Assembly: GCF_021209385.1 (NCBI RefSeq)
Contig: NZ_JAJOIL010000026.1
Span: 1-64,000 of the forward strand
Length of the DNA stretch: 64,000 bases
Direction of reading: 5' to 3'
Origin: Seleniivibrio sp.
GTDB lineage: Bacteria; Chrysiogenota; Deferribacteres; Deferribacterales; Geovibrionaceae
Notes under the pieces: generated by a model
What the model was told of the DNA's origin: nothing
Database searches by the model: none
What the model saw: only the letters and a program-made list of their open reading frames with translations
Translations under genes and position numbers: made by a program
Part shown: piece by piece, positions 1 to 64,000 of the stretch
Layout: the number at the start of each line of letters is the position of its first letter
Numbering within the stretch: the stretch's first letter is position 1

Positions 1-2
1 AA

Positions 3-95
3 CAGGCATCAAAGAAGTGGACTATGCCGCTGAGGGACTGGCTGCCTGCCATGAACCGTTTCATCATGGAATACGGCGAAAGGGCTAATGCGTAA
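3..95 (+). CDS. 3' end of an unidentified gene (partial)
   Basis: The window opens inside an open frame that ends at a TAA at 93-95; about 30 residues are visible, containing the string KKWTMPLRDWLPAMNRF. A second frame also runs open to a TAA at 86-88, so the frame choice is a judgement based on composition. The short tail is loosely reminiscent of the end of an asparagine-synthase-like protein but is too short to assign. It points toward the truncated glycosyltransferase on the opposite strand. Confidence 0.3.
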   Translation, partial: QASKKWTMPLRDWLPAMNRFIMEYGERANA

Positions 96-125
96 AACGG
101 CACTTACACAAAACTATTTACAGGG

Positions 126-449
126 TCAATTTTCAGTTTCCAGCATGTTATGCATGAAGAGTACATCCTGATAAAAAGTGTCTCCGTTGCCGAAAGAAAG
201 ATCTATCCTGTTTTTGCGGCAGAACTTTTCATACCCTTCAGCGTAAGCGCGTCTTCTATTCTCCTTTCCGGGAATTAATGAAAAGAAAGTTTTAGTATGA
301 ACACCTGAATCAATGAGATCTGAATTACATCTTGCACTATAAAGATAAACATCATGACCAGACTGTCTGAAAACGCGCATCTGTTCAGCAATAATGCGGG
401 ATGCCCCGTTGCGACCAAGTATCTTTCTTTGTGCAAAAGCTATTCTCAT
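126..449 (-). pseudogene. truncated glycosyltransferase (GT4-like N-terminal domain only)
   Basis: The 107-residue product starts MRIAFAQRKILGRNGASR and resembles the N-terminal half of family 4 glycosyltransferases: a first beta strand, a glycine-rich turn, and a helix before VYLYSA. Full-length members run to about 350 residues; this frame stops with TGA after HNMLETEN, and the two other frames beyond it close within a few codons, so a simple frameshift does not restore the rest. I chose the ATG at 447-449 because GGGGAG precedes it at good spacing; an upstream TTG at 464 is in frame. Most likely a remnant left by a deletion, next to another sugar-transfer gene. Confidence 0.6.
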
Positions 450-574
450 ATACGCTCCCCGCAAATCAGCCTACTCATAATCTAGCATAAAATAATTTTA
501 CACTAAACATCTTTTCCCACTAAACATTGATAAAAATGAACCGATACATTAGTATATAAAAACAGAGGTGAGTA

Positions 575-838
575 ATGAGACCTTCGATGGAATTCATGAG
601 TAATGTTTGTTCTGTGCTGGGACACATTAACAAGAATATTGAAGAAACAAAAATTGCCCTGCTGTTGGAAAAAAAGATGGAATCCGGCGGCGAGACATAT
701 AATCTTGTGCTGAAAGGTCAGAACGAAGCGGATGTTTTCACACTCGCAAGCGACCTTACGGATGAACAGCTTAAATGGTATGTTTTCGGTCTTGGTGACG
801 GAATGGGGCTTAAACCAGAAAAGCTTGAAATAGCCTGA
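575..838 (+). CDS. small hypothetical protein (87 aa)
   Basis: The ATG follows a good AGAGGTG ribosome-binding site. The 87-residue product is soluble, with an N-terminal amphipathic helix (about residues 5-40), a beta-hairpin-like segment and a second helix around DLTDEQLKWYVFGLGDG. There is no signal peptide, membrane segment or cysteine cluster. I do not recognise the family. It stands alone between the glycosyltransferase remnant and the heptosyltransferase. Confidence 0.6.
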   Translation: MRPSMEFMSNVCSVLGHINKNIEETKIALLLEKKMESGGETYNLVLKGQNEADVFTLASDLTDEQLKWYVFGLGDGMGLKPEKLEIA

Positions 839-913
839 AGTCCCCCGACTGCATAACCTTTTCACTTCATATTTTTCTATTCATCTGATATTCTCCTCTT
901 CATCGGAGGCGGA

Positions 914-1933
914 ATGAAATTTCTTTTGATACAGCTATATCAGACTGGCGATGTTGCTCTCACCACACATATTCCCAGAGAACTGAAAAAATATTATCCC
1001 GACGCAGAGATAGATTTCCTGACGTTTAAGGCGAACAGACCTGTTGTGGAAAACAATCCGAACATAAGAAACATACTGACCACTGAGCGTAAAGGCGGAA
1101 TAAGAGAGATGGCGCGGATCATTAAAGAGGTGCGCGGCAACAGATACGACGCGATTCTGGACTTTCACAATAACCCCAGAACGGCTTATATTACCTTTTT
1201 GAGCGGAGCAAAATATAAGGTATGCTACGGCAATTCGCCCCGCAAATTTTTCTATAACACTCCGGTGAAAGTTTATGACGGATGCCCTGGAGTTATAAAA
1301 CTCTCCCTTACAGCACCCTTCATAAAAAACTTCGACCCTTCAAAGCTCAATGCAAAACCGGAAGTTTTTCCATCTGCATCGGCTTCGGCAAGTGCGGAAG
1401 AGATACTGAAATCTTTCGGCATATCACATTCCGACTTTCTGGTGACAATGTCGCCAACACATAAAAGGGACACAAGACGCTGGAAGTTTGAGCATTTCAT
1501 GGATACTGCCGAATATCTTGTAAAAGAGCACAGCGCAAAGGTTCTCATCACATACGGTCCCGGCGAAAAAGAATACATCACAGACAGAATTACTCAAATG
1601 CCTAAAAACGTTTTTCTTATGCCCCAGACAAATCTTTCGGAATTTATAGCAGTGATAGGCAAAGCGAAACTGCACATCGGCAACGATTCCGCACCGCATC
1701 ATATCGCCACCGGACAGAATGTCCCCACGTTCATAGTGATAGGTTCCACATCCCCGCACTGGGTATTCCCGTCACCGGAACACACATACGCCAACGCGGG
1801 ACTGGAATGTCAGCCATGTCTGAAAAGCACATGCAGAATATCGCCGGAAATCCCATGTATGTCTCAATTCGGTTTTAAAGATATCAAAGAAAAGCTGAAC
1901 ACATTCATAAAGAAACAAAAAAGCCGGTCATAA
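914..1933 (+). CDS. glycosyltransferase family 9, ADP-heptose:LPS heptosyltransferase-like
   Basis: Members of this family move heptose from ADP-heptose onto the lipopolysaccharide inner core on the cytoplasmic face of the inner membrane. The 339-residue length is normal. The N-terminus (MKFLLIQLYQTGDVALTTHI) matches the family's first Rossmann strand with the GD pair, and the nucleotide-binding half shows HIGNDSAPHHIATG followed by a PTFIVIGSTSPHW segment. C-terminal cysteines (ECQPCLKSTC) are common in the family. GGAGG precedes the ATG. The stop codon lies in the loop of a terminator hairpin. Sugar specificity (heptosyltransferase I, II or other) cannot be told from the sequence. Confidence 0.85.
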   Translation: MKFLLIQLYQTGDVALTTHIPRELKKYYPDAEIDFLTFKANRPVVENNPNIRNILTTERKGGIREMARIIKEVRGNRYDAILDFHNNPRTAYITFLSGAKYKVCYGNSPRKFFYNTPVKVYDGCPGVIKLSLTAPFIKNFDPSKLNAKPEVFPSASASASAEEILKSFGISHSDFLVTMSPTHKRDTRRWKFEHFMDTAEYLVKEHSAKVLITYGPGEKEYITDRITQMPKNVFLMPQTNLSEFIAVIGKAKLHIGNDSAPHHIATGQNVPTFIVIGSTSPHWVFPSPEHTYANAGLECQPCLKSTCRISPEIPCMSQFGFKDIKEKLNTFIKKQKSRS

Positions 1934-1943
1934 GACCGGCTTT
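1915..1943. terminator. bidirectional intrinsic terminator between convergent genes
   Basis: Nine-base arms AAGCCGGTC (1921-1929) and GACCGGCTT (1934-1942) enclose a 4-base loop. On the minus strand the stem is followed by TTTTTTGTTT, a strong U-tract for the operon ending at 1955. On the plus strand the tail is a short TTT, and the loop holds the stop codon of the glycosyltransferase gene. Confidence 0.8.
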
Positions 1944-1954
1944 GCCATTTGCAA

Positions 1955-3127
1955 TTACATCAAGCTTCCGTCACTTCGCATGTGAGAATTTCGCAGAAGC
2001 GTGAAACGAACGTCACGCCCGTATGCTGTGTTTATCTTTGCAACCAACGGTTTAACAGCCTCTTTGAAAGCCGTTCTTTGTGATTTTGGCAATTTCAGGT
2101 TGGGCGATGTAAACGTCAGAGGATTGAGGAACTTGCCATATTGCTTGATACGGTAGTCAAGGTGCGGTCCGGTTGATATACCAGTGGAACCGACATAACC
2201 GATAACAGAGCCTTGTGAAACCTTGGATCCTTTTCTTATCTTTGCAAATTTTGAAAGATGCAGATAAAGAGTCTCATACCCGTTCAGGTGGCGTATCTTC
2301 ACATAGTTGCCGTTGAACTGGTTGTATTCTCTGTTCAGAACAACGCCGTCTGATGTTGCATGTATGGGAGTGCCAACAGGAGCTGCGTAATCAACGCCGT
2401 GGTGCGGGATGTATCTGTTAAGAACCGGGTGGAGTCTTTTTCCGGTGTATGTTGATGATATTCTTGTGAATTTGAGAGGTGCCTTAAGGAAGCCTTTTTT
2501 GAGTGATTTACCATCAACGTCATAGTAGCCTTTTACTCCGTTATACTCATAATAGAGTGCGCGAAGGAAACGTCCCTGATTCACAAAATCTGCCGCAAGA
2601 ATCTTTCCGTAACCGATGAATCTGTCCTTGGCAAACTTTTTTTCTACCAGAACAGAGAAGGAATCACCCTTACGAAGAGCATGGAAGAAGTCAATCTCCC
2701 ACTCGTAAATATCTGCAAGCATAAAAGCCAGCTCTATACCCTCGCCGGCTTTCACCATGGCATCGGTAAGGCTGGATTCAACCACTCCGTGGGCAATAGT
2801 TGTCACAGTATGCACAGGGTGATTAGTCACCTCAAGATTGAAATCATCATCAAGGAGATTAACTGAAATATCTGTCAGACTGTCGGGGGAGATTGTAACG
2901 GAAGCGGGGCTAATTTTGACAATAGTACCTATTCTGAGTGTAAAATCGGGAACAACCCTTTTGATCTCTTTTTCAAGGTTTAAAATTGTTGCGGCTGACA
3001 GTTTATCTGAAAATATTGAAAAAAGACTTTCGCCTGTTTGAATCTTATGTATTTTATCTGAAGCATTTGCTGAAAAAACCGTGAACAATAGCATTAAAAA
3101 GACAAGTAAAACCCTACGCTGCTGCAT
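1955..3127 (-). CDS. LysM and M23-family murein endopeptidase
   Basis: Secreted peptidase of the LytM/M23 class, which cuts peptide cross-links in peptidoglycan. The 390-residue protein has a signal peptide (about 1-22, ending SANA), a LysM segment (about 25-70, IQTGESLFSIF) and a C-terminal M23 domain (about 240-345). Both zinc motifs are intact: HHGVDYA (HxxxD) and LHLSK (HxH). The architecture resembles MepM-type endopeptidases. I chose the ATG at 3127 because AGGAGGAAAA lies just upstream; a longer frame begins inside the dedA gene. The start overlaps the dedA stop by 14 bases, so it is probably the last gene of the long minus-strand operon. Confidence 0.88.
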   Translation of the reverse strand: MQQRRVLLVFLMLLFTVFSANASDKIHKIQTGESLFSIFSDKLSAATILNLEKEIKRVVPDFTLRIGTIVKISPASVTISPDSLTDISVNLLDDDFNLEVTNHPVHTVTTIAHGVVESSLTDAMVKAGEGIELAFMLADIYEWEIDFFHALRKGDSFSVLVEKKFAKDRFIGYGKILAADFVNQGRFLRALYYEYNGVKGYYDVDGKSLKKGFLKAPLKFTRISSTYTGKRLHPVLNRYIPHHGVDYAAPVGTPIHATSDGVVLNREYNQFNGNYVKIRHLNGYETLYLHLSKFAKIRKGSKVSQGSVIGYVGSTGISTGPHLDYRIKQYGKFLNPLTFTSPNLKLPKSQRTAFKEAVKPLVAKINTAYGRDVRFTLLRNSHMRSDGSLM

Positions 3128-3728
3128 TTTTCCTCCTTTTTTTGTGCCAGATAACATAAAGGATAACAATAACCGTTAAGACACATAATGTAATTATAGT
3201 AATCGGATGCAAATTTGATTTGATTAGCTCAATATTGTTTCCGACGAAATATCCGAGGATGGCAAGGATAACAACCCATATTCCGGCACCGAGAGAGGTA
3301 AAGAAGATGAACTTAGGCATATTCATGCTGGCAAGCCCTGCGGGAAAGGAGATATACTGTCTTACACCAGGAATGAGACGACCGACAAAAGTGGTTATCT
3401 CCCCATGCACTTTAAAATAATTCTCCATCTTATCAAGACGTTCAACCGGCATAAAAAGATATCTGCCGTATTTGACCAGAAGCGCTCTGCCCATAAACAC
3501 CGCAAGATAGTAGTTCACAAGCGCCCCGATGATGGAGCCTGTGACACCGCTTATGACAACAAGATAGATATTCATTTTTCCCTGCGCGGCAAGGTAGCCC
3601 GCAGGCGGAACAACGACTTCGCTGGGAAAAGGGACAAAGGAGCTTTCAAGAGCCATCATGATTACTATTCCGGCATAACCCATGTTATGCACTGCGTTCA
3701 GAACAAACTGTACGAAAGTGTCAAGCAT
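3114..3728 (-). CDS. DedA family membrane protein
   Basis: DedA proteins are polytopic inner-membrane proteins implicated in lipid carrier/phospholipid transport and membrane homeostasis. The 204-residue product shows the typical early motif ESSFVPFPSEVVVPPAGYLA, the later arginine-containing GRLIPGVRQYISFPAG, and several hydrophobic helices, ending with a basic tail (KKRRKN). The ATG overlaps the recN stop by 8 bases, suggesting translational coupling. Substrate not inferable. Confidence 0.88.
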   Translation of the reverse strand: MLDTFVQFVLNAVHNMGYAGIVIMMALESSFVPFPSEVVVPPAGYLAAQGKMNIYLVVISGVTGSIIGALVNYYLAVFMGRALLVKYGRYLFMPVERLDKMENYFKVHGEITTFVGRLIPGVRQYISFPAGLASMNMPKFIFFTSLGAGIWVVILAILGYFVGNNIELIKSNLHPITIITLCVLTVIVILYVIWHKKRRKNAAA

Positions 3729-5373
3729 CCTTCATATCCTCTATCATCTCCCTTGCCTGCTGCACAGCGGACGGTGTGTCGTTTCCGGCTATCATCTGCG
3801 CCAGTACTGCAAGGCGTGTATTCCCGTCTATCTCGTTTATCTCTGTTCTGGCAAGTCCGGTGTCGGCTGCCTTGGTGATATGCAGATGTTTTCTCCCCGC
3901 ACATGCTACAACAGGCAGGTGTGTAATAACAATCACCTGTCTGGCGTTTGCCACTTTTTTCAGCTTAACAGCGACCTGCTTGGCAGTTTTCCCGCTTATT
4001 CCGGTGTCGATCTCGTCAAAAACAAGGGTCTGCACCCTGTCTTTTTCGGCAAAAACCTCTTTCATAGCGAGCATCACGCGGGAAATTTCACCGCCTGACG
4101 CAACCTTCTGAATAGGTCCCGGTTCAAAACCTCTGTTGGTGCTGATATGGAATTCCGCCTTCAGCCCTGCGGACGCATCCATATCCTCAGTATTTTCAAA
4201 TACTACTTTAAAGACAGAGTTTTTCAGTTCCAGTTCATTTAAATTTTCAACTATTGATATTTCAATCATGTCTGCCGCTTTGCGGCGCGCTTTGTTCAAT
4301 ATTTCAGCTTTTGCCTCAAGCGTTTTTCTCAAAGCTCCAAGCTCTTTTTCAAGCTTGCCCAGACTGTCTTCGGAAAATTCCATCTCCGTAAGTCTGCTTC
4401 TGACCTTATCAGCAAACGCGCATACATCCGAAAGCTCAGGACCGTACTTTTTCATAAGGTTCTGGAGCTTGTATTTTCTGTCCACAAGCCTGTCCAGTTC
4501 GTCGGGGTCAGTGTCGGAAGCGTCCGCAACTGATTCGATATTCGCCATGATATCATTGAGCAGATATGTCATCTCTGACAACTGATCAGCCGCCTTACTA
4601 ATTGTTTCGCTGTATTTGGAGATGCCGTTCAAAGCCGCCGCCGCCGAGGTAACAAGCTCGTAAGCGTTCACCTCACCGTCGCGGAGAAGCTGTAAAGACT
4701 TCGTTGAGTTCTCAAGTATTTTTGAAAGGTTTGAAAGAACGTTTATCCTGTCGTCTATTCTGGAATCATCGTCCGGGTTTATCTTAAGTTCGTCTATTTC
4801 GCCTATCTGAAACTCAAGCATATCCTTTTCGCGGAGGAAAAGCTGTCTGTCCGCCTTTATCTTCGCTATTCGGGAAACAAGTTCCCTGTAGCCGCCGTAA
4901 CACTCGGCATATGCATCTTTCGGCTCCTGCGGAACAAGGCTGTCGATGAAGCCCATATGAGTTGCGCTGTCCAGAAGCTGCTGATGTTCGTGCTGTCCGT
5001 GTATATCGCAGAAGGAAGCTGTAATCTCCCTCAGCTGTTCAACGGTTGCCATGCGCCCGTTGATGAATATTCTGTTCTTGCCTGCTTTGTCTATCTCGCG
5101 GCGGATTATTATGCCGTCCTCTGTTTCAAACTGTTCAGCAAGCTCCTGCGGAACATCCTGAGCACCTAAGAATTCCGCCTCGACGGTTATCTTCTTTTCG
5201 GGGTCGCGGAAGAGCGTCCTGCTGAATCTCGCTCCCAGAACAAGGCTCAAAGCGCCTATGAATACAGATTTGCCTGCTCCGGTCTCACCTGTGATGATAT
5301 TCAGCCCGTCGGTGAACTCCACTGAAACGGATTCTATCACTGAAAGGTTTTCAACCCGAAGCATACTCAGCAC
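3721..5373 (-). CDS. recN: DNA repair protein RecN
   Basis: SMC-like ATPase acting in double-strand-break repair. The 550-residue protein (family usual 550-570) has Walker A GETGAGKS near residue 35, a long coiled-coil middle with a hinge, the ABC-type signature SGGEISRVMLA, and Walker B VLVFDEIDTGISG. The start is GTG at 5373 (matching the usual MLxxLxIxN start of the family, and overlapping the nadK stop by 7 bases) or ATG at 5364. The nadK-recN order is common in bacteria. Confidence 0.93.
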   Translation of the reverse strand: MLSMLRVENLSVIESVSVEFTDGLNIITGETGAGKSVFIGALSLVLGARFSRTLFRDPEKKITVEAEFLGAQDVPQELAEQFETEDGIIIRREIDKAGKNRIFINGRMATVEQLREITASFCDIHGQHEHQQLLDSATHMGFIDSLVPQEPKDAYAECYGGYRELVSRIAKIKADRQLFLREKDMLEFQIGEIDELKINPDDDSRIDDRINVLSNLSKILENSTKSLQLLRDGEVNAYELVTSAAAALNGISKYSETISKAADQLSEMTYLLNDIMANIESVADASDTDPDELDRLVDRKYKLQNLMKKYGPELSDVCAFADKVRSRLTEMEFSEDSLGKLEKELGALRKTLEAKAEILNKARRKAADMIEISIVENLNELELKNSVFKVVFENTEDMDASAGLKAEFHISTNRGFEPGPIQKVASGGEISRVMLAMKEVFAEKDRVQTLVFDEIDTGISGKTAKQVAVKLKKVANARQVIVITHLPVVACAGRKHLHITKAADTGLARTEINEIDGNTRLAVLAQMIAGNDTPSAVQQAREMIEDMKDA

Positions 5374-6227
5374 TGAACACCGCCCCAGCCGAGCTTTTCG
5401 CGGATAAGAGCGTAATAGTTCTTATCCTTCGGCACTATAAGCTGTGTGCATGTGCTGGCTTTCTTCACGGTTATGGTCTTTTCCGTATCAAGCTGGCGGT
5501 ATATCTGACCGTCAAAAGTAATTGAAACCTTTTCGTTTCCGGTTTTTATGCGGATCTCGACTTCGCTGTCGTCTGAAATCACGATCGGTCTGTTTGAAAG
5601 CCCCTGCGGACAGATGGGTGTTATCACCATGGTCTCAAGACTGGGATGAACAATGGGACCGCCCGCGGCAAGGCTGTATGCAGTGGAACCTGTCGGGGTC
5701 GCCACTATAAGCCCGTCGGCTCTGTATTCGTTAACAAGAACTTTATTGATGTATAAAGACATTTCAATGATACGCGCCACGTCTGACTTGTTTATCACAA
5801 GGTCATTCAGCACGTCTATCTCAAGGACTTTTTCGTCCTCTTCCAGAAGGTGTGAATGGAGCTTCATCCGTCTTTCCAGCCTGTAATCGCCGTCCAGAAC
5901 GGATTTCAGAGTGGCAAGAGCATCCGATGCCCTAGTTTCGGTAAGGAAACCGAGCCTGCCGAGGTTTACACCGAGTATGGGCGTTTCTTTCATACCGAGT
6001 ATGCGGACTGCTGAGATGAGCGTTCCGTCACCGCCAAGCACCACAACAAGGTCGGATTTTTCCCTTATCTCATTGTCGGTGTTATATACTTTCTCGCCCA
6101 GCACTTCCGCTGTGCGTTTCTCTTTCAAAATCGTAACGCCGCGCTCTGTCAGAAAGGAGATCATCTCCTCCAGAAGCGGGCGAACCCTGTCACCGTGGGG
6201 TTTGGCGACTATAGCTATGGTTTTCAT
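5367..6227 (-). CDS. nadK: NAD kinase
   Basis: Phosphorylates NAD to NADP in the cytoplasm. The product (286 residues) shows the diagnostic GGDGT motif (VVLGGDGTLIS), NLGRLGFLTE, and the NAD-site block DGLIVATPTGSTAYSLAAGG. The start was set at the ATG at 6227 (MKTIAIVAKPHGD), preceded by AGGGTGGT; a longer frame reaches 6266 but has no support. It overlaps the end of tlyA by 38 bases and the recN start by 7. Confidence 0.93.
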   Translation of the reverse strand: MKTIAIVAKPHGDRVRPLLEEMISFLTERGVTILKEKRTAEVLGEKVYNTDNEIREKSDLVVVLGGDGTLISAVRILGMKETPILGVNLGRLGFLTETRASDALATLKSVLDGDYRLERRMKLHSHLLEEDEKVLEIDVLNDLVINKSDVARIIEMSLYINKVLVNEYRADGLIVATPTGSTAYSLAAGGPIVHPSLETMVITPICPQGLSNRPIVISDDSEVEIRIKTGNEKVSITFDGQIYRQLDTEKTITVKKASTCTQLIVPKDKNYYALIREKLGWGGVQC

Positions 6228-7014
6228 ACACCACCCTGCTGACGATGCTTTGGATATCCGGTTCATCTAATTGAACATTGTACCGAAAATATACGAGATA
6301 TTCAATATTTCCTTTGGCACCTTTTATGGGCGAAGTGCAAAGCCCGAAAAACGTGAATCCGCTCTCCGCGCCCCATGTGATTACCTGACTAATCACTCTT
6401 TCATGCACAGACCTGTCAAATACTATACCGCCTCTGCCGACCTCGTTCCTCTCCGCCTCAAACTGCGGTTTGATGAGAAACACCGCCTCGGAATCTTCTT
6501 TGCAGAACTGTACGCAGGCGGGAATTATCATTGAAAGCGAAATGAATGAAACGTCGCATACGAAAATATCCGCCTTTGCGCCTATGGTCTCATATGGAAT
6601 TATTCTGAAGTTTGTGGCGTCAAGAACCGTCACTCGTTCGTCGCGTGCCAGACGCGGGTCAAGCTGTCCTTTTCCGGTATCCACGGCAAATATTTTCGCC
6701 GCTCCCGCATTAAGAGCCACGTCGGTGAAACCGCCTGTGGATGCGCCTATATCTATTACTGTTTTGTCTTTGAAATCTATCAGGAATTCGTCCGCCGCCT
6801 TCTCAAGCTTGAGCCCGCCGCGGCTGGCGAATTTATTGTGAGCTTTCAGTCTTACAACGCTGTCGACAGGAAACATCTGTCCCGGTTTATCTGCCCTGTG
6901 GTCGTCAACAACCACAAGACCTGCCATAACAAATCTCGCCGCCTCGTCCGTTGTCTCCGCCAGATCAAGCTGAATCAGAAGATTGTCAATGCGATCCTTT
7001 TTGGGTTTCTGCAT
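6190..7014 (-). CDS. tlyA: TlyA family rRNA (cytidine-2'-O)-methyltransferase
   Basis: Predicted SAM-dependent 2'-O-methyltransferase of rRNA. The 274-residue protein has an N-terminal S4 RNA-binding domain (about 1-65) followed by an FtsJ/RrmJ-like domain: SAM-binding VIDIGASTGGFTD, an early lysine in SRGGLKLEKA, an aspartate in VCDVSFISL, and a lysine in FLIKPQFE, consistent with the family's catalytic tetrad. The tlyA-nadK-recN order is a familiar cluster. The neighbouring dxs ends 3 bases upstream. Assigning rRNA target sites would need experiment. Confidence 0.88.
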   Translation of the reverse strand: MQKPKKDRIDNLLIQLDLAETTDEAARFVMAGLVVVDDHRADKPGQMFPVDSVVRLKAHNKFASRGGLKLEKAADEFLIDFKDKTVIDIGASTGGFTDVALNAGAAKIFAVDTGKGQLDPRLARDERVTVLDATNFRIIPYETIGAKADIFVCDVSFISLSMIIPACVQFCKEDSEAVFLIKPQFEAERNEVGRGGIVFDRSVHERVISQVITWGAESGFTFFGLCTSPIKGAKGNIEYLVYFRYNVQLDEPDIQSIVSRVVYENHSYSRQTPR

Positions 7015-7016
7015 TG

Positions 7017-8873
7017 TCAGATATGTTTAACGATATTGTCCAGAATGCTTTCAGCATCAAGCTGTATAAGCTTTCTGAGGCTGTTGTGATCGCCGTGTTC
7101 GACAAACAGATCGGGGATTCCGTGTTTGAGTATTTTAACGAGTACGCCCTTTTCCATCAGTATGTCGGCTATCTCGTCACCCGCTCCGCCTTTAACGCTT
7201 CCTTCCTCAACAGTGACAACCAATTTGGCACCGAGTGCAGCATCGGCTATTTTGTCCTTATTGAGAGGTTTCAGGAAACGGATGTTTACCAGAGTTGCCG
7301 AAATACCTTTTTCGGCAAGCGAGTTATAGACTTTATAAGCTTCGTCGAAGATATGCCCCGCCGAATAGATCACAACGTCTTTGCCGCTGCCGATTATTTC
7401 CGGCTCGCCGAGTTCAACAGGCGTAACGGGTATTTCGTCATAACTGCCAGCCTCGCCCCTTGCATAGCGGATGGACACGGGCGTATCCGTTTTTTCCGCC
7501 ATTCTGAGCATGGCTTCAAGTTCATGACCGTCTTTGGGAAGCATAACTGTGAAATTAGGCACCGTACGCAGGTATGAAATATCATACGCGCCGTGGTGTG
7601 TGGGTCCGTCTGCACCCACAAGTCCGCCCCTGTCCAGACAAAGGACAACGGGAAGGTTTTGCAGTGCGACATCGTGTATTATCTGGTCGTAAGCCCTCTG
7701 GGCAAACGTGGAGTATATTGCGACAAAAGGCTTTATGCCTGAGATAGCCATTCCCGCGGCAAACGTCACAGCATGCTGTTCCGCGATACCGACATCAAAG
7801 ACCCTGTCGGGGAATTTTGCCTCCATGAGGTTAAGCCCCGTTCCGTCCTTCATAGCGGCACTTACGGCAACAATCCGCGGGTTCTTTTCCGCCAGTTCCA
7901 GAAGTGTTTCGCCGAAAATATCAGTGAAAGATTTCTTTCCGCCGAGTTTTACGGATTTGCCTGTGGAGATGTCAAACGAAGCGACGCCATGGAATTTTGA
8001 CGGGTTCGCCTCCGCCGGAGCATAGCCGTTTCCCTTGCGGGTCATGACATGCACAAGTACAGGTCCGTCAACGTTCTGCGCGTTTTCCAGAGCGCGCACG
8101 ACCTCTTTTATCTTATGTCCCTGAACGGGACCGACATAGCGAAGTCCGAGTTCTTCAAACAGTATCCCGGGGGTGAAGAAGCCCACCATCCCCTCTTCCA
8201 TCTTTTTGGCAAGATGGAGAATTCTGTTTCCGAGGGGTTTTGTGGCAAGGTATTCCTGAACGTCCTTGCGCACCCTTGTATAGAATTTACCCGTCATCAT
8301 GTTCGACAGATAATGTGAAAATCCGCCTACGTTGGGGCTGATGGACATCTCGTTGTCGTTCAGCACCACTATCATGTTCTTATCCAGATGTCCGAGGTTG
8401 TTCAGCGCCTCGAAAGCCATCCCTGCGGTCATAGCACCGTCGCCTATAACTGAGACGACCTTGCGTTTTCTGCCTGTCAGCTCGTCGGCAACGTGCATAC
8501 CCAGTCCGGCAGATATGGATGTACTGGTGTGTCCCACTCCGAACGCGTCATATTTGGATTCGGATGGTTTTATGAAGCCTGATATGCCTTTATACTGCCG
8601 AAGAGAACAGAATCTGTCTTTTCTGTCGGTAAGTATTTTGTAGGCATAGGACTGGTGTCCCACATCCCACACTATGCGGTCGTTTTCCGGATCAAACACT
8701 TTCATAAGCCCGATTGTGAGTTCCACAACACCGAGGCTCGGCGCAAGGTGCCCGCCGGAAACCGAGCAGGTTTTTATTATTTTGTCCCGCACATCCTGAG
8801 CAAGTTCGTCAAGCTGTTCATAGCTCAACGTTTTAAGCTCAGACGGGAGATTCAGTCTGTCAAGCAGTGCCAT
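7017..8873 (-). CDS. dxs: 1-deoxy-D-xylulose-5-phosphate synthase
   Basis: Thiamine-diphosphate enzyme joining pyruvate and glyceraldehyde-3-phosphate, the first step of the MEP isoprenoid pathway. Length 618 is normal. Visible features are the thiamine-phosphate motif GDGAMTAGMAFEALNN with a closing NDNEMSIS, the central transketolase domain (GIAEQHAVTFAAGMA) and the C-terminal transketolase domain. It sits directly downstream of ispA (3-base gap), so isoprenoid precursor and prenyl chain synthesis are co-transcribed. Confidence 0.95.
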   Translation of the reverse strand: MALLDRLNLPSELKTLSYEQLDELAQDVRDKIIKTCSVSGGHLAPSLGVVELTIGLMKVFDPENDRIVWDVGHQSYAYKILTDRKDRFCSLRQYKGISGFIKPSESKYDAFGVGHTSTSISAGLGMHVADELTGRKRKVVSVIGDGAMTAGMAFEALNNLGHLDKNMIVVLNDNEMSISPNVGGFSHYLSNMMTGKFYTRVRKDVQEYLATKPLGNRILHLAKKMEEGMVGFFTPGILFEELGLRYVGPVQGHKIKEVVRALENAQNVDGPVLVHVMTRKGNGYAPAEANPSKFHGVASFDISTGKSVKLGGKKSFTDIFGETLLELAEKNPRIVAVSAAMKDGTGLNLMEAKFPDRVFDVGIAEQHAVTFAAGMAISGIKPFVAIYSTFAQRAYDQIIHDVALQNLPVVLCLDRGGLVGADGPTHHGAYDISYLRTVPNFTVMLPKDGHELEAMLRMAEKTDTPVSIRYARGEAGSYDEIPVTPVELGEPEIIGSGKDVVIYSAGHIFDEAYKVYNSLAEKGISATLVNIRFLKPLNKDKIADAALGAKLVVTVEEGSVKGGAGDEIADILMEKGVLVKILKHGIPDLFVEHGDHNSLRKLIQLDAESILDNIVKHI

Positions 8874-8876
8874 ATA

Positions 8877-9776
8877 TTAATTTTTTCTCTCAATTATAAA
8901 TTTGGCAATCTCACGGCATGGGTCTGCCGTGCTTCCATAAACGGAGATTATCTGCAAAGCCTCTTCAATGAGCAGTTCTGCTTTGCGGTGGGAATCCTCG
9001 ATACCGTGAACAGCTGGGTATGTCGCCTTTCCGTTCTCAACGTCGCTTCCTGCGTCCTTTCCAAGTTCCTCCGTTGTGGAGGTAATGTCAAGGATATCGT
9101 CAACTATCTGAAACGCCAGTCCGATACGCATTCCATATTCATAGAGACGCTTTTTATCGTCTTCGGTGCCGAAACCGAGTATAGCACCCAGTTCACAGCA
9201 GTATGCAAGCAGTCTGGACGTTTTGTGGCTATGAATGAAATCCACCGCCGCTCCGTCAAATATGCCGTTTTCCGCTTCCATATCGGCTATCTGTCCGCCG
9301 ACCATCCCCTTGTCGCCTGTTGCGTCGGCAAGCTTAAAAGCCGCCTCAAGCATCTGTTCTGGCGTAACGTCCGGGTTCAGCTTTTTGTCGCACATAACCT
9401 CAAAAGCCTTCGTAAGCAGTCCGTCACCAGCGAGGATAGCGGTGGCTTCGCCGAACACTTTATGGTTAGTTGGTTTCCCCCTGCGGAAATCGTCGTCGTC
9501 CATGGCGGGAAGGTCGTCGTGTATCAGCGAATAAGTATGGAGCATCTCAACCGCCGACGCAAACGGGGTTACTTTATCAAAATACCCCTCGAATATGCCG
9601 TATGCCGAATAAACCAGAGCCGGACGGATCCGCTTTCCGCCTGCGAAAAGGCTGTAGCGCATTGCCTGCATAAGATTTTTCGTATGTGGGTCGTGCGGCT
9701 GCATATAGCTTTCAAAGAATTCCTCAACTTTGCCGCCCCAGAAACCGAGGTAGCCTTTCATATCAAAGCGGCTCAT
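8877..9776 (-). CDS. ispA: polyprenyl synthetase (farnesyl/geranylgeranyl diphosphate synthase)
   Basis: Head-to-tail prenyltransferase that elongates allylic diphosphates with IPP. The 299-residue product contains the first aspartate-rich motif DDLPAMDDDD followed by FRRGKPTNHK, and the second FQIVDDILDIT. The ATG at 9776 is preceded by GGAGCAG and overlaps the xseB stop by 14 bases; an internal ATG at 9761 is less likely. The xseB-ispA-dxs order is the classic arrangement. Product chain length (C15 or C20) is not decided here. Confidence 0.92.
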   Translation of the reverse strand: MSRFDMKGYLGFWGGKVEEFFESYMQPHDPHTKNLMQAMRYSLFAGGKRIRPALVYSAYGIFEGYFDKVTPFASAVEMLHTYSLIHDDLPAMDDDDFRRGKPTNHKVFGEATAILAGDGLLTKAFEVMCDKKLNPDVTPEQMLEAAFKLADATGDKGMVGGQIADMEAENGIFDGAAVDFIHSHKTSRLLAYCCELGAILGFGTEDDKKRLYEYGMRIGLAFQIVDDILDITSTTEELGKDAGSDVENGKATYPAVHGIEDSHRKAELLIEEALQIISVYGSTADPCREIAKFIIERKN

Positions 9777-9990
9777 CAAACTGCTCCGTTTTAACTTCGT
9801 CGCCCTCTGCCGAAAGCACCCTGCTGACCTTGGACTCGATATCGTCAAGCATTTTGCGGCATTCCTTGCCCAGCCTCATGCCCTCCTGAAAGAGTTTAAG
9901 GTTCTCTTCAATCTCGACTTCGCCGCTTTCCAGCCGCTCAACTATCTCTTCCAGTTTTTTCAGTTTATCTTCAAATTTTTCGTTACTCAT
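9763..9990 (-). CDS. xseB: exodeoxyribonuclease VII small subunit
   Basis: The 75-residue helical protein (MSNEKFEDKLKKLEEIVERL, then EVEIEENLKLFQEGMRLGKEC) fits XseB, which joins the large subunit XseA to degrade single-stranded DNA. The start ATG overlaps the bcp stop in a TGATG arrangement. xseA is not in the window. Confidence 0.9.
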   Translation of the reverse strand: MSNEKFEDKLKKLEEIVERLESGEVEIEENLKLFQEGMRLGKECRKMLDDIESKVSRVLSAEGDEVKTEQFDEPL

Positions 9991-10454
9991 CAAAGTACAC
10001 ACATCACTTTTTCCGCGTGTCCGTCAACTTTTACATTGCGGAACGCTTTTTCCAGTTTACCGTTTTCGCCAATCACAAACGTAGAACGTATTATACCCAT
10101 AACGGCTTTACCGTACATCTTCTTCTCGCCGTATGCGCCGTATGCCGCGGCAACGGAGCGATCGGGGTCGCTTAAAAGAAGGAAGTTCAGAGAATGTTTC
10201 GTTTTGAAATTCTGGTGACTCTTTATGCTGTCGGGGCTGACGCCTACGATAACGGCATTTTTACCGCCGAATTCATCCTTAACCTGAGTAAAGGCTATCG
10301 CTTCCTTCGTACAGCCGGAGGTGTTGTCTTTCGGATAGAAATACAGAACCAGCTTTTTACCTTTGAATGATGCAAGGCTGTATGTGTTCCCGTCGTCGCC
10401 TTCAAGGCTGAAATCGGGAGCGGTCATACCCTCTTCAAGGAGTTTTTCCGCCAT
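9990..10454 (-). CDS. bcp: thioredoxin-dependent peroxiredoxin, BCP/PrxQ type
   Basis: Reduces hydroperoxides in the cytoplasm. The 154-residue protein shows the AhpC/TSA fold with the peroxidatic cysteine in KDNTSGCTKEA (most BCPs have TPGC, so the proline is replaced by serine here). No resolving cysteine is seen five residues later, so a 1-Cys or alternative mechanism is possible; a late cysteine is present near the C-terminus (VMCVL). The ATG at 10454 is chosen for its GGTGGGAAAG site; it overlaps the end of rlmN by 20 bases. Confidence 0.9.
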   Translation of the reverse strand: MAEKLLEEGMTAPDFSLEGDDGNTYSLASFKGKKLVLYFYPKDNTSGCTKEAIAFTQVKDEFGGKNAVIVGVSPDSIKSHQNFKTKHSLNFLLLSDPDRSVAAAYGAYGEKKMYGKAVMGIIRSTFVIGENGKLEKAFRNVKVDGHAEKVMCVL

Positions 10455-11511
10455 CTTTCCCACCTTTTTTCGTGTAGTTCGCCCGCAGCTGACCGCAGGC
10501 TCCGTCAATATCACTTCCGAGGCTCTTCCTGATGAAAACGCCTATCCTGTTATTTATCAGATATTGCTGAAACTTTAAAGCATCTTTTTGGTCAGGCGCT
10601 TTAAACTCTTTATCAGCACCGGCGTTGTACAATATAAGATTTACCTTGAGCCTATCAAGACCTTTGAGGAGTTTCGCAAGGTTTTGCGCGTCCTCAATAC
10701 TGTCGTTGACGCCTTTAAGAAGCACATATTCGATGGTCACGCTTTTGCGTTTCTGAATAGGCAGTTCTTTCAGTGTCTTCACAAGCTCGGCAAGTGGGAA
10801 TTTATTGGATATGGGCATGATGCCCTTTCTTTTTTCCTGTGTGGATGCGTTGATGGAAACAGCAAGGTTCACCGGCGTGTCTATGGAAAACAGTTTTTTT
10901 ATGCTGTCGGTCACTCCGCAGGTGGAAACTGTTATCTTTCTGTGTGAAAATCCGTATCCATTGTCGTCAAGAAGCACAGTGAGCGCTTCCAGAACGTTAT
11001 CTGTATTATCCAGCGGCTCGCCCATCCCCATAAAAACAAGATTGGTAAGCTTTTCATCCTGCTCCGCCAGTATCTCGTTAAGGCGTTTAACCTGTTTCAG
11101 AATCTCACCAACTGTCAGGTTGCGCTTAAGTCCCATTGAGGCGGTTGAACAGAATGCACACCCCATCCGGCAGCCTACCTGTGACGAAATACACGCGGTA
11201 TAGCGTTTTCCGTCGTTAAGGATCACCGATTCGATGTGTTCGCCGTCTTCCAGTCTGAAAAGCACTTTTACTGAGCCGTCCTGCTCCGAACGCTGTGCCG
11301 CCACTACTTCCATAACGGTAAACACGGCAATGTCCGCAAGTTTCTGTCGGATAGCAGCGGAAAGGTCTGTCATTTCAGCGATATTCTCACTGCCGCGGTT
11401 ATGCGCCCATTTATATATCTGTTCGCCGCGGAATTTTTCAAAGCCCATGGACACGGCGAAATCTTTAAGTCCTTGAAGACAGTGGGAATCGATATAGAAT
11501 TTTTCGGTCAA
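10435..11511 (-). CDS. rlmN: dual-specificity 23S rRNA/tRNA adenine C2-methyltransferase RlmN
   Basis: Radical SAM enzyme that methylates A2503 of 23S rRNA and A37 of some tRNAs. The 358-residue product carries the CxxxCxxC cluster motif (CRMGCAFCSTASMG), the VFMGMGEPLDN motif, GITVSTCGVT-like ITVSTCGVTDSI, and a late cysteine (DGACGQLRANY) fitting the second catalytic cysteine. It lies head-to-tail with bcp. Confidence 0.94.
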   Translation of the reverse strand: MTEKFYIDSHCLQGLKDFAVSMGFEKFRGEQIYKWAHNRGSENIAEMTDLSAAIRQKLADIAVFTVMEVVAAQRSEQDGSVKVLFRLEDGEHIESVILNDGKRYTACISSQVGCRMGCAFCSTASMGLKRNLTVGEILKQVKRLNEILAEQDEKLTNLVFMGMGEPLDNTDNVLEALTVLLDDNGYGFSHRKITVSTCGVTDSIKKLFSIDTPVNLAVSINASTQEKRKGIMPISNKFPLAELVKTLKELPIQKRKSVTIEYVLLKGVNDSIEDAQNLAKLLKGLDRLKVNLILYNAGADKEFKAPDQKDALKFQQYLINNRIGVFIRKSLGSDIDGACGQLRANYTKKGGKDGGKTP

Positions 11512-11529
11512 GATACACTCTGTAATTTT

Positions 11530-11874
11530 TTAGATGATATAACGCATAGCGTCGTCGTTGTTTTCGTGTATGTTGAAAAGTCTGTTCAGGTTAGTGCTTT
11601 TAAAAACCTTCATGATCTCTTCATTCACGGCAGTAAGATAGAGCGGTTTGTTCAGCTCTCTCATATTTTTAAGTATCTGGATAAGCTCGCGCAGACCGCT
11701 GCTGTTCAGATATGTCACCCGGGAACAGTTTATGATAACGGCGTCTGACCCGTCCATATTGGAACGGATATGGGTTTTCATCTCATCCCCGTTGTATGAG
11801 TCTATTTCGTGCATGGGGTAGAGAACTTCAACATTCTTTTCGCCGAAAATTATCATTTCGCTGTTAAATGCCAT
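11530..11874 (-). CDS. STAS-domain anti-sigma factor antagonist-like protein
   Basis: A 114-residue single STAS domain. The phosphorylatable-serine region reads TYLNSSGLREL, matching the SpoIIAA/RsbV consensus. Such proteins bind anti-sigma kinases or other partners when unphosphorylated. No kinase or phosphatase partner is adjacent; the upstream gene is a PilZ protein, so the pair may serve a surface or signalling role (inference). Confidence 0.8.
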   Translation of the reverse strand: MAFNSEMIIFGEKNVEVLYPMHEIDSYNGDEMKTHIRSNMDGSDAVIINCSRVTYLNSSGLRELIQILKNMRELNKPLYLTAVNEEIMKVFKSTNLNRLFNIHENNDDAMRYII

Positions 11875-11885
11875 AAAACCCCCTC

Positions 11886-12557
11886 CTAACCTAGCAGCTT
11901 TCGCTGCTCCACCTGACGTTTGAAGACGTATTTTATTATTCTGTCTCTGTCCGTCTGGTGCAGATCCACAAACTTAACGCCTATTTCAAATTTGCCTTCA
12001 ACAGAGCGGCAGCGCATCACCTGCGCCTTGACCTGATCCAGCTTCTCTATGTGTCCCATAAAAAATATTTCTATTGTAGCATCTTTTGCAACGGGAATGT
12101 CGGTAAACATCTTAAGCCCGCCGCCGGACATATCTGTAACCTTTGCCTCAACAAGCTTCTCCAGCCATATATCGTCCTTTTTCACAGGAACCGTAGCCTT
12201 AATACTTAAACGGGTGTCAACACGGAAAAAAGCTCTGAGTTCCTCTCGGAACACGGCATCAGGATATGCAATTTTCAAAAGCATCATGGTGCCGCTTTTC
12301 AGTCTGTCAAGCACTATGCTTTTAAAGGTGAACCTGCCCATGTCCATAACATATGACACATGCAGACGGGTGTTGGGAGCCAAAGGTACCGTTCTGCCCT
12401 TGCTTGTGGGCATAGACACCATGATATGCTCCTTGTGAGAGACATCTTCAATACGGGAATCGAATATCCCCGGGTAGTCCCCCACTTTCACCTCGATCAG
12501 CAGCTTCTGATTGACAGATATAAATTTATCAAACTTTACAAGTTTTTCCAAAGCCAA
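11886..12557 (-). CDS. PilZ-domain c-di-GMP receptor, YcgR-like architecture
   Basis: A 223-residue protein with an N-terminal YcgR-like beta domain (about 1-105) and a C-terminal PilZ domain (about 110-215). Both ligand motifs are intact: RVDTR (RxxxR) and DMSGGGLK (DxSxxG), so it should bind cyclic di-GMP. YcgR-type proteins usually brake motility or act on envelope machines; a MotAB pair and a GGDEF protein occur elsewhere in this window. It precedes the STAS gene by 11 bases. Confidence 0.83.
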   Translation of the reverse strand: MALEKLVKFDKFISVNQKLLIEVKVGDYPGIFDSRIEDVSHKEHIMVSMPTSKGRTVPLAPNTRLHVSYVMDMGRFTFKSIVLDRLKSGTMMLLKIAYPDAVFREELRAFFRVDTRLSIKATVPVKKDDIWLEKLVEAKVTDMSGGGLKMFTDIPVAKDATIEIFFMGHIEKLDQVKAQVMRCRSVEGKFEIGVKFVDLHQTDRDRIIKYVFKRQVEQRKLLG

Positions 12558-12658
12558 AATCCCCGGTGGTTGTGTTTAAACATATACAATCTTACTTAAA
12601 AGAGAAAGATTGTATCACAAAATTACGTTCGTAAAAATAAAAAAAAACTTAATAACAG

Positions 12659-13234
12659 TTATTTTATGTTTCTGCTGCCGGGTTTATAAGCTGGTGTTCC
12701 CTCTTTGCACATAGGACACACAGAAGGGTCAAACGTCTGAACGTCAAGTTGCACAAGGGGGATAAAAGGCTGATCAAATTCTGCTTTCCCGCCGCTTCTG
12801 TCTATAAGGCAGGTTACAGCTACGACATCTCCGCCGGCGTTTATGCAGGCGTCGATACATTCTTTAGTTGATTTTCCGGTGGTTATAACATCCTCAGCCA
12901 GAAGCACCTTTTCGCCTTTTGCTATAGAAAAGCCCCTGCGCAGTGTCATTGTTCCGTCGACTCTCTCTGTAAACAATGTACGTTTTTTCATCTGGCGCGC
13001 AAGCTCATATCCGAAACGGATTCCGCCTATGGCGGGGCTTACGACAACGTCGAACTCAACACCGTCCAGCTTTTTTACAAGTTCGGCTATGACAGCTTCA
13101 ACTTCGTAGGGATGCTGCATGATGAGTTCCGACTGAAGAAATTTATCGGAATGGAGACCGGAGGAAAGAAGAAAATGTCCCTCCAGAAGTGCGTTGTGTT
13201 TTCTGTAAAGTTCCAGTACCTGCTCTGCGTTCAA
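12659..13234 (-). CDS. pyrE: orotate phosphoribosyltransferase
   Basis: Makes orotidine monophosphate from orotate and PRPP in pyrimidine synthesis. The 191-residue protein has the PRPP motif VLLAEDVITTGKSTKE and a C-terminal CPMCKEGTPAYKPGS segment seen in a subset of PyrE proteins. The ATG overlaps the pyrF stop by 4 bases, so the two successive enzymes are coupled. Confidence 0.93.
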   Translation of the reverse strand: MNAEQVLELYRKHNALLEGHFLLSSGLHSDKFLQSELIMQHPYEVEAVIAELVKKLDGVEFDVVVSPAIGGIRFGYELARQMKKRTLFTERVDGTMTLRRGFSIAKGEKVLLAEDVITTGKSTKECIDACINAGGDVVAVTCLIDRSGGKAEFDQPFIPLVQLDVQTFDPSVCPMCKEGTPAYKPGSRNIK

Positions 13235-13938
13235 TTCATTTCCTCCAATATTTTTAGCGCAGCCTGTGCGGGGTCTTTCGCCTGTGTCACAGGTCTGCCA
13301 ATAACTATATAATCAGTACCCATATTTTTTGCGTCTTTCGGGGTGACAACCCTTTTCTGGTCGTCAACGGATACATCGGCGGGTCTTATGCCGGGGGTAA
13401 CAGTGATGAAATTTTTGCCAAGCGCATCTTTTATGAAAGTTGTCTCCTTTGCGGACGACACAACACCGTCAAGCCCGCTCTGTTTCGCAAGAGATGCGAG
13501 ATGCAGTACATAATCCTTAGGCTGCTGAAAGCCTATTTTCATGGACTGAAGGTATTTTTCGTCGAGACTTGTCAGAAGTGTGACACCTATCAGAAGAGGT
13601 TTTTTCACATTAGTTTTTGCGCAATGCTCGGAAACACGCTCCACAACGGACGCCATCATATCTCTGCCGCCCTGTGTGTGCATGTTAACCATCTCCGTTT
13701 CATATTGCAGAGAAGCAAACACCGCAGACACAACAGTGTTTTGAATATCGTGAAATTTCAGATCGAGAAATATCTTTTTGTCTTGTTTCTTAAGGTATTC
13801 GATAATGTTCTTACCGTCGGCAACGAACAATTCAAGCCCTACCTTATACCATGTGACGGCATCGCCCGTCATATCGACTATCTTTTTCGCAGCATCCGCT
13901 CTGTCAAAATCCAGAGCTACTATCATTTCAGGTTTCAT
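13231..13938 (-). CDS. pyrF: orotidine-5'-phosphate decarboxylase
   Basis: Decarboxylates OMP to UMP. At 235 residues it is a group I enzyme, with the catalytic DLKFHDIQNTV motif (DxKxxDI), VTPGIRP and the late IGRPVTQA phosphate-binding loop. First gene of the pyrF-pyrE pair; the divergent cbiD promoter lies upstream. Confidence 0.94.
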   Translation of the reverse strand: MKPEMIVALDFDRADAAKKIVDMTGDAVTWYKVGLELFVADGKNIIEYLKKQDKKIFLDLKFHDIQNTVVSAVFASLQYETEMVNMHTQGGRDMMASVVERVSEHCAKTNVKKPLLIGVTLLTSLDEKYLQSMKIGFQQPKDYVLHLASLAKQSGLDGVVSSAKETTFIKDALGKNFITVTPGIRPADVSVDDQKRVVTPKDAKNMGTDYIVIGRPVTQAKDPAQAALKILEEMN

Positions 13939-13993
13939 GCTATTTTATCCTCTTGAAGACTGTAGCATATTTCTGGTATTTTTCAAGCACCTG

Positions 13994-14021
13994 TTGACAC
14001 TTTTATTTGTTTATATAAAAT
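13994..14021 (+). promoter_or_regulatory. sigma-70-like promoter of the cbi operon
   Basis: TTGACA (13994-13999) and TAAAAT (14016-14021) are separated by 16 bases, 38 bases upstream of the cbiD TTG start. The pyrF-cbiD gap is too short to hold a cobalamin riboswitch and I see no B12 box in it. Confidence 0.6.
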
Positions 14022-14058
14022 TAGTTAACAGGTTTTTATCAAACGGAGAAAAGCTTAA

Positions 14059-15035
14059 TTGAGAAACGGTTACACCACAGGAGCAACAGCCTGTGCCGCG
14101 GCGTGGGCATCATGTGTCTTTAAATTGTCAAACCGCATTATAGAAACCGCCGATATATTTCTGCCCGACGGCACCCTTGTGCATATACCTGTGCATCGGG
14201 ACATAGGCTTTTTCTATGCTGTAAAGGACGGAGGCGACGATATTGACGTCACTCACGGGATGCGGATATATGCCGACTGCGAACTTAACGACACCGGAAC
14301 GGTTGAGGTTACAGGCGGAAAAGGTATAGGTCTCGTAACAAAAAAAGGTCTGCAGGTACCTGTTGGCAGATACGCAATTAACCCAGCTCCTGAAAAGATG
14401 ATAAAAGAGAATCTTGCAAAACTCCTCGGCGGAAAAGGTGCAAAAGTAACCATATGGGCGCCGACGGCGAGCGCATAGCAAAGGAAACTTTTAACGAAAA
14501 AGTCGGCGTTGTTGGTGGCATCTCAATAATAGGTACCACAGGAATAGTCACTCCTATGAGCGTCGAGGCGATAATCGAAACGATAAAATGTGAACTGGAC
14601 GTTGCCTCAGGCGAAAAGAAAGAGGTCATATGCCTCACCCCGGGCAAGATAGGTGAAAAACATTTTCTGAAAAAATATCCGTCCATCCCAGTGATACTGA
14701 TGAGCAATTTTGCACACGAAGCCTTTGACCATGCGAAACGGAAGGGCTTTGACAGGATATACGTTGCGGGACACCCAGCAAAACTCTGCAAGATTCTGAT
14801 GGGATATTACAACACTCACTCAAAGAATTCACCAATGGCAACGGACTGGCTGGCGGACAGGCTTGAACTGACAGATAAATTCAATACTGTGGAAGAGATA
14901 CTGACATCGGTCGATATCGACCTTTCTTTCATAGCAGAGGAACTTGCGCAGAAGATAGAAAAAGACTACGGTTTTGCGCATGTTTCTGTTATCTTCTATG
15001 ACATGAACGGGAGGATGAAAGGTGAAAGACTCTGA
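14059..15035 (+). pseudogene. cbiD: cobalt-precorrin-5B C1-methyltransferase CbiD, frameshifted
   Basis: CbiD methylates C1 of the corrin ring in the anaerobic cobalamin route. The first frame (14059-14478) starts at TTG with GGAG upstream and reads RNGYTTGATACAAAWA, the family start; it stops soon after KVTIWAP. The second frame (overlapping from 14454) continues DGERIAKETFNEKVG and GGISIIGTTGIVTPMS, the family's core. Joining them needs one extra base at about 14452-14460 (GCGCC probably GCGCCC). Combined length of about 325 residues is normal. Every other gene of the operon is intact, so this may be a sequencing error; if real, ring contraction chemistry would stop here. Confidence 0.85.
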
Positions 15036-15618
15036 AATAACCGTCATTTCCGTGGGACCCGGCGACCACGACATGATAACCCTGCGCGGGCTTAAAGCCA
15101 TCGAAGCACAGGAAATGATAATCGGCATGACGGATTCCGTGGAAACCTTCGCCAAACACAAACCGCACTATATACCTAAAAACATGCGAGCCGACAGCAT
15201 AGAGTTCATAAAGAACTGTCCGGCAAAGAAAATTGGTGTTCTGGTATCCGGCGACGCAGGTTTTTTCAGCCTTTCGCGGTTCATCACCAAAGAGTTTGAA
15301 AACGTAAAGATTATCGCCGGAGTAAGCTCCATGTGCGCCGGATTTGCGCTGATTAAAAAGATGTGGTTCTCATACAGATTTATATCTGTACACGGCAGGG
15401 AACTTTTAGATGAATGTCCTTCGGAATCAACTGTAATCCTCTGCGATGAAGTGAATTCCCCCGATGCTATAATAAAAAAATTCCCTCAGATAACTGAAAA
15501 ATTCGATTTTTATATACTTTGTGACGTAAGCCTGCCCACAGAGGCGGTCTATACGGAGCTTAAAGGCAGTTACGGCACGTCCAGAATCATTCTGGTGCTG
15601 GAGGAGAAAACAGCGTGA
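15022..15618 (+). CDS. cbiE: cobalt-precorrin-7 C5-methyltransferase CbiE
   Basis: SAM-dependent tetrapyrrole methylase that modifies C5. The 198-residue length equals stand-alone CbiE rather than the fused CobL. Motifs are VISVGPGDHDMITLRGLKAI at the N-terminus, GVLVSGDAGFFSL, and the conserved SVHGR. GTG start, 14-base overlap with cbiD. The usual partner, the decarboxylase CbiT, is not in this operon. Confidence 0.88.
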   Translation: MKDSEITVISVGPGDHDMITLRGLKAIEAQEMIIGMTDSVETFAKHKPHYIPKNMRADSIEFIKNCPAKKIGVLVSGDAGFFSLSRFITKEFENVKIIAGVSSMCAGFALIKKMWFSYRFISVHGRELLDECPSESTVILCDEVNSPDAIIKKFPQITEKFDFYILCDVSLPTEAVYTELKGSYGTSRIILVLEEKTA

Positions 15619-16358
15619 AAGTCTATTTTATCGGCGCAGGTCCCGGAGATGCTGAACTCATAACAGTCAAAGGCGCAAGGCTCATAGGTGAATGTCAGGT
15701 CATAATTTATGCAGGAAGCCTTGTTAACCCTGATATTCTGAAATATGCATCAAAAGATGCCGAGATACACGATTCAGCCCCTCTGAATCTGGATGAAATA
15801 ATAGAAATAATCAAAAAAGCACACAAAGAAGACAAAAACGTTGCCCGCGTTCACACAGGCGACCCGTCACTTTATGGAGCCACAGGTGAACAGATGGCGG
15901 AACTCAACCGCCACGGCATAGAATACGAAACAATCCCTGGTGTGACCAGCATGGCGGCATCGGCGGCGGCGGCAAACGTTGAACTGACGATGCCCGAAAT
16001 ATCCCAAACGGTAACAATAACGCGCACCCCCGGCAGAACGCCCATGCCCGAAGAGCTTTCAAATATCGCAAACGTCGGAGGCACAATAGCCTTTTTTCTG
16101 TCCGCAGGACAGGGCGAACATATAACCAGAGTTCTCACAGAGAACGGATGGAACGCCGACACTCCGGTAGTTCTGGTATACAGAGCGAGCTGGGAAGACC
16201 AGAAGATTGCCAGATGCGTGCTTTACGACCTTGATAAAACATTGAAAAAGAACGGCATGACAAAACAGACAATGATCCTTGTGGGCAAAGCCGTAGGCGG
16301 CACACCCGAAAATTATTCAAAGCTTTACGACAGGGCTTTCAGCCATGAATACAGGTAA
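15615..16358 (+). CDS. cbiF: cobalt-precorrin-4 C11-methyltransferase CbiF
   Basis: Methylates C11 of the corrin precursor. The 247-residue protein has VYFIGAGPGDAELITVKG, the VARVHTGDPSLYGA loop, and PGVTSMAASAAAANVELT, all characteristic of CbiF/CobM. GTG start inside the cbiE stop (4-base overlap). Confidence 0.92.
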   Translation: MKVYFIGAGPGDAELITVKGARLIGECQVIIYAGSLVNPDILKYASKDAEIHDSAPLNLDEIIEIIKKAHKEDKNVARVHTGDPSLYGATGEQMAELNRHGIEYETIPGVTSMAASAAAANVELTMPEISQTVTITRTPGRTPMPEELSNIANVGGTIAFFLSAGQGEHITRVLTENGWNADTPVVLVYRASWEDQKIARCVLYDLDKTLKKNGMTKQTMILVGKAVGGTPENYSKLYDRAFSHEYR

Positions 16359-17130
16359 ATTCGCCGTTGTAGCCGTTACCCAAAAGGGTGCCGAGCAGGC
16401 GCAGTTTATCGCCGAACGCTTAAAATATGATCTGTTTTTATCTGAAAAAATTTTAGGATATGATGCTGTAACATATTCTTCACTTAAAGAATGTTTTGAA
16501 AAATTATTTAAAAATTATGACGGAATAATCGCCGTTATGGCGCAGGGCATAGTCACCAGAATGATAGCCCCGCTCCTTGACAGCAAATACAAAGATCCGG
16601 CAGTCGTTGTTTGCGACGAGGTTGGCAGATACGCCATCAGCGCCCTTTCGGGGCATGAGGGTGGTGCAAACAGACTGGCACACGCCGTTGCGTCCGTAAC
16701 CGGAGCGGTTCCTGTCATAACTACCGCCACAGAAGCGAACAAGCTTTTCATTGCAGGCATCGGCTGCCGGAAAGGTACGTCAAAAGAACAGATAATGAGC
16801 GCACTGACAGCGGCTTGCGGCGAAATAAAAATTGATGTTGCGGATATACGGCTGATAGCCTCCGCATGGGTGAAAGAGAGTGAACAGGGGCTTATTGACG
16901 CAGCGGACGAACTTGGCATATATCTGCGGTTTCTGCCTGAACATCTTTTCTCACACTGTCCCTACGATGTTGAGGAGACGGCAGCGGCAAAACATATAGG
17001 CATCCGCGCTGTTGCGGAGCCGTGCGCACTTATGGCGGGATTTAATACGCAATTGATACTGAAAAAAACTATATACGAAAATGTTACAGTGGCAATTTCT
17101 AAGGAAATGACCAGATTTCTTTCGGAGTGA
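16345..17130 (+). CDS. cbiG: cobalt-precorrin-5A hydrolase CbiG
   Basis: Opens the lactone ring of cobalt-precorrin-5A, releasing acetaldehyde. The 261-residue protein shows the central motif IIAVMAQGIVTRMIAPLL, VVVCDEVGRYAISALSGHEGGAN, and the C-terminal GIGCRKGTS segment. It lacks fusion to another methylase. ATG start, 14-base overlap with cbiF. Confidence 0.9.
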   Translation: MNTGKFAVVAVTQKGAEQAQFIAERLKYDLFLSEKILGYDAVTYSSLKECFEKLFKNYDGIIAVMAQGIVTRMIAPLLDSKYKDPAVVVCDEVGRYAISALSGHEGGANRLAHAVASVTGAVPVITTATEANKLFIAGIGCRKGTSKEQIMSALTAACGEIKIDVADIRLIASAWVKESEQGLIDAADELGIYLRFLPEHLFSHCPYDVEETAAAKHIGIRAVAEPCALMAGFNTQLILKKTIYENVTVAISKEMTRFLSE

Positions 17131-17855
17131 TAATGGGCAGACTTTTTCTCACGGGTATTGGACCCGACGGCAAAAACACTATGACGGCACAGGCGGAATA
17201 CGCCATAAAAAACTGCACCGCCGTATGCGGTTATGATAAATACGTTGAGCAGGTGGCGGATATCATCCCAGCCGGAAAACAGGTTTTCACCAGCGGTATG
17301 AAAGGCGAAGTTGAACGGGCGGAAACAGCCATACTGTATGCCAGAGAAGGACATGACGTATGCCTTATCTGCGGTGGCGACCCGTCACTTTATTCCCTTG
17401 CGTCATTGGTTTACCAGCTCGCCGACACATCGGTTGAGATTGAGGTTATACCGGGCGTGACAGCGGCAATGGCGGCATCGGCAATCCTAGGCGCACCCAT
17501 TGCGGACGACCTCGCCATAATTTCCATGTCCGACCTTCTGACCCCTTGGGAGATAATCAAAAAGCGCATAGACGGCGTGAACGTCGGAGATTTCGTGGCG
17601 GCGGTCTACAACCCCAAAAGCATGAAACGCACACAGCAGATAGAGTATGCTCTGAAAACTTTTTACGACGTTCGCGGAGACCTCATCACGGGAACGGTGA
17701 AAAATGCCTTCCGTGAACAGCAATCCGCAAAAATATCAAAAATTTCCGACTTCGATTTCGACTTCGTTGATATGTCTTCCATAGTAATTGTGGGCTGCAG
17801 AAAAACTATAATCAAAGACGGCAAGATGATAACACCCAGAGGGTATCCCGTTTGA
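17127..17855 (+). CDS. cbiH: cobalt-factor III / precorrin-3B C17-methyltransferase CbiH
   Basis: Performs C17 methylation with ring contraction. The 242-residue protein reads LFLTGIGPDGKNTMTAQA, then VCGYDKYVEQV, VCLICGGDPSLYSLASLVYQ and PGVTAAMAASAILGAP, the CobJ/CbiH signature. Start is GTG at 17127 or ATG at 17133. Overlaps cbiG and cbiJ by 4 bases each. Confidence 0.92.
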   Translation: MIMGRLFLTGIGPDGKNTMTAQAEYAIKNCTAVCGYDKYVEQVADIIPAGKQVFTSGMKGEVERAETAILYAREGHDVCLICGGDPSLYSLASLVYQLADTSVEIEVIPGVTAAMAASAILGAPIADDLAIISMSDLLTPWEIIKKRIDGVNVGDFVAAVYNPKSMKRTQQIEYALKTFYDVRGDLITGTVKNAFREQQSAKISKISDFDFDFVDMSSIVIVGCRKTIIKDGKMITPRGYPV

Positions 17856-18523
17856 AAACGCTTGTTCTGGGCGGGACATCCGACACCCGCGAATACATAA
17901 AAAAGCTGGACGGCGATTATATTGTGAGCGTTGCCACACAGTACGGCTATGAATCGTTCGGCAAAGATTTTCCGACTGTTCTCATACGTTTTGAAGAGGA
18001 CACACTGACAGCTTTTATACGAGAACACGGCATAACCGCAATTGCTGACACAACTCACCCTTTCGCAAAAAACATCACCGCGCTTGCGGTCAGCACAGCA
18101 GAAAAGCTCGGAATCCCATACATTAACGCCATGCGGATACCGAAACTGGAGTCTGACTACGAAAAGATAATCATCGTTGAGTCATACGAAGATGCGGCGG
18201 AGAGGACAAAAGAATTTTCATCAGTTCTGCTCACCATCGGCTCAAACAGGATTGATATATTTAAAGACGTTATACATAAATGTTTTATACGCGTATTGCC
18301 CTATGAAAAGTCAATTGAAAAATGCAGGCTGGCGGGTGCCGAATACAAACAGATAATCGCCATGCAGGGTCCTTTTTCGGAAGAATTCAATATAGCTCTA
18401 ATGCGGGAAATAAAGGCGGATGCCCTCGTTACGAAGTTATCGGGTGATGCGGGTGGTCTGAAAGAAAAGATAAGTGCATGTGAAAAAACAAAAACCGCCT
18501 GTATTATTATTACAGGCGGCTGA
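17852..18523 (+). CDS. cbiJ: cobalt-precorrin-6A reductase CbiJ
   Basis: NAD(P)H-dependent reductase of the corrin macrocycle. The 223-residue protein begins KTLVLGGTSDTREYIK, has ADTTHPFAKNITALA and RVLPYEKSIEKCR, and ends VTKLSGDAGGLKEKI, matching CbiJ/CobK. TTG start overlapping the cbiH stop (TTGA). Its stop is at the foot of a terminator hairpin that serves the opposite strand. Confidence 0.9.
   Translation: MKTLVLGGTSDTREYIKKLDGDYIVSVATQYGYESFGKDFPTVLIRFEEDTLTAFIREHGITAIADTTHPFAKNITALAVSTAEKLGIPYINAMRIPKLESDYEKIIIVESYEDAAERTKEFSSVLLTIGSNRIDIFKDVIHKCFIRVLPYEKSIEKCRLAGAEYKQIIAMQGPFSEEFNIALMREIKADALVTKLSGDAGGLKEKISACEKTKTACIIITGG
18483..18519 (-). terminator. intrinsic terminator of the Rnf-lipoprotein operon
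   Basis: Nine-base arms CCGCCTGTA (18495-18503) and TACAGGCGG (18511-18519). On the minus strand the stem is followed by TTTTTGTTTTTTC, a strong U-tract. The plus strand lacks a U-run, so it is weaker for cbiJ. Confidence 0.8.
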
Positions 18524-18526
18524 TAT

Positions 18527-19153
18527 CTATTTCATTAAATTTAAATTAAGATTTTTGCTGATGTTCTTAACAAGCCCTTCGGATTTCAGCGGCTTTGACA
18601 TCTTTTCGATAATATCCGTGAGAAGATACTCTGCACTTGCCGCTTCATTTTTGTCGTCCGCCTTTGAACGCTCAGATATCTCCGAAGACCAGAGAACAGC
18701 ACCCGTTTCAATGCTTATCAGTTTCGCCACAAGCTGAACCTCTGACATGTATATGTCACGCCCCTTTTCCATCTGGTTATATGCGACGAGTTTTCCTGTG
18801 AGGATGCTGTCTGCGCCCATAGCTTTCAGTTTGTTTTTGGTCTTGTCATCAAGCAGTCCGGCATAAGATGATTTCTGCTGAAAACCGACCTCGGTAAAAA
18901 CCTTGTCTATGTCATTTCTGTCCATGATGCTGAACAGCTTGCCGTCAACAAGCTCTGCGGTGAATTTGTCCGCGATTATGTCAGTGTTATACCCTATGCC
19001 AAAATTCTTATCGAAACCTATTATCGCAACGCGCTTGACACTTTCTCTGTTAAACTGAGGTGAAAGATTTGCTTTGTGAATATCCGTAGTAACGGCGGGA
19101 CCGCATGAGACAAGAAAAATACACAAAAAACCGAACATAAAAAACTTTTTCAT
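18527..19153 (-). CDS. CsgG-like lipoprotein
   Basis: The 208-residue product has a lipoprotein signal peptide (MKKFFMFGFLCIFLVSC, lipobox LVSC), so it is probably anchored in the outer membrane facing the periplasm. The body resembles the CsgG/LpoB fold: KRVAIIGF, then FTAELVDGKLFSIMDR, GADSILTGKLVAY and VQLVAKLISIETGAVLWSSE. CsgG itself is a secretion pore of about 260 residues; this shorter protein more likely resembles LpoB-type periplasmic sensors or unclassified CsgG-domain proteins. ATG at 19153 with GGAGGGA upstream. Last gene of the Rnf transcription unit. Confidence 0.75.
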   Translation of the reverse strand: MKKFFMFGFLCIFLVSCGPAVTTDIHKANLSPQFNRESVKRVAIIGFDKNFGIGYNTDIIADKFTAELVDGKLFSIMDRNDIDKVFTEVGFQQKSSYAGLLDDKTKNKLKAMGADSILTGKLVAYNQMEKGRDIYMSEVQLVAKLISIETGAVLWSSEISERSKADDKNEAASAEYLLTDIIEKMSKPLKSEGLVKNISKNLNLNLMK

Positions 19154-19168
19154 CAATCCCTCCATAGG

Positions 19169-19501
19169 TCACTGTCCGTCGCCGAGGTTCTGTGTCAGCC
19201 TCAGAAGTTTCTGACGAAGCAGATTCTTTTTGCGCACGATATTGCCGTTGTCTGTGCTGACAACGTCGAGAAGTTTCAGCTTTTCGCATATCTCTTTAAT
19301 CTTGTCCGCCGCCAGTCCGGTATTTTCCGGTTTTTTATCCAGAGACACAACGGTAATGTCATGATCGTTTGCGGTTCGCACCGTATCTTTGTTCAGTGCG
19401 AAAAAGAACTCGCTCATTCTGTAAAATGCGCTAAGTCTGTTCAGCAGGGCTATCTTATCCTCAACAAACAAACTTTGCATATCGGGCGGATTGGTTACCA
19501 T
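19169..19501 (-). CDS. unknown protein at the end of the rnf operon
   Basis: I do not recognise this family. From the ATG at 19501 (GGAG six bases upstream) it gives 110 residues, mostly helical, with no membrane segment or cysteines. The frame stays open upstream to 19654, and its codons back to about 19590 also look protein-like (for example RYIREAFICEDKHTIQLC), but no ATG, GTG or TTG lies between the rnfB stop and 19501, so a rare start or the shorter form must be assumed. It lies between rnfB and the CsgG-like lipoprotein, presumably co-transcribed. Confidence 0.6.
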   Translation of the reverse strand: MVTNPPDMQSLFVEDKIALLNRLSAFYRMSEFFFALNKDTVRTANDHDITVVSLDKKPENTGLAADKIKEICEKLKLLDVVSTDNGNIVRKKNLLRQKLLRLTQNLGDGQ

Positions 19502-19592
19502 AACGCTCCAGGAACATAACTGTATTGTGTGTTTATCTTCGCAGATAAACGCCTCTCTTATGTATCGTCCTTTTTGCGTCGAATTTGAGTAA

Positions 19593-20381
19593 TTATTTGC
19601 TATAATCTCCAATAGCTTTTGTGGGGCATACCGCCACGCACTCACCACAGACATTACAGACGGAAGGATCTATCTTCGCTAAGAAACTGTCCACATCTAT
19701 AGCGCCGACAGGGCATTTCTTCTCGCACATCTTACAGCCTATGCACCCGACACTGCAAGCTTTTTTCACTTCGGGTCCCTTGTCTTTAGACATACAGTTG
19801 ACAACCACAGGCTTGTCTTCGGGGATAAGCGTTATAAGATTTCTGGGACACGCTTTGACGCAGAGACCGCAGGCACAGCATTTTTCGGCGTTGACCACCG
19901 GAATACCGTTCTTGCCCATGTGCATAGCGTCGAAACCGCACGCTTTGACACAGCTCCCCTCGCCCACGCACCCGAAAGTACAAAGCTTGCTTCCGCCGTT
20001 TAAGATAACGATACTGTGGCAGTCGCGGGGACCGTAATAATTATATTTCTCTACGGCGTTTTCACATCCGCCGTTGCATCTTACTCTTGCTACTTTTTTA
20101 ACTGAACTGTCGGCAGTCAGCCCGAGATATTCGGCGATCTGCTGAACCATGTCGCGGCTGCATACAGGGCAGGAATTAACAGGTGCTTTACCTGTTACAA
20201 TTGCCTCTGCCAGAGCCGCACAGCCCGGATATCCGCATCCGCCGCAGTTTGCCGCCGGAAGCATCTCGTTCACCGCTTCAATACGCTCGTCCTTCACCAC
20301 ATGGAATTTTTTGGACGCGTACATAAGCCCGATTCCCGCAACGAAACCCGTTGCCGCCATTGTTAAAACTGCCGCTATCAT
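19593..20381 (-). CDS. rnfB: Rnf complex iron-sulfur subunit RnfB
   Basis: RnfB accepts electrons from ferredoxin at the cytoplasmic face. The 262-residue protein has one N-terminal membrane helix, a CGGCGYPGC four-iron cluster domain (residues about 45-60) followed by CPVC, then further ferredoxin-type motifs: CCACGLCVKACP, CIGCKMCEKKCP and CNVCGECVAVCP, plus cysteines in CTFGCVGEGSCVKAC. This multi-cluster form is typical of Rnf from anaerobes. Two bases separate it from rnfA. Confidence 0.94.
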   Translation of the reverse strand: MIAAVLTMAATGFVAGIGLMYASKKFHVVKDERIEAVNEMLPAANCGGCGYPGCAALAEAIVTGKAPVNSCPVCSRDMVQQIAEYLGLTADSSVKKVARVRCNGGCENAVEKYNYYGPRDCHSIVILNGGSKLCTFGCVGEGSCVKACGFDAMHMGKNGIPVVNAEKCCACGLCVKACPRNLITLIPEDKPVVVNCMSKDKGPEVKKACSVGCIGCKMCEKKCPVGAIDVDSFLAKIDPSVCNVCGECVAVCPTKAIGDYSK

Positions 20382-20382
20382 A

Positions 20383-20958
20383 TCACTTCACCAGCCCTGA
20401 AAAGCCCATGAATGCGAGGGCGAGTATCCCAGCCGTAATGAAAGCGATGGGCAGTCCGCGGAAATAATAAGGGATGTCTGAAAGCTCTATACGTTCCCTG
20501 ATACCTGCAAAAAGCACCATCGCCAATGTAAAGCCCAGTGCCGAACCAATGGTGAACACCAGCATATGCAGGAAATCGAATCCCGACTGTATATTGATTA
20601 TAGCCGCACCGAGGATGGCGCAGTTGGTGGTTATCAGCGGAAGGTATATGCCAAGGCTCTGGTACAGGTCGGGAGAGGACTTTTCGATTACCATCTCAAC
20701 AAACTGCACAAGTGCCGCTATGACCAGAATGAAAACTATCGTCTGCAAAAAGCCGACGTTGAATTTGTCCAGCACAGCATACTGAATTATCCATGTGATA
20801 GAACCCGCAACTGTCATTACGAATGTCACCGCAAGTCCCATACCCACAGCAGTTTCAACCTTTTTCGATACGCCGAAGAAGGGGCATATCCCGAGGAATC
20901 TGGCAAGAACGAAGTTATTTACGAGTACCGCACCGACAAACAGAAGGAAAAGGCTCAT
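20383..20958 (-). CDS. rnfA: Rnf complex membrane subunit RnfA
   Basis: One of two related six-helix membrane subunits with opposite topologies. The 191-residue product reads [21 protein letters not shown] at the N-terminus and [11 protein letters not shown] in the middle; the cysteines in GICPFF and TNCAI fit the intramembrane iron-sulfur site shared by RnfA/RnfE. Overlaps rnfE by 4 bases. Confidence 0.94.
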
Positions 20959-21566
20959 TGTGCGCCCCCTCTGCTGATGCGTCTGCGCTCTTCAACGAAG
21001 TTGTTGAATGCCATCATGAAACCAAGCACTATGAACGCACCGGGAGGCAGTATCATGAGTATTGCGGGGCTGAAATGTACTCCGAAAAGGTCAAGCCCGA
21101 ACCATGAGCCGTTTCCAAGCACTTCGCGTATGCTTCCCAGAACGAACAGCGTCAGTGTGAATCCCATACCGGAACCTATGCCGTCCAGAAGAGAATCAAA
21201 CACGCCGTTCTTTGATGCGAAACTCTCCGCCCTGCCAAGCACGATACAGTTAACCACTATCAGAGGGATGAACAGTCCAAGTATCTTGTGCAGATCATGA
21301 AAATACGCATTCATGGAAAGGTCTATAAGTGTCACAAAGGTTGCGATTATCACAACATATGCAGGTATGCGCACCTTTGCAGGTATTATGTTTTTAACCA
21401 GCGCAACGGCAACGTTGGAACCCATAAGCACACCAGTGGTGGCAAGTCCCATAGCTATCCCGTTTATTGCGGAAGTGGTCACGGCAAGTGTCGGACAAAG
21501 TCCCAAAACCTGCTTCATTACGGGGTTGTTCTTAAAAATTCCTTCTGTCAGGATGGACAATTTCAT
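20955..21566 (-). CDS. rnfE: Rnf complex membrane subunit RnfE
   Basis: Paralogue of RnfA. The 203-residue protein has [23 protein letters not shown] and [11 protein letters not shown], with the paired intramembrane cysteines, and six hydrophobic helices. The tail is basic and cytoplasmic ([12 protein letters not shown]). Overlaps rnfG by 4 bases. Confidence 0.94.
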
Positions 21567-22111
21567 TTCGCACCCCCGGCTTTACCGATTATGGCAAGGG
21601 CGTTTCTTACTGCTTCACAGACAGCACGCGGCGATATGGTCGCACCGCTGAAACTGTCTATCTCGCCGCCGTCTTTTTTAACGGTTATATTTGATTCTGC
21701 GGTCTTGCCTATGAAGCTGTCACGCCATGATTTATCCTGAATTTTGTTGCCAAGCCCCGGCGTTTCCGCGTGGCTTATCACCTCTATGCCAAGCACTTTT
21801 CCGTCAACTCCGGCGCCGACAAGTATCTTTATGTTGCCCGAATATCCTTTGGCGGAGACGCTTTCAACGGCGTAACCGAATATCTTGCCGCCCTTCTTGC
21901 CAATATAAAGGGTATTCCCGTCAACGGTCATTGTCTCCCTGTCCGGTTCGTTGTCAAACCCCGGAAGCACAGTTGTAAGCCCTTTCAGAAAATCCTGACG
22001 CTCCGCATCGGCTATCTTCTGTTTCGTAGCGCCGTAAACTCCCGCAAGCAGAAGCGCCGCCAGAGCGGATATAACCGTAAGCACCACAACCATTTTCAGC
22101 GAGTTGTTCAT
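21563..22111 (-). CDS. rnfG: Rnf complex flavoprotein RnfG
   Basis: Periplasm-facing FMN subunit with one N-terminal membrane helix. The covalent flavin site is visible as SFSGATISPRAV, in which the threonine carries FMN in the family. ISHAETPGLGNKI is the conserved preceding segment. Length 182 is usual. Confidence 0.93.
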   Translation of the reverse strand: MNNSLKMVVVLTVISALAALLLAGVYGATKQKIADAERQDFLKGLTTVLPGFDNEPDRETMTVDGNTLYIGKKGGKIFGYAVESVSAKGYSGNIKILVGAGVDGKVLGIEVISHAETPGLGNKIQDKSWRDSFIGKTAESNITVKKDGGEIDSFSGATISPRAVCEAVRNALAIIGKAGGAK

Positions 22112-23100
22112 TTCTTCACCTCGCCAAACGACAGTGGACGCATATATTTGTCCAGCAGAGGAACAAAAGCGTTCATAATAAGCACGGCAAAACCCGTACC
22201 CTCCGGATAGCTTCCGTATATCCTGATTATCCCAGCGATAAGCCCGCAGCCGATGCCGAACACTATCTGCGCACGCTTTATGACGGGTGACGTAACATAA
22301 TCAGTCGCCATGAAGAATGCCGCAAGCATCGCGCCGCCGCTGACAATATGCAGGAAAGGGTCGATGGTTCTCTGGGGATTTATAAGCCATATTATCCCTG
22401 TGAACGCGAAGAGCGTTCCAAGGAAAGAAATCGGAATATGCCATGAAATGACCTTGCGGTTCATCATGAAAAGTCCGCCAATGAGTACAAATACAGCACC
22501 GTCGCCGCCCATACAGCCGCTTACGTTGCCTATTATCTGGTCAGTGTATGTCGCAAGATTCGCAGTAACAACATGCCCGTGGGCGATTATGTCGGATTTC
22601 AGCGTTCCAAGCGGTGTCGCGGAACTTACTGTGTCAAAAAGGAATCCGTGGATTATTGGCGAAGGCTTCACCCATGAGGTCATCTCAACAGGCCATGCAA
22701 TAAGCAGGAAAACACGCGCCACCAGAGCGGGATTGAACGGGTTCTGTCCAAGCCCCCCGTAAACCTGTTTTGAAACGACTATCGCAATGAAAGACCCCAC
22801 AAGCATCGTCCACCATGGAGCGGCGGCAGGCATGTTCATTGCCAGCAGAAGCCCCGTCACCAGAGCCGAATTATCTTTTATGGCGACCGGTCTGCCTGAT
22901 ATTTTATCGAAAAGATATTCAAAGCCTATACAGAAAAGGGTTGTAAGCACATAGCCCTTAACCGCATAATAGCCGTAATACCATATTGAGTTGGCAATGA
23001 TAGGCAGCATGGCTATGACCACCGTCATCATCACCTTGTTTGTCGTTTCAGGGTGTCTGTCGTGGGGTGAAAATGTCACCAGAAATTTTCTGTCAGGCAT
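22108..23100 (-). CDS. rnfD: Rnf complex membrane flavoprotein RnfD
   Basis: Polytopic membrane subunit carrying covalent FMN; the site is in SSATPLGTLK. The 330-residue protein also has GGLGQNPFNPALVARVFLL and PEGTGFAVLIMNAFVPLLDKY, typical of RnfD/NqrB. Overlaps rnfG by 4 and rnfC by 8 bases. Confidence 0.94.
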   Translation of the reverse strand: MPDRKFLVTFSPHDRHPETTNKVMMTVVIAMLPIIANSIWYYGYYAVKGYVLTTLFCIGFEYLFDKISGRPVAIKDNSALVTGLLLAMNMPAAAPWWTMLVGSFIAIVVSKQVYGGLGQNPFNPALVARVFLLIAWPVEMTSWVKPSPIIHGFLFDTVSSATPLGTLKSDIIAHGHVVTANLATYTDQIIGNVSGCMGGDGAVFVLIGGLFMMNRKVISWHIPISFLGTLFAFTGIIWLINPQRTIDPFLHIVSGGAMLAAFFMATDYVTSPVIKRAQIVFGIGCGLIAGIIRIYGSYPEGTGFAVLIMNAFVPLLDKYMRPLSFGEVKK

Positions 23101-24400
23101 TTTTAGCCCCCCTCTCCTTTATCCTCTGCATAATGTGGCGTTTGGATGTTTTGAAACCGCCCACCAGCGTCCTTCTGGACGGGCAGACGTAGGAACAGCA
23201 TCCGCACTCTATGCAGTTCATCACATGGTGCTGTTCAAGTTCTTCGTACATTTCTTTTTTTACGAACCTGTCCATTATGGAAGGCACAAGAAGCATCGGG
23301 CATGCGTCAACACAACGTCCGCAGCGGATACAGGGATATTTTGTAAGGTCGGGCATATCCTCTTCGCGGTAGACCAGAATTCCGCTGGTTCCTTTCATGA
23401 CGGGTGTTTCGACGGATGTCACCGCCATTCCCATCATGGGTCCGCCCATGACTATCTTTTTCGGAACGCCGAGGAATCCGCCGCATGCGTCGATAAGCGA
23501 CAGAATGGGCGTTCCCACCCGCACGCGAAGGTTTTTCGGAGTGACCACAGCGCCCGTAACAGTGACGATCCGCTCAAAAAGCGGTTTTTTATCGTAATAT
23601 GCTTCGTAAACAGCCGCGGCTGTTCCGACGTTATGAACGATAACGCCGACCTCCACCGGAAGTTTGCCCTCCGGCACAACTCTGTTCAGGCAAGCTTTTA
23701 TAAGCTGTTTTTCGCCGCCCTGCGGGTACTTAACATAAAGAGGCACAAGCTCGAAACCATACTCTTTTTCATATCTTTTAAATATCTGTATGGCGTCCGG
23801 CTTGTTCTTCTCTATACCGATTATGAGGTTCTTAATATTGAGTTTTTCTTTGATAAGCACAGCGCCTTTGATGACCTTTAGCGTCTGTTCAAGCATCATA
23901 CGGTGGTCGCATGTGAGATAAGGTTCGCACTCTGCACCGTTTATAAGCAGCGAGTCCACCTCTTTCGGAGGTGAAAGTTTGACGTGTGTCGGGAAGGTCG
24001 CTCCGCCCATGCCAGTTATGCCTGCGCGCTGGACAATCTGCTGAAAAGTTCCTTCATCAGAGATTGGTTCAAACTCGTCGTTGGTTTCGTCCGCCTCAAT
24101 GATTATCCCTTCCATACGACCCGCCATGGGGTGGATGACATGGGATATGGACGTAACTTTTCCGTTGACGGGACTGTGGATGGCGGCGCTTATGAACCCG
24201 CCTGCTTCAGCCACAAGTTCACCTGTTTTAACCTGCTGGTTCTTCGCAACCACAGGTTTCGCCGGAGCACCTATATGCTGTGAAAGCGGCAGGTAATACT
24301 TGTCTCCTGCTTTAACGGGCAGGGTCTCTGTCGGCTTACCGCTGGTGAGTGATTTATTGTAGTCGGGATGTACGCCGCCTTTAAACCCGAAAAAAGGCAT
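23093..24400 (-). CDS. rnfC: Rnf complex NADH-dehydrogenase subunit RnfC
   Basis: Peripheral cytoplasmic subunit that exchanges electrons with NAD. The 435-residue protein has the GGATFPTHVKL/NGAECEPYLTCDHRMM region (NADH/FMN domain, about 130-175) and two four-iron motifs: CIRCGRCVDACP and CIECGCCSYVCP. First gene of rnfCDGEAB; its ATG overlaps the comEB stop as TGATG. The complex couples ferredoxin:NAD oxidoreduction to Na+ or H+ transport; the ion cannot be decided here. Confidence 0.95.
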   Translation of the reverse strand: MPFFGFKGGVHPDYNKSLTSGKPTETLPVKAGDKYYLPLSQHIGAPAKPVVAKNQQVKTGELVAEAGGFISAAIHSPVNGKVTSISHVIHPMAGRMEGIIIEADETNDEFEPISDEGTFQQIVQRAGITGMGGATFPTHVKLSPPKEVDSLLINGAECEPYLTCDHRMMLEQTLKVIKGAVLIKEKLNIKNLIIGIEKNKPDAIQIFKRYEKEYGFELVPLYVKYPQGGEKQLIKACLNRVVPEGKLPVEVGVIVHNVGTAAAVYEAYYDKKPLFERIVTVTGAVVTPKNLRVRVGTPILSLIDACGGFLGVPKKIVMGGPMMGMAVTSVETPVMKGTSGILVYREEDMPDLTKYPCIRCGRCVDACPMLLVPSIMDRFVKKEMYEELEQHHVMNCIECGCCSYVCPSRRTLVGGFKTSKRHIMQRIKERGAKNA

Positions 24401-24864
24401 CAGATCTTTCCTTTTTCAAATTTTATGAGCTGAACCCGCTTTTCATAAAGCATTTCGTCTGCCAGCGGGTCGCTGTATCCCTGTTCGTAGATAACTTTTT
24501 CAATACCTGCGTTGCATATCATCTTCGCACAGATGGAGCAGGGTTTAGTATTGCAGTAAAGTACTGATCCTTTTATGCTTACCCCGTGATATGCCGCCTG
24601 AATGATGGCGTTCTGCTCCGCGTGAAGTCCCCTGCAAATCTCGTGACGTTCGCCGGACGGCACTTTCAGCTGTTCGCGCAGGCATCCCGTTTCGGCACAA
24701 TGGGTTATGCCGCTGGGCACACCGTTGTATCCCGTGGCGAGGATATGATGATCCTTAACGATAACTGCGCCCACCTGCCTTCTCAGGCATGTCGAACGCT
24801 GTTTCACCAGATTGGTCATTTCAATAAAATATTCATCCCATGAAGGTCTTTCAGTTTTTGACAT
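24400..24864 (-). CDS. comEB: deoxycytidylate (dCMP) deaminase, ComEB-like
   Basis: Zinc deaminase converting dCMP to dUMP for thymidylate synthesis. The 154-residue protein shows the zinc motifs GLHAEQNAI (HAE) and KPCSICAK (PCxxC), and the N-terminal WDEYFIEM typical of dCMP deaminases. No competence genes are near, so the nucleotide role is preferred. One base separates it from rpiB. Confidence 0.9.
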
Positions 24865-24865
24865 T

Positions 24866-25318
24866 TCAGCACCAGCTGTCTTTTGCGAGTTCGTCTATCT
24901 TGTCGATGCGTCTCTGGTGTCGTCCCCCCTCAAATTCAGTATTGAGGAACAGGTCGACCATATCAACCGCTCTTTCGATGGTTGTGATGCGACCGCCGAG
25001 CGCCATTATGTTAGCGTCGTTGTGCAGACGGCACATTTTCGCCGTGTAGGTGTCAAAACAGAGCGCACAGCGTATACCTTTGAATTTATTGGCAGAAATG
25101 GAGATACCGATGCCAGAGCCGCACATGATAATTGCGCAGTCGGCCTTCTTTTCAAGAACGGCTTTTGCCGCGGCAGCACCGAAATCAGGATAGTCAACAG
25201 AAGATTCGGAATCAGTTCCGAGATCAACAACCTCGTAACCTTTTGATGTGAGATAGTTTTTTATTTCCGACTTAAGTCCGAAACCACCGTGGTCGGAAGC
25301 TAGAGCAATACGTTTCAT
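24866..25318 (-). CDS. rpiB: ribose-5-phosphate isomerase B
   Basis: Interconverts ribose-5-phosphate and ribulose-5-phosphate. The 150-residue protein has [13 protein letters not shown], the catalytic-cysteine loop [15 protein letters not shown] and GIRCALC. The ATG at 25318 has GAGG upstream; a longer frame to 25336 is less likely. It appears to head the rpiB-comEB-rnf transcription unit. Confidence 0.92.
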
Positions 25319-25398
25319 ATTTTGACCCTCAATCAATTACAACGGCTTAAAAACAATATCAGATTTTTCAATATAATGGAAGCTTATATTTGAAAAGC

Positions 25399-26307
25399 CT
25401 ATTCGTTTCTAGGAATGGCAAGCATCCGTTCGATGCAGGTCACCGCCTTTTCAGCAACTTCCTTATCAACAGTGATAACGTTGCTCATGTTTAAAAGGCA
25501 CTCGTAAACGTCTTTAAGAGTGGTCTTTTTCATGTTCTTGCAGGTGAAGCCTTCATATGCGAACAGGAAGGTCTTTTCAGGATTCTCAAGTTTCAGCCTG
25601 TAACCTACACCGGTTTCAGTGGCGATGATGAATTTCTTCGCATCGCTCGCCTTGCAATAGGTATAGATGCCCGACGTTGAGCAGACGTGGTCTGCTATAT
25701 CCACCACTTTGGGAGGACATTCGGGGTGTGCGACAACTATTGCGTCTGGGTGTTCGCGTCTGAGCTGCTGAATCTCCGGAACCGTCACTCGGTTGTGTAT
25801 GGGGCAAAAGCCGGGGTAAAGAATGACCTCTTTGTCTGTGAACCGCTGGACGTAGTTGCCGAGGTTCTTGTCGGGAACAAAGAGAATCTTGTCCGACTGT
25901 ATGCTCTTGATAACATTGACAGCATTGCCCGAAGTACAGCACAGATCGCTCTGAGCCTTAACTTCTGCGGTGGAGTTCACATAACAGACTGTCACGGCGT
26001 CTGGGTGCTGAGCTTTGAACTCGGCAAGCTTTTCGCCTGTGATCATATCCGCCATGGGACATCCTGCATCAAGTCTGGGCAAAAGGACAGTCTTTTCCGG
26101 TGCGAGCATATGGGCGGTTTCCGCCATGAAATGCACGCCGCAGAAAACAATGACCTTGTTTGATGTTTTCGCCGCCTCGATGGACAAACCGAGAGAGTCG
26201 CCTGTTATATCAGCTATTTCCTGAATATCGTCTATCTGATAATTGTGAGCAAGAATTACAGCATCCCGCTCTTTTGCAAGCTTTTTTATCTCCGCTTTGT
26301 AGTCCAT
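25399..26307 (-). CDS. nadA: quinolinate synthase A
   Basis: Four-iron enzyme condensing iminoaspartate and dihydroxyacetone phosphate in NAD synthesis. The 302-residue protein reads AVILAHNYQIDDIQEIADITGDSLGLS at its start (shown here in two parts: AVILAHNYQIDD and IADITGDSLGLS), then FCGVHFMAETA, CCTSGNA, HPECPPKV and a late cysteine, fitting the cluster ligands. nadB and nadC are not in view. It ends 2 bases from the ymdB reading frame. Confidence 0.94.
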   Translation of the reverse strand: MDYKAEIKKLAKERDAVILAHNYQIDDIQEIADITGDSLGLSIEAAKTSNKVIVFCGVHFMAETAHMLAPEKTVLLPRLDAGCPMADMITGEKLAEFKAQHPDAVTVCYVNSTAEVKAQSDLCCTSGNAVNVIKSIQSDKILFVPDKNLGNYVQRFTDKEVILYPGFCPIHNRVTVPEIQQLRREHPDAIVVAHPECPPKVVDIADHVCSTSGIYTYCKASDAKKFIIATETGVGYRLKLENPEKTFLFAYEGFTCKNMKKTTLKDVYECLLNMSNVITVDKEVAEKAVTCIERMLAIPRNE

Positions 26308-26308
26308 A

Positions 26309-27081
26309 TCAGTCCCCAGATGTCATACATACTTTAGAGAAGCTTGTGACCTTAAGGTCGCTTCCGTACTCGAAAAACAAGGCATTAAACAATATTTTAC
26401 CCCGCTTTTCAACCTCAAATTTGCGCGGCATCCCCGTCAGAAATCTTTCTATGGGCGCGTATTTCTCCATTCCTATCACGGAATTCTGAGCGCCGCACAT
26501 TCCGGTGTCCGTCAGGTAAAGGGTGCCTTTAGGAAGCAGACGTTCATCATTCGTCTGCACATGGGTATGGGTTCCCGTAACAGCTCCGGCTCGCCCGTCG
26601 GCATAAAATCCGAAAGCTGCTTTTTCGCTGGTGGCTTCGGCATGAAAGTCCACGAAAACAAATCCTTCAGCCTCTTCCATGATGCTGTCAAACTTGCGGA
26701 AAGGACAGTCGGAAAGCCCCATGAAAACACGCCCGATAAGGTTCACGCATGTGAACTTCTCACCGTTCTTCTCAATGGTTATGCTGCCTTTGCCCGGCAC
26801 GCCTTCCGGCATGTTCGCGGGGCGGATGAGCCTGTCCATTTTATCAATGGACTTTTCAACCTCTTTATTGTCCCAGACATGGTTTCCTGTGGTGAGGATG
26901 TCGATGTCGAGACGCAGAAGTTCCTCATATACAGCATAGGAAATGCCGAAACCTCCGGAAGAGTTTTCGGCATTTGCAATGATGATATCAGGTTGTATTC
27001 TGCCCGGACAGCGGGCAGAAAGGTTTGAACCGCCTTTCTGCCTGTGCGTCCGATAATATCTCCGATATGGAGGACTTTCAC
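26309..27081 (-). pseudogene. ymdB: YmdB-family metallophosphoesterase, frameshifted
   Basis: This family is a calcineurin-like phosphoesterase of about 260 residues, reported to hydrolyse 2',3'-cyclic nucleotides. The first frame begins [18 protein letters not shown] and runs to RAEYN; the correct continuation, DIIIANAENSSGGFGISYAV, is in another frame, leading to LTTGNHVWDNKE, ANMPEGVPGKGS and VTGTHTHVQTNDERLL. One missing base near 26994-27000 (AA for AAA, giving EYKPDIIIA) would give 257 residues. Metal-site residues (GD, ENSSGG, GNHVWD, GTHTH) are all present. The ymdB-rny pairing is a common synteny. Sequencing error or real loss cannot be separated here. Confidence 0.85.
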
Positions 27082-28637
27082 TTTGCGTATCCGACCGCTC
27101 TGGATTCCCGGATAACAGTGACTTTTATCTGACCGGGATAGGTCAGTTCGTCCTCTATCTGTTTTGAAATGTCTTTGGACAGCGTAATAAGTCTTTCATC
27201 GTTAACCTTTTCGGGTTCAACGATAATTCTGACTTCACGTCCTGCCTGTATAGCGTATGATTTGCTTACGCCGTCAAATCCGCCTGCGATTGTTTCAAGG
27301 TTTTCAAGACGTTTGATGTAGCTTTCCAGCACTTCGCGTCTTGCGCCGGGGCGTGATGCAGAGATGGCATCTGCCGACTGAACAAGCACAGCCTCGATAC
27401 ATTTGAATTCCTCTTCGCCGTGGTGAGAAGCTATCGCATTGATAACTCTCCAGTCTTCCTTGTGCTTTTTGGCAACTTCAACACCTATCTCGGTGTGTGA
27501 GCCTTCAGCTTCATAGTCTATCGCCTTACCGATATCGTGCAGAAGACCTGCGCGTTTTGCTATCTTTTCGTTAAGTCCGAGCTCTGCCGCCATAAGACCT
27601 GTGATCTTGGCAACCTCGATGGAGTGACCAAGAACGTTCTGACCGTAGGAAGTTCTGTATTTCAGCCTTCCAAGCAGTCTTGTGATGTCTTTGCTGACGT
27701 TGTGCAGACCGAGGTTGAAAAGGGCTTCCTCGCCCACTTCAAGAACGTGTTTTTCAAGTTCCTCTTTCGCCTTGTTGTAAATTTCCTCAATGCGCGCAGG
27801 GTGGATACGTCCGTCGGACACCAGTCTTTCCAGTGTCATTTTGGCGATCTCTCTGCGGAAAGGGTCATAGGACGAAAGAATTACTGCTTCCGGAGTGTCG
27901 TCAACGATTATGTCAACGCCTGTAACGCTTTCAAACGTGCGGATGTTACGTCCTTCACGTCCGATGATGCGTCCTTTCATCTCGTCGGAGGGCAGAGCCA
28001 CAACTGTGACGGTGATCTCCGAGATGTATTCGGGTGCGCAGCGCTGGATAGCGGTGGAGATGATGCTTCTTGCCTTTTTGTCGGCTTCGGTCTTTGTCTC
28101 CTCTTCCAGTTCGCGCAGAGTTCTTGCGGCTTCAAGTTTCGCATCGTCAACCATCTGTGCGATAAGCATCTGTTTCGCTTCTTCGCTGGTCATGTTGGCT
28201 ATTTTCTCTGTTTCAAAGATGATGTTCTGTTTCATCTCATTGATGCGTTCTTTTGTAGCGTCTATCTCTTTCAGACGTCTGTCATATTCGGCATCTTTCT
28301 GTACAAAGGATTCCTCTTTCTTTTCAAGAGTTTCCATCTTTTTGTCTACTGCCTCTTCCTTCTGGAAGATGCGTTTTTCCTGAACTTTCAGGTCGTTGCG
28401 TTTTTCGCGAACTTCTCTTTCAATTTCAGCTTTGCCTTTGTTGACAATATCTTTGGCTTCGAGTTTGGACTCTTTTACGATGTCGTCGCCCTCTCTTTTT
28501 GCTCTGCTGATAATGTCTTCAGCGGTTTTGTTCAGTTTCAGATTTTCAGCGTCATTTCTTTTTTTCTGCCAGAACATTCCGAAGAATGCTCCGATAACAG
28601 CTCCGGCTACCACCAGAAGGTAATAAGATATACCCAT
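27078..28637 (-). CDS. rny: ribonuclease Y
   Basis: Membrane-anchored endoribonuclease that starts mRNA decay. The 519-residue protein has an N-terminal membrane helix ([19 protein letters not shown]), a long charged coiled coil (about 30-190), a KH RNA-binding domain (about 205-265, with [13 protein letters not shown]), and an HD domain with HSIEVAK and [11 protein letters not shown]. Overlaps the ymdB start by 4 bases. Confidence 0.95.
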
Positions 28638-29182
28638 CAGCTGTTCCTCCTGTATATATCAGTTTCGGTGACGAGCATGTCGCATGGTATGTCGTGCGGT
28701 TCTGCTTTGATACTGTCAAAAAGCTGACACTCAAACGCCAGACCCACGGCTTTGCGTATTCTGCCCGCCGCAAGGAGCCTGTCATAATAACCTTTGCCCC
28801 AGCCAACCCGCATAAGCCTTCTGTCGAAGGCAACGCCCGGCACCGCGGCAACGTCTATGGATTCGTAATCGGTACATTCGGCAGGCTCGCAGATTCCGTA
28901 TGCACCGCAGATAAGGCTGTTTTCACCTTTATAAAGCCCAAGCTCTATTCCGTCTCCCCGCACGCAGGGAAGATAAACCGCCTTTTTCATTCCGTATAAG
29001 GCATTTATAAGTTCCACCGTGTCAACTTCGCCTTTGAAGCTGACATAAAGCAGAAAACTGTCAAACGCCTGAAACATCGCAAGAAAGCGCTCTGTTATAC
29101 TAACGGAAGCTCTCTTTGCATATGCCGGATCAAGGTTTTTTCGTCGGGCAAGCGCCTCACTTCTGGCTTTTGCCTTTTCCAT
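28637..29182 (-). CDS. 5-formyltetrahydrofolate cyclo-ligase
   Basis: ATP-dependent conversion of 5-formyl-THF to 5,10-methenyl-THF. The 181-residue protein carries the family motif [12 protein letters not shown] and an N-terminal basic helix. The ATG at 29182 follows AAGGA; an in-frame ATG at 29200 is an alternative. It overlaps the rarA stop. This gene, a 6S RNA gene and zapA lie within a few kb, an association also known in proteobacteria. Confidence 0.9.
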
Positions 29183-30389
29183 ATTCCTTGACACCAGCAT
29201 GAAGTTTTCTCAGCCTTTCGGCTATTTTGCTTTCAAATCCCGCTTCGGATGGGTCATAAAAGACCTTATCCGTCGCGCCGTATTCCTGTTTAACGAACCC
29301 GCCGTGGTCGAACGGGTAAACATAACCCTGTCCGTTAGTCCGTAAAGGCTCCGGCACCGCCGGCGTGTTCTCTTCAAGATACTCTTTTACCATGTGCATG
29401 GACATATAACTCCGGTTGCTCTTGGGGCATCCGGCAAGGAATGTCACAACATGGGCGAGGATGATATCCCCTTCGGGTCTGCCCACCGCCATGAAGTTTT
29501 CATAGCCCGCGTGTGCAAACGTTACAGCATCGGGAAAGGCACTGCCTACGTCCTCCGATGCGCTTATGAGCAGTCTGCGGAAGATTGCCTCCGGTTCCAT
29601 ACCGCTTTTAAGGAGCGAAAACGCCCACAAAAGCGCGGAATCGGGGTCTGTTCCCCTTATGCTCTTGATCATCGCCGAAAGCATATTGTAATGCTCGTCG
29701 GTGTTATACCTTCCGGATGCGGTGTGCTGCGCAGCCTCTTTAACATTGAGGTGCAGAACGTCACCGACAAACTTTCCGCCGACAGCGGACAGCTCCAGAA
29801 GACTGTAAAAACGCCGTCCGTCACCGTCAGATGCCTGAATTAACCTGTCAAGATCCTCTTCAGACAGAATAACATCGACAGCGTTATACCGCTTTTTAAA
29901 ATACTCGTACGCCCTTGCGAACATCTGCGCAAATGCACTGCGGTCAAGTCTTTGAAGTTCAAAGACAAAACTGCGCGAACGCAGAGGGTGTATTAAATTG
30001 TGATAGGGGTTTTCCGTGGAAGCTCCGATCAGCTTGGCGTGTCCGGAATCTATCAGACCCAAAAGAAGAACCTGTTGGCTTTTGTTGAACCTGTGCAGTT
30101 CATCCAGAAAAACCAGCGTCTTGCCTCTGGTACCCGCAGACTCCATAACCTGCTTGATTTCCGCCGCGCCCGCCGTGGCCGCGTGGAGACTGACAAAAGG
30201 CATCTGTAAATGGTTTCCGATTATTTCTGCCAAGGTGGTCTTTCCTGTGCCGGGTGGACCGATAAGGATTATCGAGTCGAACCCGCCGTCTTCTGCCATC
30301 TTACGAAATACGGAATCTGCACCCAACAGATGATCCTGTCCGGCTATATCGTCAAAGACCTTTGGTCTTAACTCTTCCAGTATTCTCAT
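29157..30389 (-). CDS. rarA: replication-associated recombination protein A (RarA/MgsA)
   Basis: Clamp-loader-like AAA+ ATPase acting at stalled forks. The 410-residue protein shows Walker A IGPPGTGKTTLAE (about residues 45-55), Walker B LVFLDELHRFNKSQQ, sensor 1 IGASTENPYH, and the C-terminal MgsA domain (DPDSALLWAF, EDVGSAFPDAV). The start MRILEELRP matches the family core start (RP.. DIAGQDHLLG) although only a distant GGGG precedes it. Confidence 0.94.
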   Translation of the reverse strand: MRILEELRPKVFDDIAGQDHLLGADSVFRKMAEDGGFDSIILIGPPGTGKTTLAEIIGNHLQMPFVSLHAATAGAAEIKQVMESAGTRGKTLVFLDELHRFNKSQQVLLLGLIDSGHAKLIGASTENPYHNLIHPLRSRSFVFELQRLDRSAFAQMFARAYEYFKKRYNAVDVILSEEDLDRLIQASDGDGRRFYSLLELSAVGGKFVGDVLHLNVKEAAQHTASGRYNTDEHYNMLSAMIKSIRGTDPDSALLWAFSLLKSGMEPEAIFRRLLISASEDVGSAFPDAVTFAHAGYENFMAVGRPEGDIILAHVVTFLAGCPKSNRSYMSMHMVKEYLEENTPAVPEPLRTNGQGYVYPFDHGGFVKQEYGATDKVFYDPSEAGFESKIAERLRKLHAGVKEYGKGKSQK

Positions 30390-30457
30390 TTATGTATAAA
30401 CCCCTAACGGGCGGTAAAAAACTTCCTATCGAAACACATTTTCATGTGTCTTTGATT

Positions 30458-30491
30458 ATTATATTAGCACATCATCAGAATAGAGCAATGA
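30458..30491 (-). promoter_or_regulatory. probable promoter of rarA
   Basis: On the minus strand an exact TATAAT (30458-30463) lies 19 bases after TTGCTC (30483-30488). Between it and the gene is a perfect inverted repeat ACACAT-TTTC-ATGTGT (30434-30449) that could be an operator or small hairpin. The long spacer lowers confidence. Confidence 0.35.
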
Positions 30492-30579
30492 TATGTTTAA
30501 ATTTTTATGACAAAAAAGGTATAAAAGCCCCCGCTCATGCCGTTAACATAATCCAATTGTAGCCCTGTTCATCAGGGCG

Positions 30580-30720
30580 GAGGAATCACGACGCATCAGG
30601 CTTCCTGCTCATGGCGGGCTTGCACACCGCAATCAGTATCATCCCCCTTTTCTGGAGTATTGGCTCCAATTTTCATATGATACACGAACACAGCAGGGGC
30701 ATCCTTAGATTCTTAATTCA
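30580..30720 (-). ncRNA. ssrS: 6S RNA (RNA polymerase-binding regulatory RNA)
   Basis: The minus strand between zapA and rarA folds as one long interrupted hairpin: GAATC/GATTC (30708-30712 with 30583-30587), GATGC/GCGTC, CCTGCT/AGCAGG, GTATCAT/ATGATAC, and apical TGGAG/CTCCA. Strings typical of 6S RNA occur in the right order: TGTGTTCG, GGAGCCAATA on the 5' side, and GTGTGCAAGCCCGCC then GGAAGCCT on the 3' side, matching conserved parts of proteobacterial 6S RNAs. Location just after zapA is the classic ssrS position. Ends are approximate; a GCCCTG/CAGGGC hairpin at 30562-30577 may mark the 3' end. It is expected to mimic an open promoter and inhibit the housekeeping holoenzyme. Confidence 0.75.
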
Positions 30721-30722
30721 AT

Positions 30723-31030
30723 GAGACTGCTTCGTCAGCATCAGCTTCCTCGCAGAGACTTGTTTTGTCTTCGCGAGGAACGCAGAGACGACGCGATCTC
30801 GTATATCTTTATAACATTTTATAAATAAATGACGTCCTGCCATTTATTTATCAGCGCAAAGACTCTTTAAGCCTCCCTTTAAAAAAGGGAGGTTTGGAGG
30901 GATTACATTATATTTCATAAAAATCCACCCCGACCCTCCTTTTTCAAAGGAGGGAGAAGAGGCTGCTTCGTCCTTAAAGTCCTCACAGAGACGGTTTTCA
31001 TATCGTCTTTGCTGGCGAAGCAATCCCGCG
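30723..31030. repeat. composite intergenic repeat (families A and B)
   Basis: This gene-free stretch is made of dispersed repeats. It opens with GAGACTGCTTCG (30723-30734) and closes with the inverted CGAAGCAATCCC (31014-31025 area), both family B ends, with CTCGCAGAGAC and GTCTTCGCGAGGA inside. A family A unit sits in the middle (30872-30955): CCTCCCTTT-AAAAAAGGGAGG, a GGAGGGATTACATT segment, then AATCCACCCC and a second CCTCCTTTTTC-AAAGGAGG hairpin. No open frame with coding character was found. It looks like a MITE-like element without a transposase. Confidence 0.65.
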
Positions 31031-31051
31031 CCTATATCATTTTTTCAATTT

Positions 31052-31315
31052 TCAAACGTCTGCCTTCCTTAAAAGATCATCAAGGATGGCATCGGCGGCA
31101 TCTGCCGCTTCTTTCAGGTCAAGGTATTGAGCAGACAGTGTAAGTGCCGCCATAACGGCGAGCTTCTGTGTGTCAAGCACGTTGACCTTACTTCTTATTT
31201 CGTTCATACGATTCTGCAAAAGATCGGTGGCTCTGTCCACAAAGTCCTTGTCCCTGTCTGTCACCAGAGGGTACTGCAATCCGTTTATATTGACCTTATG
31301 TTCATAGACAGGCAC
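31052..31315 (-). CDS. zapA: cell division protein ZapA
   Basis: ZapA bundles FtsZ filaments at the division septum. The 87-residue product has the N-terminal beta segment (VNINGLQYPLVTD) followed by long helices with VDRATDLLQNRMNEI and KLAVMAALTLSAQYL, matching the family. It lies 19 bases after a small coiled-coil gene and upstream of the 6S RNA gene. Confidence 0.88.
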   Translation of the reverse strand: MPVYEHKVNINGLQYPLVTDRDKDFVDRATDLLQNRMNEIRSKVNVLDTQKLAVMAALTLSAQYLDLKEAADAADAILDDLLRKADV

Positions 31316-31334
31316 TTTTGCACCTCAACTTCTT

Positions 31335-31526
31335 TTATAGTCTGCCGATCAGATTTTCGATACGCTCGCGAACGGCGTCTTTCTGTTCCGAAAGCTGACG
31401 GTTTTCCTCTTTCAGACGGATATTCTCGGCTTCAAAGAGGGAGCATCTGTCCTTTTCTCTCTTAAGCTCGGACACCAGACTGTCTATCTTACTGCTTAAA
31501 ATATCCAGTTTCTCAAGAAGTTCCAT
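31335..31526 (-). CDS. small coiled-coil protein, ZapB-like
   Basis: The 63-residue protein is a single continuous coiled coil (MELLEKLDILSSKIDSLVSE, later ENIRLKEENRQLSEQK). Its position directly before zapA suggests a division role like ZapB, but coiled coils give weak homology, so the function is inferred from context. Confidence 0.7.
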   Translation of the reverse strand: MELLEKLDILSSKIDSLVSELKREKDRCSLFEAENIRLKEENRQLSEQKDAVRERIENLIGRL

Positions 31527-31631
31527 GAAACCTAATTACATCATTTATACACAGTTGTCAATAAATTAGAATAGAACCGAACCCAGCAGATTTTTGTAGA
31601 CCTACACTTAAACCGATGCTAAAATTCATCC

Positions 31632-33029
31632 ATGAGAAACATATTCACTTTAATCCTTATCATACTTACAGTGGCTCTTGCCGTTTCGTATTCCGTCAAT
31701 TTTTATACCGGCAAAAAACCCACGGAACTGCCCGTTCAGTTCAACAAAACGGCACAACCTGAAACACCTGCTTTTCAGATGCCAAATTCGGACGTAAACC
31801 TTATGCCCGAAGAACCTGACATGGCGAACACAGACGTTTATACAGGCGTTCTCGCGCTTGAAAAATCAATAGGCAAAAAACTTTCAATAATAGCGCGATC
31901 TTCAAACAACAAAGAGGTCATCGCGCGTATAGACCAGCTCAGTAAACAGCTTGAAACCGACGTAACTCTGGTTCTTGCCGCAGTCAACAAAAAAGAGCAG
32001 TGGTACAGAAACGAATTTTATCAGGTACTTATCGGACTTTTTGCAGTTTTCGTGCTGTTCACCGCAATAATGATAATGGGTTATGTGAGCATTAAAAAAT
32101 TCGTTGCGCAAAGCCTTATGATATCAGGATTTAAACCTGTTCAGACCTCTTCAGACGAAGCTGAAAACCCCATTCTTACAGCTGTCGGTGCCGTAGCCGC
32201 GAAACTCGCCGTCAAAATCGGCGAAAACCGCTATCTGTTCGATGCTGATAAAGCTGTCAGACTTAACACCGTACAGAAAAACGTCCTGTCAGAGATAACA
32301 GACGAAATACTGTTTCTGGACAAAGCTGGAAGCAAATTATCTCCGGAAGAACTTTATCTTCTCGGTGTTGAAAGGCTTAACGAAAAGAATTACACAGAGG
32401 CAAACGCCCTTTTCGAGCATATCAGAAGGGACGATTCAGATTTTGCCGCCGCATGGTATATGACAGGCTACATAGCCTATCTGAATAAAAAATATGATGT
32501 AGCCGCAGAAAATCTTGCGAAAGCATGCATGATAGAACCTGAAAATGATACTTTTCAGTCAACTTACGGCAGCACATGCCTTAAACTGAAAAGATACTCA
32601 GAAGCGGCATCCGCACTTGAAAAAGCAGCGGCACTTAAACCAGAAGACGCAGCCGTATGGAACAATCTGGCTCACGCATACATAGTTTCAGGCGAAACGG
32701 AAAAAGCGGCTGAAGCATTTCAGAAAGCGACTGACCTGAAACCGGATTTCCACGAAGCCCTTCATAACCTCGGACTGGCGCTGGGCAGGATGAACAAACA
32801 GGAAGAGGCACTTGCGGCATTTGAAAAAGCTATCACAGCCAAACCCGACAAACACGAATCCATGTACAACGCCGCCTGTCTTTACGCACTCCTTGGCAAA
32901 CGTGAAGGCGCGCTGAAAAACCTTAAAAAGGCTATTGAGCTTTCACCGGAATATGCAAAGAAAGCCCGCACTGACAAGGACTTTGAAAGTTTTGCAAACG
33001 ACGCCGAGTTTAAAGCCATAGTAGGATAA
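31632..33029 (+). CDS. membrane-anchored TPR protein
   Basis: A 465-residue protein with an N-terminal membrane helix (FTLILIILTVALAVSYSV), a second helix near residue 140 (VLIGLFAVFVLFTAIMIMGYV), and at least five tetratricopeptide repeats from about 240 to the end, with canonical spacing (AAWYMTGYIAYLNKKYDVAA, AAVWNNLAHAYIVSGETEKA). The region between the two helices (about 110 residues) is probably periplasmic and the repeats cytoplasmic. TPRs bind partner proteins; none is indicated by neighbours. Confidence 0.8.
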   Translation: MRNIFTLILIILTVALAVSYSVNFYTGKKPTELPVQFNKTAQPETPAFQMPNSDVNLMPEEPDMANTDVYTGVLALEKSIGKKLSIIARSSNNKEVIARIDQLSKQLETDVTLVLAAVNKKEQWYRNEFYQVLIGLFAVFVLFTAIMIMGYVSIKKFVAQSLMISGFKPVQTSSDEAENPILTAVGAVAAKLAVKIGENRYLFDADKAVRLNTVQKNVLSEITDEILFLDKAGSKLSPEELYLLGVERLNEKNYTEANALFEHIRRDDSDFAAAWYMTGYIAYLNKKYDVAAENLAKACMIEPENDTFQSTYGSTCLKLKRYSEAASALEKAAALKPEDAAVWNNLAHAYIVSGETEKAAEAFQKATDLKPDFHEALHNLGLALGRMNKQEEALAAFEKAITAKPDKHESMYNAACLYALLGKREGALKNLKKAIELSPEYAKKARTDKDFESFANDAEFKAIVG

Positions 33030-33050
33030 GATAGAACTTCTTCCTTTTTA

Positions 33051-33137
33051 TCTCCCCCTTTAAAAAAGGGGGACTAAGGGGGATTTACATTAAATATCAA
33101 TCAAATCCACCCCAGCCCTCCTTTTGCAAAGGAGGGA
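33051..33137. repeat. family A inverted repeat copy
   Basis: Downstream of the TPR gene: CCCCCTTT-AAAAAAGGGGG hairpin (33054-33072), GGGGGATTTACATTAAAT, then AAATCCACCCC and CCCTCCTTTTGC-AAAGGAGGG (33115-33136). Same order as in 30872-30955. It may also act as a terminator. Confidence 0.7.
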
Positions 33138-33181
33138 GTAAGACAACAATCTTGAATTTATAAATAACCGGAGAGTAATAG

Positions 33182-34457
33182 ATGCAGTGGGAAAAACTGC
33201 TTAACTATAACAGACTGAACGAAAAAGAGAGGGAATTCGACGACGCTCGAAACCCTTTCAGCATAGATTTTGACCGGATAATTTTCTCCGACTCTTTCCG
33301 CAGACTTGATCGCAAAACGCAGGTTCACCCCATGCGGAGCAACGACAACGTACACTCCCGCCTCCCACACAGCCTAGAAGTCTCATGCGTCGGCAGAAGC
33401 CTCGGAACCCTTGTGGGCGCACAGATAAAAAACCTTCCGCCGCATATGACATCAGACCGCGTTGGACAGATAGTTCAGGCAGCATGTCTGGCACACGACA
33501 TAGGTAACCCGCCATTCGGTCACATGGGCGAAACCATCATCGGAAAATGGTTTGAAGAACACGGCGGCAAATATTTCGATTCATTATCCGAATCCCAGAT
33601 AAACGACTTCACTCATTTTGAGGGCAATGCACAGGCATTTCGCATAATGACGCGTACATCAATGTACAGAAACAGCGGAGGACTGCGTCCCACATACGCC
33701 GTCATAGCCGCTATGATGAAATACCCGTGGATATATCAGGAAAATATTAAAAAATTCTGCTGTTTCAGCAGTGAAAGAGAGATTCTGGACGATATCGCCG
33801 TGAAAACGGGTCTGAACGGCGCTGACGGCATTTATTGCCGCCACCCCCTCGCATATCTTTCCGAAGCGGCAGACGACATCTGCTACAGCATAATTGACCT
33901 TGAAGACGCATACGAAATGGGTATTCTGCGGTTCAGTGAAGTCAAAGAACTGCTCAACTGCATATGCAAAATAGCAGACGACAAATTCTCAGGCAAGACA
34001 GACAAAGAAGTAATCGCGTATCTCAGAGCTATCGCCATAAATAACTGTGTCAACGCAACGGTTGGCGAATTTATCAAAAACGAAGACGCAATAATAAACG
34101 GCACTCTTCCGTATAAACACAACCTTCTTGAAAAGTCGGCTTTCAGCAAAGAAGCAGCAAACATAAAAAAAAATCAGCAGTGAGCTTATCTACAACAACA
34201 GGCGCAAACTCATTCTTGAGGTCGGAGCCTACAATATTCTCGGAATACTGCTGGAAACCTTCTGTGAGGCAGCATACGAACACGTCACGGAAGAAAAACC
34301 TGATGACAAGACACAGCATATCATAAAGATAATGGGCGATCAGGCACCACAAAAAGCCGAAACAGTCTTTGAGGCTCTGCACAGAGTGACCGATTATATT
34401 TCTGGTATGACAGACAATTACGCCACTGAAACAGCACAGCAGATAGCAGGAATTTAA
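33182..34457 (+). pseudogene. dgt: dGTP triphosphohydrolase, frameshifted in a poly-A run
   Basis: Hydrolyses dGTP to deoxyguanosine and triphosphate. The first frame (33182-34183) gives 333 residues with FSDSFRRLDRKTQV, the HD-domain residues RLPHSLEVS and LAHDIGNPPFGHMG, and HFEGNAQAFR. It ends prematurely after nine A's (34165-34173). With eight A's the frame continues ISSELIYNNRRKLILEVGAY and on to a TAA at 34457, giving the expected total of about 424 residues. ATG with GGAGAG upstream. The first frame keeps the HD catalytic residues but lacks the C-terminal region. Confidence 0.88.
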
Positions 34458-34464
34458 AAAATAT

Positions 34465-34502
34465 GAGACTGCCGCGCCGATTACATCGGCTCGCAGAGAC
34501 GT
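34465..34502. repeat. family B repeat fragment
   Basis: GAGACTGC followed by CTCGCAGAGACG, between the convergent dgt and nrdG ends. It shares these strings with 30723-30765. Confidence 0.5.
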
Positions 34503-34539
34503 GAAAAAGAAATGCACCTCAGATGAGCAGAAAGCAGGC

Positions 34540-35217
34540 TTAACGCACTCTGACGTTATTAAAATATTTTTCAATAAGCTTTATGGCGCCGCTTTTATCA
34601 AATATCTCCGGTTTAAAAGATTTATCCAGCATCCGCGAATCCCTAAGGGTCTGAACATAAAAAGGCGCATCACCGACATATCCGGCAACAGCGGCAATGT
34701 CCGCCTCTTCAGGCATTTTCCACATGGTATGGCGCACCTCGAAAGGAACCCCGAATATCTTAAGCGCTTCAATGGTTTTGTAAAACGAATTATGTTTGTG
34801 GGGAGTTCTCACGATACTTTTAAGGTCGTCGGGTGAAAAAGACTTAAGGTCAACGGCAACATAGTCCGCAAGTCCCGCATCCAATATCTTTGCCAGCTTT
34901 ACAGGAAGAAAACCGTTGGTGTCCAGCTTAACGGCAAGTCCTCTGGATTTCAGGTCGTCCAGAAACAGATGCAGATTCTTTGAAAAAAGAGGCTCGCCGC
35001 CGGTTACGGCGACGGCCTCGATATCCTTACCGTTCAGGTAGTCAAGGAAATCAGCCAGTCTGTTTGACCCCTTTCTGCCAACCGCAAGATACGGGTTGTG
35101 ACAATATCTGCATCTTATGTTGCACCCATGGGTGAAGGCTATGGATGAGATCTTTCCAGGGTACTCCATAAGGCTCACATGCTGATAGTCTGCAAGAAAA
35201 AAGTCATACGCTGTCAT
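34540..35217 (-). CDS. nrdG: anaerobic ribonucleotide reductase activating enzyme NrdG
   Basis: Radical SAM activase that installs the glycyl radical on class III reductase. The 225-residue protein has the cluster motif CNIRCRYCHNP (CxxxCxxC, about residues 33-40), the SAM-binding TGGEPL, and KLDTNG. It starts one base inside the stop of the small glycyl-radical-motif gene (TAATG), so the activase and its substrate are translationally coupled. Confidence 0.92.
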   Translation of the reverse strand: MTAYDFFLADYQHVSLMEYPGKISSIAFTHGCNIRCRYCHNPYLAVGRKGSNRLADFLDYLNGKDIEAVAVTGGEPLFSKNLHLFLDDLKSRGLAVKLDTNGFLPVKLAKILDAGLADYVAVDLKSFSPDDLKSIVRTPHKHNSFYKTIEALKIFGVPFEVRHTMWKMPEEADIAAVAGYVGDAPFYVQTLRDSRMLDKSFKPEIFDKSGAIKLIEKYFNNVRVR

Positions 35218-35384
35218 TATTTAACCTGAAAAGTCTCTCTGTGTTCAAATTCTTCTTTTTTGCCCTCGTTCCATTGTTTAACGGGGCTGTGGTAACCCAC
35301 TACGCGGCTGTATACGTCACAGGGCGTACCCTTAACGCTGTCCAGCTCGGTTTCCAGTTTTTGCAGTTCTTCTTTCTTATCCAT
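35217..35384 (-). CDS. 55-residue protein with the class III RNR glycyl-radical motif
   Basis: Short gene with an excellent AGGAGG site. The 55-residue product has an N-terminal helix (MDKKEELQKLETELDSVKG) and then CDVYSRVVGYHSPVKQWNEG followed by KKEEFEHR. In NrdD proteins the RVxGY segment at the extreme C-terminus holds the radical glycine; the large subunit encoded just upstream lacks it. It overlaps nrdD by 8 bases and nrdG by 1. I infer that it is the detached radical domain, which must dock on NrdD and be activated by NrdG. No slippery sequence is seen that would fuse it to NrdD by frameshifting. Confidence 0.85.
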   Translation of the reverse strand: MDKKEELQKLETELDSVKGTPCDVYSRVVGYHSPVKQWNEGKKEEFEHRETFQVK

Positions 35385-37428
35385 TAGATACCTCCTGTTC
35401 TATTTGGTTCTTAAGTCTTTCTATCTGAAGACTTATCTCGTGTTTTCTCTCATCTTCGCAAAGGGGGCACTCTTTATGCTCACCCTTGATATAGCCGTGT
35501 ACGGGGCATACGGAGAAGGTGGGCGTAATGGTTATATAAGGCATTGCATAGCTCTGCGTTATGTTTTCCAGCAGTTTTGAAACGGTCTCCGGTCTGTCCA
35601 CCGCCTCGCCCAAGAAGACGTGGAACACTGTGCCGCCTGTATAGAGCGGCTGCAGTTTATCCTGATGGGACAGAGCCTTGAAAAGGTCTCTGGTCTGCTC
35701 AACGGGAAGCTGTGTGGAGTTAGTATAATAAGGTCTCTGCGCCGAGCCGGATGTAACGATGTCGCCGAAATCTGCAAAATCTTTTTTCGCCAACCTGTAT
35801 GAAGTCCCTTCCGCTGGTGTCGCTTCAAGGTTGTACAGCATGTCGTCCTCATCCTGAAAGTCCGCCAGCTTGTCCCGCATGAAGTTCAGCACCTTAACGG
35901 AGAACTCAAGCCCCTGCGGATTCATGATATCCACACCAAGGAAATTCAGCAGACACTCGTTCATGCCGATTATGCCGATGGTATTGAAGTGGTTCTTCCA
36001 GTATTGCCCGTTACGCTCGTAAATATCTGAAAGATAGTATTTGCTGTAAGGATAAAGCCCGTTGGATGTGAGCTTTTCCAGTGATTTTCTCTTTATCTTC
36101 AAACCCTCTCTGGCAAGTTCCATAAGGTTTGAAAGTTTGCTGAAAAATTCAGCTTCGTTCCCCGCTGTGTAGCCTATTCTGGGCAGGTTTATCGTAACGA
36201 CGCCGATTGAACCCGTCAGAGGGTTCGCACCGAACAGACCGCCTCCCCGCTTGCGAAGCTCTCTATTGTCCAGCCTGAGGCGGCAGCACATGCTTCTTGC
36301 GTCGTCGGGACTCATGTCGCTGTTCACGAAATTGGCAAAGTATGGAGTGCCGTATTTCGCGGTTATCTTCATGAGGTCGGTTACGATGGGGTTGCTCCAG
36401 TCGAAATCCTTGTCAACGTTGTAAGTAGGGATGGGGAATGTGAAGACCCTGCCCTTCGCGTCGCCCTCCTGCATAACCTCTATGAAGGCGCGGTTGAACA
36501 TGAAAAGCTCTTCCTGAAACTCGCCGTAGGTGCGTTCCTGCGGAACACCGCCGATGACCACCGCTTCGTCGCGGAAAGCCTTGGGAACATACAGATCCAT
36601 TGTCAGGTTTGTGAAAGGTGTCTGGAACCCGACGCGCGTAGGAACGTTCAGATTGAAAATGAACTCCTGCATAGCCTGTTTCACTTCGTTATAGGACAAA
36701 TTATCATACGCGATGAACGGCGCCAGAAGTGTGTCGAAGTTTGAAAACGCCTGCGCGCCTGCCGCCTCGCCCTGAAGGGTATAGAAAAAATTAACTATCT
36801 GCCCCATGGCGGAACGCAGGTGTTTGGGCGGTTTGCTCTCCACCTTTCCGTGAACGCCGCCGAAACCGCGTGTAAGAAGGTCTTTCAAATCCCATCCGCA
36901 GCAGTACACAGCCAGAAGACCCAGGTCGTGGATGTGATATTCGCCGTTAACGTGCGCTTCCTGAACGTTCTGCGGGTATATCTTGTTCAGCCAGTATTTA
37001 GCCGTTATCTTTGACGAGATATAGTTATTAAGCCCCTGCAGGGCATAGGTGGTGTTGCTGTTCTCGTTAACGCGCCAGTCGCTGCCGCCCAGATATTCCT
37101 CGACGATGGATTCCAGCCCGCCGAATGCCTCTTTGATATCGCGCATCTCGGCTCTCTGCTTCCTGTAAAGGATGTACGCCTTGGCAGTTTTCGCGTGTCC
37201 CTGCTCAATAAGCACTTTTTCAACTTCGTCCTGAATCTCTTCAACGGACACGGTGCCGTAATTACCGTATTTGTCGGTAATGTTCCGGCACACCTTTATG
37301 GACAGAGCGGACGAGGTGTTCCTGTCGGTTCCTCCGACGGCTTTTGCCGCCTTATAAATGGCGTTGGCTATCCGTTCCGCGTCAAACGAAACGAAACGTC
37401 CGTCGCGCTTGCTTACCTTTTCTATCAT
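35377..37428 (-). CDS. nrdD: class III anaerobic ribonucleoside-triphosphate reductase, large part
   Basis: Reduces ribonucleotides to deoxyribonucleotides without oxygen. The 683-residue protein has an N-terminal ATP-cone (VSKRDGRFVSFDAERIANAI, residues 4-95), the catalytic barrel with CCRLRLDNRELRKRGGGLFG, and a C-terminal zinc-binding segment CPVHGYIKGEHKECPLC. It ends in a charged helix without the usual RVxGY glycyl-radical motif, which lies in the next small gene. ATG at 37428 chosen because AGGAGGAA precedes it; an upstream frame adds MFRGGN. Expression is under the cobalamin riboswitch 110 bases upstream. Confidence 0.93.
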   Translation of the reverse strand: MIEKVSKRDGRFVSFDAERIANAIYKAAKAVGGTDRNTSSALSIKVCRNITDKYGNYGTVSVEEIQDEVEKVLIEQGHAKTAKAYILYRKQRAEMRDIKEAFGGLESIVEEYLGGSDWRVNENSNTTYALQGLNNYISSKITAKYWLNKIYPQNVQEAHVNGEYHIHDLGLLAVYCCGWDLKDLLTRGFGGVHGKVESKPPKHLRSAMGQIVNFFYTLQGEAAGAQAFSNFDTLLAPFIAYDNLSYNEVKQAMQEFIFNLNVPTRVGFQTPFTNLTMDLYVPKAFRDEAVVIGGVPQERTYGEFQEELFMFNRAFIEVMQEGDAKGRVFTFPIPTYNVDKDFDWSNPIVTDLMKITAKYGTPYFANFVNSDMSPDDARSMCCRLRLDNRELRKRGGGLFGANPLTGSIGVVTINLPRIGYTAGNEAEFFSKLSNLMELAREGLKIKRKSLEKLTSNGLYPYSKYYLSDIYERNGQYWKNHFNTIGIIGMNECLLNFLGVDIMNPQGLEFSVKVLNFMRDKLADFQDEDDMLYNLEATPAEGTSYRLAKKDFADFGDIVTSGSAQRPYYTNSTQLPVEQTRDLFKALSHQDKLQPLYTGGTVFHVFLGEAVDRPETVSKLLENITQSYAMPYITITPTFSVCPVHGYIKGEHKECPLCEDERKHEISLQIERLKNQIEQEVSNG

Positions 37429-37536
37429 ATTTCCTCCTCTGAACACAGCAGGAGGGTATGATATCAGGGACGTATAAAGTGTGATTTGTGTTAATGGAAT
37501 GATGTAAGATCATCCATCCCTCCGCTGGTTACTTCG

Positions 37537-37705
37537 GGGCAGGTATCCTGACTTTCCATCAACCTACTCTCCTCCGTCTTCCCGCTTTCGCAGTGACTTA
37601 AAATTGAGGATTTCGTCCGGATTACAGTTGCGGGGGCAGTGCCGGATTTTAACCGGACTTCCCTGAATCCCGATGAATCATTCTGGCATATTCAGACCAA
37701 ATCTG
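37537..37705 (-). promoter_or_regulatory. cobalamin (adenosylcobalamin-type) riboswitch upstream of nrdD
   Basis: Read on the minus strand: P2 stem CTGAAT/ATTCAG, GGGAAGTCCGG, AATCCGGCACTGCCCCCGCA followed by ACTGTAA, and at the 3' end the B12 box AGTCAGGATACCTGCCC (37539-37554), all core elements of the cobalamin class. The leader of about 108 bases to the nrdD start holds a GGATGAT/ATCATTCC hairpin and the AGGAGG site. It should lower expression of nrdD, the 55-residue gene and nrdG when cobalamin is plentiful. Orientation excludes control of the plus-strand genes beyond 38,095. Confidence 0.92.
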
Positions 37706-37783
37706 TCAAATGATTTTACATATAAAAACAGTTCGCTTCGGGCAGAAGCCCTCACGAAGACCTTTTGTGCCGACGCGGCTGTT

Positions 37784-37891
37784 TCAGATAACTTTTACGG
37801 TGTCCGCTATCTCATCGAAAAGTCTTTCGGCGATGCGAGCGGTTCGCCATATAATATATCCGGCGGCGGCAAGAAAAAATATAAGAGTCAT
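37784..37891 (-). CDS. 35-residue predicted membrane miniprotein
   Basis: Upstream of the riboswitch on the same strand, an ATG preceded by GAGGTG encodes 35 residues: a hydrophobic helix (TLIFFLAAAGYIIW) then a charged amphipathic tail (RTARIAERLFDEIADTVKVI). This layout is typical of real single-pass small proteins, but the gene is too short to judge by codon use. No known family recognised. Confidence 0.4.
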   Translation of the reverse strand: MTLIFFLAAAGYIIWRTARIAERLFDEIADTVKVI

Positions 37892-38094
37892 GTCGTCACC
37901 TCGTTATTTTCTATTAATCTAGAACCGAAGTGACATAAAACTTTCCGCAATTTGTAAGGGTTTCGTCAGATTTTCAGAGGAAAAAAAGTGTTTGCTAAAC
38001 AGGGCTTATGCCTATATTAATAGAATATCTTTTGTGGGGAAAGGATAATAAGAAATCAAACGTGTCCGTTTTTGCGGACTTACGGAGGAATATT

Positions 38095-39354
38095 ATGCCC
38101 CTTGTCACCCCCGAGATGACCCTTTCAGAGGTCATTTCAACCTATCCCGATACCAGATCGGTATTTATCGCCAACGGTCTTTCCGTTGAGCAGAATAACC
38201 ACATCTTTATGGCGGCGCTCACAGTTGAATCTTTCATGAAACTGCGCAGTCTTAACCCTGAGATATTTCTCAAACTGCTGAACGAAACCGCAGAGAGCTG
38301 CTCGCAGGTCAAGATACTCTATACTGACGAAACCCCTGCCGTGCGCACGGATTTCCTCGGCTACGTTGTCTGTCCCTTCAAGCACCTCTTCAAAGAGGCA
38401 TTTGAAAGCACACTCAACGGGCATTACGAAAAAACAGGCGAAAAGCTCATCAGCTTCGTCCCAATGGGCTGCGGCGGTCCCGACCCCTATGAATACATAT
38501 GGGATACGGAAAACATCGACGACCTGCCCGACGCGATAGCATCGCTGGGATTCGGCGCATACTGGCGCAAACCTTTCCGCGAACGCTTCCTCGATACGGG
38601 TCTTTTCAAAGCCGTTGAAACAAAACCCTACATCGAAGAGTTTAAAGACCTAAAGGATCCGCTGGGACATTACACTGTCTATTCGTTCTCAGCTTATGTC
38701 ATGCTCATCGACCACAAAAAGCTCGGCGACCTGCCTATACCGGAACGCTGGATTGACCTTGCAAACCCCATATACAAGGAAAATATCATCGTGAGCGGCA
38801 GCGAAGACGAAATAAACGAAGTTCTCCTTATGCACATATATAAGGACGGCGGCGAAGAAGCTGTTAAAAGCATGGCAGGCAACATAAAAGACACATGGCA
38901 CGCATCCCAGATGGCAAAAGCCGCGGGAAGCAGCATGAAAGAAGGCGCTGCGATCTACGTTCTGGCGTGGTTCTTCGCAGACACATGCCCCAACACAGAC
39001 CACATATCCATCATCTTCCCCGAAGAGGGCGCACTTGTCAGCCCCATGTATATGATGGTGAAAGCCGGCAAAGAGGAAAAAATGAAGGTCGTCACGGACT
39101 TCATGACAGGTTCCGTAATGGGAGGCATCTCTTCAAGTGCTAAATTCCCGTCGACATGTCCGGATGTACCCAACGTTCTGCCTCAGGGAACAAAACTGAA
39201 ATGGTTCGGATGGGACTTTGTGCGCGAACACGACATGAAAGTATTTTCCGACGAATTGAACGCCCGCTTTGCAGAATACCGCAGGGAAGCAGGTTCAATA
39301 AGCAAGCACAGCTCCCACGGTAAACGTAAATTTCAGATACTGGTGAACAAATAA
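38095..39354 (+). CDS. cytoplasmic solute-binding-like protein with DUF1858-type N-terminus
   Basis: The ATG at 38095 follows GGAGGA. The 419-residue product begins with a short DUF1858-like helical domain (TPEMTLSEVISTYPDTRSVF) and then a body like periplasmic-binding proteins of iron/polyamine ABC systems (GLYTVYS-like GHYTVYSFSAYVMLIDHKKL, PERWIDLANPIYKENIIV). There is no signal peptide, so it should stay in the cytoplasm. Several cysteines are spread through it (VVCPFKH, PMGCGGPDP, DTCPNTDH, STCPDVP), unusual for a binding protein and suggestive of metal or cluster contact (inference). First of three tightly packed genes; no permease follows. Function unknown. Confidence 0.75.
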   Translation: MPLVTPEMTLSEVISTYPDTRSVFIANGLSVEQNNHIFMAALTVESFMKLRSLNPEIFLKLLNETAESCSQVKILYTDETPAVRTDFLGYVVCPFKHLFKEAFESTLNGHYEKTGEKLISFVPMGCGGPDPYEYIWDTENIDDLPDAIASLGFGAYWRKPFRERFLDTGLFKAVETKPYIEEFKDLKDPLGHYTVYSFSAYVMLIDHKKLGDLPIPERWIDLANPIYKENIIVSGSEDEINEVLLMHIYKDGGEEAVKSMAGNIKDTWHASQMAKAAGSSMKEGAAIYVLAWFFADTCPNTDHISIIFPEEGALVSPMYMMVKAGKEEKMKVVTDFMTGSVMGGISSSAKFPSTCPDVPNVLPQGTKLKWFGWDFVREHDMKVFSDELNARFAEYRREAGSISKHSSHGKRKFQILVNK

Positions 39355-39355
39355 T

Positions 39356-40063
39356 ATGAAACTTGTAACAGTTGCGGGACCGCCCTCCGCTGGCAAGACC
39401 GCCGTAATAATAAAAACCGCCGTCCATCTTAAGAAGATATATTCCAAGATTGGCGTGGTGAAATTCGACTGTCTCTCGACATCCGACCACCTGCTTTACA
39501 AAAAAGCAGGAATATCCGTCGTAACAGGTCTGTCGGGCAACCTCTGTCCAGACCACTACTTTGTCAGCAACATCGACGACTGCCTCCAATGGGCAAAGCG
39601 CAAAGGCTTCGACATGCTCATAAGTGAAAGCGCAGGTCTGTGCAACAGATGCAGCCCGCACATAAAGGAGATTCCTGCGGTCTGCGTAATCGACTGTCTA
39701 GCCGGAGCGGACACCCCGAAAAAGATAGGTCCCATGCTCCGCTATGCCGACACCGTCGCAGTTACGAAAGGCGACATAGTTTCACAGGCGGAACGGGAAG
39801 TTTTCTCATTCCGCGTGCGTCAGGCAAACCCCAAGGCATCCGTTATCTTCGTTAACGGCATCACCGGACAGGGAGCCTATGACCTCTCCCATGCCTTTTC
39901 AAAAGCGACGGATGTTGAAAGTCTGGAGGATGCGAAACTCCGCTTCTCAATGCCAGCCGCCATCTGCCCCTACTGCGTCGGAGAAATGACAATCGGTGTT
40001 GACCACCAGAAGGGGAATGTGAAAAAAATGGTATTCAAAGAGGAAGAAGAGGCAGCGGTATGA
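39356..40063 (+). CDS. HypB/UreG-like metallochaperone GTPase
   Basis: A 235-residue P-loop protein of the SIMIBI class. G1 is AGPPSAGKTAVI (residues about 6-17); switch region KFDCLST; ISESAGLCNRCSPH stands where HypB/UreG have E-N-x-G and a cysteine; VTKGDIV is the G4-like base motif. It ends with a CPYCVGEM pair about 25 residues before the C-terminus. HypB and UreG deliver nickel to hydrogenase and urease, but neither enzyme is nearby, so the target is unknown. Gap of one base to the gene before and 4-base overlap with the gene after. Confidence 0.78.
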   Translation: MKLVTVAGPPSAGKTAVIIKTAVHLKKIYSKIGVVKFDCLSTSDHLLYKKAGISVVTGLSGNLCPDHYFVSNIDDCLQWAKRKGFDMLISESAGLCNRCSPHIKEIPAVCVIDCLAGADTPKKIGPMLRYADTVAVTKGDIVSQAEREVFSFRVRQANPKASVIFVNGITGQGAYDLSHAFSKATDVESLEDAKLRFSMPAAICPYCVGEMTIGVDHQKGNVKKMVFKEEEEAAV

Positions 40064-41076
40064 CAGAACTGATGAACACCCCCATAGCAGTGATAACGGA
40101 AGAACACCCTTATGCTATGGACTATTTCCGCTCCGTGGGTGTATCCGTTGCGGACAGCGAACTTACCCCCAGAGAGATAATAGACGCTCTGAATGACGAA
40201 GTTCTTGAAGATAAAGGATTCTCTAAAGAACAGATATCGTCTCACTTTATAGAGTTTCTGAAACAGGCGGCAATGCTGAAAAGCACCGCGGAACGCTCAG
40301 TTCACAGCGTCACTATCATCGGCGGAAAGGATAAATCCGGTACGCCCGAAAACTTTGAGCTGACGCTTAACCCCGGCGACATACTCTGCATAGTCGGCAC
40401 AACAGGTTCCGGCAAAAGCCGTCTGCTGGCTGACATAGAATGTTTCGCACAGAAGGACACACCCACTGAAAGAACCGTTATGGTGAACGGAAAGATACTC
40501 GCCGGCGAAGACAGATTCCGTCTGGAAAACAAACTGGTGGCACAGCTCTCCCAGAACATGAACTTCGTTGTGGACATGAGCGTGGGCGAGTTCATCGCAA
40601 TGCACGCATCCAGCCGCATGATACCCGACATCGAGGCTACTGTTGAAGCCGTAATAACCTGCGCAAACGAGCTTGCAGGGGAAACCTTCACATACGAAAC
40701 TGCTCTGACACAGCTTTCCGGCGGTCAGTCCCGCGCGCTTATGATAGCTGATACGGCAATGCTCAGCTCCTCACCTATTGTGCTTATCGACGAAATTGAG
40801 AATGCCGGTGTCGACAGACGAAAAGCTCTGGAACTGCTTGTAAAAAAAGAGAAAATAGTTCTGATGTCAACCCACGACCCCATACTGGCGCTGATGGGCA
40901 ACAGAAGACTTGCCATACACAACGGCGGCGTTAAAAAAATCATAGAAACTGACAAAGACGAACTTGCCGGACTTGAGGTTCTGCAATCTGTCGATGCAAA
41001 ACTGATGCAGCTTCGCACGATGCTTCGGGCGGGTGAAAAAATTTCTATAGATATGAAGAAATTTTTCCAACTATAG
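40060..41076 (+). CDS. soluble ABC-type ATPase with an N-terminal helical domain
   Basis: The 338-residue product has a DUF542/DUF1858-like start (AVITEEHPYAMDYFRSVGVS) followed by a complete ABC ATPase: Walker A VGTTGSGKSRLL (about residues 110-118), Q-loop AQLSQNMN, signature LSGGQSRALM, Walker B IVLIDEIE, and H-loop STHD. No membrane segment, and no permease gene is present. Together with the two upstream genes it could form a soluble, nucleotide-driven assembly or insertion machine (inference only). Both this protein and the first of the trio carry related small N-terminal domains, which supports a joint function. Confidence 0.75.
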   Translation: MTELMNTPIAVITEEHPYAMDYFRSVGVSVADSELTPREIIDALNDEVLEDKGFSKEQISSHFIEFLKQAAMLKSTAERSVHSVTIIGGKDKSGTPENFELTLNPGDILCIVGTTGSGKSRLLADIECFAQKDTPTERTVMVNGKILAGEDRFRLENKLVAQLSQNMNFVVDMSVGEFIAMHASSRMIPDIEATVEAVITCANELAGETFTYETALTQLSGGQSRALMIADTAMLSSSPIVLIDEIENAGVDRRKALELLVKKEKIVLMSTHDPILALMGNRRLAIHNGGVKKIIETDKDELAGLEVLQSVDAKLMQLRTMLRAGEKISIDMKKFFQL

Positions 41077-41105
41077 TTTTAGGAATCTGCTAGAATATAG
41101 TTGGA
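41066..41105 (+). repeat. perfect 10-bp inverted repeat before the GGDEF gene
   Basis: TCCAACTATA (41066-41075) and TATAGTTGGA (41096-41105) flank 20 bases. The left arm overlaps the stop of the ABC ATPase gene; the right arm is 24 bases before the TTG start at 41130. The tail ATATTTTC is only moderately T-rich, so it may be a weak terminator/attenuator or a dyad operator. Confidence 0.55.
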
Positions 41106-41129
41106 TATTTTCATCTATCGGAGTTTTTT

Positions 41130-43493
41130 TTGGTCAGATCAGTTATTTTAGGGGTATTGCTGTTAATCGTATCCGTCATTCCGGTATGCGCGCAGGAAAA
41201 GCAGAAGGTCACTCTTCAGCTAAAATGGACGCACGCATTTCAGTTTGCCGGATATTATGCGGCAAAAGAGAAAGGCTTTTACGACGACGCAGGGCTTGAC
41301 GTCACCATCAAAGAGGCGCAGCCCGAATCCGACGTTATCGGCGAAGTGCTGAGCGGGAGAGCGCAGTTCGGAGTGGGTACGGATAGTCTTCTGCTCGCAA
41401 GACAGAGCAATCAGCCCGTAGTTGTTCTCGCAGTAATATTTCAGCACTCCCCCCTTGTGATACTTGCATTGCAGGAGAATAACAGAGTCAAGACCATACA
41501 CGATCTTGTCGGCAAAAAAGTCATGTTTGAACGACAGTCCGAAGAGCTTCTTGCCTATCTTCAAAGCGAAAAAATATCGCCTAAGGACATCAGATTCATC
41601 CCACACAGCTTTGATGTGCGCGATCTCATCGACGGACGTGTTGACGCCATCTCTGCCTATGTGACCAACGAGACCTATTACCTGGAAAAAGAGAACATAC
41701 CCTATCAGGTGTTCGACCCCAGAGCCGCAGGAATAGATTTTTACGGGGACAATCTGTTTACATCCGAATATATGATAAAGAATAAGCCTGAAACTGTAGA
41801 AGCATTTCGCCGGGCATCCCTTAAAGGCTGGTACTACGCCATGACGCACAAGGAAGAGCTTGTCGATATCATATATAACAAATATTCCTCCAAACATCCG
41901 AAAGATTTTTATCTCCACGAAGCTAAAGAAATGGACGAAATGCTCAAGCCGGAACTGATAGAGATAGGATATATGAATTCCGGACGCTGGCAGCATATCG
42001 CGAACGTTTACAAAAGCCTCGGCATGCTGGATCAGGATTTCACCTTTGAAGGTTTTCTTTATGAACAGAAGAAAAAGGACGGTCTGCAGCTCTTTAATGT
42101 CCTCATTATTGCAGGATTGCTTGTCATTGCCGCAGGTCTTCTCGTCTATATCTACCTTCTGTTCAGAAAAATGAAAAAGACACAAAACGCGGAAGAAAAA
42201 ATAAAGAATGACCTGACAGAAGCGCAGGAACAATACCTTACACTTGTGGAAAACGCCACAGCCGCTATCTACATGCTTAAAGGTTCAAGGATCATCACGG
42301 CAAACAGAGCGATAACCGAGTTTACGGGATATTCCAAAGAAGAACTTTTGCAGATGGACGAATTTGAGTTCATTCACCCGGATTTCAGAGAAATAGCCAA
42401 AGAGAGAACCCGCGCAAGGGAAAGAGGCGAAAACGTTCCCGACAGATACGAGATGAAAATACGCAAAAAAAACGGTGAGGTCAGATGGATAGACCACTCC
42501 GGCAGAACCATTCAATATAACGGTGAAATGTATGTCATAGGAACTGCCATCGACATAACCGAAAGTAAGGCAACAAGAGAACGGCTGCACATAAGCGAGG
42601 AGCGACACAGACTTCTGGCGGACAACATCTCTGATGTCATATGGACAATGGATCTGAACGGTAAATTCACGTATATCAGCCCGTCCGTAAAAAAAGCACG
42701 CGGATATACTCCGGAAGAGGTCATGGCACAGCCGCTGGAAAAAGTTCTGATGCCCGAATCACAGATGATAGTTACAGAGGGGCTGAGACAACTGAGGGAA
42801 TGTATTGCGTATAACCTGCCCTTCCCCGGATTCCGTGCCGACCTGGAACAGCCGTGCAAAGACGGTTCCACAATCTGGTCGGATGTAAATGTAACCGCAA
42901 TGTATAACAAAAAGAACGAATTTGTCGGACTGATAGGCGTTACAAGAGATATAAGCCAGCGAAAACAGTTTGAATCCAGAATTGCAGAGATGAAGAAATT
43001 TGACAATGTCACCGGACTGCCGAAACGCGAATTTTTCACAGCCAGGCTGGAAGACGAGATAGAGGCTGCAAAACTTGTAGATGCATCTGGTGCTCTTCTC
43101 ATAGCAGGAATGGACAACTTCAAAAGAATAAACTCGTCATTCGGATTCAGCGCAGGGGACATAGTGCTTAAAAACGCCGCAGAAAGAATGAAACAGGCGG
43201 CGGAGAACGCCGTCAGCAGGATTGCCGGAGACGAGTTTGCAATACTTCTGCCGAGAATATCCGGCAAAGACGACCTGTTTGAAAAAGCCGAAAAAATAAG
43301 GAACCTCTTTGAAGAGCCATTCTATGTGGAAGGATATGACCTGAGCATAACGGTCAGTATCGGTGCCGTTATATTCCCTGAACACGGGAGTAATGAGATA
43401 GTCCTTATGAAAAATGCTGAAGAAGCACTTTCAAAGGCAAAAGAAAAAGGGCGCAACACAACTGTTATCTACGATCAGGAGGACGCATCCTGA
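41130..43493 (+). CDS. NMT1/THI5-type periplasmic sensor with PAS-PAS-GGDEF output
   Basis: A 787-residue membrane signalling protein. It starts at TTG with GGAG upstream; signal peptide about 1-22 (VCAQ end). The periplasmic part (about 25-315, starting [20 protein letters not shown]) is an NMT1/THI5-like substrate-binding domain. A membrane helix ([21 protein letters not shown], about 322-342) leads to two PAS domains (about 360-485 and 490-615) and a GGDEF domain whose active motif reads IAGDEF. AGDEF is a tolerated variant, so cyclic di-GMP synthesis is plausible but not certain. It likely senses a small thiamine-precursor-like or sulfonate-like ligand (inference). Its 3' end overlaps the convergent kinase gene by 19 bases. 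Confidence 0.82.
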
Positions 43494-46492
43494 ATCTCTT
43501 TAAAATATTCCTCCATAAGCCCTGAAGAATTCTTATACTCTTCGATTATAAGCTTTGCCAGTTCGCTTCCCATGAATCTGTCTGAATTTTTCAGCATATC
43601 CTGCGCATCGCCGCAAAGCCTTGACAGTCGGAGACAACCCATTGACGCACTGCTGGATTTAAGCGAATGTACAGACATCAGCATAAGGTTGCTGTCCTTT
43701 ACCTGAACAGCCGAAATGACATCTTTGATATATTGTTCGCTGGTATGCAGATAGGTCGTAACAAACTCCTGAGTAAGAGCCGGATTACTCCCCAGCATGG
43801 AGAAAAGCTTATCGAATGTCGCCCTGTCAAAAGAAGCCGTATCCGCGTGCTTCCTCTTTTCCGGTTCTTTTCGCATCGGAATCAGAGGCGTTATCCACTT
43901 TCCGAGTTCTTCAACAGCCTCGTCCTCGTTGAATGGCTTGCTGATATATCCGTCCATTCCCGCGTTGATACACATCTCCCTGTCGCCCTGCATGGCGTTG
44001 GCGGTCATGGCTATTATAGGTACGCGGTGGGATTTTTTGGCACGTTCTATGTTACGTATGACTTCAGTAGCCTGATATCCGTCCATTACAGGCATCAGGC
44101 AATCCATAATAATAAGGTCGAACCCGCCGTTTGCCGCGGTATCCACAGCCTGTTTTCCATTATCAGTCATAACAAACTCACAACCCCATATCTTGAGATA
44201 TATTGAGATCACCTGACGGTTTATATCGTTATCCTCCGCCACAAGCACACGGTAGCCATTGAAAATATTATCATATGCGCTGCGTTTTTCCCTGCCTTTA
44301 CTTTCAGACCTGAACTCCAGCGCTTCAGATATGAGCCGTTCGTCATCCAGCGGCTTTGTCAGCACTGAAAACCGCATATAATCTATGTTCTCAAAAGGCA
44401 GAGACGAATCCATTCCCTTCTCCAGAAGGATATAACGCATACTGCCGGTATGAAATCCTCTGTGTTGCCCGTTCAGCTCCGTATTAAAAAACAGATCCGC
44501 ATCCGCTATTATGACAAATTCCGGCGTTTCGCGATTAACCGGATCTTTGAGATAAGACCCTTTATATAACGCTCCGCAGTCCACAAGACAGCTTATTATC
44601 CACTTTTCCAGTTCAATGTTGCCTATCATTGTCTGAAATGAGATTTCAGACAGATCGCGGCGGACGCTGATGATGTTGGAAGCTCTGTCCACAGGCTGGG
44701 TAAACCAGAAGGTACATCCGGCACCTTCATTGTTATAAAAACCTATTTCGCCGCCCAGCTCATCAACCACAGATTTGCAGATGGACAGCCCCAGACCTGT
44801 ACCGCCGTATTTTCCCGTTGAGATTCCCGCCTGTGAGAAAGGCCTGAAAAGCTCCGACGCCTTCTCCTCAGGAATACCGATGCCTGTGTCGCTGATACTG
44901 AACACTATTGAAGACGTGTCCGGCGAATAGCTGACCTTAAGAGCAATACTGCCGTTTTCCGTAAACTTAAGAGAGTTGCCTATAAGGTTCACAAGTATCT
45001 GCCCGAACCACATTCTGTCGGAGATGATACGTTCAGGCATGTTGTCTTCGTAATCAACTACCAATTCGAGTCCTTTGCCGTATGCACTTACTCCGAGCAT
45101 GCTGATTATGCCGCTCACCTCGTCGCGTATGCTGACGGGTTCCCTGCTGACATGCATTTTGCCAGCCTCTATCTTTGAAAAATCAAGAATGTTGTTGACT
45201 ATACCCAGAAGCATTATGCCGGATCTTTTAAGTATCTCCACCTGTCCGCGTATCTTTTCCGGTATATCCTGTTTAGTTATTATGTCGGAAATACCTATTA
45301 TTCCGTTCATGGGAGTGCGTATCTCGTGGCTCATATTCGCAAGGAATTCGCTCTTTGCCCTGTTGGCAAGTTCCGCCTCGACCTTTGCGGCAATAAGCTC
45401 ATTCGTCCGCTGGTCTATGATATCCATAAAAATCCGCGACCCGTATCTCCATGCCGCATAACCGCAAAGAACAACTATTACATATGCAGCTACGGCGTAG
45501 GTTATTATCATGTTGTTGTTCTTCCTGAATTTAGCATAAAGGGCAGTTATATCCTTCTTTATAACCACATAACCCACAGGTTCTTTCTTTTTATCCCGAA
45601 GGGTCACATAATCATAAAAAGGAAACGAACTGAGATAGTAAACCGTCCCGCCATCTTCTATGATGTGCGGACTGCTCTGTTTAAAAATATCAAGATTCTG
45701 ATTCTTCTCTATTTCGTCCTGAACAACACTTGTTGAGGCATCCTCCGCTATGTACCCGTTTATGGGCGACACTTCATTGAGCTTTTTAATATACTGATAC
45801 TGCCACATAGTATGTTCCAGCTTTTCCGTTGAAAGATAGACCGCCAGATCGGCGGACAGAGAGTTTTTCAGTGTTTTAAGTATGGTATCGAACGAAGAAC
45901 ATACCTCTATTGCGCCAATATGCACCGGCTCTTTCCCGTCTTCCGTATAAAAGAAAGGAACGACACCGCGTATGCCCGCCTCCACACGCCCAACCTCGAA
46001 CCCCATTTTTTTGCTTTTTGTGCTGTTCGCATCAACGATTGAAAAACGGACATGGTGCAGATCGTCACCGAAACTGCCCGGTTTGTGCATACGGAGAAAA
46101 GAAGTTGCCCCTTCCGGTAGAAAAAAATGTATCTGGGTAATACCGTAAACGCCGTGGAGCTGGTTCCATCCGTCTTTCAGATGGTCGTAAAGCTCTTCGC
46201 GTGATTTGCTCTCAAGCTCGGTGTCTCCGGACTGAACAGCTCTCACACCCTTATAAAAAAGTTCCTGGGTTGTACTGTCGGATGCTATGAAGGTGGCTAT
46301 CTCCTGCATGTATTTTGCAGAAAAGTCCAAACTTGAAGTAAACATTTGTTCAGCAGATATTGTCTCGTTTCCTATCTCTCTCAGCAATCCATCCTTAGAG
46401 GTGAAATAACTGAAATAAACAAATATCACGTCAATCAAAAACAGAAGAAAGAGACCTGCAAAAAGCCACTTCCCCGAGAAAGACCTGCGCAT
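43475..46492 (-). CDS. hybrid sensor histidine kinase (dCache, HisKA, HATPase, REC, HPt)
   Basis: A 1005-residue phosphorelay kinase. Order: membrane helix (about 8-28), periplasmic double-Cache-like sensor (about 35-325, with [19 protein letters not shown]), second helix (about 330-352), dimerisation domain with [13 protein letters not shown], ATPase domain with [27 protein letters not shown] and GTGLGLSIC, a degenerate receiver-like stretch, a full receiver with [10 protein letters not shown] and [13 protein letters not shown], and a C-terminal HPt domain ([13 protein letters not shown]). Phosphate should flow His-Asp-His to a separate regulator not seen here. The architecture resembles BarA/ArcB-type kinases. 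Confidence 0.9.
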
Positions 46493-46614
46493 CGAATAAA
46501 CCTATATTTTAATAAATGTTAAATAATAAAACCACCGTATTAGGAAATTGTCAACCGCAAACCACCATAATAATGAGCAATTGTGAAAAAGGCACAATCA
46601 TGTCCGGAGGTTAA

Positions 46615-46851
46615 TCAGTCAACCATCGGATTGGACTGTTTCTGCGGTTTCACCTTTGTTTCTTTGCCAAAAATAAGGTATATTATTATCGCAAGAAAAT
46701 TGAACGCTATAACAGCGATTATCCAGACTATTTTTGTGGCGCCGTCTTTGAAATCAGAACGGATGATATCGACAATTGTCCATATAAAAAGTACTGCGGC
46801 AGCAAGTCCGAATATCATGAACGCGAGGGTTACGAGACCGAAACCTATCAT
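46615..46851 (-). CDS. small membrane protein with PLDc_N-like domain
   Basis: The 78-residue protein has two membrane helices (LVTLAFMIFGLAAAVLFIWT and IVWIIAVIAFNFLAIIIYLI) separated by IVDIIRSDFKDGATK, matching the phospholipase D N-terminal membrane module (PLDc_N) that also occurs as a stand-alone small protein. AGGAG precedes the ATG. Function of stand-alone members is unknown. Confidence 0.7.
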   Translation of the reverse strand: MIGFGLVTLAFMIFGLAAAVLFIWTIVDIIRSDFKDGATKIVWIIAVIAFNFLAIIIYLIFGKETKVKPQKQSNPMVD

Positions 46852-46942
46852 CGGTTTTCTCCTGTTTTTTAGTCATTATAAATTATTTTTCTTAATTATC
46901 AATGCAAATAAGATTCGTTACAAAAATACACAAACTTATGTA

Positions 46943-46971
46943 TTGACTAAATGACCGTTCGGTCATATTGT
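46943..46971 (+). promoter_or_regulatory. promoter with embedded TetR-type operator
   Basis: TTGACT (46943-46948) and TATTGT (46966-46971) are spaced by 17 bases. The 16-bp perfect palindrome ATGACCGTTCGGTCAT (46951-46966) fills the spacer. This is the typical form of a TetR-family operator, and repressor binding there would block polymerase. It precedes the tetR-efflux operon, so autoregulation is expected. Confidence 0.75.
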
Positions 46972-47041
46972 TGACCAATTATAACCCAAACATTTGTTTA
47001 ACGGAGAAAACGTGAATACCATTCAAAGAAAAAAAAGATAG

Positions 47042-47599
47042 ATGGACGAGATGATGAAGAGGGAGATAGTCACTGCCGTGCTTTCTCTCATCGACAAAGA
47101 CGCGCCCATTACTATGGAAGTGGTGGCAAAACACTCCGGAGTGGCAAAGGGAACCCTTTACAATTATTTTGCCAATAAGGAGGAGCTTTTCCATTATGTT
47201 CATAATGAGTTCATAGGACCCTTCACAGAGGAAAAAAGACGTATATTCAAAGAGGACAGAGACCCCATGGACAATCTCTGCGATTTTCTGGATTACACCT
47301 TTAAATCTTTTGACCGTGTAAGTAAATATTTCATGTTTATGCAGAAATATCGCACGGTGGAGGAAGATATCATTGAGAAGAACGAGATAATAATTACCCC
47401 CCTTGCAAATGCCATAAAAAAAGGTATCGAAAACGGGCAGATAGTTGACGCCGATCCGATCGTTCTTGCGGAAATGATATGGGGAACTATTATAGGTACT
47501 TTCAGGTCTGTAATGTGTCAGGGTATAGAAAACTATGACATGGAAAAGAAGAAAGAGGACGTTATCAGGCTGCTCAAAAGGCTCCTGATTGTAGAATAA
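47042..47599 (+). CDS. TetR family repressor of the RND efflux operon
   Basis: The 185-residue protein has a TetR DNA-binding domain with MEVVAKHSGVAKGTLYNYFANKEEL (helix-turn-helix; recognition part SGVAKGTLYNYF) and a helical ligand-binding C-terminal domain. The ATG at 47042 has no good ribosome site. In frame upstream lies GTG at 47012 with GGAG, reading VNTIQRKKR and then TAG directly before the ATG; the peptide looks like a normal TetR N-terminal arm. So either a nonsense change shortened the arm or a leader peptide couples reinitiation. First gene before the efflux genes. Confidence 0.85.
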   Translation: MDEMMKREIVTAVLSLIDKDAPITMEVVAKHSGVAKGTLYNYFANKEELFHYVHNEFIGPFTEEKRRIFKEDRDPMDNLCDFLDYTFKSFDRVSKYFMFMQKYRTVEEDIIEKNEIIITPLANAIKKGIENGQIVDADPIVLAEMIWGTIIGTFRSVMCQGIENYDMEKKKEDVIRLLKRLLIVE

Positions 47600-47622
47600 A
47601 TCTGATTTTTGAGGAAAAAGCG

Positions 47623-48750
47623 ATGAAAAACAAGGTATTATTCGCCGTTGCCGCATTAGCTATCGTTGTTATTGCCGCTGCGTACTGGATGACAAAAAAA
47701 CCTGCCGTACAGCAGGGTCAGGCAGGAGCAATGCCTCCGACAGAAATAAGCGTTGTAACGGCAACACCCGAAACAGTCGCCGTGAGCAAAGAGCTTCCGG
47801 GAAGGACCTCTGCATACCGCGTTGCGCAGATACGCCCGCAGGTATCAGGAATCATAATCAAAAGACTGTTCACAGAAGGGGGCAATGTTAAAGAGGGACA
47901 ACAGCTTTATCAGATAGACCCCGCACCCTATCAGGCAGCTTATGACAGTGCCGTTGCGGCTCTGCAGAAAGCGGAAGCTAATATCATGTCTGTTCAGGCA
48001 AAAGCGGAAAGATATGCGGAACTCGTTAAAGCGGGTGCCGTAAGCAAACAGGACTATGACGACGCCGCAGCGTCTCTGGCTCAGGCAAAGGCTGAAATAG
48101 CCGTTGCAAAGGCAGCCGTTACACAGGCGCAGATAGATCTTAAATATACAAAAGTGCTTTCACCCGTTTCAGGACGCATCGGTAAATCGTCCGTTACGGA
48201 GGGCGCTCTTGTGACAGCCAATCAGGAAACCGCGCTGGCAACCGTTCAGCAGCTCGACAGAGTGTATGTCGACCTTACGCAGTCTGCGGAAGAAGTCATG
48301 AACCTTAAAAACACAATGGGAAGCAAACCTCCCGTTGAGCTGATATTTGAAAACGGACAGTCGTTCAAGCTTCTGGGTCACCTCCAGTTTTCCGACGTTA
48401 CGGTTGACGAAACCACAGGAATGGTTCAGCTTCGCGCTATATTCGACAACCCCGATATGGAAATTCTCCCCGGGCTTTTCGTACGCGCAAAACTTGCACA
48501 GTCAAAGGTTGAGAACGCTATCCTCATACCTCAGCAGGCAGTTGTAAGAAATGCCGACGGCAGCACAATCGTTTTCAAGGTTGACAAGAACGGCGTAGTG
48601 AATCCCGCACCTGTTAAGGTTTCATCGGTTGTCGGCGACAAATGGCTTGTCGACAGCGGTGTCGCGGCTGGAGAAGTTGTAATGGTGGAAGGACTGATGA
48701 AAGTTCAGGCCGGAGCAACCGTTAAAACCGTTCCCTATGTAAAGAAGTAA
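47623..48750 (+). CDS. RND efflux periplasmic adaptor (AcrA/MexA type)
   Basis: Membrane-fusion protein linking the inner-membrane pump to the outer-membrane channel. The 375-residue product has an N-terminal helix (LFAVAALAIVVIAAAYWM), which lacks a clear lipobox, a lipoyl/coiled-coil hairpin (about 95-175, rich in alanine), and beta-barrel segments with VDLTQSAEEVM. Good AGGAAAAAG site. Twelve bases before the pump gene. Confidence 0.9.
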   Translation: MKNKVLFAVAALAIVVIAAAYWMTKKPAVQQGQAGAMPPTEISVVTATPETVAVSKELPGRTSAYRVAQIRPQVSGIIIKRLFTEGGNVKEGQQLYQIDPAPYQAAYDSAVAALQKAEANIMSVQAKAERYAELVKAGAVSKQDYDDAAASLAQAKAEIAVAKAAVTQAQIDLKYTKVLSPVSGRIGKSSVTEGALVTANQETALATVQQLDRVYVDLTQSAEEVMNLKNTMGSKPPVELIFENGQSFKLLGHLQFSDVTVDETTGMVQLRAIFDNPDMEILPGLFVRAKLAQSKVENAILIPQQAVVRNADGSTIVFKVDKNGVVNPAPVKVSSVVGDKWLVDSGVAAGEVVMVEGLMKVQAGATVKTVPYVKK

Positions 48751-48761
48751 GGATTAAATAG

Positions 48762-51700
48762 ATGTCAAGATTCTTCATAGACCGCCCAGTCTTTGCATGG
48801 GTGATAGCCATAATAATTATGCTTGGGGGTATTCTGGCTATTGAAACGCTGCCCATTGAGCAGTATCCCCGCATAGCCCCGCCTTCTGTCGAGATACGCG
48901 CCTATTATCCCGGTGCATCAGCAGAGGCATTGGAAAACAGTGTCACTCAGGTCATAGAGCAGAAACTCACAGGTATCGACTATCTGCGATATTTCTCCTC
49001 TGCCAGCGACTCCTCAGGTAACGTTACCATAACACTTACTTTCGAGCCGGAGGCAGACCCCGACATCGCGCAGGTTCAGGTACAGAATAAACTGCAAAGC
49101 GCCATGTCAACCCTTCCGCAGGAAGTTCAGGAACAGGGTGTAACTGTTGCCAAGTCATCAAAAGGCTTCCTTCTGGTGGCAGGCTTCTATTCCAAAGACG
49201 GAAAGACTGACCAGAACGCCATCGGTGACTACCTGAACTCTAAGGTTGTGGATCCCATAAGCCGTGTTTCAGGAGTAGGAACCGTTACTGTTTTCGGTCA
49301 GCCATACGCAATGCGTATCTGGCTGGATCCGAGCAAGCTGAACAACTATAAACTGTCAGTATCTGAAATATCATCAGCCATTGAGGCGCAGAACGCGGAC
49401 GTTTCCGCCGGTCAGCTCGGCGGTACTCCCTCTGTTAAAGGTCAGCAGCTTAACGCTACCGTAACCGCTCAGTCCAAACTGAAGACAGTTGAGGATTTTG
49501 AAAAAATTCTTGTTAAGGTCAATACCGACGGTTCCCAGGTTCGTCTTAAAGACGTTGCAAGAGTTGAACTCGGCGTACAAAGCTACGACTTTGTGACAAA
49601 ATATAAGGGCATGCCAGCCACAGGTATGGCGGTGAGCCTTGCCACCGGAGCAAACGCCCTTGAAACAGCCAGACTTGTTAAAGCTAAAATAAACGAGCTT
49701 TCAGCCTTCATGCCCGAAGGGCTTGAAGTTGTCTATCCATACGACTCAACACCTTTCGTTGAGCTTTCCATTCACGAGGTTGTAAAGACACTGATAGAAG
49801 CCATCATTCTGGTGTTCTTCGTAATGTTCCTGTTCCTTCAGAACTTCAGGGCGACCCTGATACCTACGATCGCGGTTCCCGTCGTTCTTCTGGGTACGTT
49901 TGCCGTACTTTCCATATGCGGTTTCACCATAAACACCCTTACTATGTTTGCTATGGTACTTGCCATCGGTCTGCTGGTGGACGACGCCATTGTCGTTGTT
50001 GAGAACGTTGAACGTATCATGAGTGAAGAAGGGCTGAGTCCAAGGGATGCCACACGCAAATCAATGGATCAGATCACTTCCGCACTTATCGGTATCGCTC
50101 TGGTTCTTTCAGCAGTGTTCGTTCCTATGGCATTCTTTGCAGGTTCTACAGGAGCGATCTACCGCCAGTTTTCAATCACCATTGTTTCAGCGATGGCTCT
50201 GTCGGTGCTGATAGCGCTTATACTGACTCCGGCACTCTGTGCGACAATGCTGAAACCTGTTGAAAAAGGACACAAGGAACACATGACGGGCTTCTTCGGC
50301 TGGTTCAACAGAATGTTCAACGCAAGCCGTGATATGTACGAAACAAGCGTAGGCTACGTTGCCGGAAAGGTCGGACGTTTCCTTATCCTTTACGGTCTCA
50401 TCATAGGCGGTCTGGTCTATCTGTTCATGCATATTCCCACATCTTTCCTCCCCGACGAGGATCAGGGTGTCGTATTCATACAGATTTCAACACCTCCCGG
50501 ATCGACACAGGAAAGAACAAGGGAAACAATGAAAAAAGTCGAAGACTACTTCATGACTGCGGAAAAAGATAACGTTGAAGCCGTTTTTACAATTGTAGGT
50601 TTCAGCTTTGCCGGAAGCGGACAGAACTCAGGATTTGGTTTTGTGAGGTTAAAAGACTGGTCTGAAAGAAAAAGACCCGACCAGAAAGCTGCAGCAATAG
50701 CTCAACGTGCAATGGGAGCGCTTTATCCCATAAAAGATGCGATGGTATTCGCATTCTTCCCACCCCCAATCATCGAGCTTGGAAACGCAACCGGTTTCGA
50801 TATGCAGCTTGTTGACAGAGCAAACCTCGGACACGAAACACTTATGAACGCCAGAAACCAGATGCTTGGAATGGCTTCACAGGAGAAAAGACTTGTGGGC
50901 GTGCGTCCCAACGGTCTGTCCGACGTTCCTATGTATAAAGTGGACATAGACCATGAAAAAGCGTCAGCACTCGGTCTTTCCATAGCAGACATCAACAGTA
51001 CGCTCCAGTCGGCATGGGGTTCGTCATACATAAACGACTTCCTCCATGAAGGGCGTATCAAAAAGGTATACATACAGGGTAACGCAGACTCCCGTATGGT
51101 ACCGGACGACATAAGCAAATGGTTCATCAAGAACAACAAGGGACAGATGGTTCCTTTCTCATCCTTTGCCACAGCGCACTGGACATACGGCTCGCCCAAG
51201 CTGGAAAGGTACAACGGTATCTCATCACAGCAGATAATGGGTCAGGCTGCTCCCGGCGTAAGCTCCGGCGAGGCAATGAAGATTATGGAGGAATTTGCGC
51301 AGAAACTCCCCAAAGGCATAGGTTTCGAATGGTCGGGTCTCTCATATGAAGAAATTCAGGCGGGTTCACAGACCATGCTTCTCTACTCTCTGTCGCTCCT
51401 GATAGTTTTCCTCTGTCTTGCGGCGCTTTATGAGAGCTGGGCGGTGCCTTTCGCGGTAATTCTTATCGTTCCTATGGGTATTTTCGGTACGGTTGCTGCG
51501 ACAAAATTCTTCGGAATGTCAAACGACGTATACTTTCAGGTGGGTATGCTTACGACTATCGGTCTTGCGGCGAAGAACGCAATTCTTATCGTTGAATTCG
51601 CAAGTGAACTTTACGACCACGGAATGGAGCTTATTGAGGCGGCAATGCACGCATCAAAAATGAGGCTGCGTCCCATCGTAATGACGTCACTGGCGTTTAT

Positions 51701-51893
51701 CCTCGGTGTTACACCCCTTGCCATTTCAAACGGCGCCGGCTCAGCGAGCCAGAACGCCATCGGTATCGGTGTTATCGGCGGTATGATAGCGGCGACATTC
51801 CTCGCAATGATATTCGTGCCCATGTTCTTCATTATGATCAGAGGAAAATTCGGCAGAAAGATCATACGCAGGGAGATTGACAATGTTAAATAA
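48762..51893 (+). CDS. RND multidrug efflux pump (AcrB/MexB type, HAE1)
   Basis: A 1043-residue proton-driven exporter. It shows the N-terminal [19 protein letters not shown], proton-relay aspartates in [18 protein letters not shown] (TM4), the lysine in [13 protein letters not shown] (TM10), and the two large periplasmic porter domains. Length is the HAE1 norm. Substrates cannot be read from the sequence. Confidence 0.94.
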
Positions 51894-53277
51894 AATCGTA
51901 ATAACTGCGGCGGCGGTCACCCTCATGGCAGGGTGCGCCACCATGGCTCCGGATTACAAACGCCCCGACATGCCTGTAACAAACCAGTGGGGCGACACAA
52001 AGACAGAGGTTTCTGAGAAAAAAACTTCTGACATAGCATGGAAGGAGTATTTCCGCTCAGAAAACATGCAGAAGGTAATACAGACAGCTCTGGACAACAA
52101 CAGAGACCTTCGCATTGCCGCTTTGAATATTGAGAAGGCAAGAGCAACATACAGAATACAGAAAGCCGACCTTCTTCCGTCTGTAAACCTTACGGGCGAA
52201 GGTTCGAGAACCGCTGTACCTGAAAACGCAAGCTCTACCGGACGGTCTGTCACAAGCTCGTCGTTCTCTGCGAATGTGAACACCTCTTACGAGATAGACT
52301 TCTTCGGCAAAGTCAGAAGCCTTAACGAAGCGGCTCTGCGTCAGTACATGGCGACAGAAGAAGCAAGAACTGCTGCGCAGACATCGCTCATTGCTGAAAC
52401 AGCCAACGCTTACATAACCTATCTGGCAGATTCCAGAATGCTGGAGATATCCAAAGACACTCTTAAAGCTACTCAGGATTCATATTCACTTGTAAAAAGA
52501 GGATATGACGCGGGTGTGCGCACAGAGCTTGACCTTGTACAGGCTGTATCTTCCGTTGAGGCGGCAAAAGCTTCCATCCAGCAATACACAAGGGCAAAAG
52601 AGCAGGATAAGAACGCTCTGGTACTCCTTACTGGTGCGGACATAGATGATTCTCTTCTGCAGGAGGATATCGACAACGTTGAGCTAATCAAAGAACTTCC
52701 TGTGGGGATGCCTTCCGAAGTTCTGCTGAGCAGACCTGACGTGCGCCAGAGCGAACAGAACCTCATATCGTATAACGCCAACATAGGAGCGGCAAGAGCG
52801 GCATTCTTCCCCTCTGTCTCCCTTACTGGCTATTTCGGTGTGGCAAGCGGCGAGCTTGGCGACCTGTTCTCTTCCGGTTCAACCTTTGCATGGAGCTTCG
52901 CTCCGAAAATAGACCTGCCCATCTTTGATGCAGGCAGAAACAAGGTGAATCTGGAAAACGCCAACAACAACCAAAAAATTGCAGCGGCAGAATACGAACA
53001 GGCAATCCAGACGGCTTTCAGAGAAGTAATGGATGGACTTTCCGCCAAAGCAACATACGGAAAGCAGTTCGATGCGCAAAAAGCTCAGACGGCAGCATCA
53101 AAACGTTCATACGAACTTTCGCTTCTGCGCTATGAAAAGGGCGTGGACAGCTACCTGGCTGTACTTGAAGCACAACAGTCACTGTTCAATGCACAGATAG
53201 CGCTTGTATCTGTGAAGGAGGCTGACATCACCAGCCAGATAAACCTTTACAAAGCGCTTGGCGGCGGACAGAAATAA
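51883..53277 (+). CDS. outer-membrane efflux lipoprotein (OprM/NodT type)
   Basis: TolC-like outer-membrane channel. Signal peptide with lipobox LMAGC ([18 protein letters not shown]), then two OEP repeats of about 190 residues with the typical [16 protein letters not shown] and [17 protein letters not shown]. The ATG at 51883 has GGGAG upstream; TTG at 51877 is an alternative. Overlaps the pump gene by 11 bases, completing a tripartite system. Confidence 0.92.
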
Positions 53278-53283
53278 TACTCA

Positions 53284-53338
53284 ATAAAATCCACCCTTAT
53301 CCCCCTTTAATAAAGGGGGATTCAGGGGGATTTACATT
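53284..53338. repeat. family A inverted repeat copy
   Basis: AAAATCCACCCTTAT, hairpin CCCCCTTTAA-TAAAGGGGG (53301-53319), then GGGGGATTTACATTT. This short copy reuses the same motifs as the copies near 30,900 and 33,090, in an alternative arrangement. It lies right after the efflux operon and could end transcription. Confidence 0.7.
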
Positions 53339-53419
53339 TTCATTGCCTGATTTGTAAAAAGAATCTTCCATTTTCACCACCCACTTTGCTATCATCTTTA
53401 AAAACCTTGAAGGAAAAAT

Positions 53420-55286
53420 ATGAACCTCGTATCTGTAGATTCAGTATCTAAAACAATGGGGGATAAAACCCTTTTCACAAATATCTCCTTCGGAATTGAG
53501 GAAGGACAGAAGACCGCGCTGATAGGCATAAACGGATGCGGCAAATCCACCCTTCTGAAAATGATGGCAAAGGACGAACAGCCTGACAGCGGAACCATCT
53601 CATGGAACAGGCAGTGCAGAATAAACTACCTGCCACAGCTGCCGCAGTTTGAACAGGGCGACACTATCCTCGACCACATATTCAGAAGCGACAGTACCCT
53701 GGTCAACCTGATGAAAGAGTATGAAAGTCTCTGCACAAATCCGCAGGACAGCGACGACTACAGAAAGCGCCTTGACGACGCTATAGGCGAGCTGAACAGG
53801 CTGAACGCATGGGCGTATGAATCGGAGATAAAATCCATCCTCGGTGAACTGGGTATAAACGATCTTGCCATGCAGATGGCAAACCTTTCCGGCGGTATGC
53901 TGAAGAAGGTTGCACTGGCACAGGCACTTATTGACGAAGGCAACCTGCTGGTTCTGGACGAACCGACCAACCACCTTGACATCGAAACGGTTCAATGGCT
54001 CCAGACGTTTCTCAAACGCACGACAAAATCCATACTGATGGTCACTCACGACAGATACTTCCTTGACGAAATATGTAATAATATAATTGAGATAGACAGA
54101 GGAACCATATATACATTTTCCGGCAATTACTCCTATTACCTTGAAAAAAAGACCGAGATGGAACACTCAGCCGCGCGCGAAGAGGACAGGATACAGAACA
54201 TCCTGCGCAACGAGCTAAAATGGCTGCGCAGAGGAGCAAAGGCTCGCTCCACAAAGCAGAAGGCACGCATTGACCGCATAAGCGACATGCAGAACCGCGA
54301 GGTCGTGAAACGCCCCGAAGCTCTTGAACTTGAAATAAGCGGGCGCAGACTTGGCGGAGTTATCCTTGAGATAAAGGACATCGAAAAGAGCTACGACGGC
54401 AGACGCATAATCAACCCCGTCTCATATGTTTTCGGTCATAAAGAAAAACTCGGCATTGTAGGTCCCAACGGAGCGGGAAAAAGTACCTTTCTGCGCATCA
54501 TCACCGGACAGGAAGAACCGGACAAAGGCGAGATAACTGTCGGGGTGAACACGGTCTTTGCTGTATTCGACCAGCACAGCCGGGAGCTTGACCCGGAAAA
54601 ACGTATAATAGACATTGTGCGCGACGTTAAGGAGAATATTCTGCTGCCAAACGGAAAAAGCATAAGTGCGGGACAGATGCTTGAAAAATTCATTTTTCCC
54701 TCGCAGATGCACAGTACGCCTGTAAAAAAACTGTCAGGCGGCGAAAAACGCCGTCTGCATCTTGTCATAATCCTGATGCAGAACCCCAATTTCCTGATTC
54801 TGGACGAACCCACAAACGATCTGGACATCAAAACCCTTTCCGTTCTTGAAGATTTTCTGGCGGAATTTGACGGCTGTATAGCTGTGGTCTCCCACGACAG
54901 ATGCTTCATGGACAGAGTGACCGATAAACTGATGGTCTTCGACGGTCAGGGCAATATCGACATGTTTTACGGCAGTTTCACCGAATTCATGGAAGCAAAA
55001 GCACAGGAAAAACAGGAAAAAGAACCGAAAAAGCAGGCAGAAGCTCCGCAAAAGCAAAAATCGCCAAAAAAAACTCACCTATGCAGAGAAAAAAGAATTC
55101 GAGACCATCGAATCGGACATTGAAGAGCTTGAAAAACGCAGAGATTCTGCCGCAGAAGAGCTTAACGGTGGAAAAGCTGATTATTCCAGACTTGCAGAAC
55201 TGCAAAAAGTTGTAGATGAACTTGATATCCAGATTCTTGAAAAGTATGAACGCTGGGAATACCTTACTGCACAAAACGAAGGCTAG
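53420..55286 (+). pseudogene. ABC-F family ATPase, frameshifted near the C-terminus
   Basis: Duplicated ABC ATPase without membrane domains, acting on ribosomes or DNA in its family (Uup/EttA/YdiF group). The main frame has Walker A GINGCGKSTLL and GPNGAGKSTFL, signatures LSGGMLKKVALAQ and LSGGEKRRLHL, Walker B LLVLDEPTNHLDI and LILDEPTNDLDI, and an interdomain linker. After KSPKK a run of eight A's (55066-55073) shifts the frame to a stop at 55123; with seven A's it continues LTYAEKKEFETIESDIEELE, a Uup-like C-terminal coiled coil, to a TAG at 55284-55286. Both ATPase cassettes are intact, so the protein may still work if the shift is real. Confidence 0.88.
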
Positions 55287-55324
55287 AACAGCGTATATTA
55301 CTTATATAAAATAAAAAATCTCTA

Positions 55325-55352
55325 TTGCACATTATATTTTCGAGTGTATAAA
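55325..55352 (+). promoter_or_regulatory. sigma-70-like promoter of the motAB pair
   Basis: TTGCAC (55325-55330), 16-base spacer, TATAAA (55347-55352), 32 bases before the ATG at 55385. No flagellar (sigma-28 or sigma-54) element was noticed here. Confidence 0.5.
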
Positions 55353-55384
55353 TATCTCATAATCTCAATTGAGGTCATTTAAAG

Positions 55385-56155
55385 ATGGAACCTTCAACTA
55401 TTATCGGTCTCATCGTTGCTGCCATAACACTCGGCGTTGGTATGGTAATGAAGGGCGTTGCCATGCACGCGCTTCTTGTTCCGGCGGCATATCTCATAAT
55501 CATAGGCGGAACAGCCGCCGCAATTTTCAACGCATTTCCCCTCCGCGACCTGAAAGCCTTCCCGAAACTTCTGAAAAAGATATTCTTTGGACAGAAACTA
55601 ATGAAAGAGGAAGAGGTGATGGAGATGTTTCTTCATTATGCATCCATTGCCAGACGCGACGGGCTGCTTGCCCTTGAATCCCACGCGGCGGAAATGAAAG
55701 ACCCCTTCATAAAAAAGGGGCTAATGATGATCATCGACGGACGCGAACCTGATTTTGTCGAAACAGTTCTGGACCAGGACATAGCACTTATGGAGGAGCG
55801 CCATCACGGTTTTGCATCCATATTTTCACAGGCTGGCGGCTATGCCCCGACACTGGGCGTTCTCGGTGCTGTTGTCGGTCTGATTGCGGCTCTGGGCAAC
55901 CTGAACGACATTGAAAAACTCGGTCACTCAATTGCAGCGGCTTTCATAGCAACTCTGCTGGGTATCTTTGTCGGCTACGTTATCTGTCACCCATTCTGCA
56001 ACAAGCTGAAAAGGATGTCCCATCACGAGGCGGAGCTCAAAAAGATAGTCTTCGCCGGCATAATGTCCCTTCAGGCAGGCGATTCGGTATCCACAATGCA
56101 GGACAAACTTTCAGTGTTCCTTCAGGCGCACGAAAGAAAAATACCGGAAATATGA
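55385..56155 (+). CDS. motA: MotA-type stator membrane subunit
   Basis: The 256-residue protein has four membrane helices in the MotA pattern: two at the N-terminus (TIIGLIVAAITLGVGMVMKG, LLVPAAYLIIIGGTAAAIF), a large cytoplasmic loop with RRDGLLALE, then SQAGGYAPTLGVLGAVVGLI and a fourth helix. With MotB it forms the ion channel that turns the flagellum or a related surface machine. No other flagellar genes are near, so the partner motor is elsewhere. Confidence 0.85.
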   Translation: MEPSTIIGLIVAAITLGVGMVMKGVAMHALLVPAAYLIIIGGTAAAIFNAFPLRDLKAFPKLLKKIFFGQKLMKEEEVMEMFLHYASIARRDGLLALESHAAEMKDPFIKKGLMMIIDGREPDFVETVLDQDIALMEERHHGFASIFSQAGGYAPTLGVLGAVVGLIAALGNLNDIEKLGHSIAAAFIATLLGIFVGYVICHPFCNKLKRMSHHEAELKKIVFAGIMSLQAGDSVSTMQDKLSVFLQAHERKIPEI

Positions 56156-56156
56156 T

Positions 56157-56912
56157 ATGGCAAGAAAAAAACGCTGCCCCAAACATGAGGAACACGCCGA
56201 CGAAACGTGGCTTATACCCTATGCCGATCTTCTGACCCTACTTCTGGCGCTGTTCATAGTCCTTTTTGCCACAAGTCAGGTGGACAAGGTTAAACTTGCT
56301 GAAATGCAGAAGGTTTTCAGCATCATCTTTACCTCTCAGAAAGGGGTGATGGGCGACGCGTCCATACAGCCTTCCAATCAGAAACATTCCACCGACAACA
56401 ATGAAAAGACGAGCGATCAGGGCGAAGTATCGAAACAGCTTATCCCAAACAAAAACGGGGAGCTTTCGTCCGTACAGCATAAGCTTAACCAGTACATAAC
56501 AATGGAAAACCTGCCCGGCTACATGGTCACATCCATGACCGACGAAGGGCTTATGCTTACCATAAAAGACGTGGCACTGTTCCAGTCCGGCAGTGCAGAA
56601 CTCATACCGCAGGCGCAGAAGATAGCCTATGACCTGTCCATAATACTCGAAAAAACACAGGAAAAGGTACAGGTTGCCGGTCACACTGATGATAACCCGT
56701 CGGAAGGCAGCGGATTCACATCAAACTGGGAGCTGTCCTCCGAACGTGCCATAAACTTTATGAAAGAGATACTGAAAAATCCCGCGTTAAATCCTGAACG
56801 GTTCAGCGCCGTGGCATACGGTCAGTATCAGCCTGTGGTACCGAACATAACCGACAGCGACCGCGAACAGAACAGACGTGTGGAAATACTCATCCGCAAA
56901 CCTGCGGAATAA
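56157..56912 (+). CDS. motB: MotB-type stator with OmpA peptidoglycan-binding domain
   Basis: The 251-residue protein has one N-terminal helix containing the ion-binding aspartate (PYADLLTLLLALFIVLFATS), a linker and a C-terminal OmpA-like domain (about 150-248) with VAGHTDDNPSEG and NRRVEILI. It follows motA by 1 base. Ion type (H+ or Na+) cannot be told. Confidence 0.87.
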   Translation: MARKKRCPKHEEHADETWLIPYADLLTLLLALFIVLFATSQVDKVKLAEMQKVFSIIFTSQKGVMGDASIQPSNQKHSTDNNEKTSDQGEVSKQLIPNKNGELSSVQHKLNQYITMENLPGYMVTSMTDEGLMLTIKDVALFQSGSAELIPQAQKIAYDLSIILEKTQEKVQVAGHTDDNPSEGSGFTSNWELSSERAINFMKEILKNPALNPERFSAVAYGQYQPVVPNITDSDREQNRRVEILIRKPAE

Positions 56913-56976
56913 CAGAATCAGTTGCAAAATTAAACCGATTACGCCATAATCCTGAAACTTTTACAAAGAGGTTGTG

Positions 56977-58677
56977 ATGGAAGGTTCAGCCGAGGTCGCC
57001 GCACCATTATTTCTGTCAATTGGCGTGCTTCTGCTTTTTGCATGGAGCTTCGGCGAGATTGCCCGCCGCCTGAACCAGCCTGCCGTTCTTGGCGAGATCA
57101 TCGCGGGGCTTGTGCTAGGTCCAACCGTATTCGGCTATATCTCACCCGACATGCTCCACTGGATGTTTCCCGCAGAGGGTCACACTGCCTCCATGATAGA
57201 GGGCATCACCTCTGTTTCAATTGCATTATTCCTTCTTGTGGCTGGGATGGAGGTTGAGTTCGCCGCCATCATAAAAGCAAGACGCATCGCCGCCGTAACA
57301 GGCATAGGCGGTCTCATAGTACCCTTCATAGCCGGATTCGGCGCGGCATACATGTTTCCTGAGCAATTCGGAGCCGCCGCAGGGCATTACGACACCATCT
57401 TTGCGCTTTTCATAGCTACGGCTATGTCGATATCCGCACTGCCAGTGATCGCAAGAACCCTTATGGATCTCAACCTGTACAGAAGCGAGCTGGGGATGAT
57501 AACCATAGCCGCTGCCGTTCTGAACGACCTTATCGGCTGGCTCGTGTTCGCGGTGATCCTTGCTCTGTTCGGCATAGGTCATACCGGAGCATCAGGTATT
57601 GTCGCCACACTGGTTATGACTATACTCTTCTCTGTCCTAATGCTCACCATCGGTCGGAAGATAATGGATAAAGCGCTGACATGGGTTCAGGCATACCTGA
57701 GCTGGCCTGCGGGAACGCTTGGCTTCGTTCTGGTCGTTACGTTTTTAAGTGCCGCTGCCGCGGAAGCGATAGGCATACACGCCATATTCGGGTCATTTCT
57801 CGCAGGTGTCGCACTGGGCGACAGCAAACACCTTTCGGAGCACACTAAAAAGACAATCACACAGCTTGTTTCATTTGTGTTTGCGCCGCTGTTCTTCGCC
57901 AGCATCGGTCTCAAGGTGGACATCACCGCACACTTTGATTTCGCTCTCACAATGATAATCATAGCCATAGCTTTTGCAGGCAAGATATTCGGAAGCGGAA
58001 TAACCGCAAAACTGAGCGGACTCTCAAACAGGGAATCAATAGCCATAGGCGTTGCGCTGAACGCGCGTGGCGCAATGGAGATAATCCTTGCACTGCTTGC
58101 GTTGCAGATGGGCGTTATAGACGAAAGGCTCTTCGTCTCACTTCTGGTGATGGCGCTCGCAACGTCGCTTTTCTGCGGTCCCGTGATCAAACGGGTGCTA
58201 CAACTCAAACCCGGCAGAAGGTTCGTTTCCTATCTCTCGGATAAATATTTCATCAGCAACGTTTCGGCGCGTACCCCCATAGAGGTCATTGAAGAGATGA
58301 GCGTCCTGTTCCGCAGAACGGGACTTGACGTGAACGTGATAAAAGAGACGCTGATAGAGCGCGAAAAGCTTATGCCCACAGGACTTTCAAACGGGGTAGC
58401 AGTCCCCCATGCAAGAGTAAAGGGGCTTAAACATCCGGTGATAGCCGTCGGCATATCACGCGGCGGCATAAATTTCGACTCGTCCGACGGCACATTCGCG
58501 CAGGTGATAATAGTCATACTGGTGCCTGAAAGCGAAAACGCCCTGCTTCTGAATCTTTTTGCAGAGATAGCAAAAACCTTCAACCAGCCGGATGCATCCT
58601 CCGTGCTTGTGGATTCAAAGAATTTCGCACAGTTTCTTTCCAGTCTCCGCGTTCTGATAGAGAACGTCAGAAGATGA
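56977..58677 (+). CDS. CPA2 cation:proton antiporter fused to a PTS EIIA-type domain
   Basis: The 566-residue protein has an N-terminal Kef/CPA2 exchanger (about 1-400, many helices, with LNQPAVLGEIIAGLVLGP) and a C-terminal EIIA-Ntr/EIIA-Fru-like domain (about 425-560) with a candidate phosphorylatable histidine in NGVAVPHARVKG. The ordinary KefB/KefC partner is a TrkA-N domain; here it is replaced. This suggests that ion exchange is gated by phosphotransfer, but no PTS genes are in view. ATG at 56977 preceded by GAGG; a GTG at 56974 is possible. Confidence 0.85.
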   Translation: MEGSAEVAAPLFLSIGVLLLFAWSFGEIARRLNQPAVLGEIIAGLVLGPTVFGYISPDMLHWMFPAEGHTASMIEGITSVSIALFLLVAGMEVEFAAIIKARRIAAVTGIGGLIVPFIAGFGAAYMFPEQFGAAAGHYDTIFALFIATAMSISALPVIARTLMDLNLYRSELGMITIAAAVLNDLIGWLVFAVILALFGIGHTGASGIVATLVMTILFSVLMLTIGRKIMDKALTWVQAYLSWPAGTLGFVLVVTFLSAAAAEAIGIHAIFGSFLAGVALGDSKHLSEHTKKTITQLVSFVFAPLFFASIGLKVDITAHFDFALTMIIIAIAFAGKIFGSGITAKLSGLSNRESIAIGVALNARGAMEIILALLALQMGVIDERLFVSLLVMALATSLFCGPVIKRVLQLKPGRRFVSYLSDKYFISNVSARTPIEVIEEMSVLFRRTGLDVNVIKETLIEREKLMPTGLSNGVAVPHARVKGLKHPVIAVGISRGGINFDSSDGTFAQVIIVILVPESENALLLNLFAEIAKTFNQPDASSVLVDSKNFAQFLSSLRVLIENVRR

Positions 58678-58746
58678 GAGATTGCTTCACCCCCTAAAGG
58701 GGTTCGCAAAGACTAATAGAAAGCCCGTCTTCGCGAGGAGTACAGC
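58676..58746. repeat. family B repeat copy
   Basis: Begins GAGAGATTGCTTC, contains a CCCCCT-AAAGGGG mini-hairpin, TTCGCAAAGAC and GTCTTCGCGAGGA. Shares these strings with 30,723-30,800. Lies between the convergent antiporter and queC ends. Confidence 0.55.
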
Positions 58747-58762
58747 TATTTTCTCAAATGCT

Positions 58763-59434
58763 TTAGAGTTTTAAATAATCCTCATAACCTTTCGACCGCA
58801 GTTTACATGCGGGACATTCGCCGCAGCCGTATCCCCAGTCGTGTTTTACGCTTCTGTCGCCCTGATAGCATGTGTGGCTGTCCTCAAGAACTATGTCCAA
58901 AACACCGCAGTCTTTCGCCAGCTTAAAGGTCTCCGCCTTGTTAAGATACATCAGCGGGGTATGTATGATAAGCTCCGTATCGCTTCCGAGGTTAAGCGCC
59001 CTCTCCTGAGCCTGAACAAACACCATGCGGCAGTCGGGATAACCTGAATAATCCGTTTCGCAAACCCCAGCCACAAGGTTGTCGCACCCTTTAAGTTGTG
59101 CATAGGCATGGGAAAGGGTCAGAAAAAGCGCGTTACGGTTGGGAACGTATGACGCTGGAAGTTTTTTAAGTCTTGGGTGGCGCTCGGAAACGTCTGCACC
59201 TTTTGTTGTCAGTGCCGAATCCACCAGCCCTGCGAAAAACGATATATCAACCATTTTATGGCTTACACCCATCTTTTCGGCTATCTTTTCCGCCTGAACC
59301 AGCTCAATCGAGTGGTTCTGTCCGTAGCCGAAAGTTATGGTATGTACCTTTTCAAATCTTTTTAAAGCCCAGCCGAGACAGGTTGTGCTGTCCTGTCCGC
59401 CTGAAAATACAACAAGCGCTGAATTGTTTCTCAT
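58763..59434 (-). CDS. queC: 7-cyano-7-deazaguanine synthase QueC
   Basis: ATP-dependent conversion of CDG to preQ0 in queuosine synthesis. The 223-residue protein has the PP-loop FSGGQDSTTCLGWAL and the zinc cysteines in CGECPACKLR. The other queuosine genes are not in the window. Overlaps the preceding gene by 4 bases. Confidence 0.93.
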   Translation of the reverse strand: MRNNSALVVFSGGQDSTTCLGWALKRFEKVHTITFGYGQNHSIELVQAEKIAEKMGVSHKMVDISFFAGLVDSALTTKGADVSERHPRLKKLPASYVPNRNALFLTLSHAYAQLKGCDNLVAGVCETDYSGYPDCRMVFVQAQERALNLGSDTELIIHTPLMYLNKAETFKLAKDCGVLDIVLEDSHTCYQGDRSVKHDWGYGCGECPACKLRSKGYEDYLKL

Positions 59435-59799
59435 TGTTCACCCGCAAATTTTCTATAGTCGCCGCCGATGACCTCTTTCATCCCGAAAAAGTGTCCTCTG
59501 CCGAAATACATGAATGCCGTGACAACAGAATCACCGCACTCAACCTCCGCCATCTTGCGGAAATAAAAATCGCCTTCGTACTCGTCCAGACATTTAAGCA
59601 CATCATCAGGCACTTCGTAAAGCTCACCTTTGATGCAATATCTGTTCCTCCCCTCAAAAACAAACGGATAGCCTTCGTAAATATACATGCTAAGCTCGTG
59701 GGACGTGTGACAGTCTGCACAGATAAGCTCCGCGCCGTTCATTTTGCCCTCTTTGTCCAGCCCCGACATAAGCGTTCCGTAAACGAACAGTTTTTTCAT
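59431..59799 (-). CDS. gamma-glutamylcyclotransferase-fold protein
   Basis: A 122-residue protein with the signature LFVYGTLMSG, which binds substrate in the family, and the catalytic glutamate in CLDEYEGDFY. Family members cyclise gamma-glutamyl amides; the substrate here is unknown. Placed between an ABC-2 permease and queC in one transcription unit. Confidence 0.85.
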   Translation of the reverse strand: MKKLFVYGTLMSGLDKEGKMNGAELICADCHTSHELSMYIYEGYPFVFEGRNRYCIKGELYEVPDDVLKCLDEYEGDFYFRKMAEVECGDSVVTAFMYFGRGHFFGMKEVIGGDYRKFAGEQ

Positions 59800-59800
59800 A

Positions 59801-60901
59801 TCACTCCAGTGTTTTTTTAAACTTCATTGATGCGAAAACCATAAAAAAGATCGCATGTATGCAAAGCCATATAAGCTGTTTTGAAAGTTCCGCCGCCGTT
59901 GCGCCTTTTATCACGACGCCAATGATACCCTCAAGACTCCAGCGCATGGGAACAAGACAGGTGAAATACTGCACAGGTTCGGGCATATTCGACACCGGAA
60001 ATATATATCCGCTCAGAAGTGCGCTGGGCATCATCAGAAAAAAAGATGTCAAAAGCGCCTGCTGCTGGGTTCTGGACGATACACTCACAAGAAGCGCAAG
60101 CCCCAGATAGGTGATAATACTCATCACCACAACTGCAAAAAGCAGAAAAATACTGCCCTTAACGGTTATGCCGAATATAAAATATGCCAGCACAAACATC
60201 ATCGTGGTGGTAATAAGCCCCGTCAGCATGAACGGAACCGTCTTACCAATTATAAACTCCGTACGGCTTATGGGCGTCACCATCACCTGCTCAATTGTAC
60301 CTATCTCCTTCTCCCTGACAATCGCTATACTTGTCAGAAGCATGCCCGAAACCATCATCATAAGTGTGATAAGCCCCGGAACATAGTAAAACTTGCTCAG
60401 CAGGTTCGCATTGAAAAGATTCCGATGCTGAAAGGAAACAGTTTCCGTAACATTGACACTGTTTTTCGCCGCATAGGTGCTGATAACGCCGGATGCGTAA
60501 TTCATTATTATGCCCGCGTCGTTGCTCATTGTCCCGTCTGCTATAACCTGAACAGAAGCGCTCCGCCCCGAAAGAACGTCTTTTTCAAATCCTTTCGGAA
60601 AAACCACTGCTCCGCGCACGTCGCCCCTGTCCAGCAGTCTTTTCACTTCATCAGGACCCGTCACTCTGTACTGTATCCTGAAATATCCGCTGGCAGCAAA
60701 ACTGTCGGTTATCGCCCTGCTCTGGGGCGAATTGTCATAGTCCAGAACGGCAATACCTATATTTTTAACGTCCATGGTAAGAGCGAACGAAAAAACCAGA
60801 AGCTGAAGCAGCGGCATCACAAAAACTATTGTCCGCATTTTAGGATCGCGAAGCATCTGTTTCAGTTCCTTAAGGAGCATCGCCTTCAGTTTCGTTATCA
60901 T
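59801..60901 (-). CDS. ABC-2 type permease, YbhR-like
   Basis: The 366-residue integral membrane protein has one N-terminal helix, a large periplasmic domain (about 45-165, starting KNIGIAVLDYDNSPQSRAIT), then five or so helices with REKEIGTIEQVMVTPISRTE, the ABC-2 signature. Its partner is the second permease immediately upstream (1-base overlap). Together with the tandem ATPase and HlyD protein it is organised like E. coli YbhGFSR. Confidence 0.88.
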   Translation of the reverse strand: MITKLKAMLLKELKQMLRDPKMRTIVFVMPLLQLLVFSFALTMDVKNIGIAVLDYDNSPQSRAITDSFAASGYFRIQYRVTGPDEVKRLLDRGDVRGAVVFPKGFEKDVLSGRSASVQVIADGTMSNDAGIIMNYASGVISTYAAKNSVNVTETVSFQHRNLFNANLLSKFYYVPGLITLMMMVSGMLLTSIAIVREKEIGTIEQVMVTPISRTEFIIGKTVPFMLTGLITTTMMFVLAYFIFGITVKGSIFLLFAVVVMSIITYLGLALLVSVSSRTQQQALLTSFFLMMPSALLSGYIFPVSNMPEPVQYFTCLVPMRWSLEGIIGVVIKGATAAELSKQLIWLCIHAIFFMVFASMKFKKTLE

Positions 60902-62025
60902 CAGTTCAGCCTCAGTTTCAGCCGCTTATTAGCCGCAACAACCATTATCAGAGTATACACGCAAAGGAACAGAAAATTCGCGTAGATTATCTCAAGTCCC
61001 ACCCCTTTCAGGTAGATGCTTTTCAGCATCGACACGAAATATCTGGCGGGAAAGATGTATGTAAGAAGCTGTATTGGCATCGGCATGTTCGCTATGGTGA
61101 ACACAAAACCGCTGAGTATCATCGTGGGCAGAAATCCTGTTATAAGCGCTATCTGGTTGGCAAGCACCTGTTTTTTCAGATTTATGCTGAGCAGAAGTCC
61201 GAAGAACAGCACACCTGTCAGAAACAGCGTGGCGACAAAGAACAAAAGCGCAGGATTGCCGCGCATAGGAACCCCGAATACCAGCCGTCCCAGCCATATG
61301 GCAGTTATGATATCCGCCAGCCCGATGCAGTACAGCGGTATGAATTTGCCGAATGTCAGCTCCAGCCGCGTCACAGGCGTACTTATAAGCTGTTCCATCG
61401 TGCCTGTCTCCCATTCGCGGGCAACGGTGACACTCGCCAGCATAGCCGCAATAACAGCCATGACGATGGCAAGGATACCGGGAACTATCATGTAGGTGCT
61501 GACCATGCCCTGATTGTACCAGGCGCGCGGCAGAACGTTTACATTCATGCCGTCCGTCCGCAAAGCCTGTGCTGAAAGTTTGATATTATATATAGTGGAA
61601 AGCGCCTGAACGTAGTTCAGCGCCGTGCGCCCCACGTTCGCGTCGCTGCCGTCCACAAGCACCTGTACTTCTGTATGTTCACCCTTGAGCAGTTTTTCAG
61701 CAAAATCTCTTTTAATGATTATGCCGACAAGTGCCTTTTTTTCGCGCATCAGCCTCTGCATATCGTCAAAACCCTCTGCGCGGGACGAAACGTTAAAATA
61801 TGCTGAGCCGTCGAAGAGACTCACAAGCTCCCTGCTCTGAGGAGTATCGGACAGGTCGGCAACAGCCGTCGGGATATTTTTCAGATCGGTGTTCAGCGCA
61901 TAGCCGAAAAGCAATATCAGCATGACGGGAATGGCTATCGCAAGAAAAAGACTGCGCCAGTCACGAAAAATATGTATAAACTCTTTTATCACCATTGCTT
62001 TCAGACGTCTGGGACTGAATATCAT
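60901..62025 (-). CDS. ABC-2 type permease, YbhS-like
   Basis: A 374-residue paralogue of the previous gene: FRDWRSLFLAIAIPVMLILLFGYAL, periplasmic domain with AVADLSDTPQSRELV, and VAREWETGTMEQLISTPVTRLE. The two permeases probably form a heterodimer. Overlaps the ATPase gene by 4 bases. Confidence 0.88.
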   Translation of the reverse strand: MIFSPRRLKAMVIKEFIHIFRDWRSLFLAIAIPVMLILLFGYALNTDLKNIPTAVADLSDTPQSRELVSLFDGSAYFNVSSRAEGFDDMQRLMREKKALVGIIIKRDFAEKLLKGEHTEVQVLVDGSDANVGRTALNYVQALSTIYNIKLSAQALRTDGMNVNVLPRAWYNQGMVSTYMIVPGILAIVMAVIAAMLASVTVAREWETGTMEQLISTPVTRLELTFGKFIPLYCIGLADIITAIWLGRLVFGVPMRGNPALLFFVATLFLTGVLFFGLLLSINLKKQVLANQIALITGFLPTMILSGFVFTIANMPMPIQLLTYIFPARYFVSMLKSIYLKGVGLEIIYANFLFLCVYTLIMVVAANKRLKLRLN

Positions 62026-63914
62026 TTTTCACCCCCGTCGGCTCTCTCTATCATGGAAACGAAAACGTCCTCCATGGTTGCCTCAATTGCGTTCACTTCC
62101 GCGCGTATGCCCTTCTCCGCAAAATATTCTTTTATTGCAGTTTCAGCCGTATCCTTAGTTCTCACATGAAGCCCCGCTCCGAAAAGCGAAACGTCCAGAA
62201 CGGAATCCAGCTTCCCCAGCCCATCCATGTGGGAGAAAGGGTCTTTTACAAGCACCTCGATTATCCTGTCCTGCATCTGCGATGTTTTAAGCTCGGAGGG
62301 CTTACCCATTGCTATCATATCTCCGCGGAATATCAGCGCCAGTCTGTCGCAGTATTCCGCCTCCTCCATATAGTGAGTGCTGACAAACACCGTGACACCG
62401 CTTGCCGCAAGTTCGTTTATAATTGCCCAGAAAAGTCTTCTGCTGGCAGGATCGGCACCGCTGGTGGGTTCGTCCAAAAACACGATTGAAGGTTTATGCA
62501 GGATGGCGCACGCAAGGGCAAGCCTCTGCCGCCAGCCGCCCACAAGCTCCGAGGTCATAAGATTCTTTCTGTCCTCAAGTCCTGCAAGTTTCAGCGACCA
62601 GTCCCTTCTCTGCGCAAGTTCCGCTCCCGTCAGCCCGTATATCCCGCCGTAGAAATCTATGTTCTCATATACCCTAAGGTCTTCGTAAAGCGAAAACTTC
62701 TGGCTCATGTACCCGATTTTCGACTTTATGGTCTCAGGTTTATGTACTATGTCCACGCCGCCAACGACCCCTTCGCCGGATGTGGCTGGGAGCAGTCCGC
62801 AAAGCATTTTTATTGTCGTGCTTTTTCCAGCGCCGTTGGGACCTAAGAATCCGAATATTTCGCCGTAAGGCACTGTCAGGCTTATGTTGTTTACTGCAGT
62901 AAAGTCGCCGAACCGTTTCGTAAGCCCGCGAACTTCAAGTGCAGTTCCACTCTTTCCGCCGGCGCCCTCTGCTATCAGCGAAAGGATATTTTCATCAGCA
63001 TCGGCAGATTCGCCAATGCTCATGAAGATATCCTCAAGCATCGCTCTGTCTGGCTCTATCACTGCTTCCGGAGCCAGTTTTTTCAATTCATCAGTATCCG
63101 TCTGCATATCATGCGTCAAAACCCTTATCCTGTCTCCGTATGCGTGAACACGTCCGCCGCCCATTGCCCCTTTCAGCTTTTTCACAAGGCTTCTGTCGCC
63201 GCCATCCTTAACACTTATGACCTGTATACCGCTTTTTCTGACAACCTCTTCGGGAGAACCTTCGGCAATTATCTTTCCTTTATGCATCAACCCGATGACA
63301 CTGCATCGCTCCGCTTCGTCCAGATAAGCCGTACTCATGAGAATCGTCATTCCATCTGCAACCAATCCGTAAAGTATCCGCCAGAAATCCCTGCGGCTGA
63401 CAGGGTCAACGCCGTTGGTGGGTTCGTCCAGAAGCAGTACCTCCGGCTTATGCACCAGCGCACAGATAAGCTGTAATTTCTGCTTCATACCGCCGGAAAG
63501 CTTCCCCGCCTGTCTGTGTTTGAAGGGTTTCATATAGCTGAAATCGAGAAGTTCGTCGATGCGCTCCCGCATACCGTGTTTTTCAACACCATAGAGGTCG
63601 GCGTAAAGTCTGATATTTTCCTGAACCGTCATGTCCGGATACAAGCCGAATTTCTGGCTCATGTAGGCGATTGAGTTTTTGACAGCGATCTGTTCCCGCT
63701 CGCATGAATGACCGCAGACGAATGCCTCGCCGCTGTCGGGTTTAAGGATGCCTGCGATAACGCGAAGTATCGTGGTCTTTCCAGCCCCGTCGGGACCTAT
63801 CAGACCGTATATTGCGCCGCTATTGACATTCAGAGATACGTTGTCAACGGCAACGGCTGAACCGTAGCGCTTTGTTATACCGTCCGCAGAGACGGCATAT
63901 CCACCGCTTTTCAT
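62022..63914 (-). CDS. tandem ABC ATPase, YbhF-like
   Basis: A 630-residue protein with two ABC cassettes. NBD1 (about 5-230): Walker A GPDGAGKTTILR, signature KLSGGMKQKL, Walker B LLLDEPTNGVDP. NBD2 (about 325-550): Walker A GPNGAGKSTTIK, Walker B VFLDEPTSGADP, but the signature reads ELVGGWRQRL, so the serine of LSGGQ is replaced by valine. ATG at 63914 chosen; a GTG sits one codon earlier. It overlaps the stop of the HlyD gene. Confidence 0.9.
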   Translation of the reverse strand: MKSGGYAVSADGITKRYGSAVAVDNVSLNVNSGAIYGLIGPDGAGKTTILRVIAGILKPDSGEAFVCGHSCEREQIAVKNSIAYMSQKFGLYPDMTVQENIRLYADLYGVEKHGMRERIDELLDFSYMKPFKHRQAGKLSGGMKQKLQLICALVHKPEVLLLDEPTNGVDPVSRRDFWRILYGLVADGMTILMSTAYLDEAERCSVIGLMHKGKIIAEGSPEEVVRKSGIQVISVKDGGDRSLVKKLKGAMGGGRVHAYGDRIRVLTHDMQTDTDELKKLAPEAVIEPDRAMLEDIFMSIGESADADENILSLIAEGAGGKSGTALEVRGLTKRFGDFTAVNNISLTVPYGEIFGFLGPNGAGKSTTIKMLCGLLPATSGEGVVGGVDIVHKPETIKSKIGYMSQKFSLYEDLRVYENIDFYGGIYGLTGAELAQRRDWSLKLAGLEDRKNLMTSELVGGWRQRLALACAILHKPSIVFLDEPTSGADPASRRLFWAIINELAASGVTVFVSTHYMEEAEYCDRLALIFRGDMIAMGKPSELKTSQMQDRIIEVLVKDPFSHMDGLGKLDSVLDVSLFGAGLHVRTKDTAETAIKEYFAEKGIRAEVNAIEATMEDVFVSMIERADGGEK

Positions 63915-64000
63915 CACTTGCTCAGGACTATCGTCCCGTCCACGGGCATACCCGTTTTAAGCATCTGGTCTCTGTTGTCCAGACTGACCTTTATCCTGTA
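63914..64000 (-). CDS. HlyD-family adaptor, C-terminal end (partial)
   Basis: The last 28 residues are visible, ending in DNRDQMLKTGMPVDGTIVLSK, the usual C-terminus of membrane-fusion proteins of ABC-2 exporters (YbhG-like). The rest lies outside the window. It overlaps the ATPase start by one base (TGATG). Confidence 0.7.
   Translation of the reverse strand, partial: YRIKVSLDNRDQMLKTGMPVDGTIVLSK

Follow-up and report, generated by a model that had tools for sequence, protein, structure and literature searches.

The 64,000-nt stretch of DNA analysed here (the window), which comes from the phylum Deferribacterota, raises the question of whether a structured region on its minus strand, between zapA and rarA, is a genuine gene for 6S RNA, the small RNA that restrains RNA polymerase, and whether the genes around it are old neighbours. 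An Rfam covariance-model search of the window matched the 6S RNA family (RF00013) to the minus strand at 30524-30702 with 78.4 bits and an E-value of 9.2e-14, against a gathering cut-off of 46.4 bits. The match is untruncated, spans model positions 1-187 and delimits an ssrS gene of 179 nt, within the range of about 160-200 nt and with the rod of closing stem and terminal arm expected of the family. A first-pass annotation had proposed a minus-strand 6S RNA at this place, with an Rfam search as one way to check it, and this proposal is borne out by the full-length match, by covariation over 33 sequences and by an aligned start site for the product RNA (pRNA). Its interval (30580-30720) covered 123 of the 179 nt, but the gene is longer, and the interval overran it by 18 nt upstream. 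With E. coli as the control genome, one RF00013 match only was found in the window's own genome. The reading adopted here, to which we assign a probability of about 0.96, is that 30524-30702 is a single, genuine ssrS gene of Deferribacterota standing in the old order zapA-6S-rarA-5-FCL-rny (5-FCL, 5-formyltetrahydrofolate cyclo-ligase; rny, encoding RNase Y). The RNA itself is an ordinary 6S RNA.

The minus strand of the locus folded at -65.8 kcal/mol (z = -2.94 versus 200 shuffles). Covariation was assessed on an alignment, A3, of 33 of the 45 sequences from the phylum; ten close relatives of included sequences were omitted, as were G004 and G005, which had the two weakest RF00013 scores in the phylum (47.6 and 42.8 bits). 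RNAalifold on this alignment gave 32 consensus pairs, with 97.2% of cells paired and 112 cells changed on both sides, compared with 26.4 in shuffles. Lack of covariance support had been named beforehand as half of the grounds for abandoning the assignment; instead, 15 of the 32 pairs showed changes on both sides and the covariation score was 0.398, against 0.168 in shuffles. Slid versions of the structure scored 0.041-0.083, a comparison biased toward the tested structure, which itself came from this alignment. Helices 1, 2 and 3 were paired in 97.6, 95.7 and 98.8% of cells, respectively. Helix 1 is the closing stem, with its 5′ strand at 30684-30699 and its 3′ strand, which carries the G-run, at 30528-30543 (both-side changes in 6 of 14 pairs); helices 2 and 3 make up the terminal arm, GTGTGCAAGCCCGCC ... 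GGAAGCCT, at 30598-30627 (both-side changes in 9 of 15 pairs). Both the closing stem and the terminal arm are well established. The central bubble fits the Rfam alignment; RNAalifold leaves most of it unpaired and finds no more than a short helix opposite the bubble, and the single-sequence fold places a small hairpin across the template site, inside the central bubble region. All motifs picked out in the first-pass annotation were found on the minus strand in the expected order, namely GGAGCCAATA at 30658-30667, which would form the 5′ side of the central bubble and aligns to the E. coli product-RNA template, followed by GTGTGCAAGCCCGCC at 30613-30627 and GGAAGCCT at 30598-30605.

By alignment, nt 44 of the window 6S RNA corresponds to nt 44 of E. 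coli 6S RNA, in which product-RNA synthesis starts at U44. The pRNA predicted from this alignment, 5′-AUUGGCUCCAAUUUUC (plus strand, 30659-30674), would start opposite nt 44; it has GG at positions 4 and 5, and the template has an A beside the start. The template base at the start is C in 28 of the 33 phylum sequences, where the pRNA would therefore begin with G, and U in the window and four others. By analogy with established 6S biology, the RNA would mimic an open promoter and, when growth stops, bind the housekeeping RNA polymerase holoenzyme; release would come with the synthesis of a short product RNA by the polymerase, in the present case probably starting opposite U44. An A beside the start and GG at positions 4 and 5 are described for verified pRNAs of E. 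coli and other Gram-negative bacteria in a passage of a paper on lactic acid bacteria (PMC8414754).

Matches to RF00013 were obtained in 45 of 50 genomes of the phylum, 44 of them above the cut-off. All 39 near-complete genomes (completeness of 90% or more, contamination of 5% or less) had a 6S match, and each of the five genomes in which none was found is less than 90% complete. The order zapA-6S-rarA-5-FCL-rny runs through most of the phylum, with all neighbours co-directional. zapA lies upstream on the same strand in 42 of the 45 genomes, the other three having only 45, 228 and 112 nt before the contig end. In 34 of those 42, no more than 16 nt lie between its last sense codon and the 6S match, and in several the stop codon overlaps the match. 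Because the zapA stop codon abuts the 6S 5′ end, 6S would in most of the phylum be processed from a zapA transcript or start within zapA. 5-FCL was found downstream in 42 of 45 genomes and rny also in 42, the three misses being contigs that end within 1.2 kb. rarA was found downstream of 6S in 38 of the 45, and in G034-G036 it is 0.9-2.9 kb away. It was not found beside 6S in G001-G003 and G004-G005, which represent two families outside the window's order, nor in two further genomes, where the contig stops within 260 nt.

In the window the block consists, on the minus strand throughout, of zapA (31052-31315; PF05164, 59.9 bits), 6S, rarA (also mgsA; 29157-30389; PF12002 MgsA_C, 129 bits), 5-FCL (28637-29200; PF01812, 118.3 bits) and rny (27078-28637; PF12072, 173.3 bits). 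The RNA had been described at first as sitting just after zapA. zapA is indeed the upstream neighbour, but a gap of 352 nt separates the two, and this gap is peculiar to part of the genus: the distance is 195-352 nt in the window and three other species, and 16 nt in a fifth (G025). Two interspersed repeats lie between zapA and 6S, one of family A (30725-30804) and one of family B (30866-30960, with a 12-nt inverted repeat at 30869-30895), together accounting for part of 43 matches in the window's own genome. Since two repeat families sit in the spacer, the wide gap was likely opened by inserted repeats, which would have separated zapA from 6S in this genus. One of the two families recurs inside the window at 33056-33143.

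On the other side, rarA follows 6S after about 134-135 nt. This spacer (30390-30523, minus strand) contains a TATAAT-like stretch and, before rarA, AGGGG, with which an adjacent CCGCCC could pair; the rarA leaders are almost identical in three species of the genus. Beyond rny, a YmdB-like gene, named by reading (26309-27081, minus strand), changes frame between its N- and C-terminal parts. It is one long frame in the relatives checked, and the split in the window is either a frameshift or a sequencing error. The sole other Rfam family above cut-off in the window was a cobalamin riboswitch (RF00174, 81.5 bits; 37521-37715, minus strand). Downstream of it is a large ORF (35377-37446) whose translation reads as anaerobic ribonucleotide reductase-like, and the ORF at 34540-35217 reads in the same way as radical-SAM activase-like.

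Outside the Deferribacterota, 80 named RNase Y loci were collected and 26 of the underlying genomes were searched for 6S, 25 of them with a positive result; zapA, 6S and rny occur in that order in ten of the named loci. Samples were then drawn around five of these genomes, belonging to Nitrospirae, Omnitrophota, Deltaproteobacteria, Myxococcales and Lucifera butyrica (Bacillota), the phylum names of the last three being our own reading. Matching genomes numbered 105 of 118 in the Nitrospirota-centred sample, 74 of 116 in Omnitrophota, 25 of 39 in Deltaproteobacteria, 30 of 38 in Myxococcales and 40 of 41 in Bacillota. Neighbours were scored within 1.5 kb of 6S at 30, 30, 27, 30 and 30 loci, respectively, among which high-scoring 6S genes are over-represented because the survey took only loci returned by the searches and not all matches. 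Around the Nitrospirota-centred loci, zapA was upstream in 24 of 30 (once at 1.3 kb), rarA downstream in 24, rny in 6 and 5-FCL in none. The Omnitrophota-centred loci had rarA in 26 of 30 and none of zapA, 5-FCL or rny. zapA (21 of 27), rny (24) and 5-FCL (6) were found in the Deltaproteobacteria-centred sample and zapA, rny and 5-FCL at 15 of 30 loci each in the Myxococcales-centred one, both with rarA at none; the Lucifera-centred Bacillota had rarA at 8 of 30 loci, 5-FCL at 2, and zapA and rny at none. A Pfam spot check of nine neighbour proteins recovered ZapA in five of five and the RarA-specific MgsA_C domain in three of four; in the fourth (L302) the locus end cuts the protein before MgsA_C. 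By a rough reckoning, chance alone would place a given gene inside such a 3-kb stretch in about 0.1% of genomes.

Two further observations were made on these samples. tRNA genes between 6S and the next gene were considered as a cause of the longer gaps in Nitrospirota, but a search run without a positive control gave none within 700 nt at any of the 147 loci of the five samples. In about 25 genomes of the Nitrospirota-centred sample RF00013 matched only in part, at the terminal arm (model positions about 59-134, 28-46 bits), possibly a sign of a divergent form of 6S.

Could the structure be no more than a strong terminator or a structured 3′ UTR of zapA, with no separate functional RNA? In its favour, the structure directly follows the zapA stop codon in relatives, and at 30 of 45 loci at least six T occur within 10 nt past the closing G-run (the window has five), as at a terminator; the closing stem may act as one. 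This explanation is nevertheless hardly tenable, since conservation extends to both arms and to the product-RNA template site, the arms covary, the RF00013 match is full-length, and 6S is intact where zapA lies 195-352 nt away and also, in the Omnitrophota sample, where zapA was not found beside it. Scored with consensus frequencies, a sigma-70-like promoter at the 6S 5′ end reached the top 5% of positions at 4 of 44 related Deferribacterota sites, by a scorer that also misses E. coli ssrS (tail 0.885); in the Omnitrophota sample the same scorer placed 14 of 30 6S 5′ ends in the top 5%. The relatedness of the genomes compromises the KS p-values of these comparisons. Promoter-like sites in the window's zapA-6S stretch were not above shuffles (2 found, 2.1 expected), and this, together with the two repeat families that occupy much of the 352-nt spacer, is what might be seen if the gene were decaying in this genus after repeat insertion had cut off its promoter. 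Such decay is very improbable: with a score of 78.4 bits the gene still has its closing stem, terminal arm and template site, it is the sole 6S copy in the genome, and 6S is retained in all four long-gap species.

A genuine, intact 6S gene could still owe its neighbours to something other than old linkage, either because the block was transferred between phyla or because the genes came together repeatedly and independently. What the block contains does vary between groups, as repeated assembly could give. In all five samples, however, whichever of the neighbours were found keep to one strand and one order, with zapA preceding 6S and rarA, 5-FCL and rny following it, and in a tree of 82 RarA proteins from 6S-linked loci the Deferribacterota, Omnitrophota and Bacillota each formed one clade and the Nitrospirota one or two. 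Since RarA from these loci groups by phylum, the block was probably not exchanged recently between phyla, as far as the RarA tree speaks for it, and we regard transfer or repeated association as an improbable source of the shared neighbourhood. Old linkage, which had been suggested in the first-pass annotation from the presence of the same neighbourhood in a probably distant phylum, thus finds support. Deferribacterota, which are distant from the proteobacteria, do have this neighbourhood, as zapA-6S-rarA-5-FCL-rny, and the same neighbours surround 6S in samples of five further groups. Parts of the gene block around 6S are found again in several distant phyla, and the block looks very old.

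The close packing seen in relatives led to a more speculative idea, which we hold to be rather doubtful. In several lineages the 3′ strand of the closing stem might double as the Shine-Dalgarno sequence of rarA or 5-FCL, with the zapA stop codon abutting the 5′ end, and the transcript would either fold into 6S RNA, hiding or removing the ribosome binding site, or be translated; the window would then be a derived state uncoupled by insertions. If true, control of the polymerase would be coupled to replication-fork repair and folate use. A next gene could be called at 43 Deferribacterota loci. At 12 of them its start codon lies only 1-10 nt past the end of 6S, with the best anti-Shine-Dalgarno pairing in the closing-stem G-run; when all gaps are counted, the best pairing overlaps the G-run at 14 of the 43. 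In nine of these 14 the start codon follows the end of the G-run by 6-11 nt; the other five are weaker cases, with a distance of at least 12 nt. 5-FCL starts 0-6 nt after 6S at 5 of 27 loci in the Myxococcales-centred sample, and no next-gene start was found within 10 nt of the 6S end in Nitrospirota (0/30), Omnitrophota (0/25), Deltaproteobacteria (0/22) or Bacillota (0/9). Homology was used to call the start codons, and pairing in the stem would conserve the G-run in any case, so tight packing could mimic selection for a ribosome binding site. The idea does not apply to the window itself, since rarA starts about 134 nt downstream behind its own AGGGG. Tight packing in the relatives also suggests that a 6S RNA can arise from, or compete with, a coding transcript. 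A search of the literature by title and abstract returned nothing recognisable on a ribosome binding site inside 6S.

The same kind of search, which did not take in Wehner 2014 and Barrick 2005 as the likeliest sources, returned nothing recognisable on 6S synteny in Deferribacterota or on the joined order; the linkage may already be in print. A passage of an Alcanivorax paper (PMC9788540) cites Wehner 2014 for the order zapA-6S-ygfA in other taxa. The claim that 6S adjoins zapA and 5-FCL in proteobacteria agrees with zapA-ssrS-fau of E. coli, which resembles the window in that its 6S RNA is an RF00013 member, nt 44 aligns, and 6S is flanked on its own strand by zapA immediately upstream and 5-FCL downstream. 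E. coli differs in having 41 nt between zapA and ssrS and 75 nt between ssrS and fau, without rarA or rny there, whereas in the window rarA and rny belong to the block and repeats fill the zapA gap. For beta- and gammaproteobacteria, another paper (PMC7641849) describes a ZapB-ZapA-SsrS-(FAU1)-EVE unit; this shares the order zapA-6S-5-FCL with the window but has an EVE gene where the window has rarA and rny. The adjacency of rarA and 6S is described in PMC8414754 for lactic acid bacteria and for B. subtilis 6S-1. The 6S gene of lactic acid bacteria lies between rarA, on its upstream side, and uspA, whereas in the window zapA precedes 6S and rarA follows. The window thus has the proteobacterial arrangement, with zapA upstream and 5-FCL downstream on one strand, and also the rarA adjacency known from Firmicutes, but on the opposite side of 6S, and so joins two neighbourhoods known apart, zapA-6S-5-FCL of proteobacteria and rarA-6S of Firmicutes. 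Because it joins them, and because the neighbours recur in samples of five other groups, a single genomic home for 6S since before the phyla split is now testable, as is a functional tie of 6S RNA to cell division, fork repair and RNA decay.
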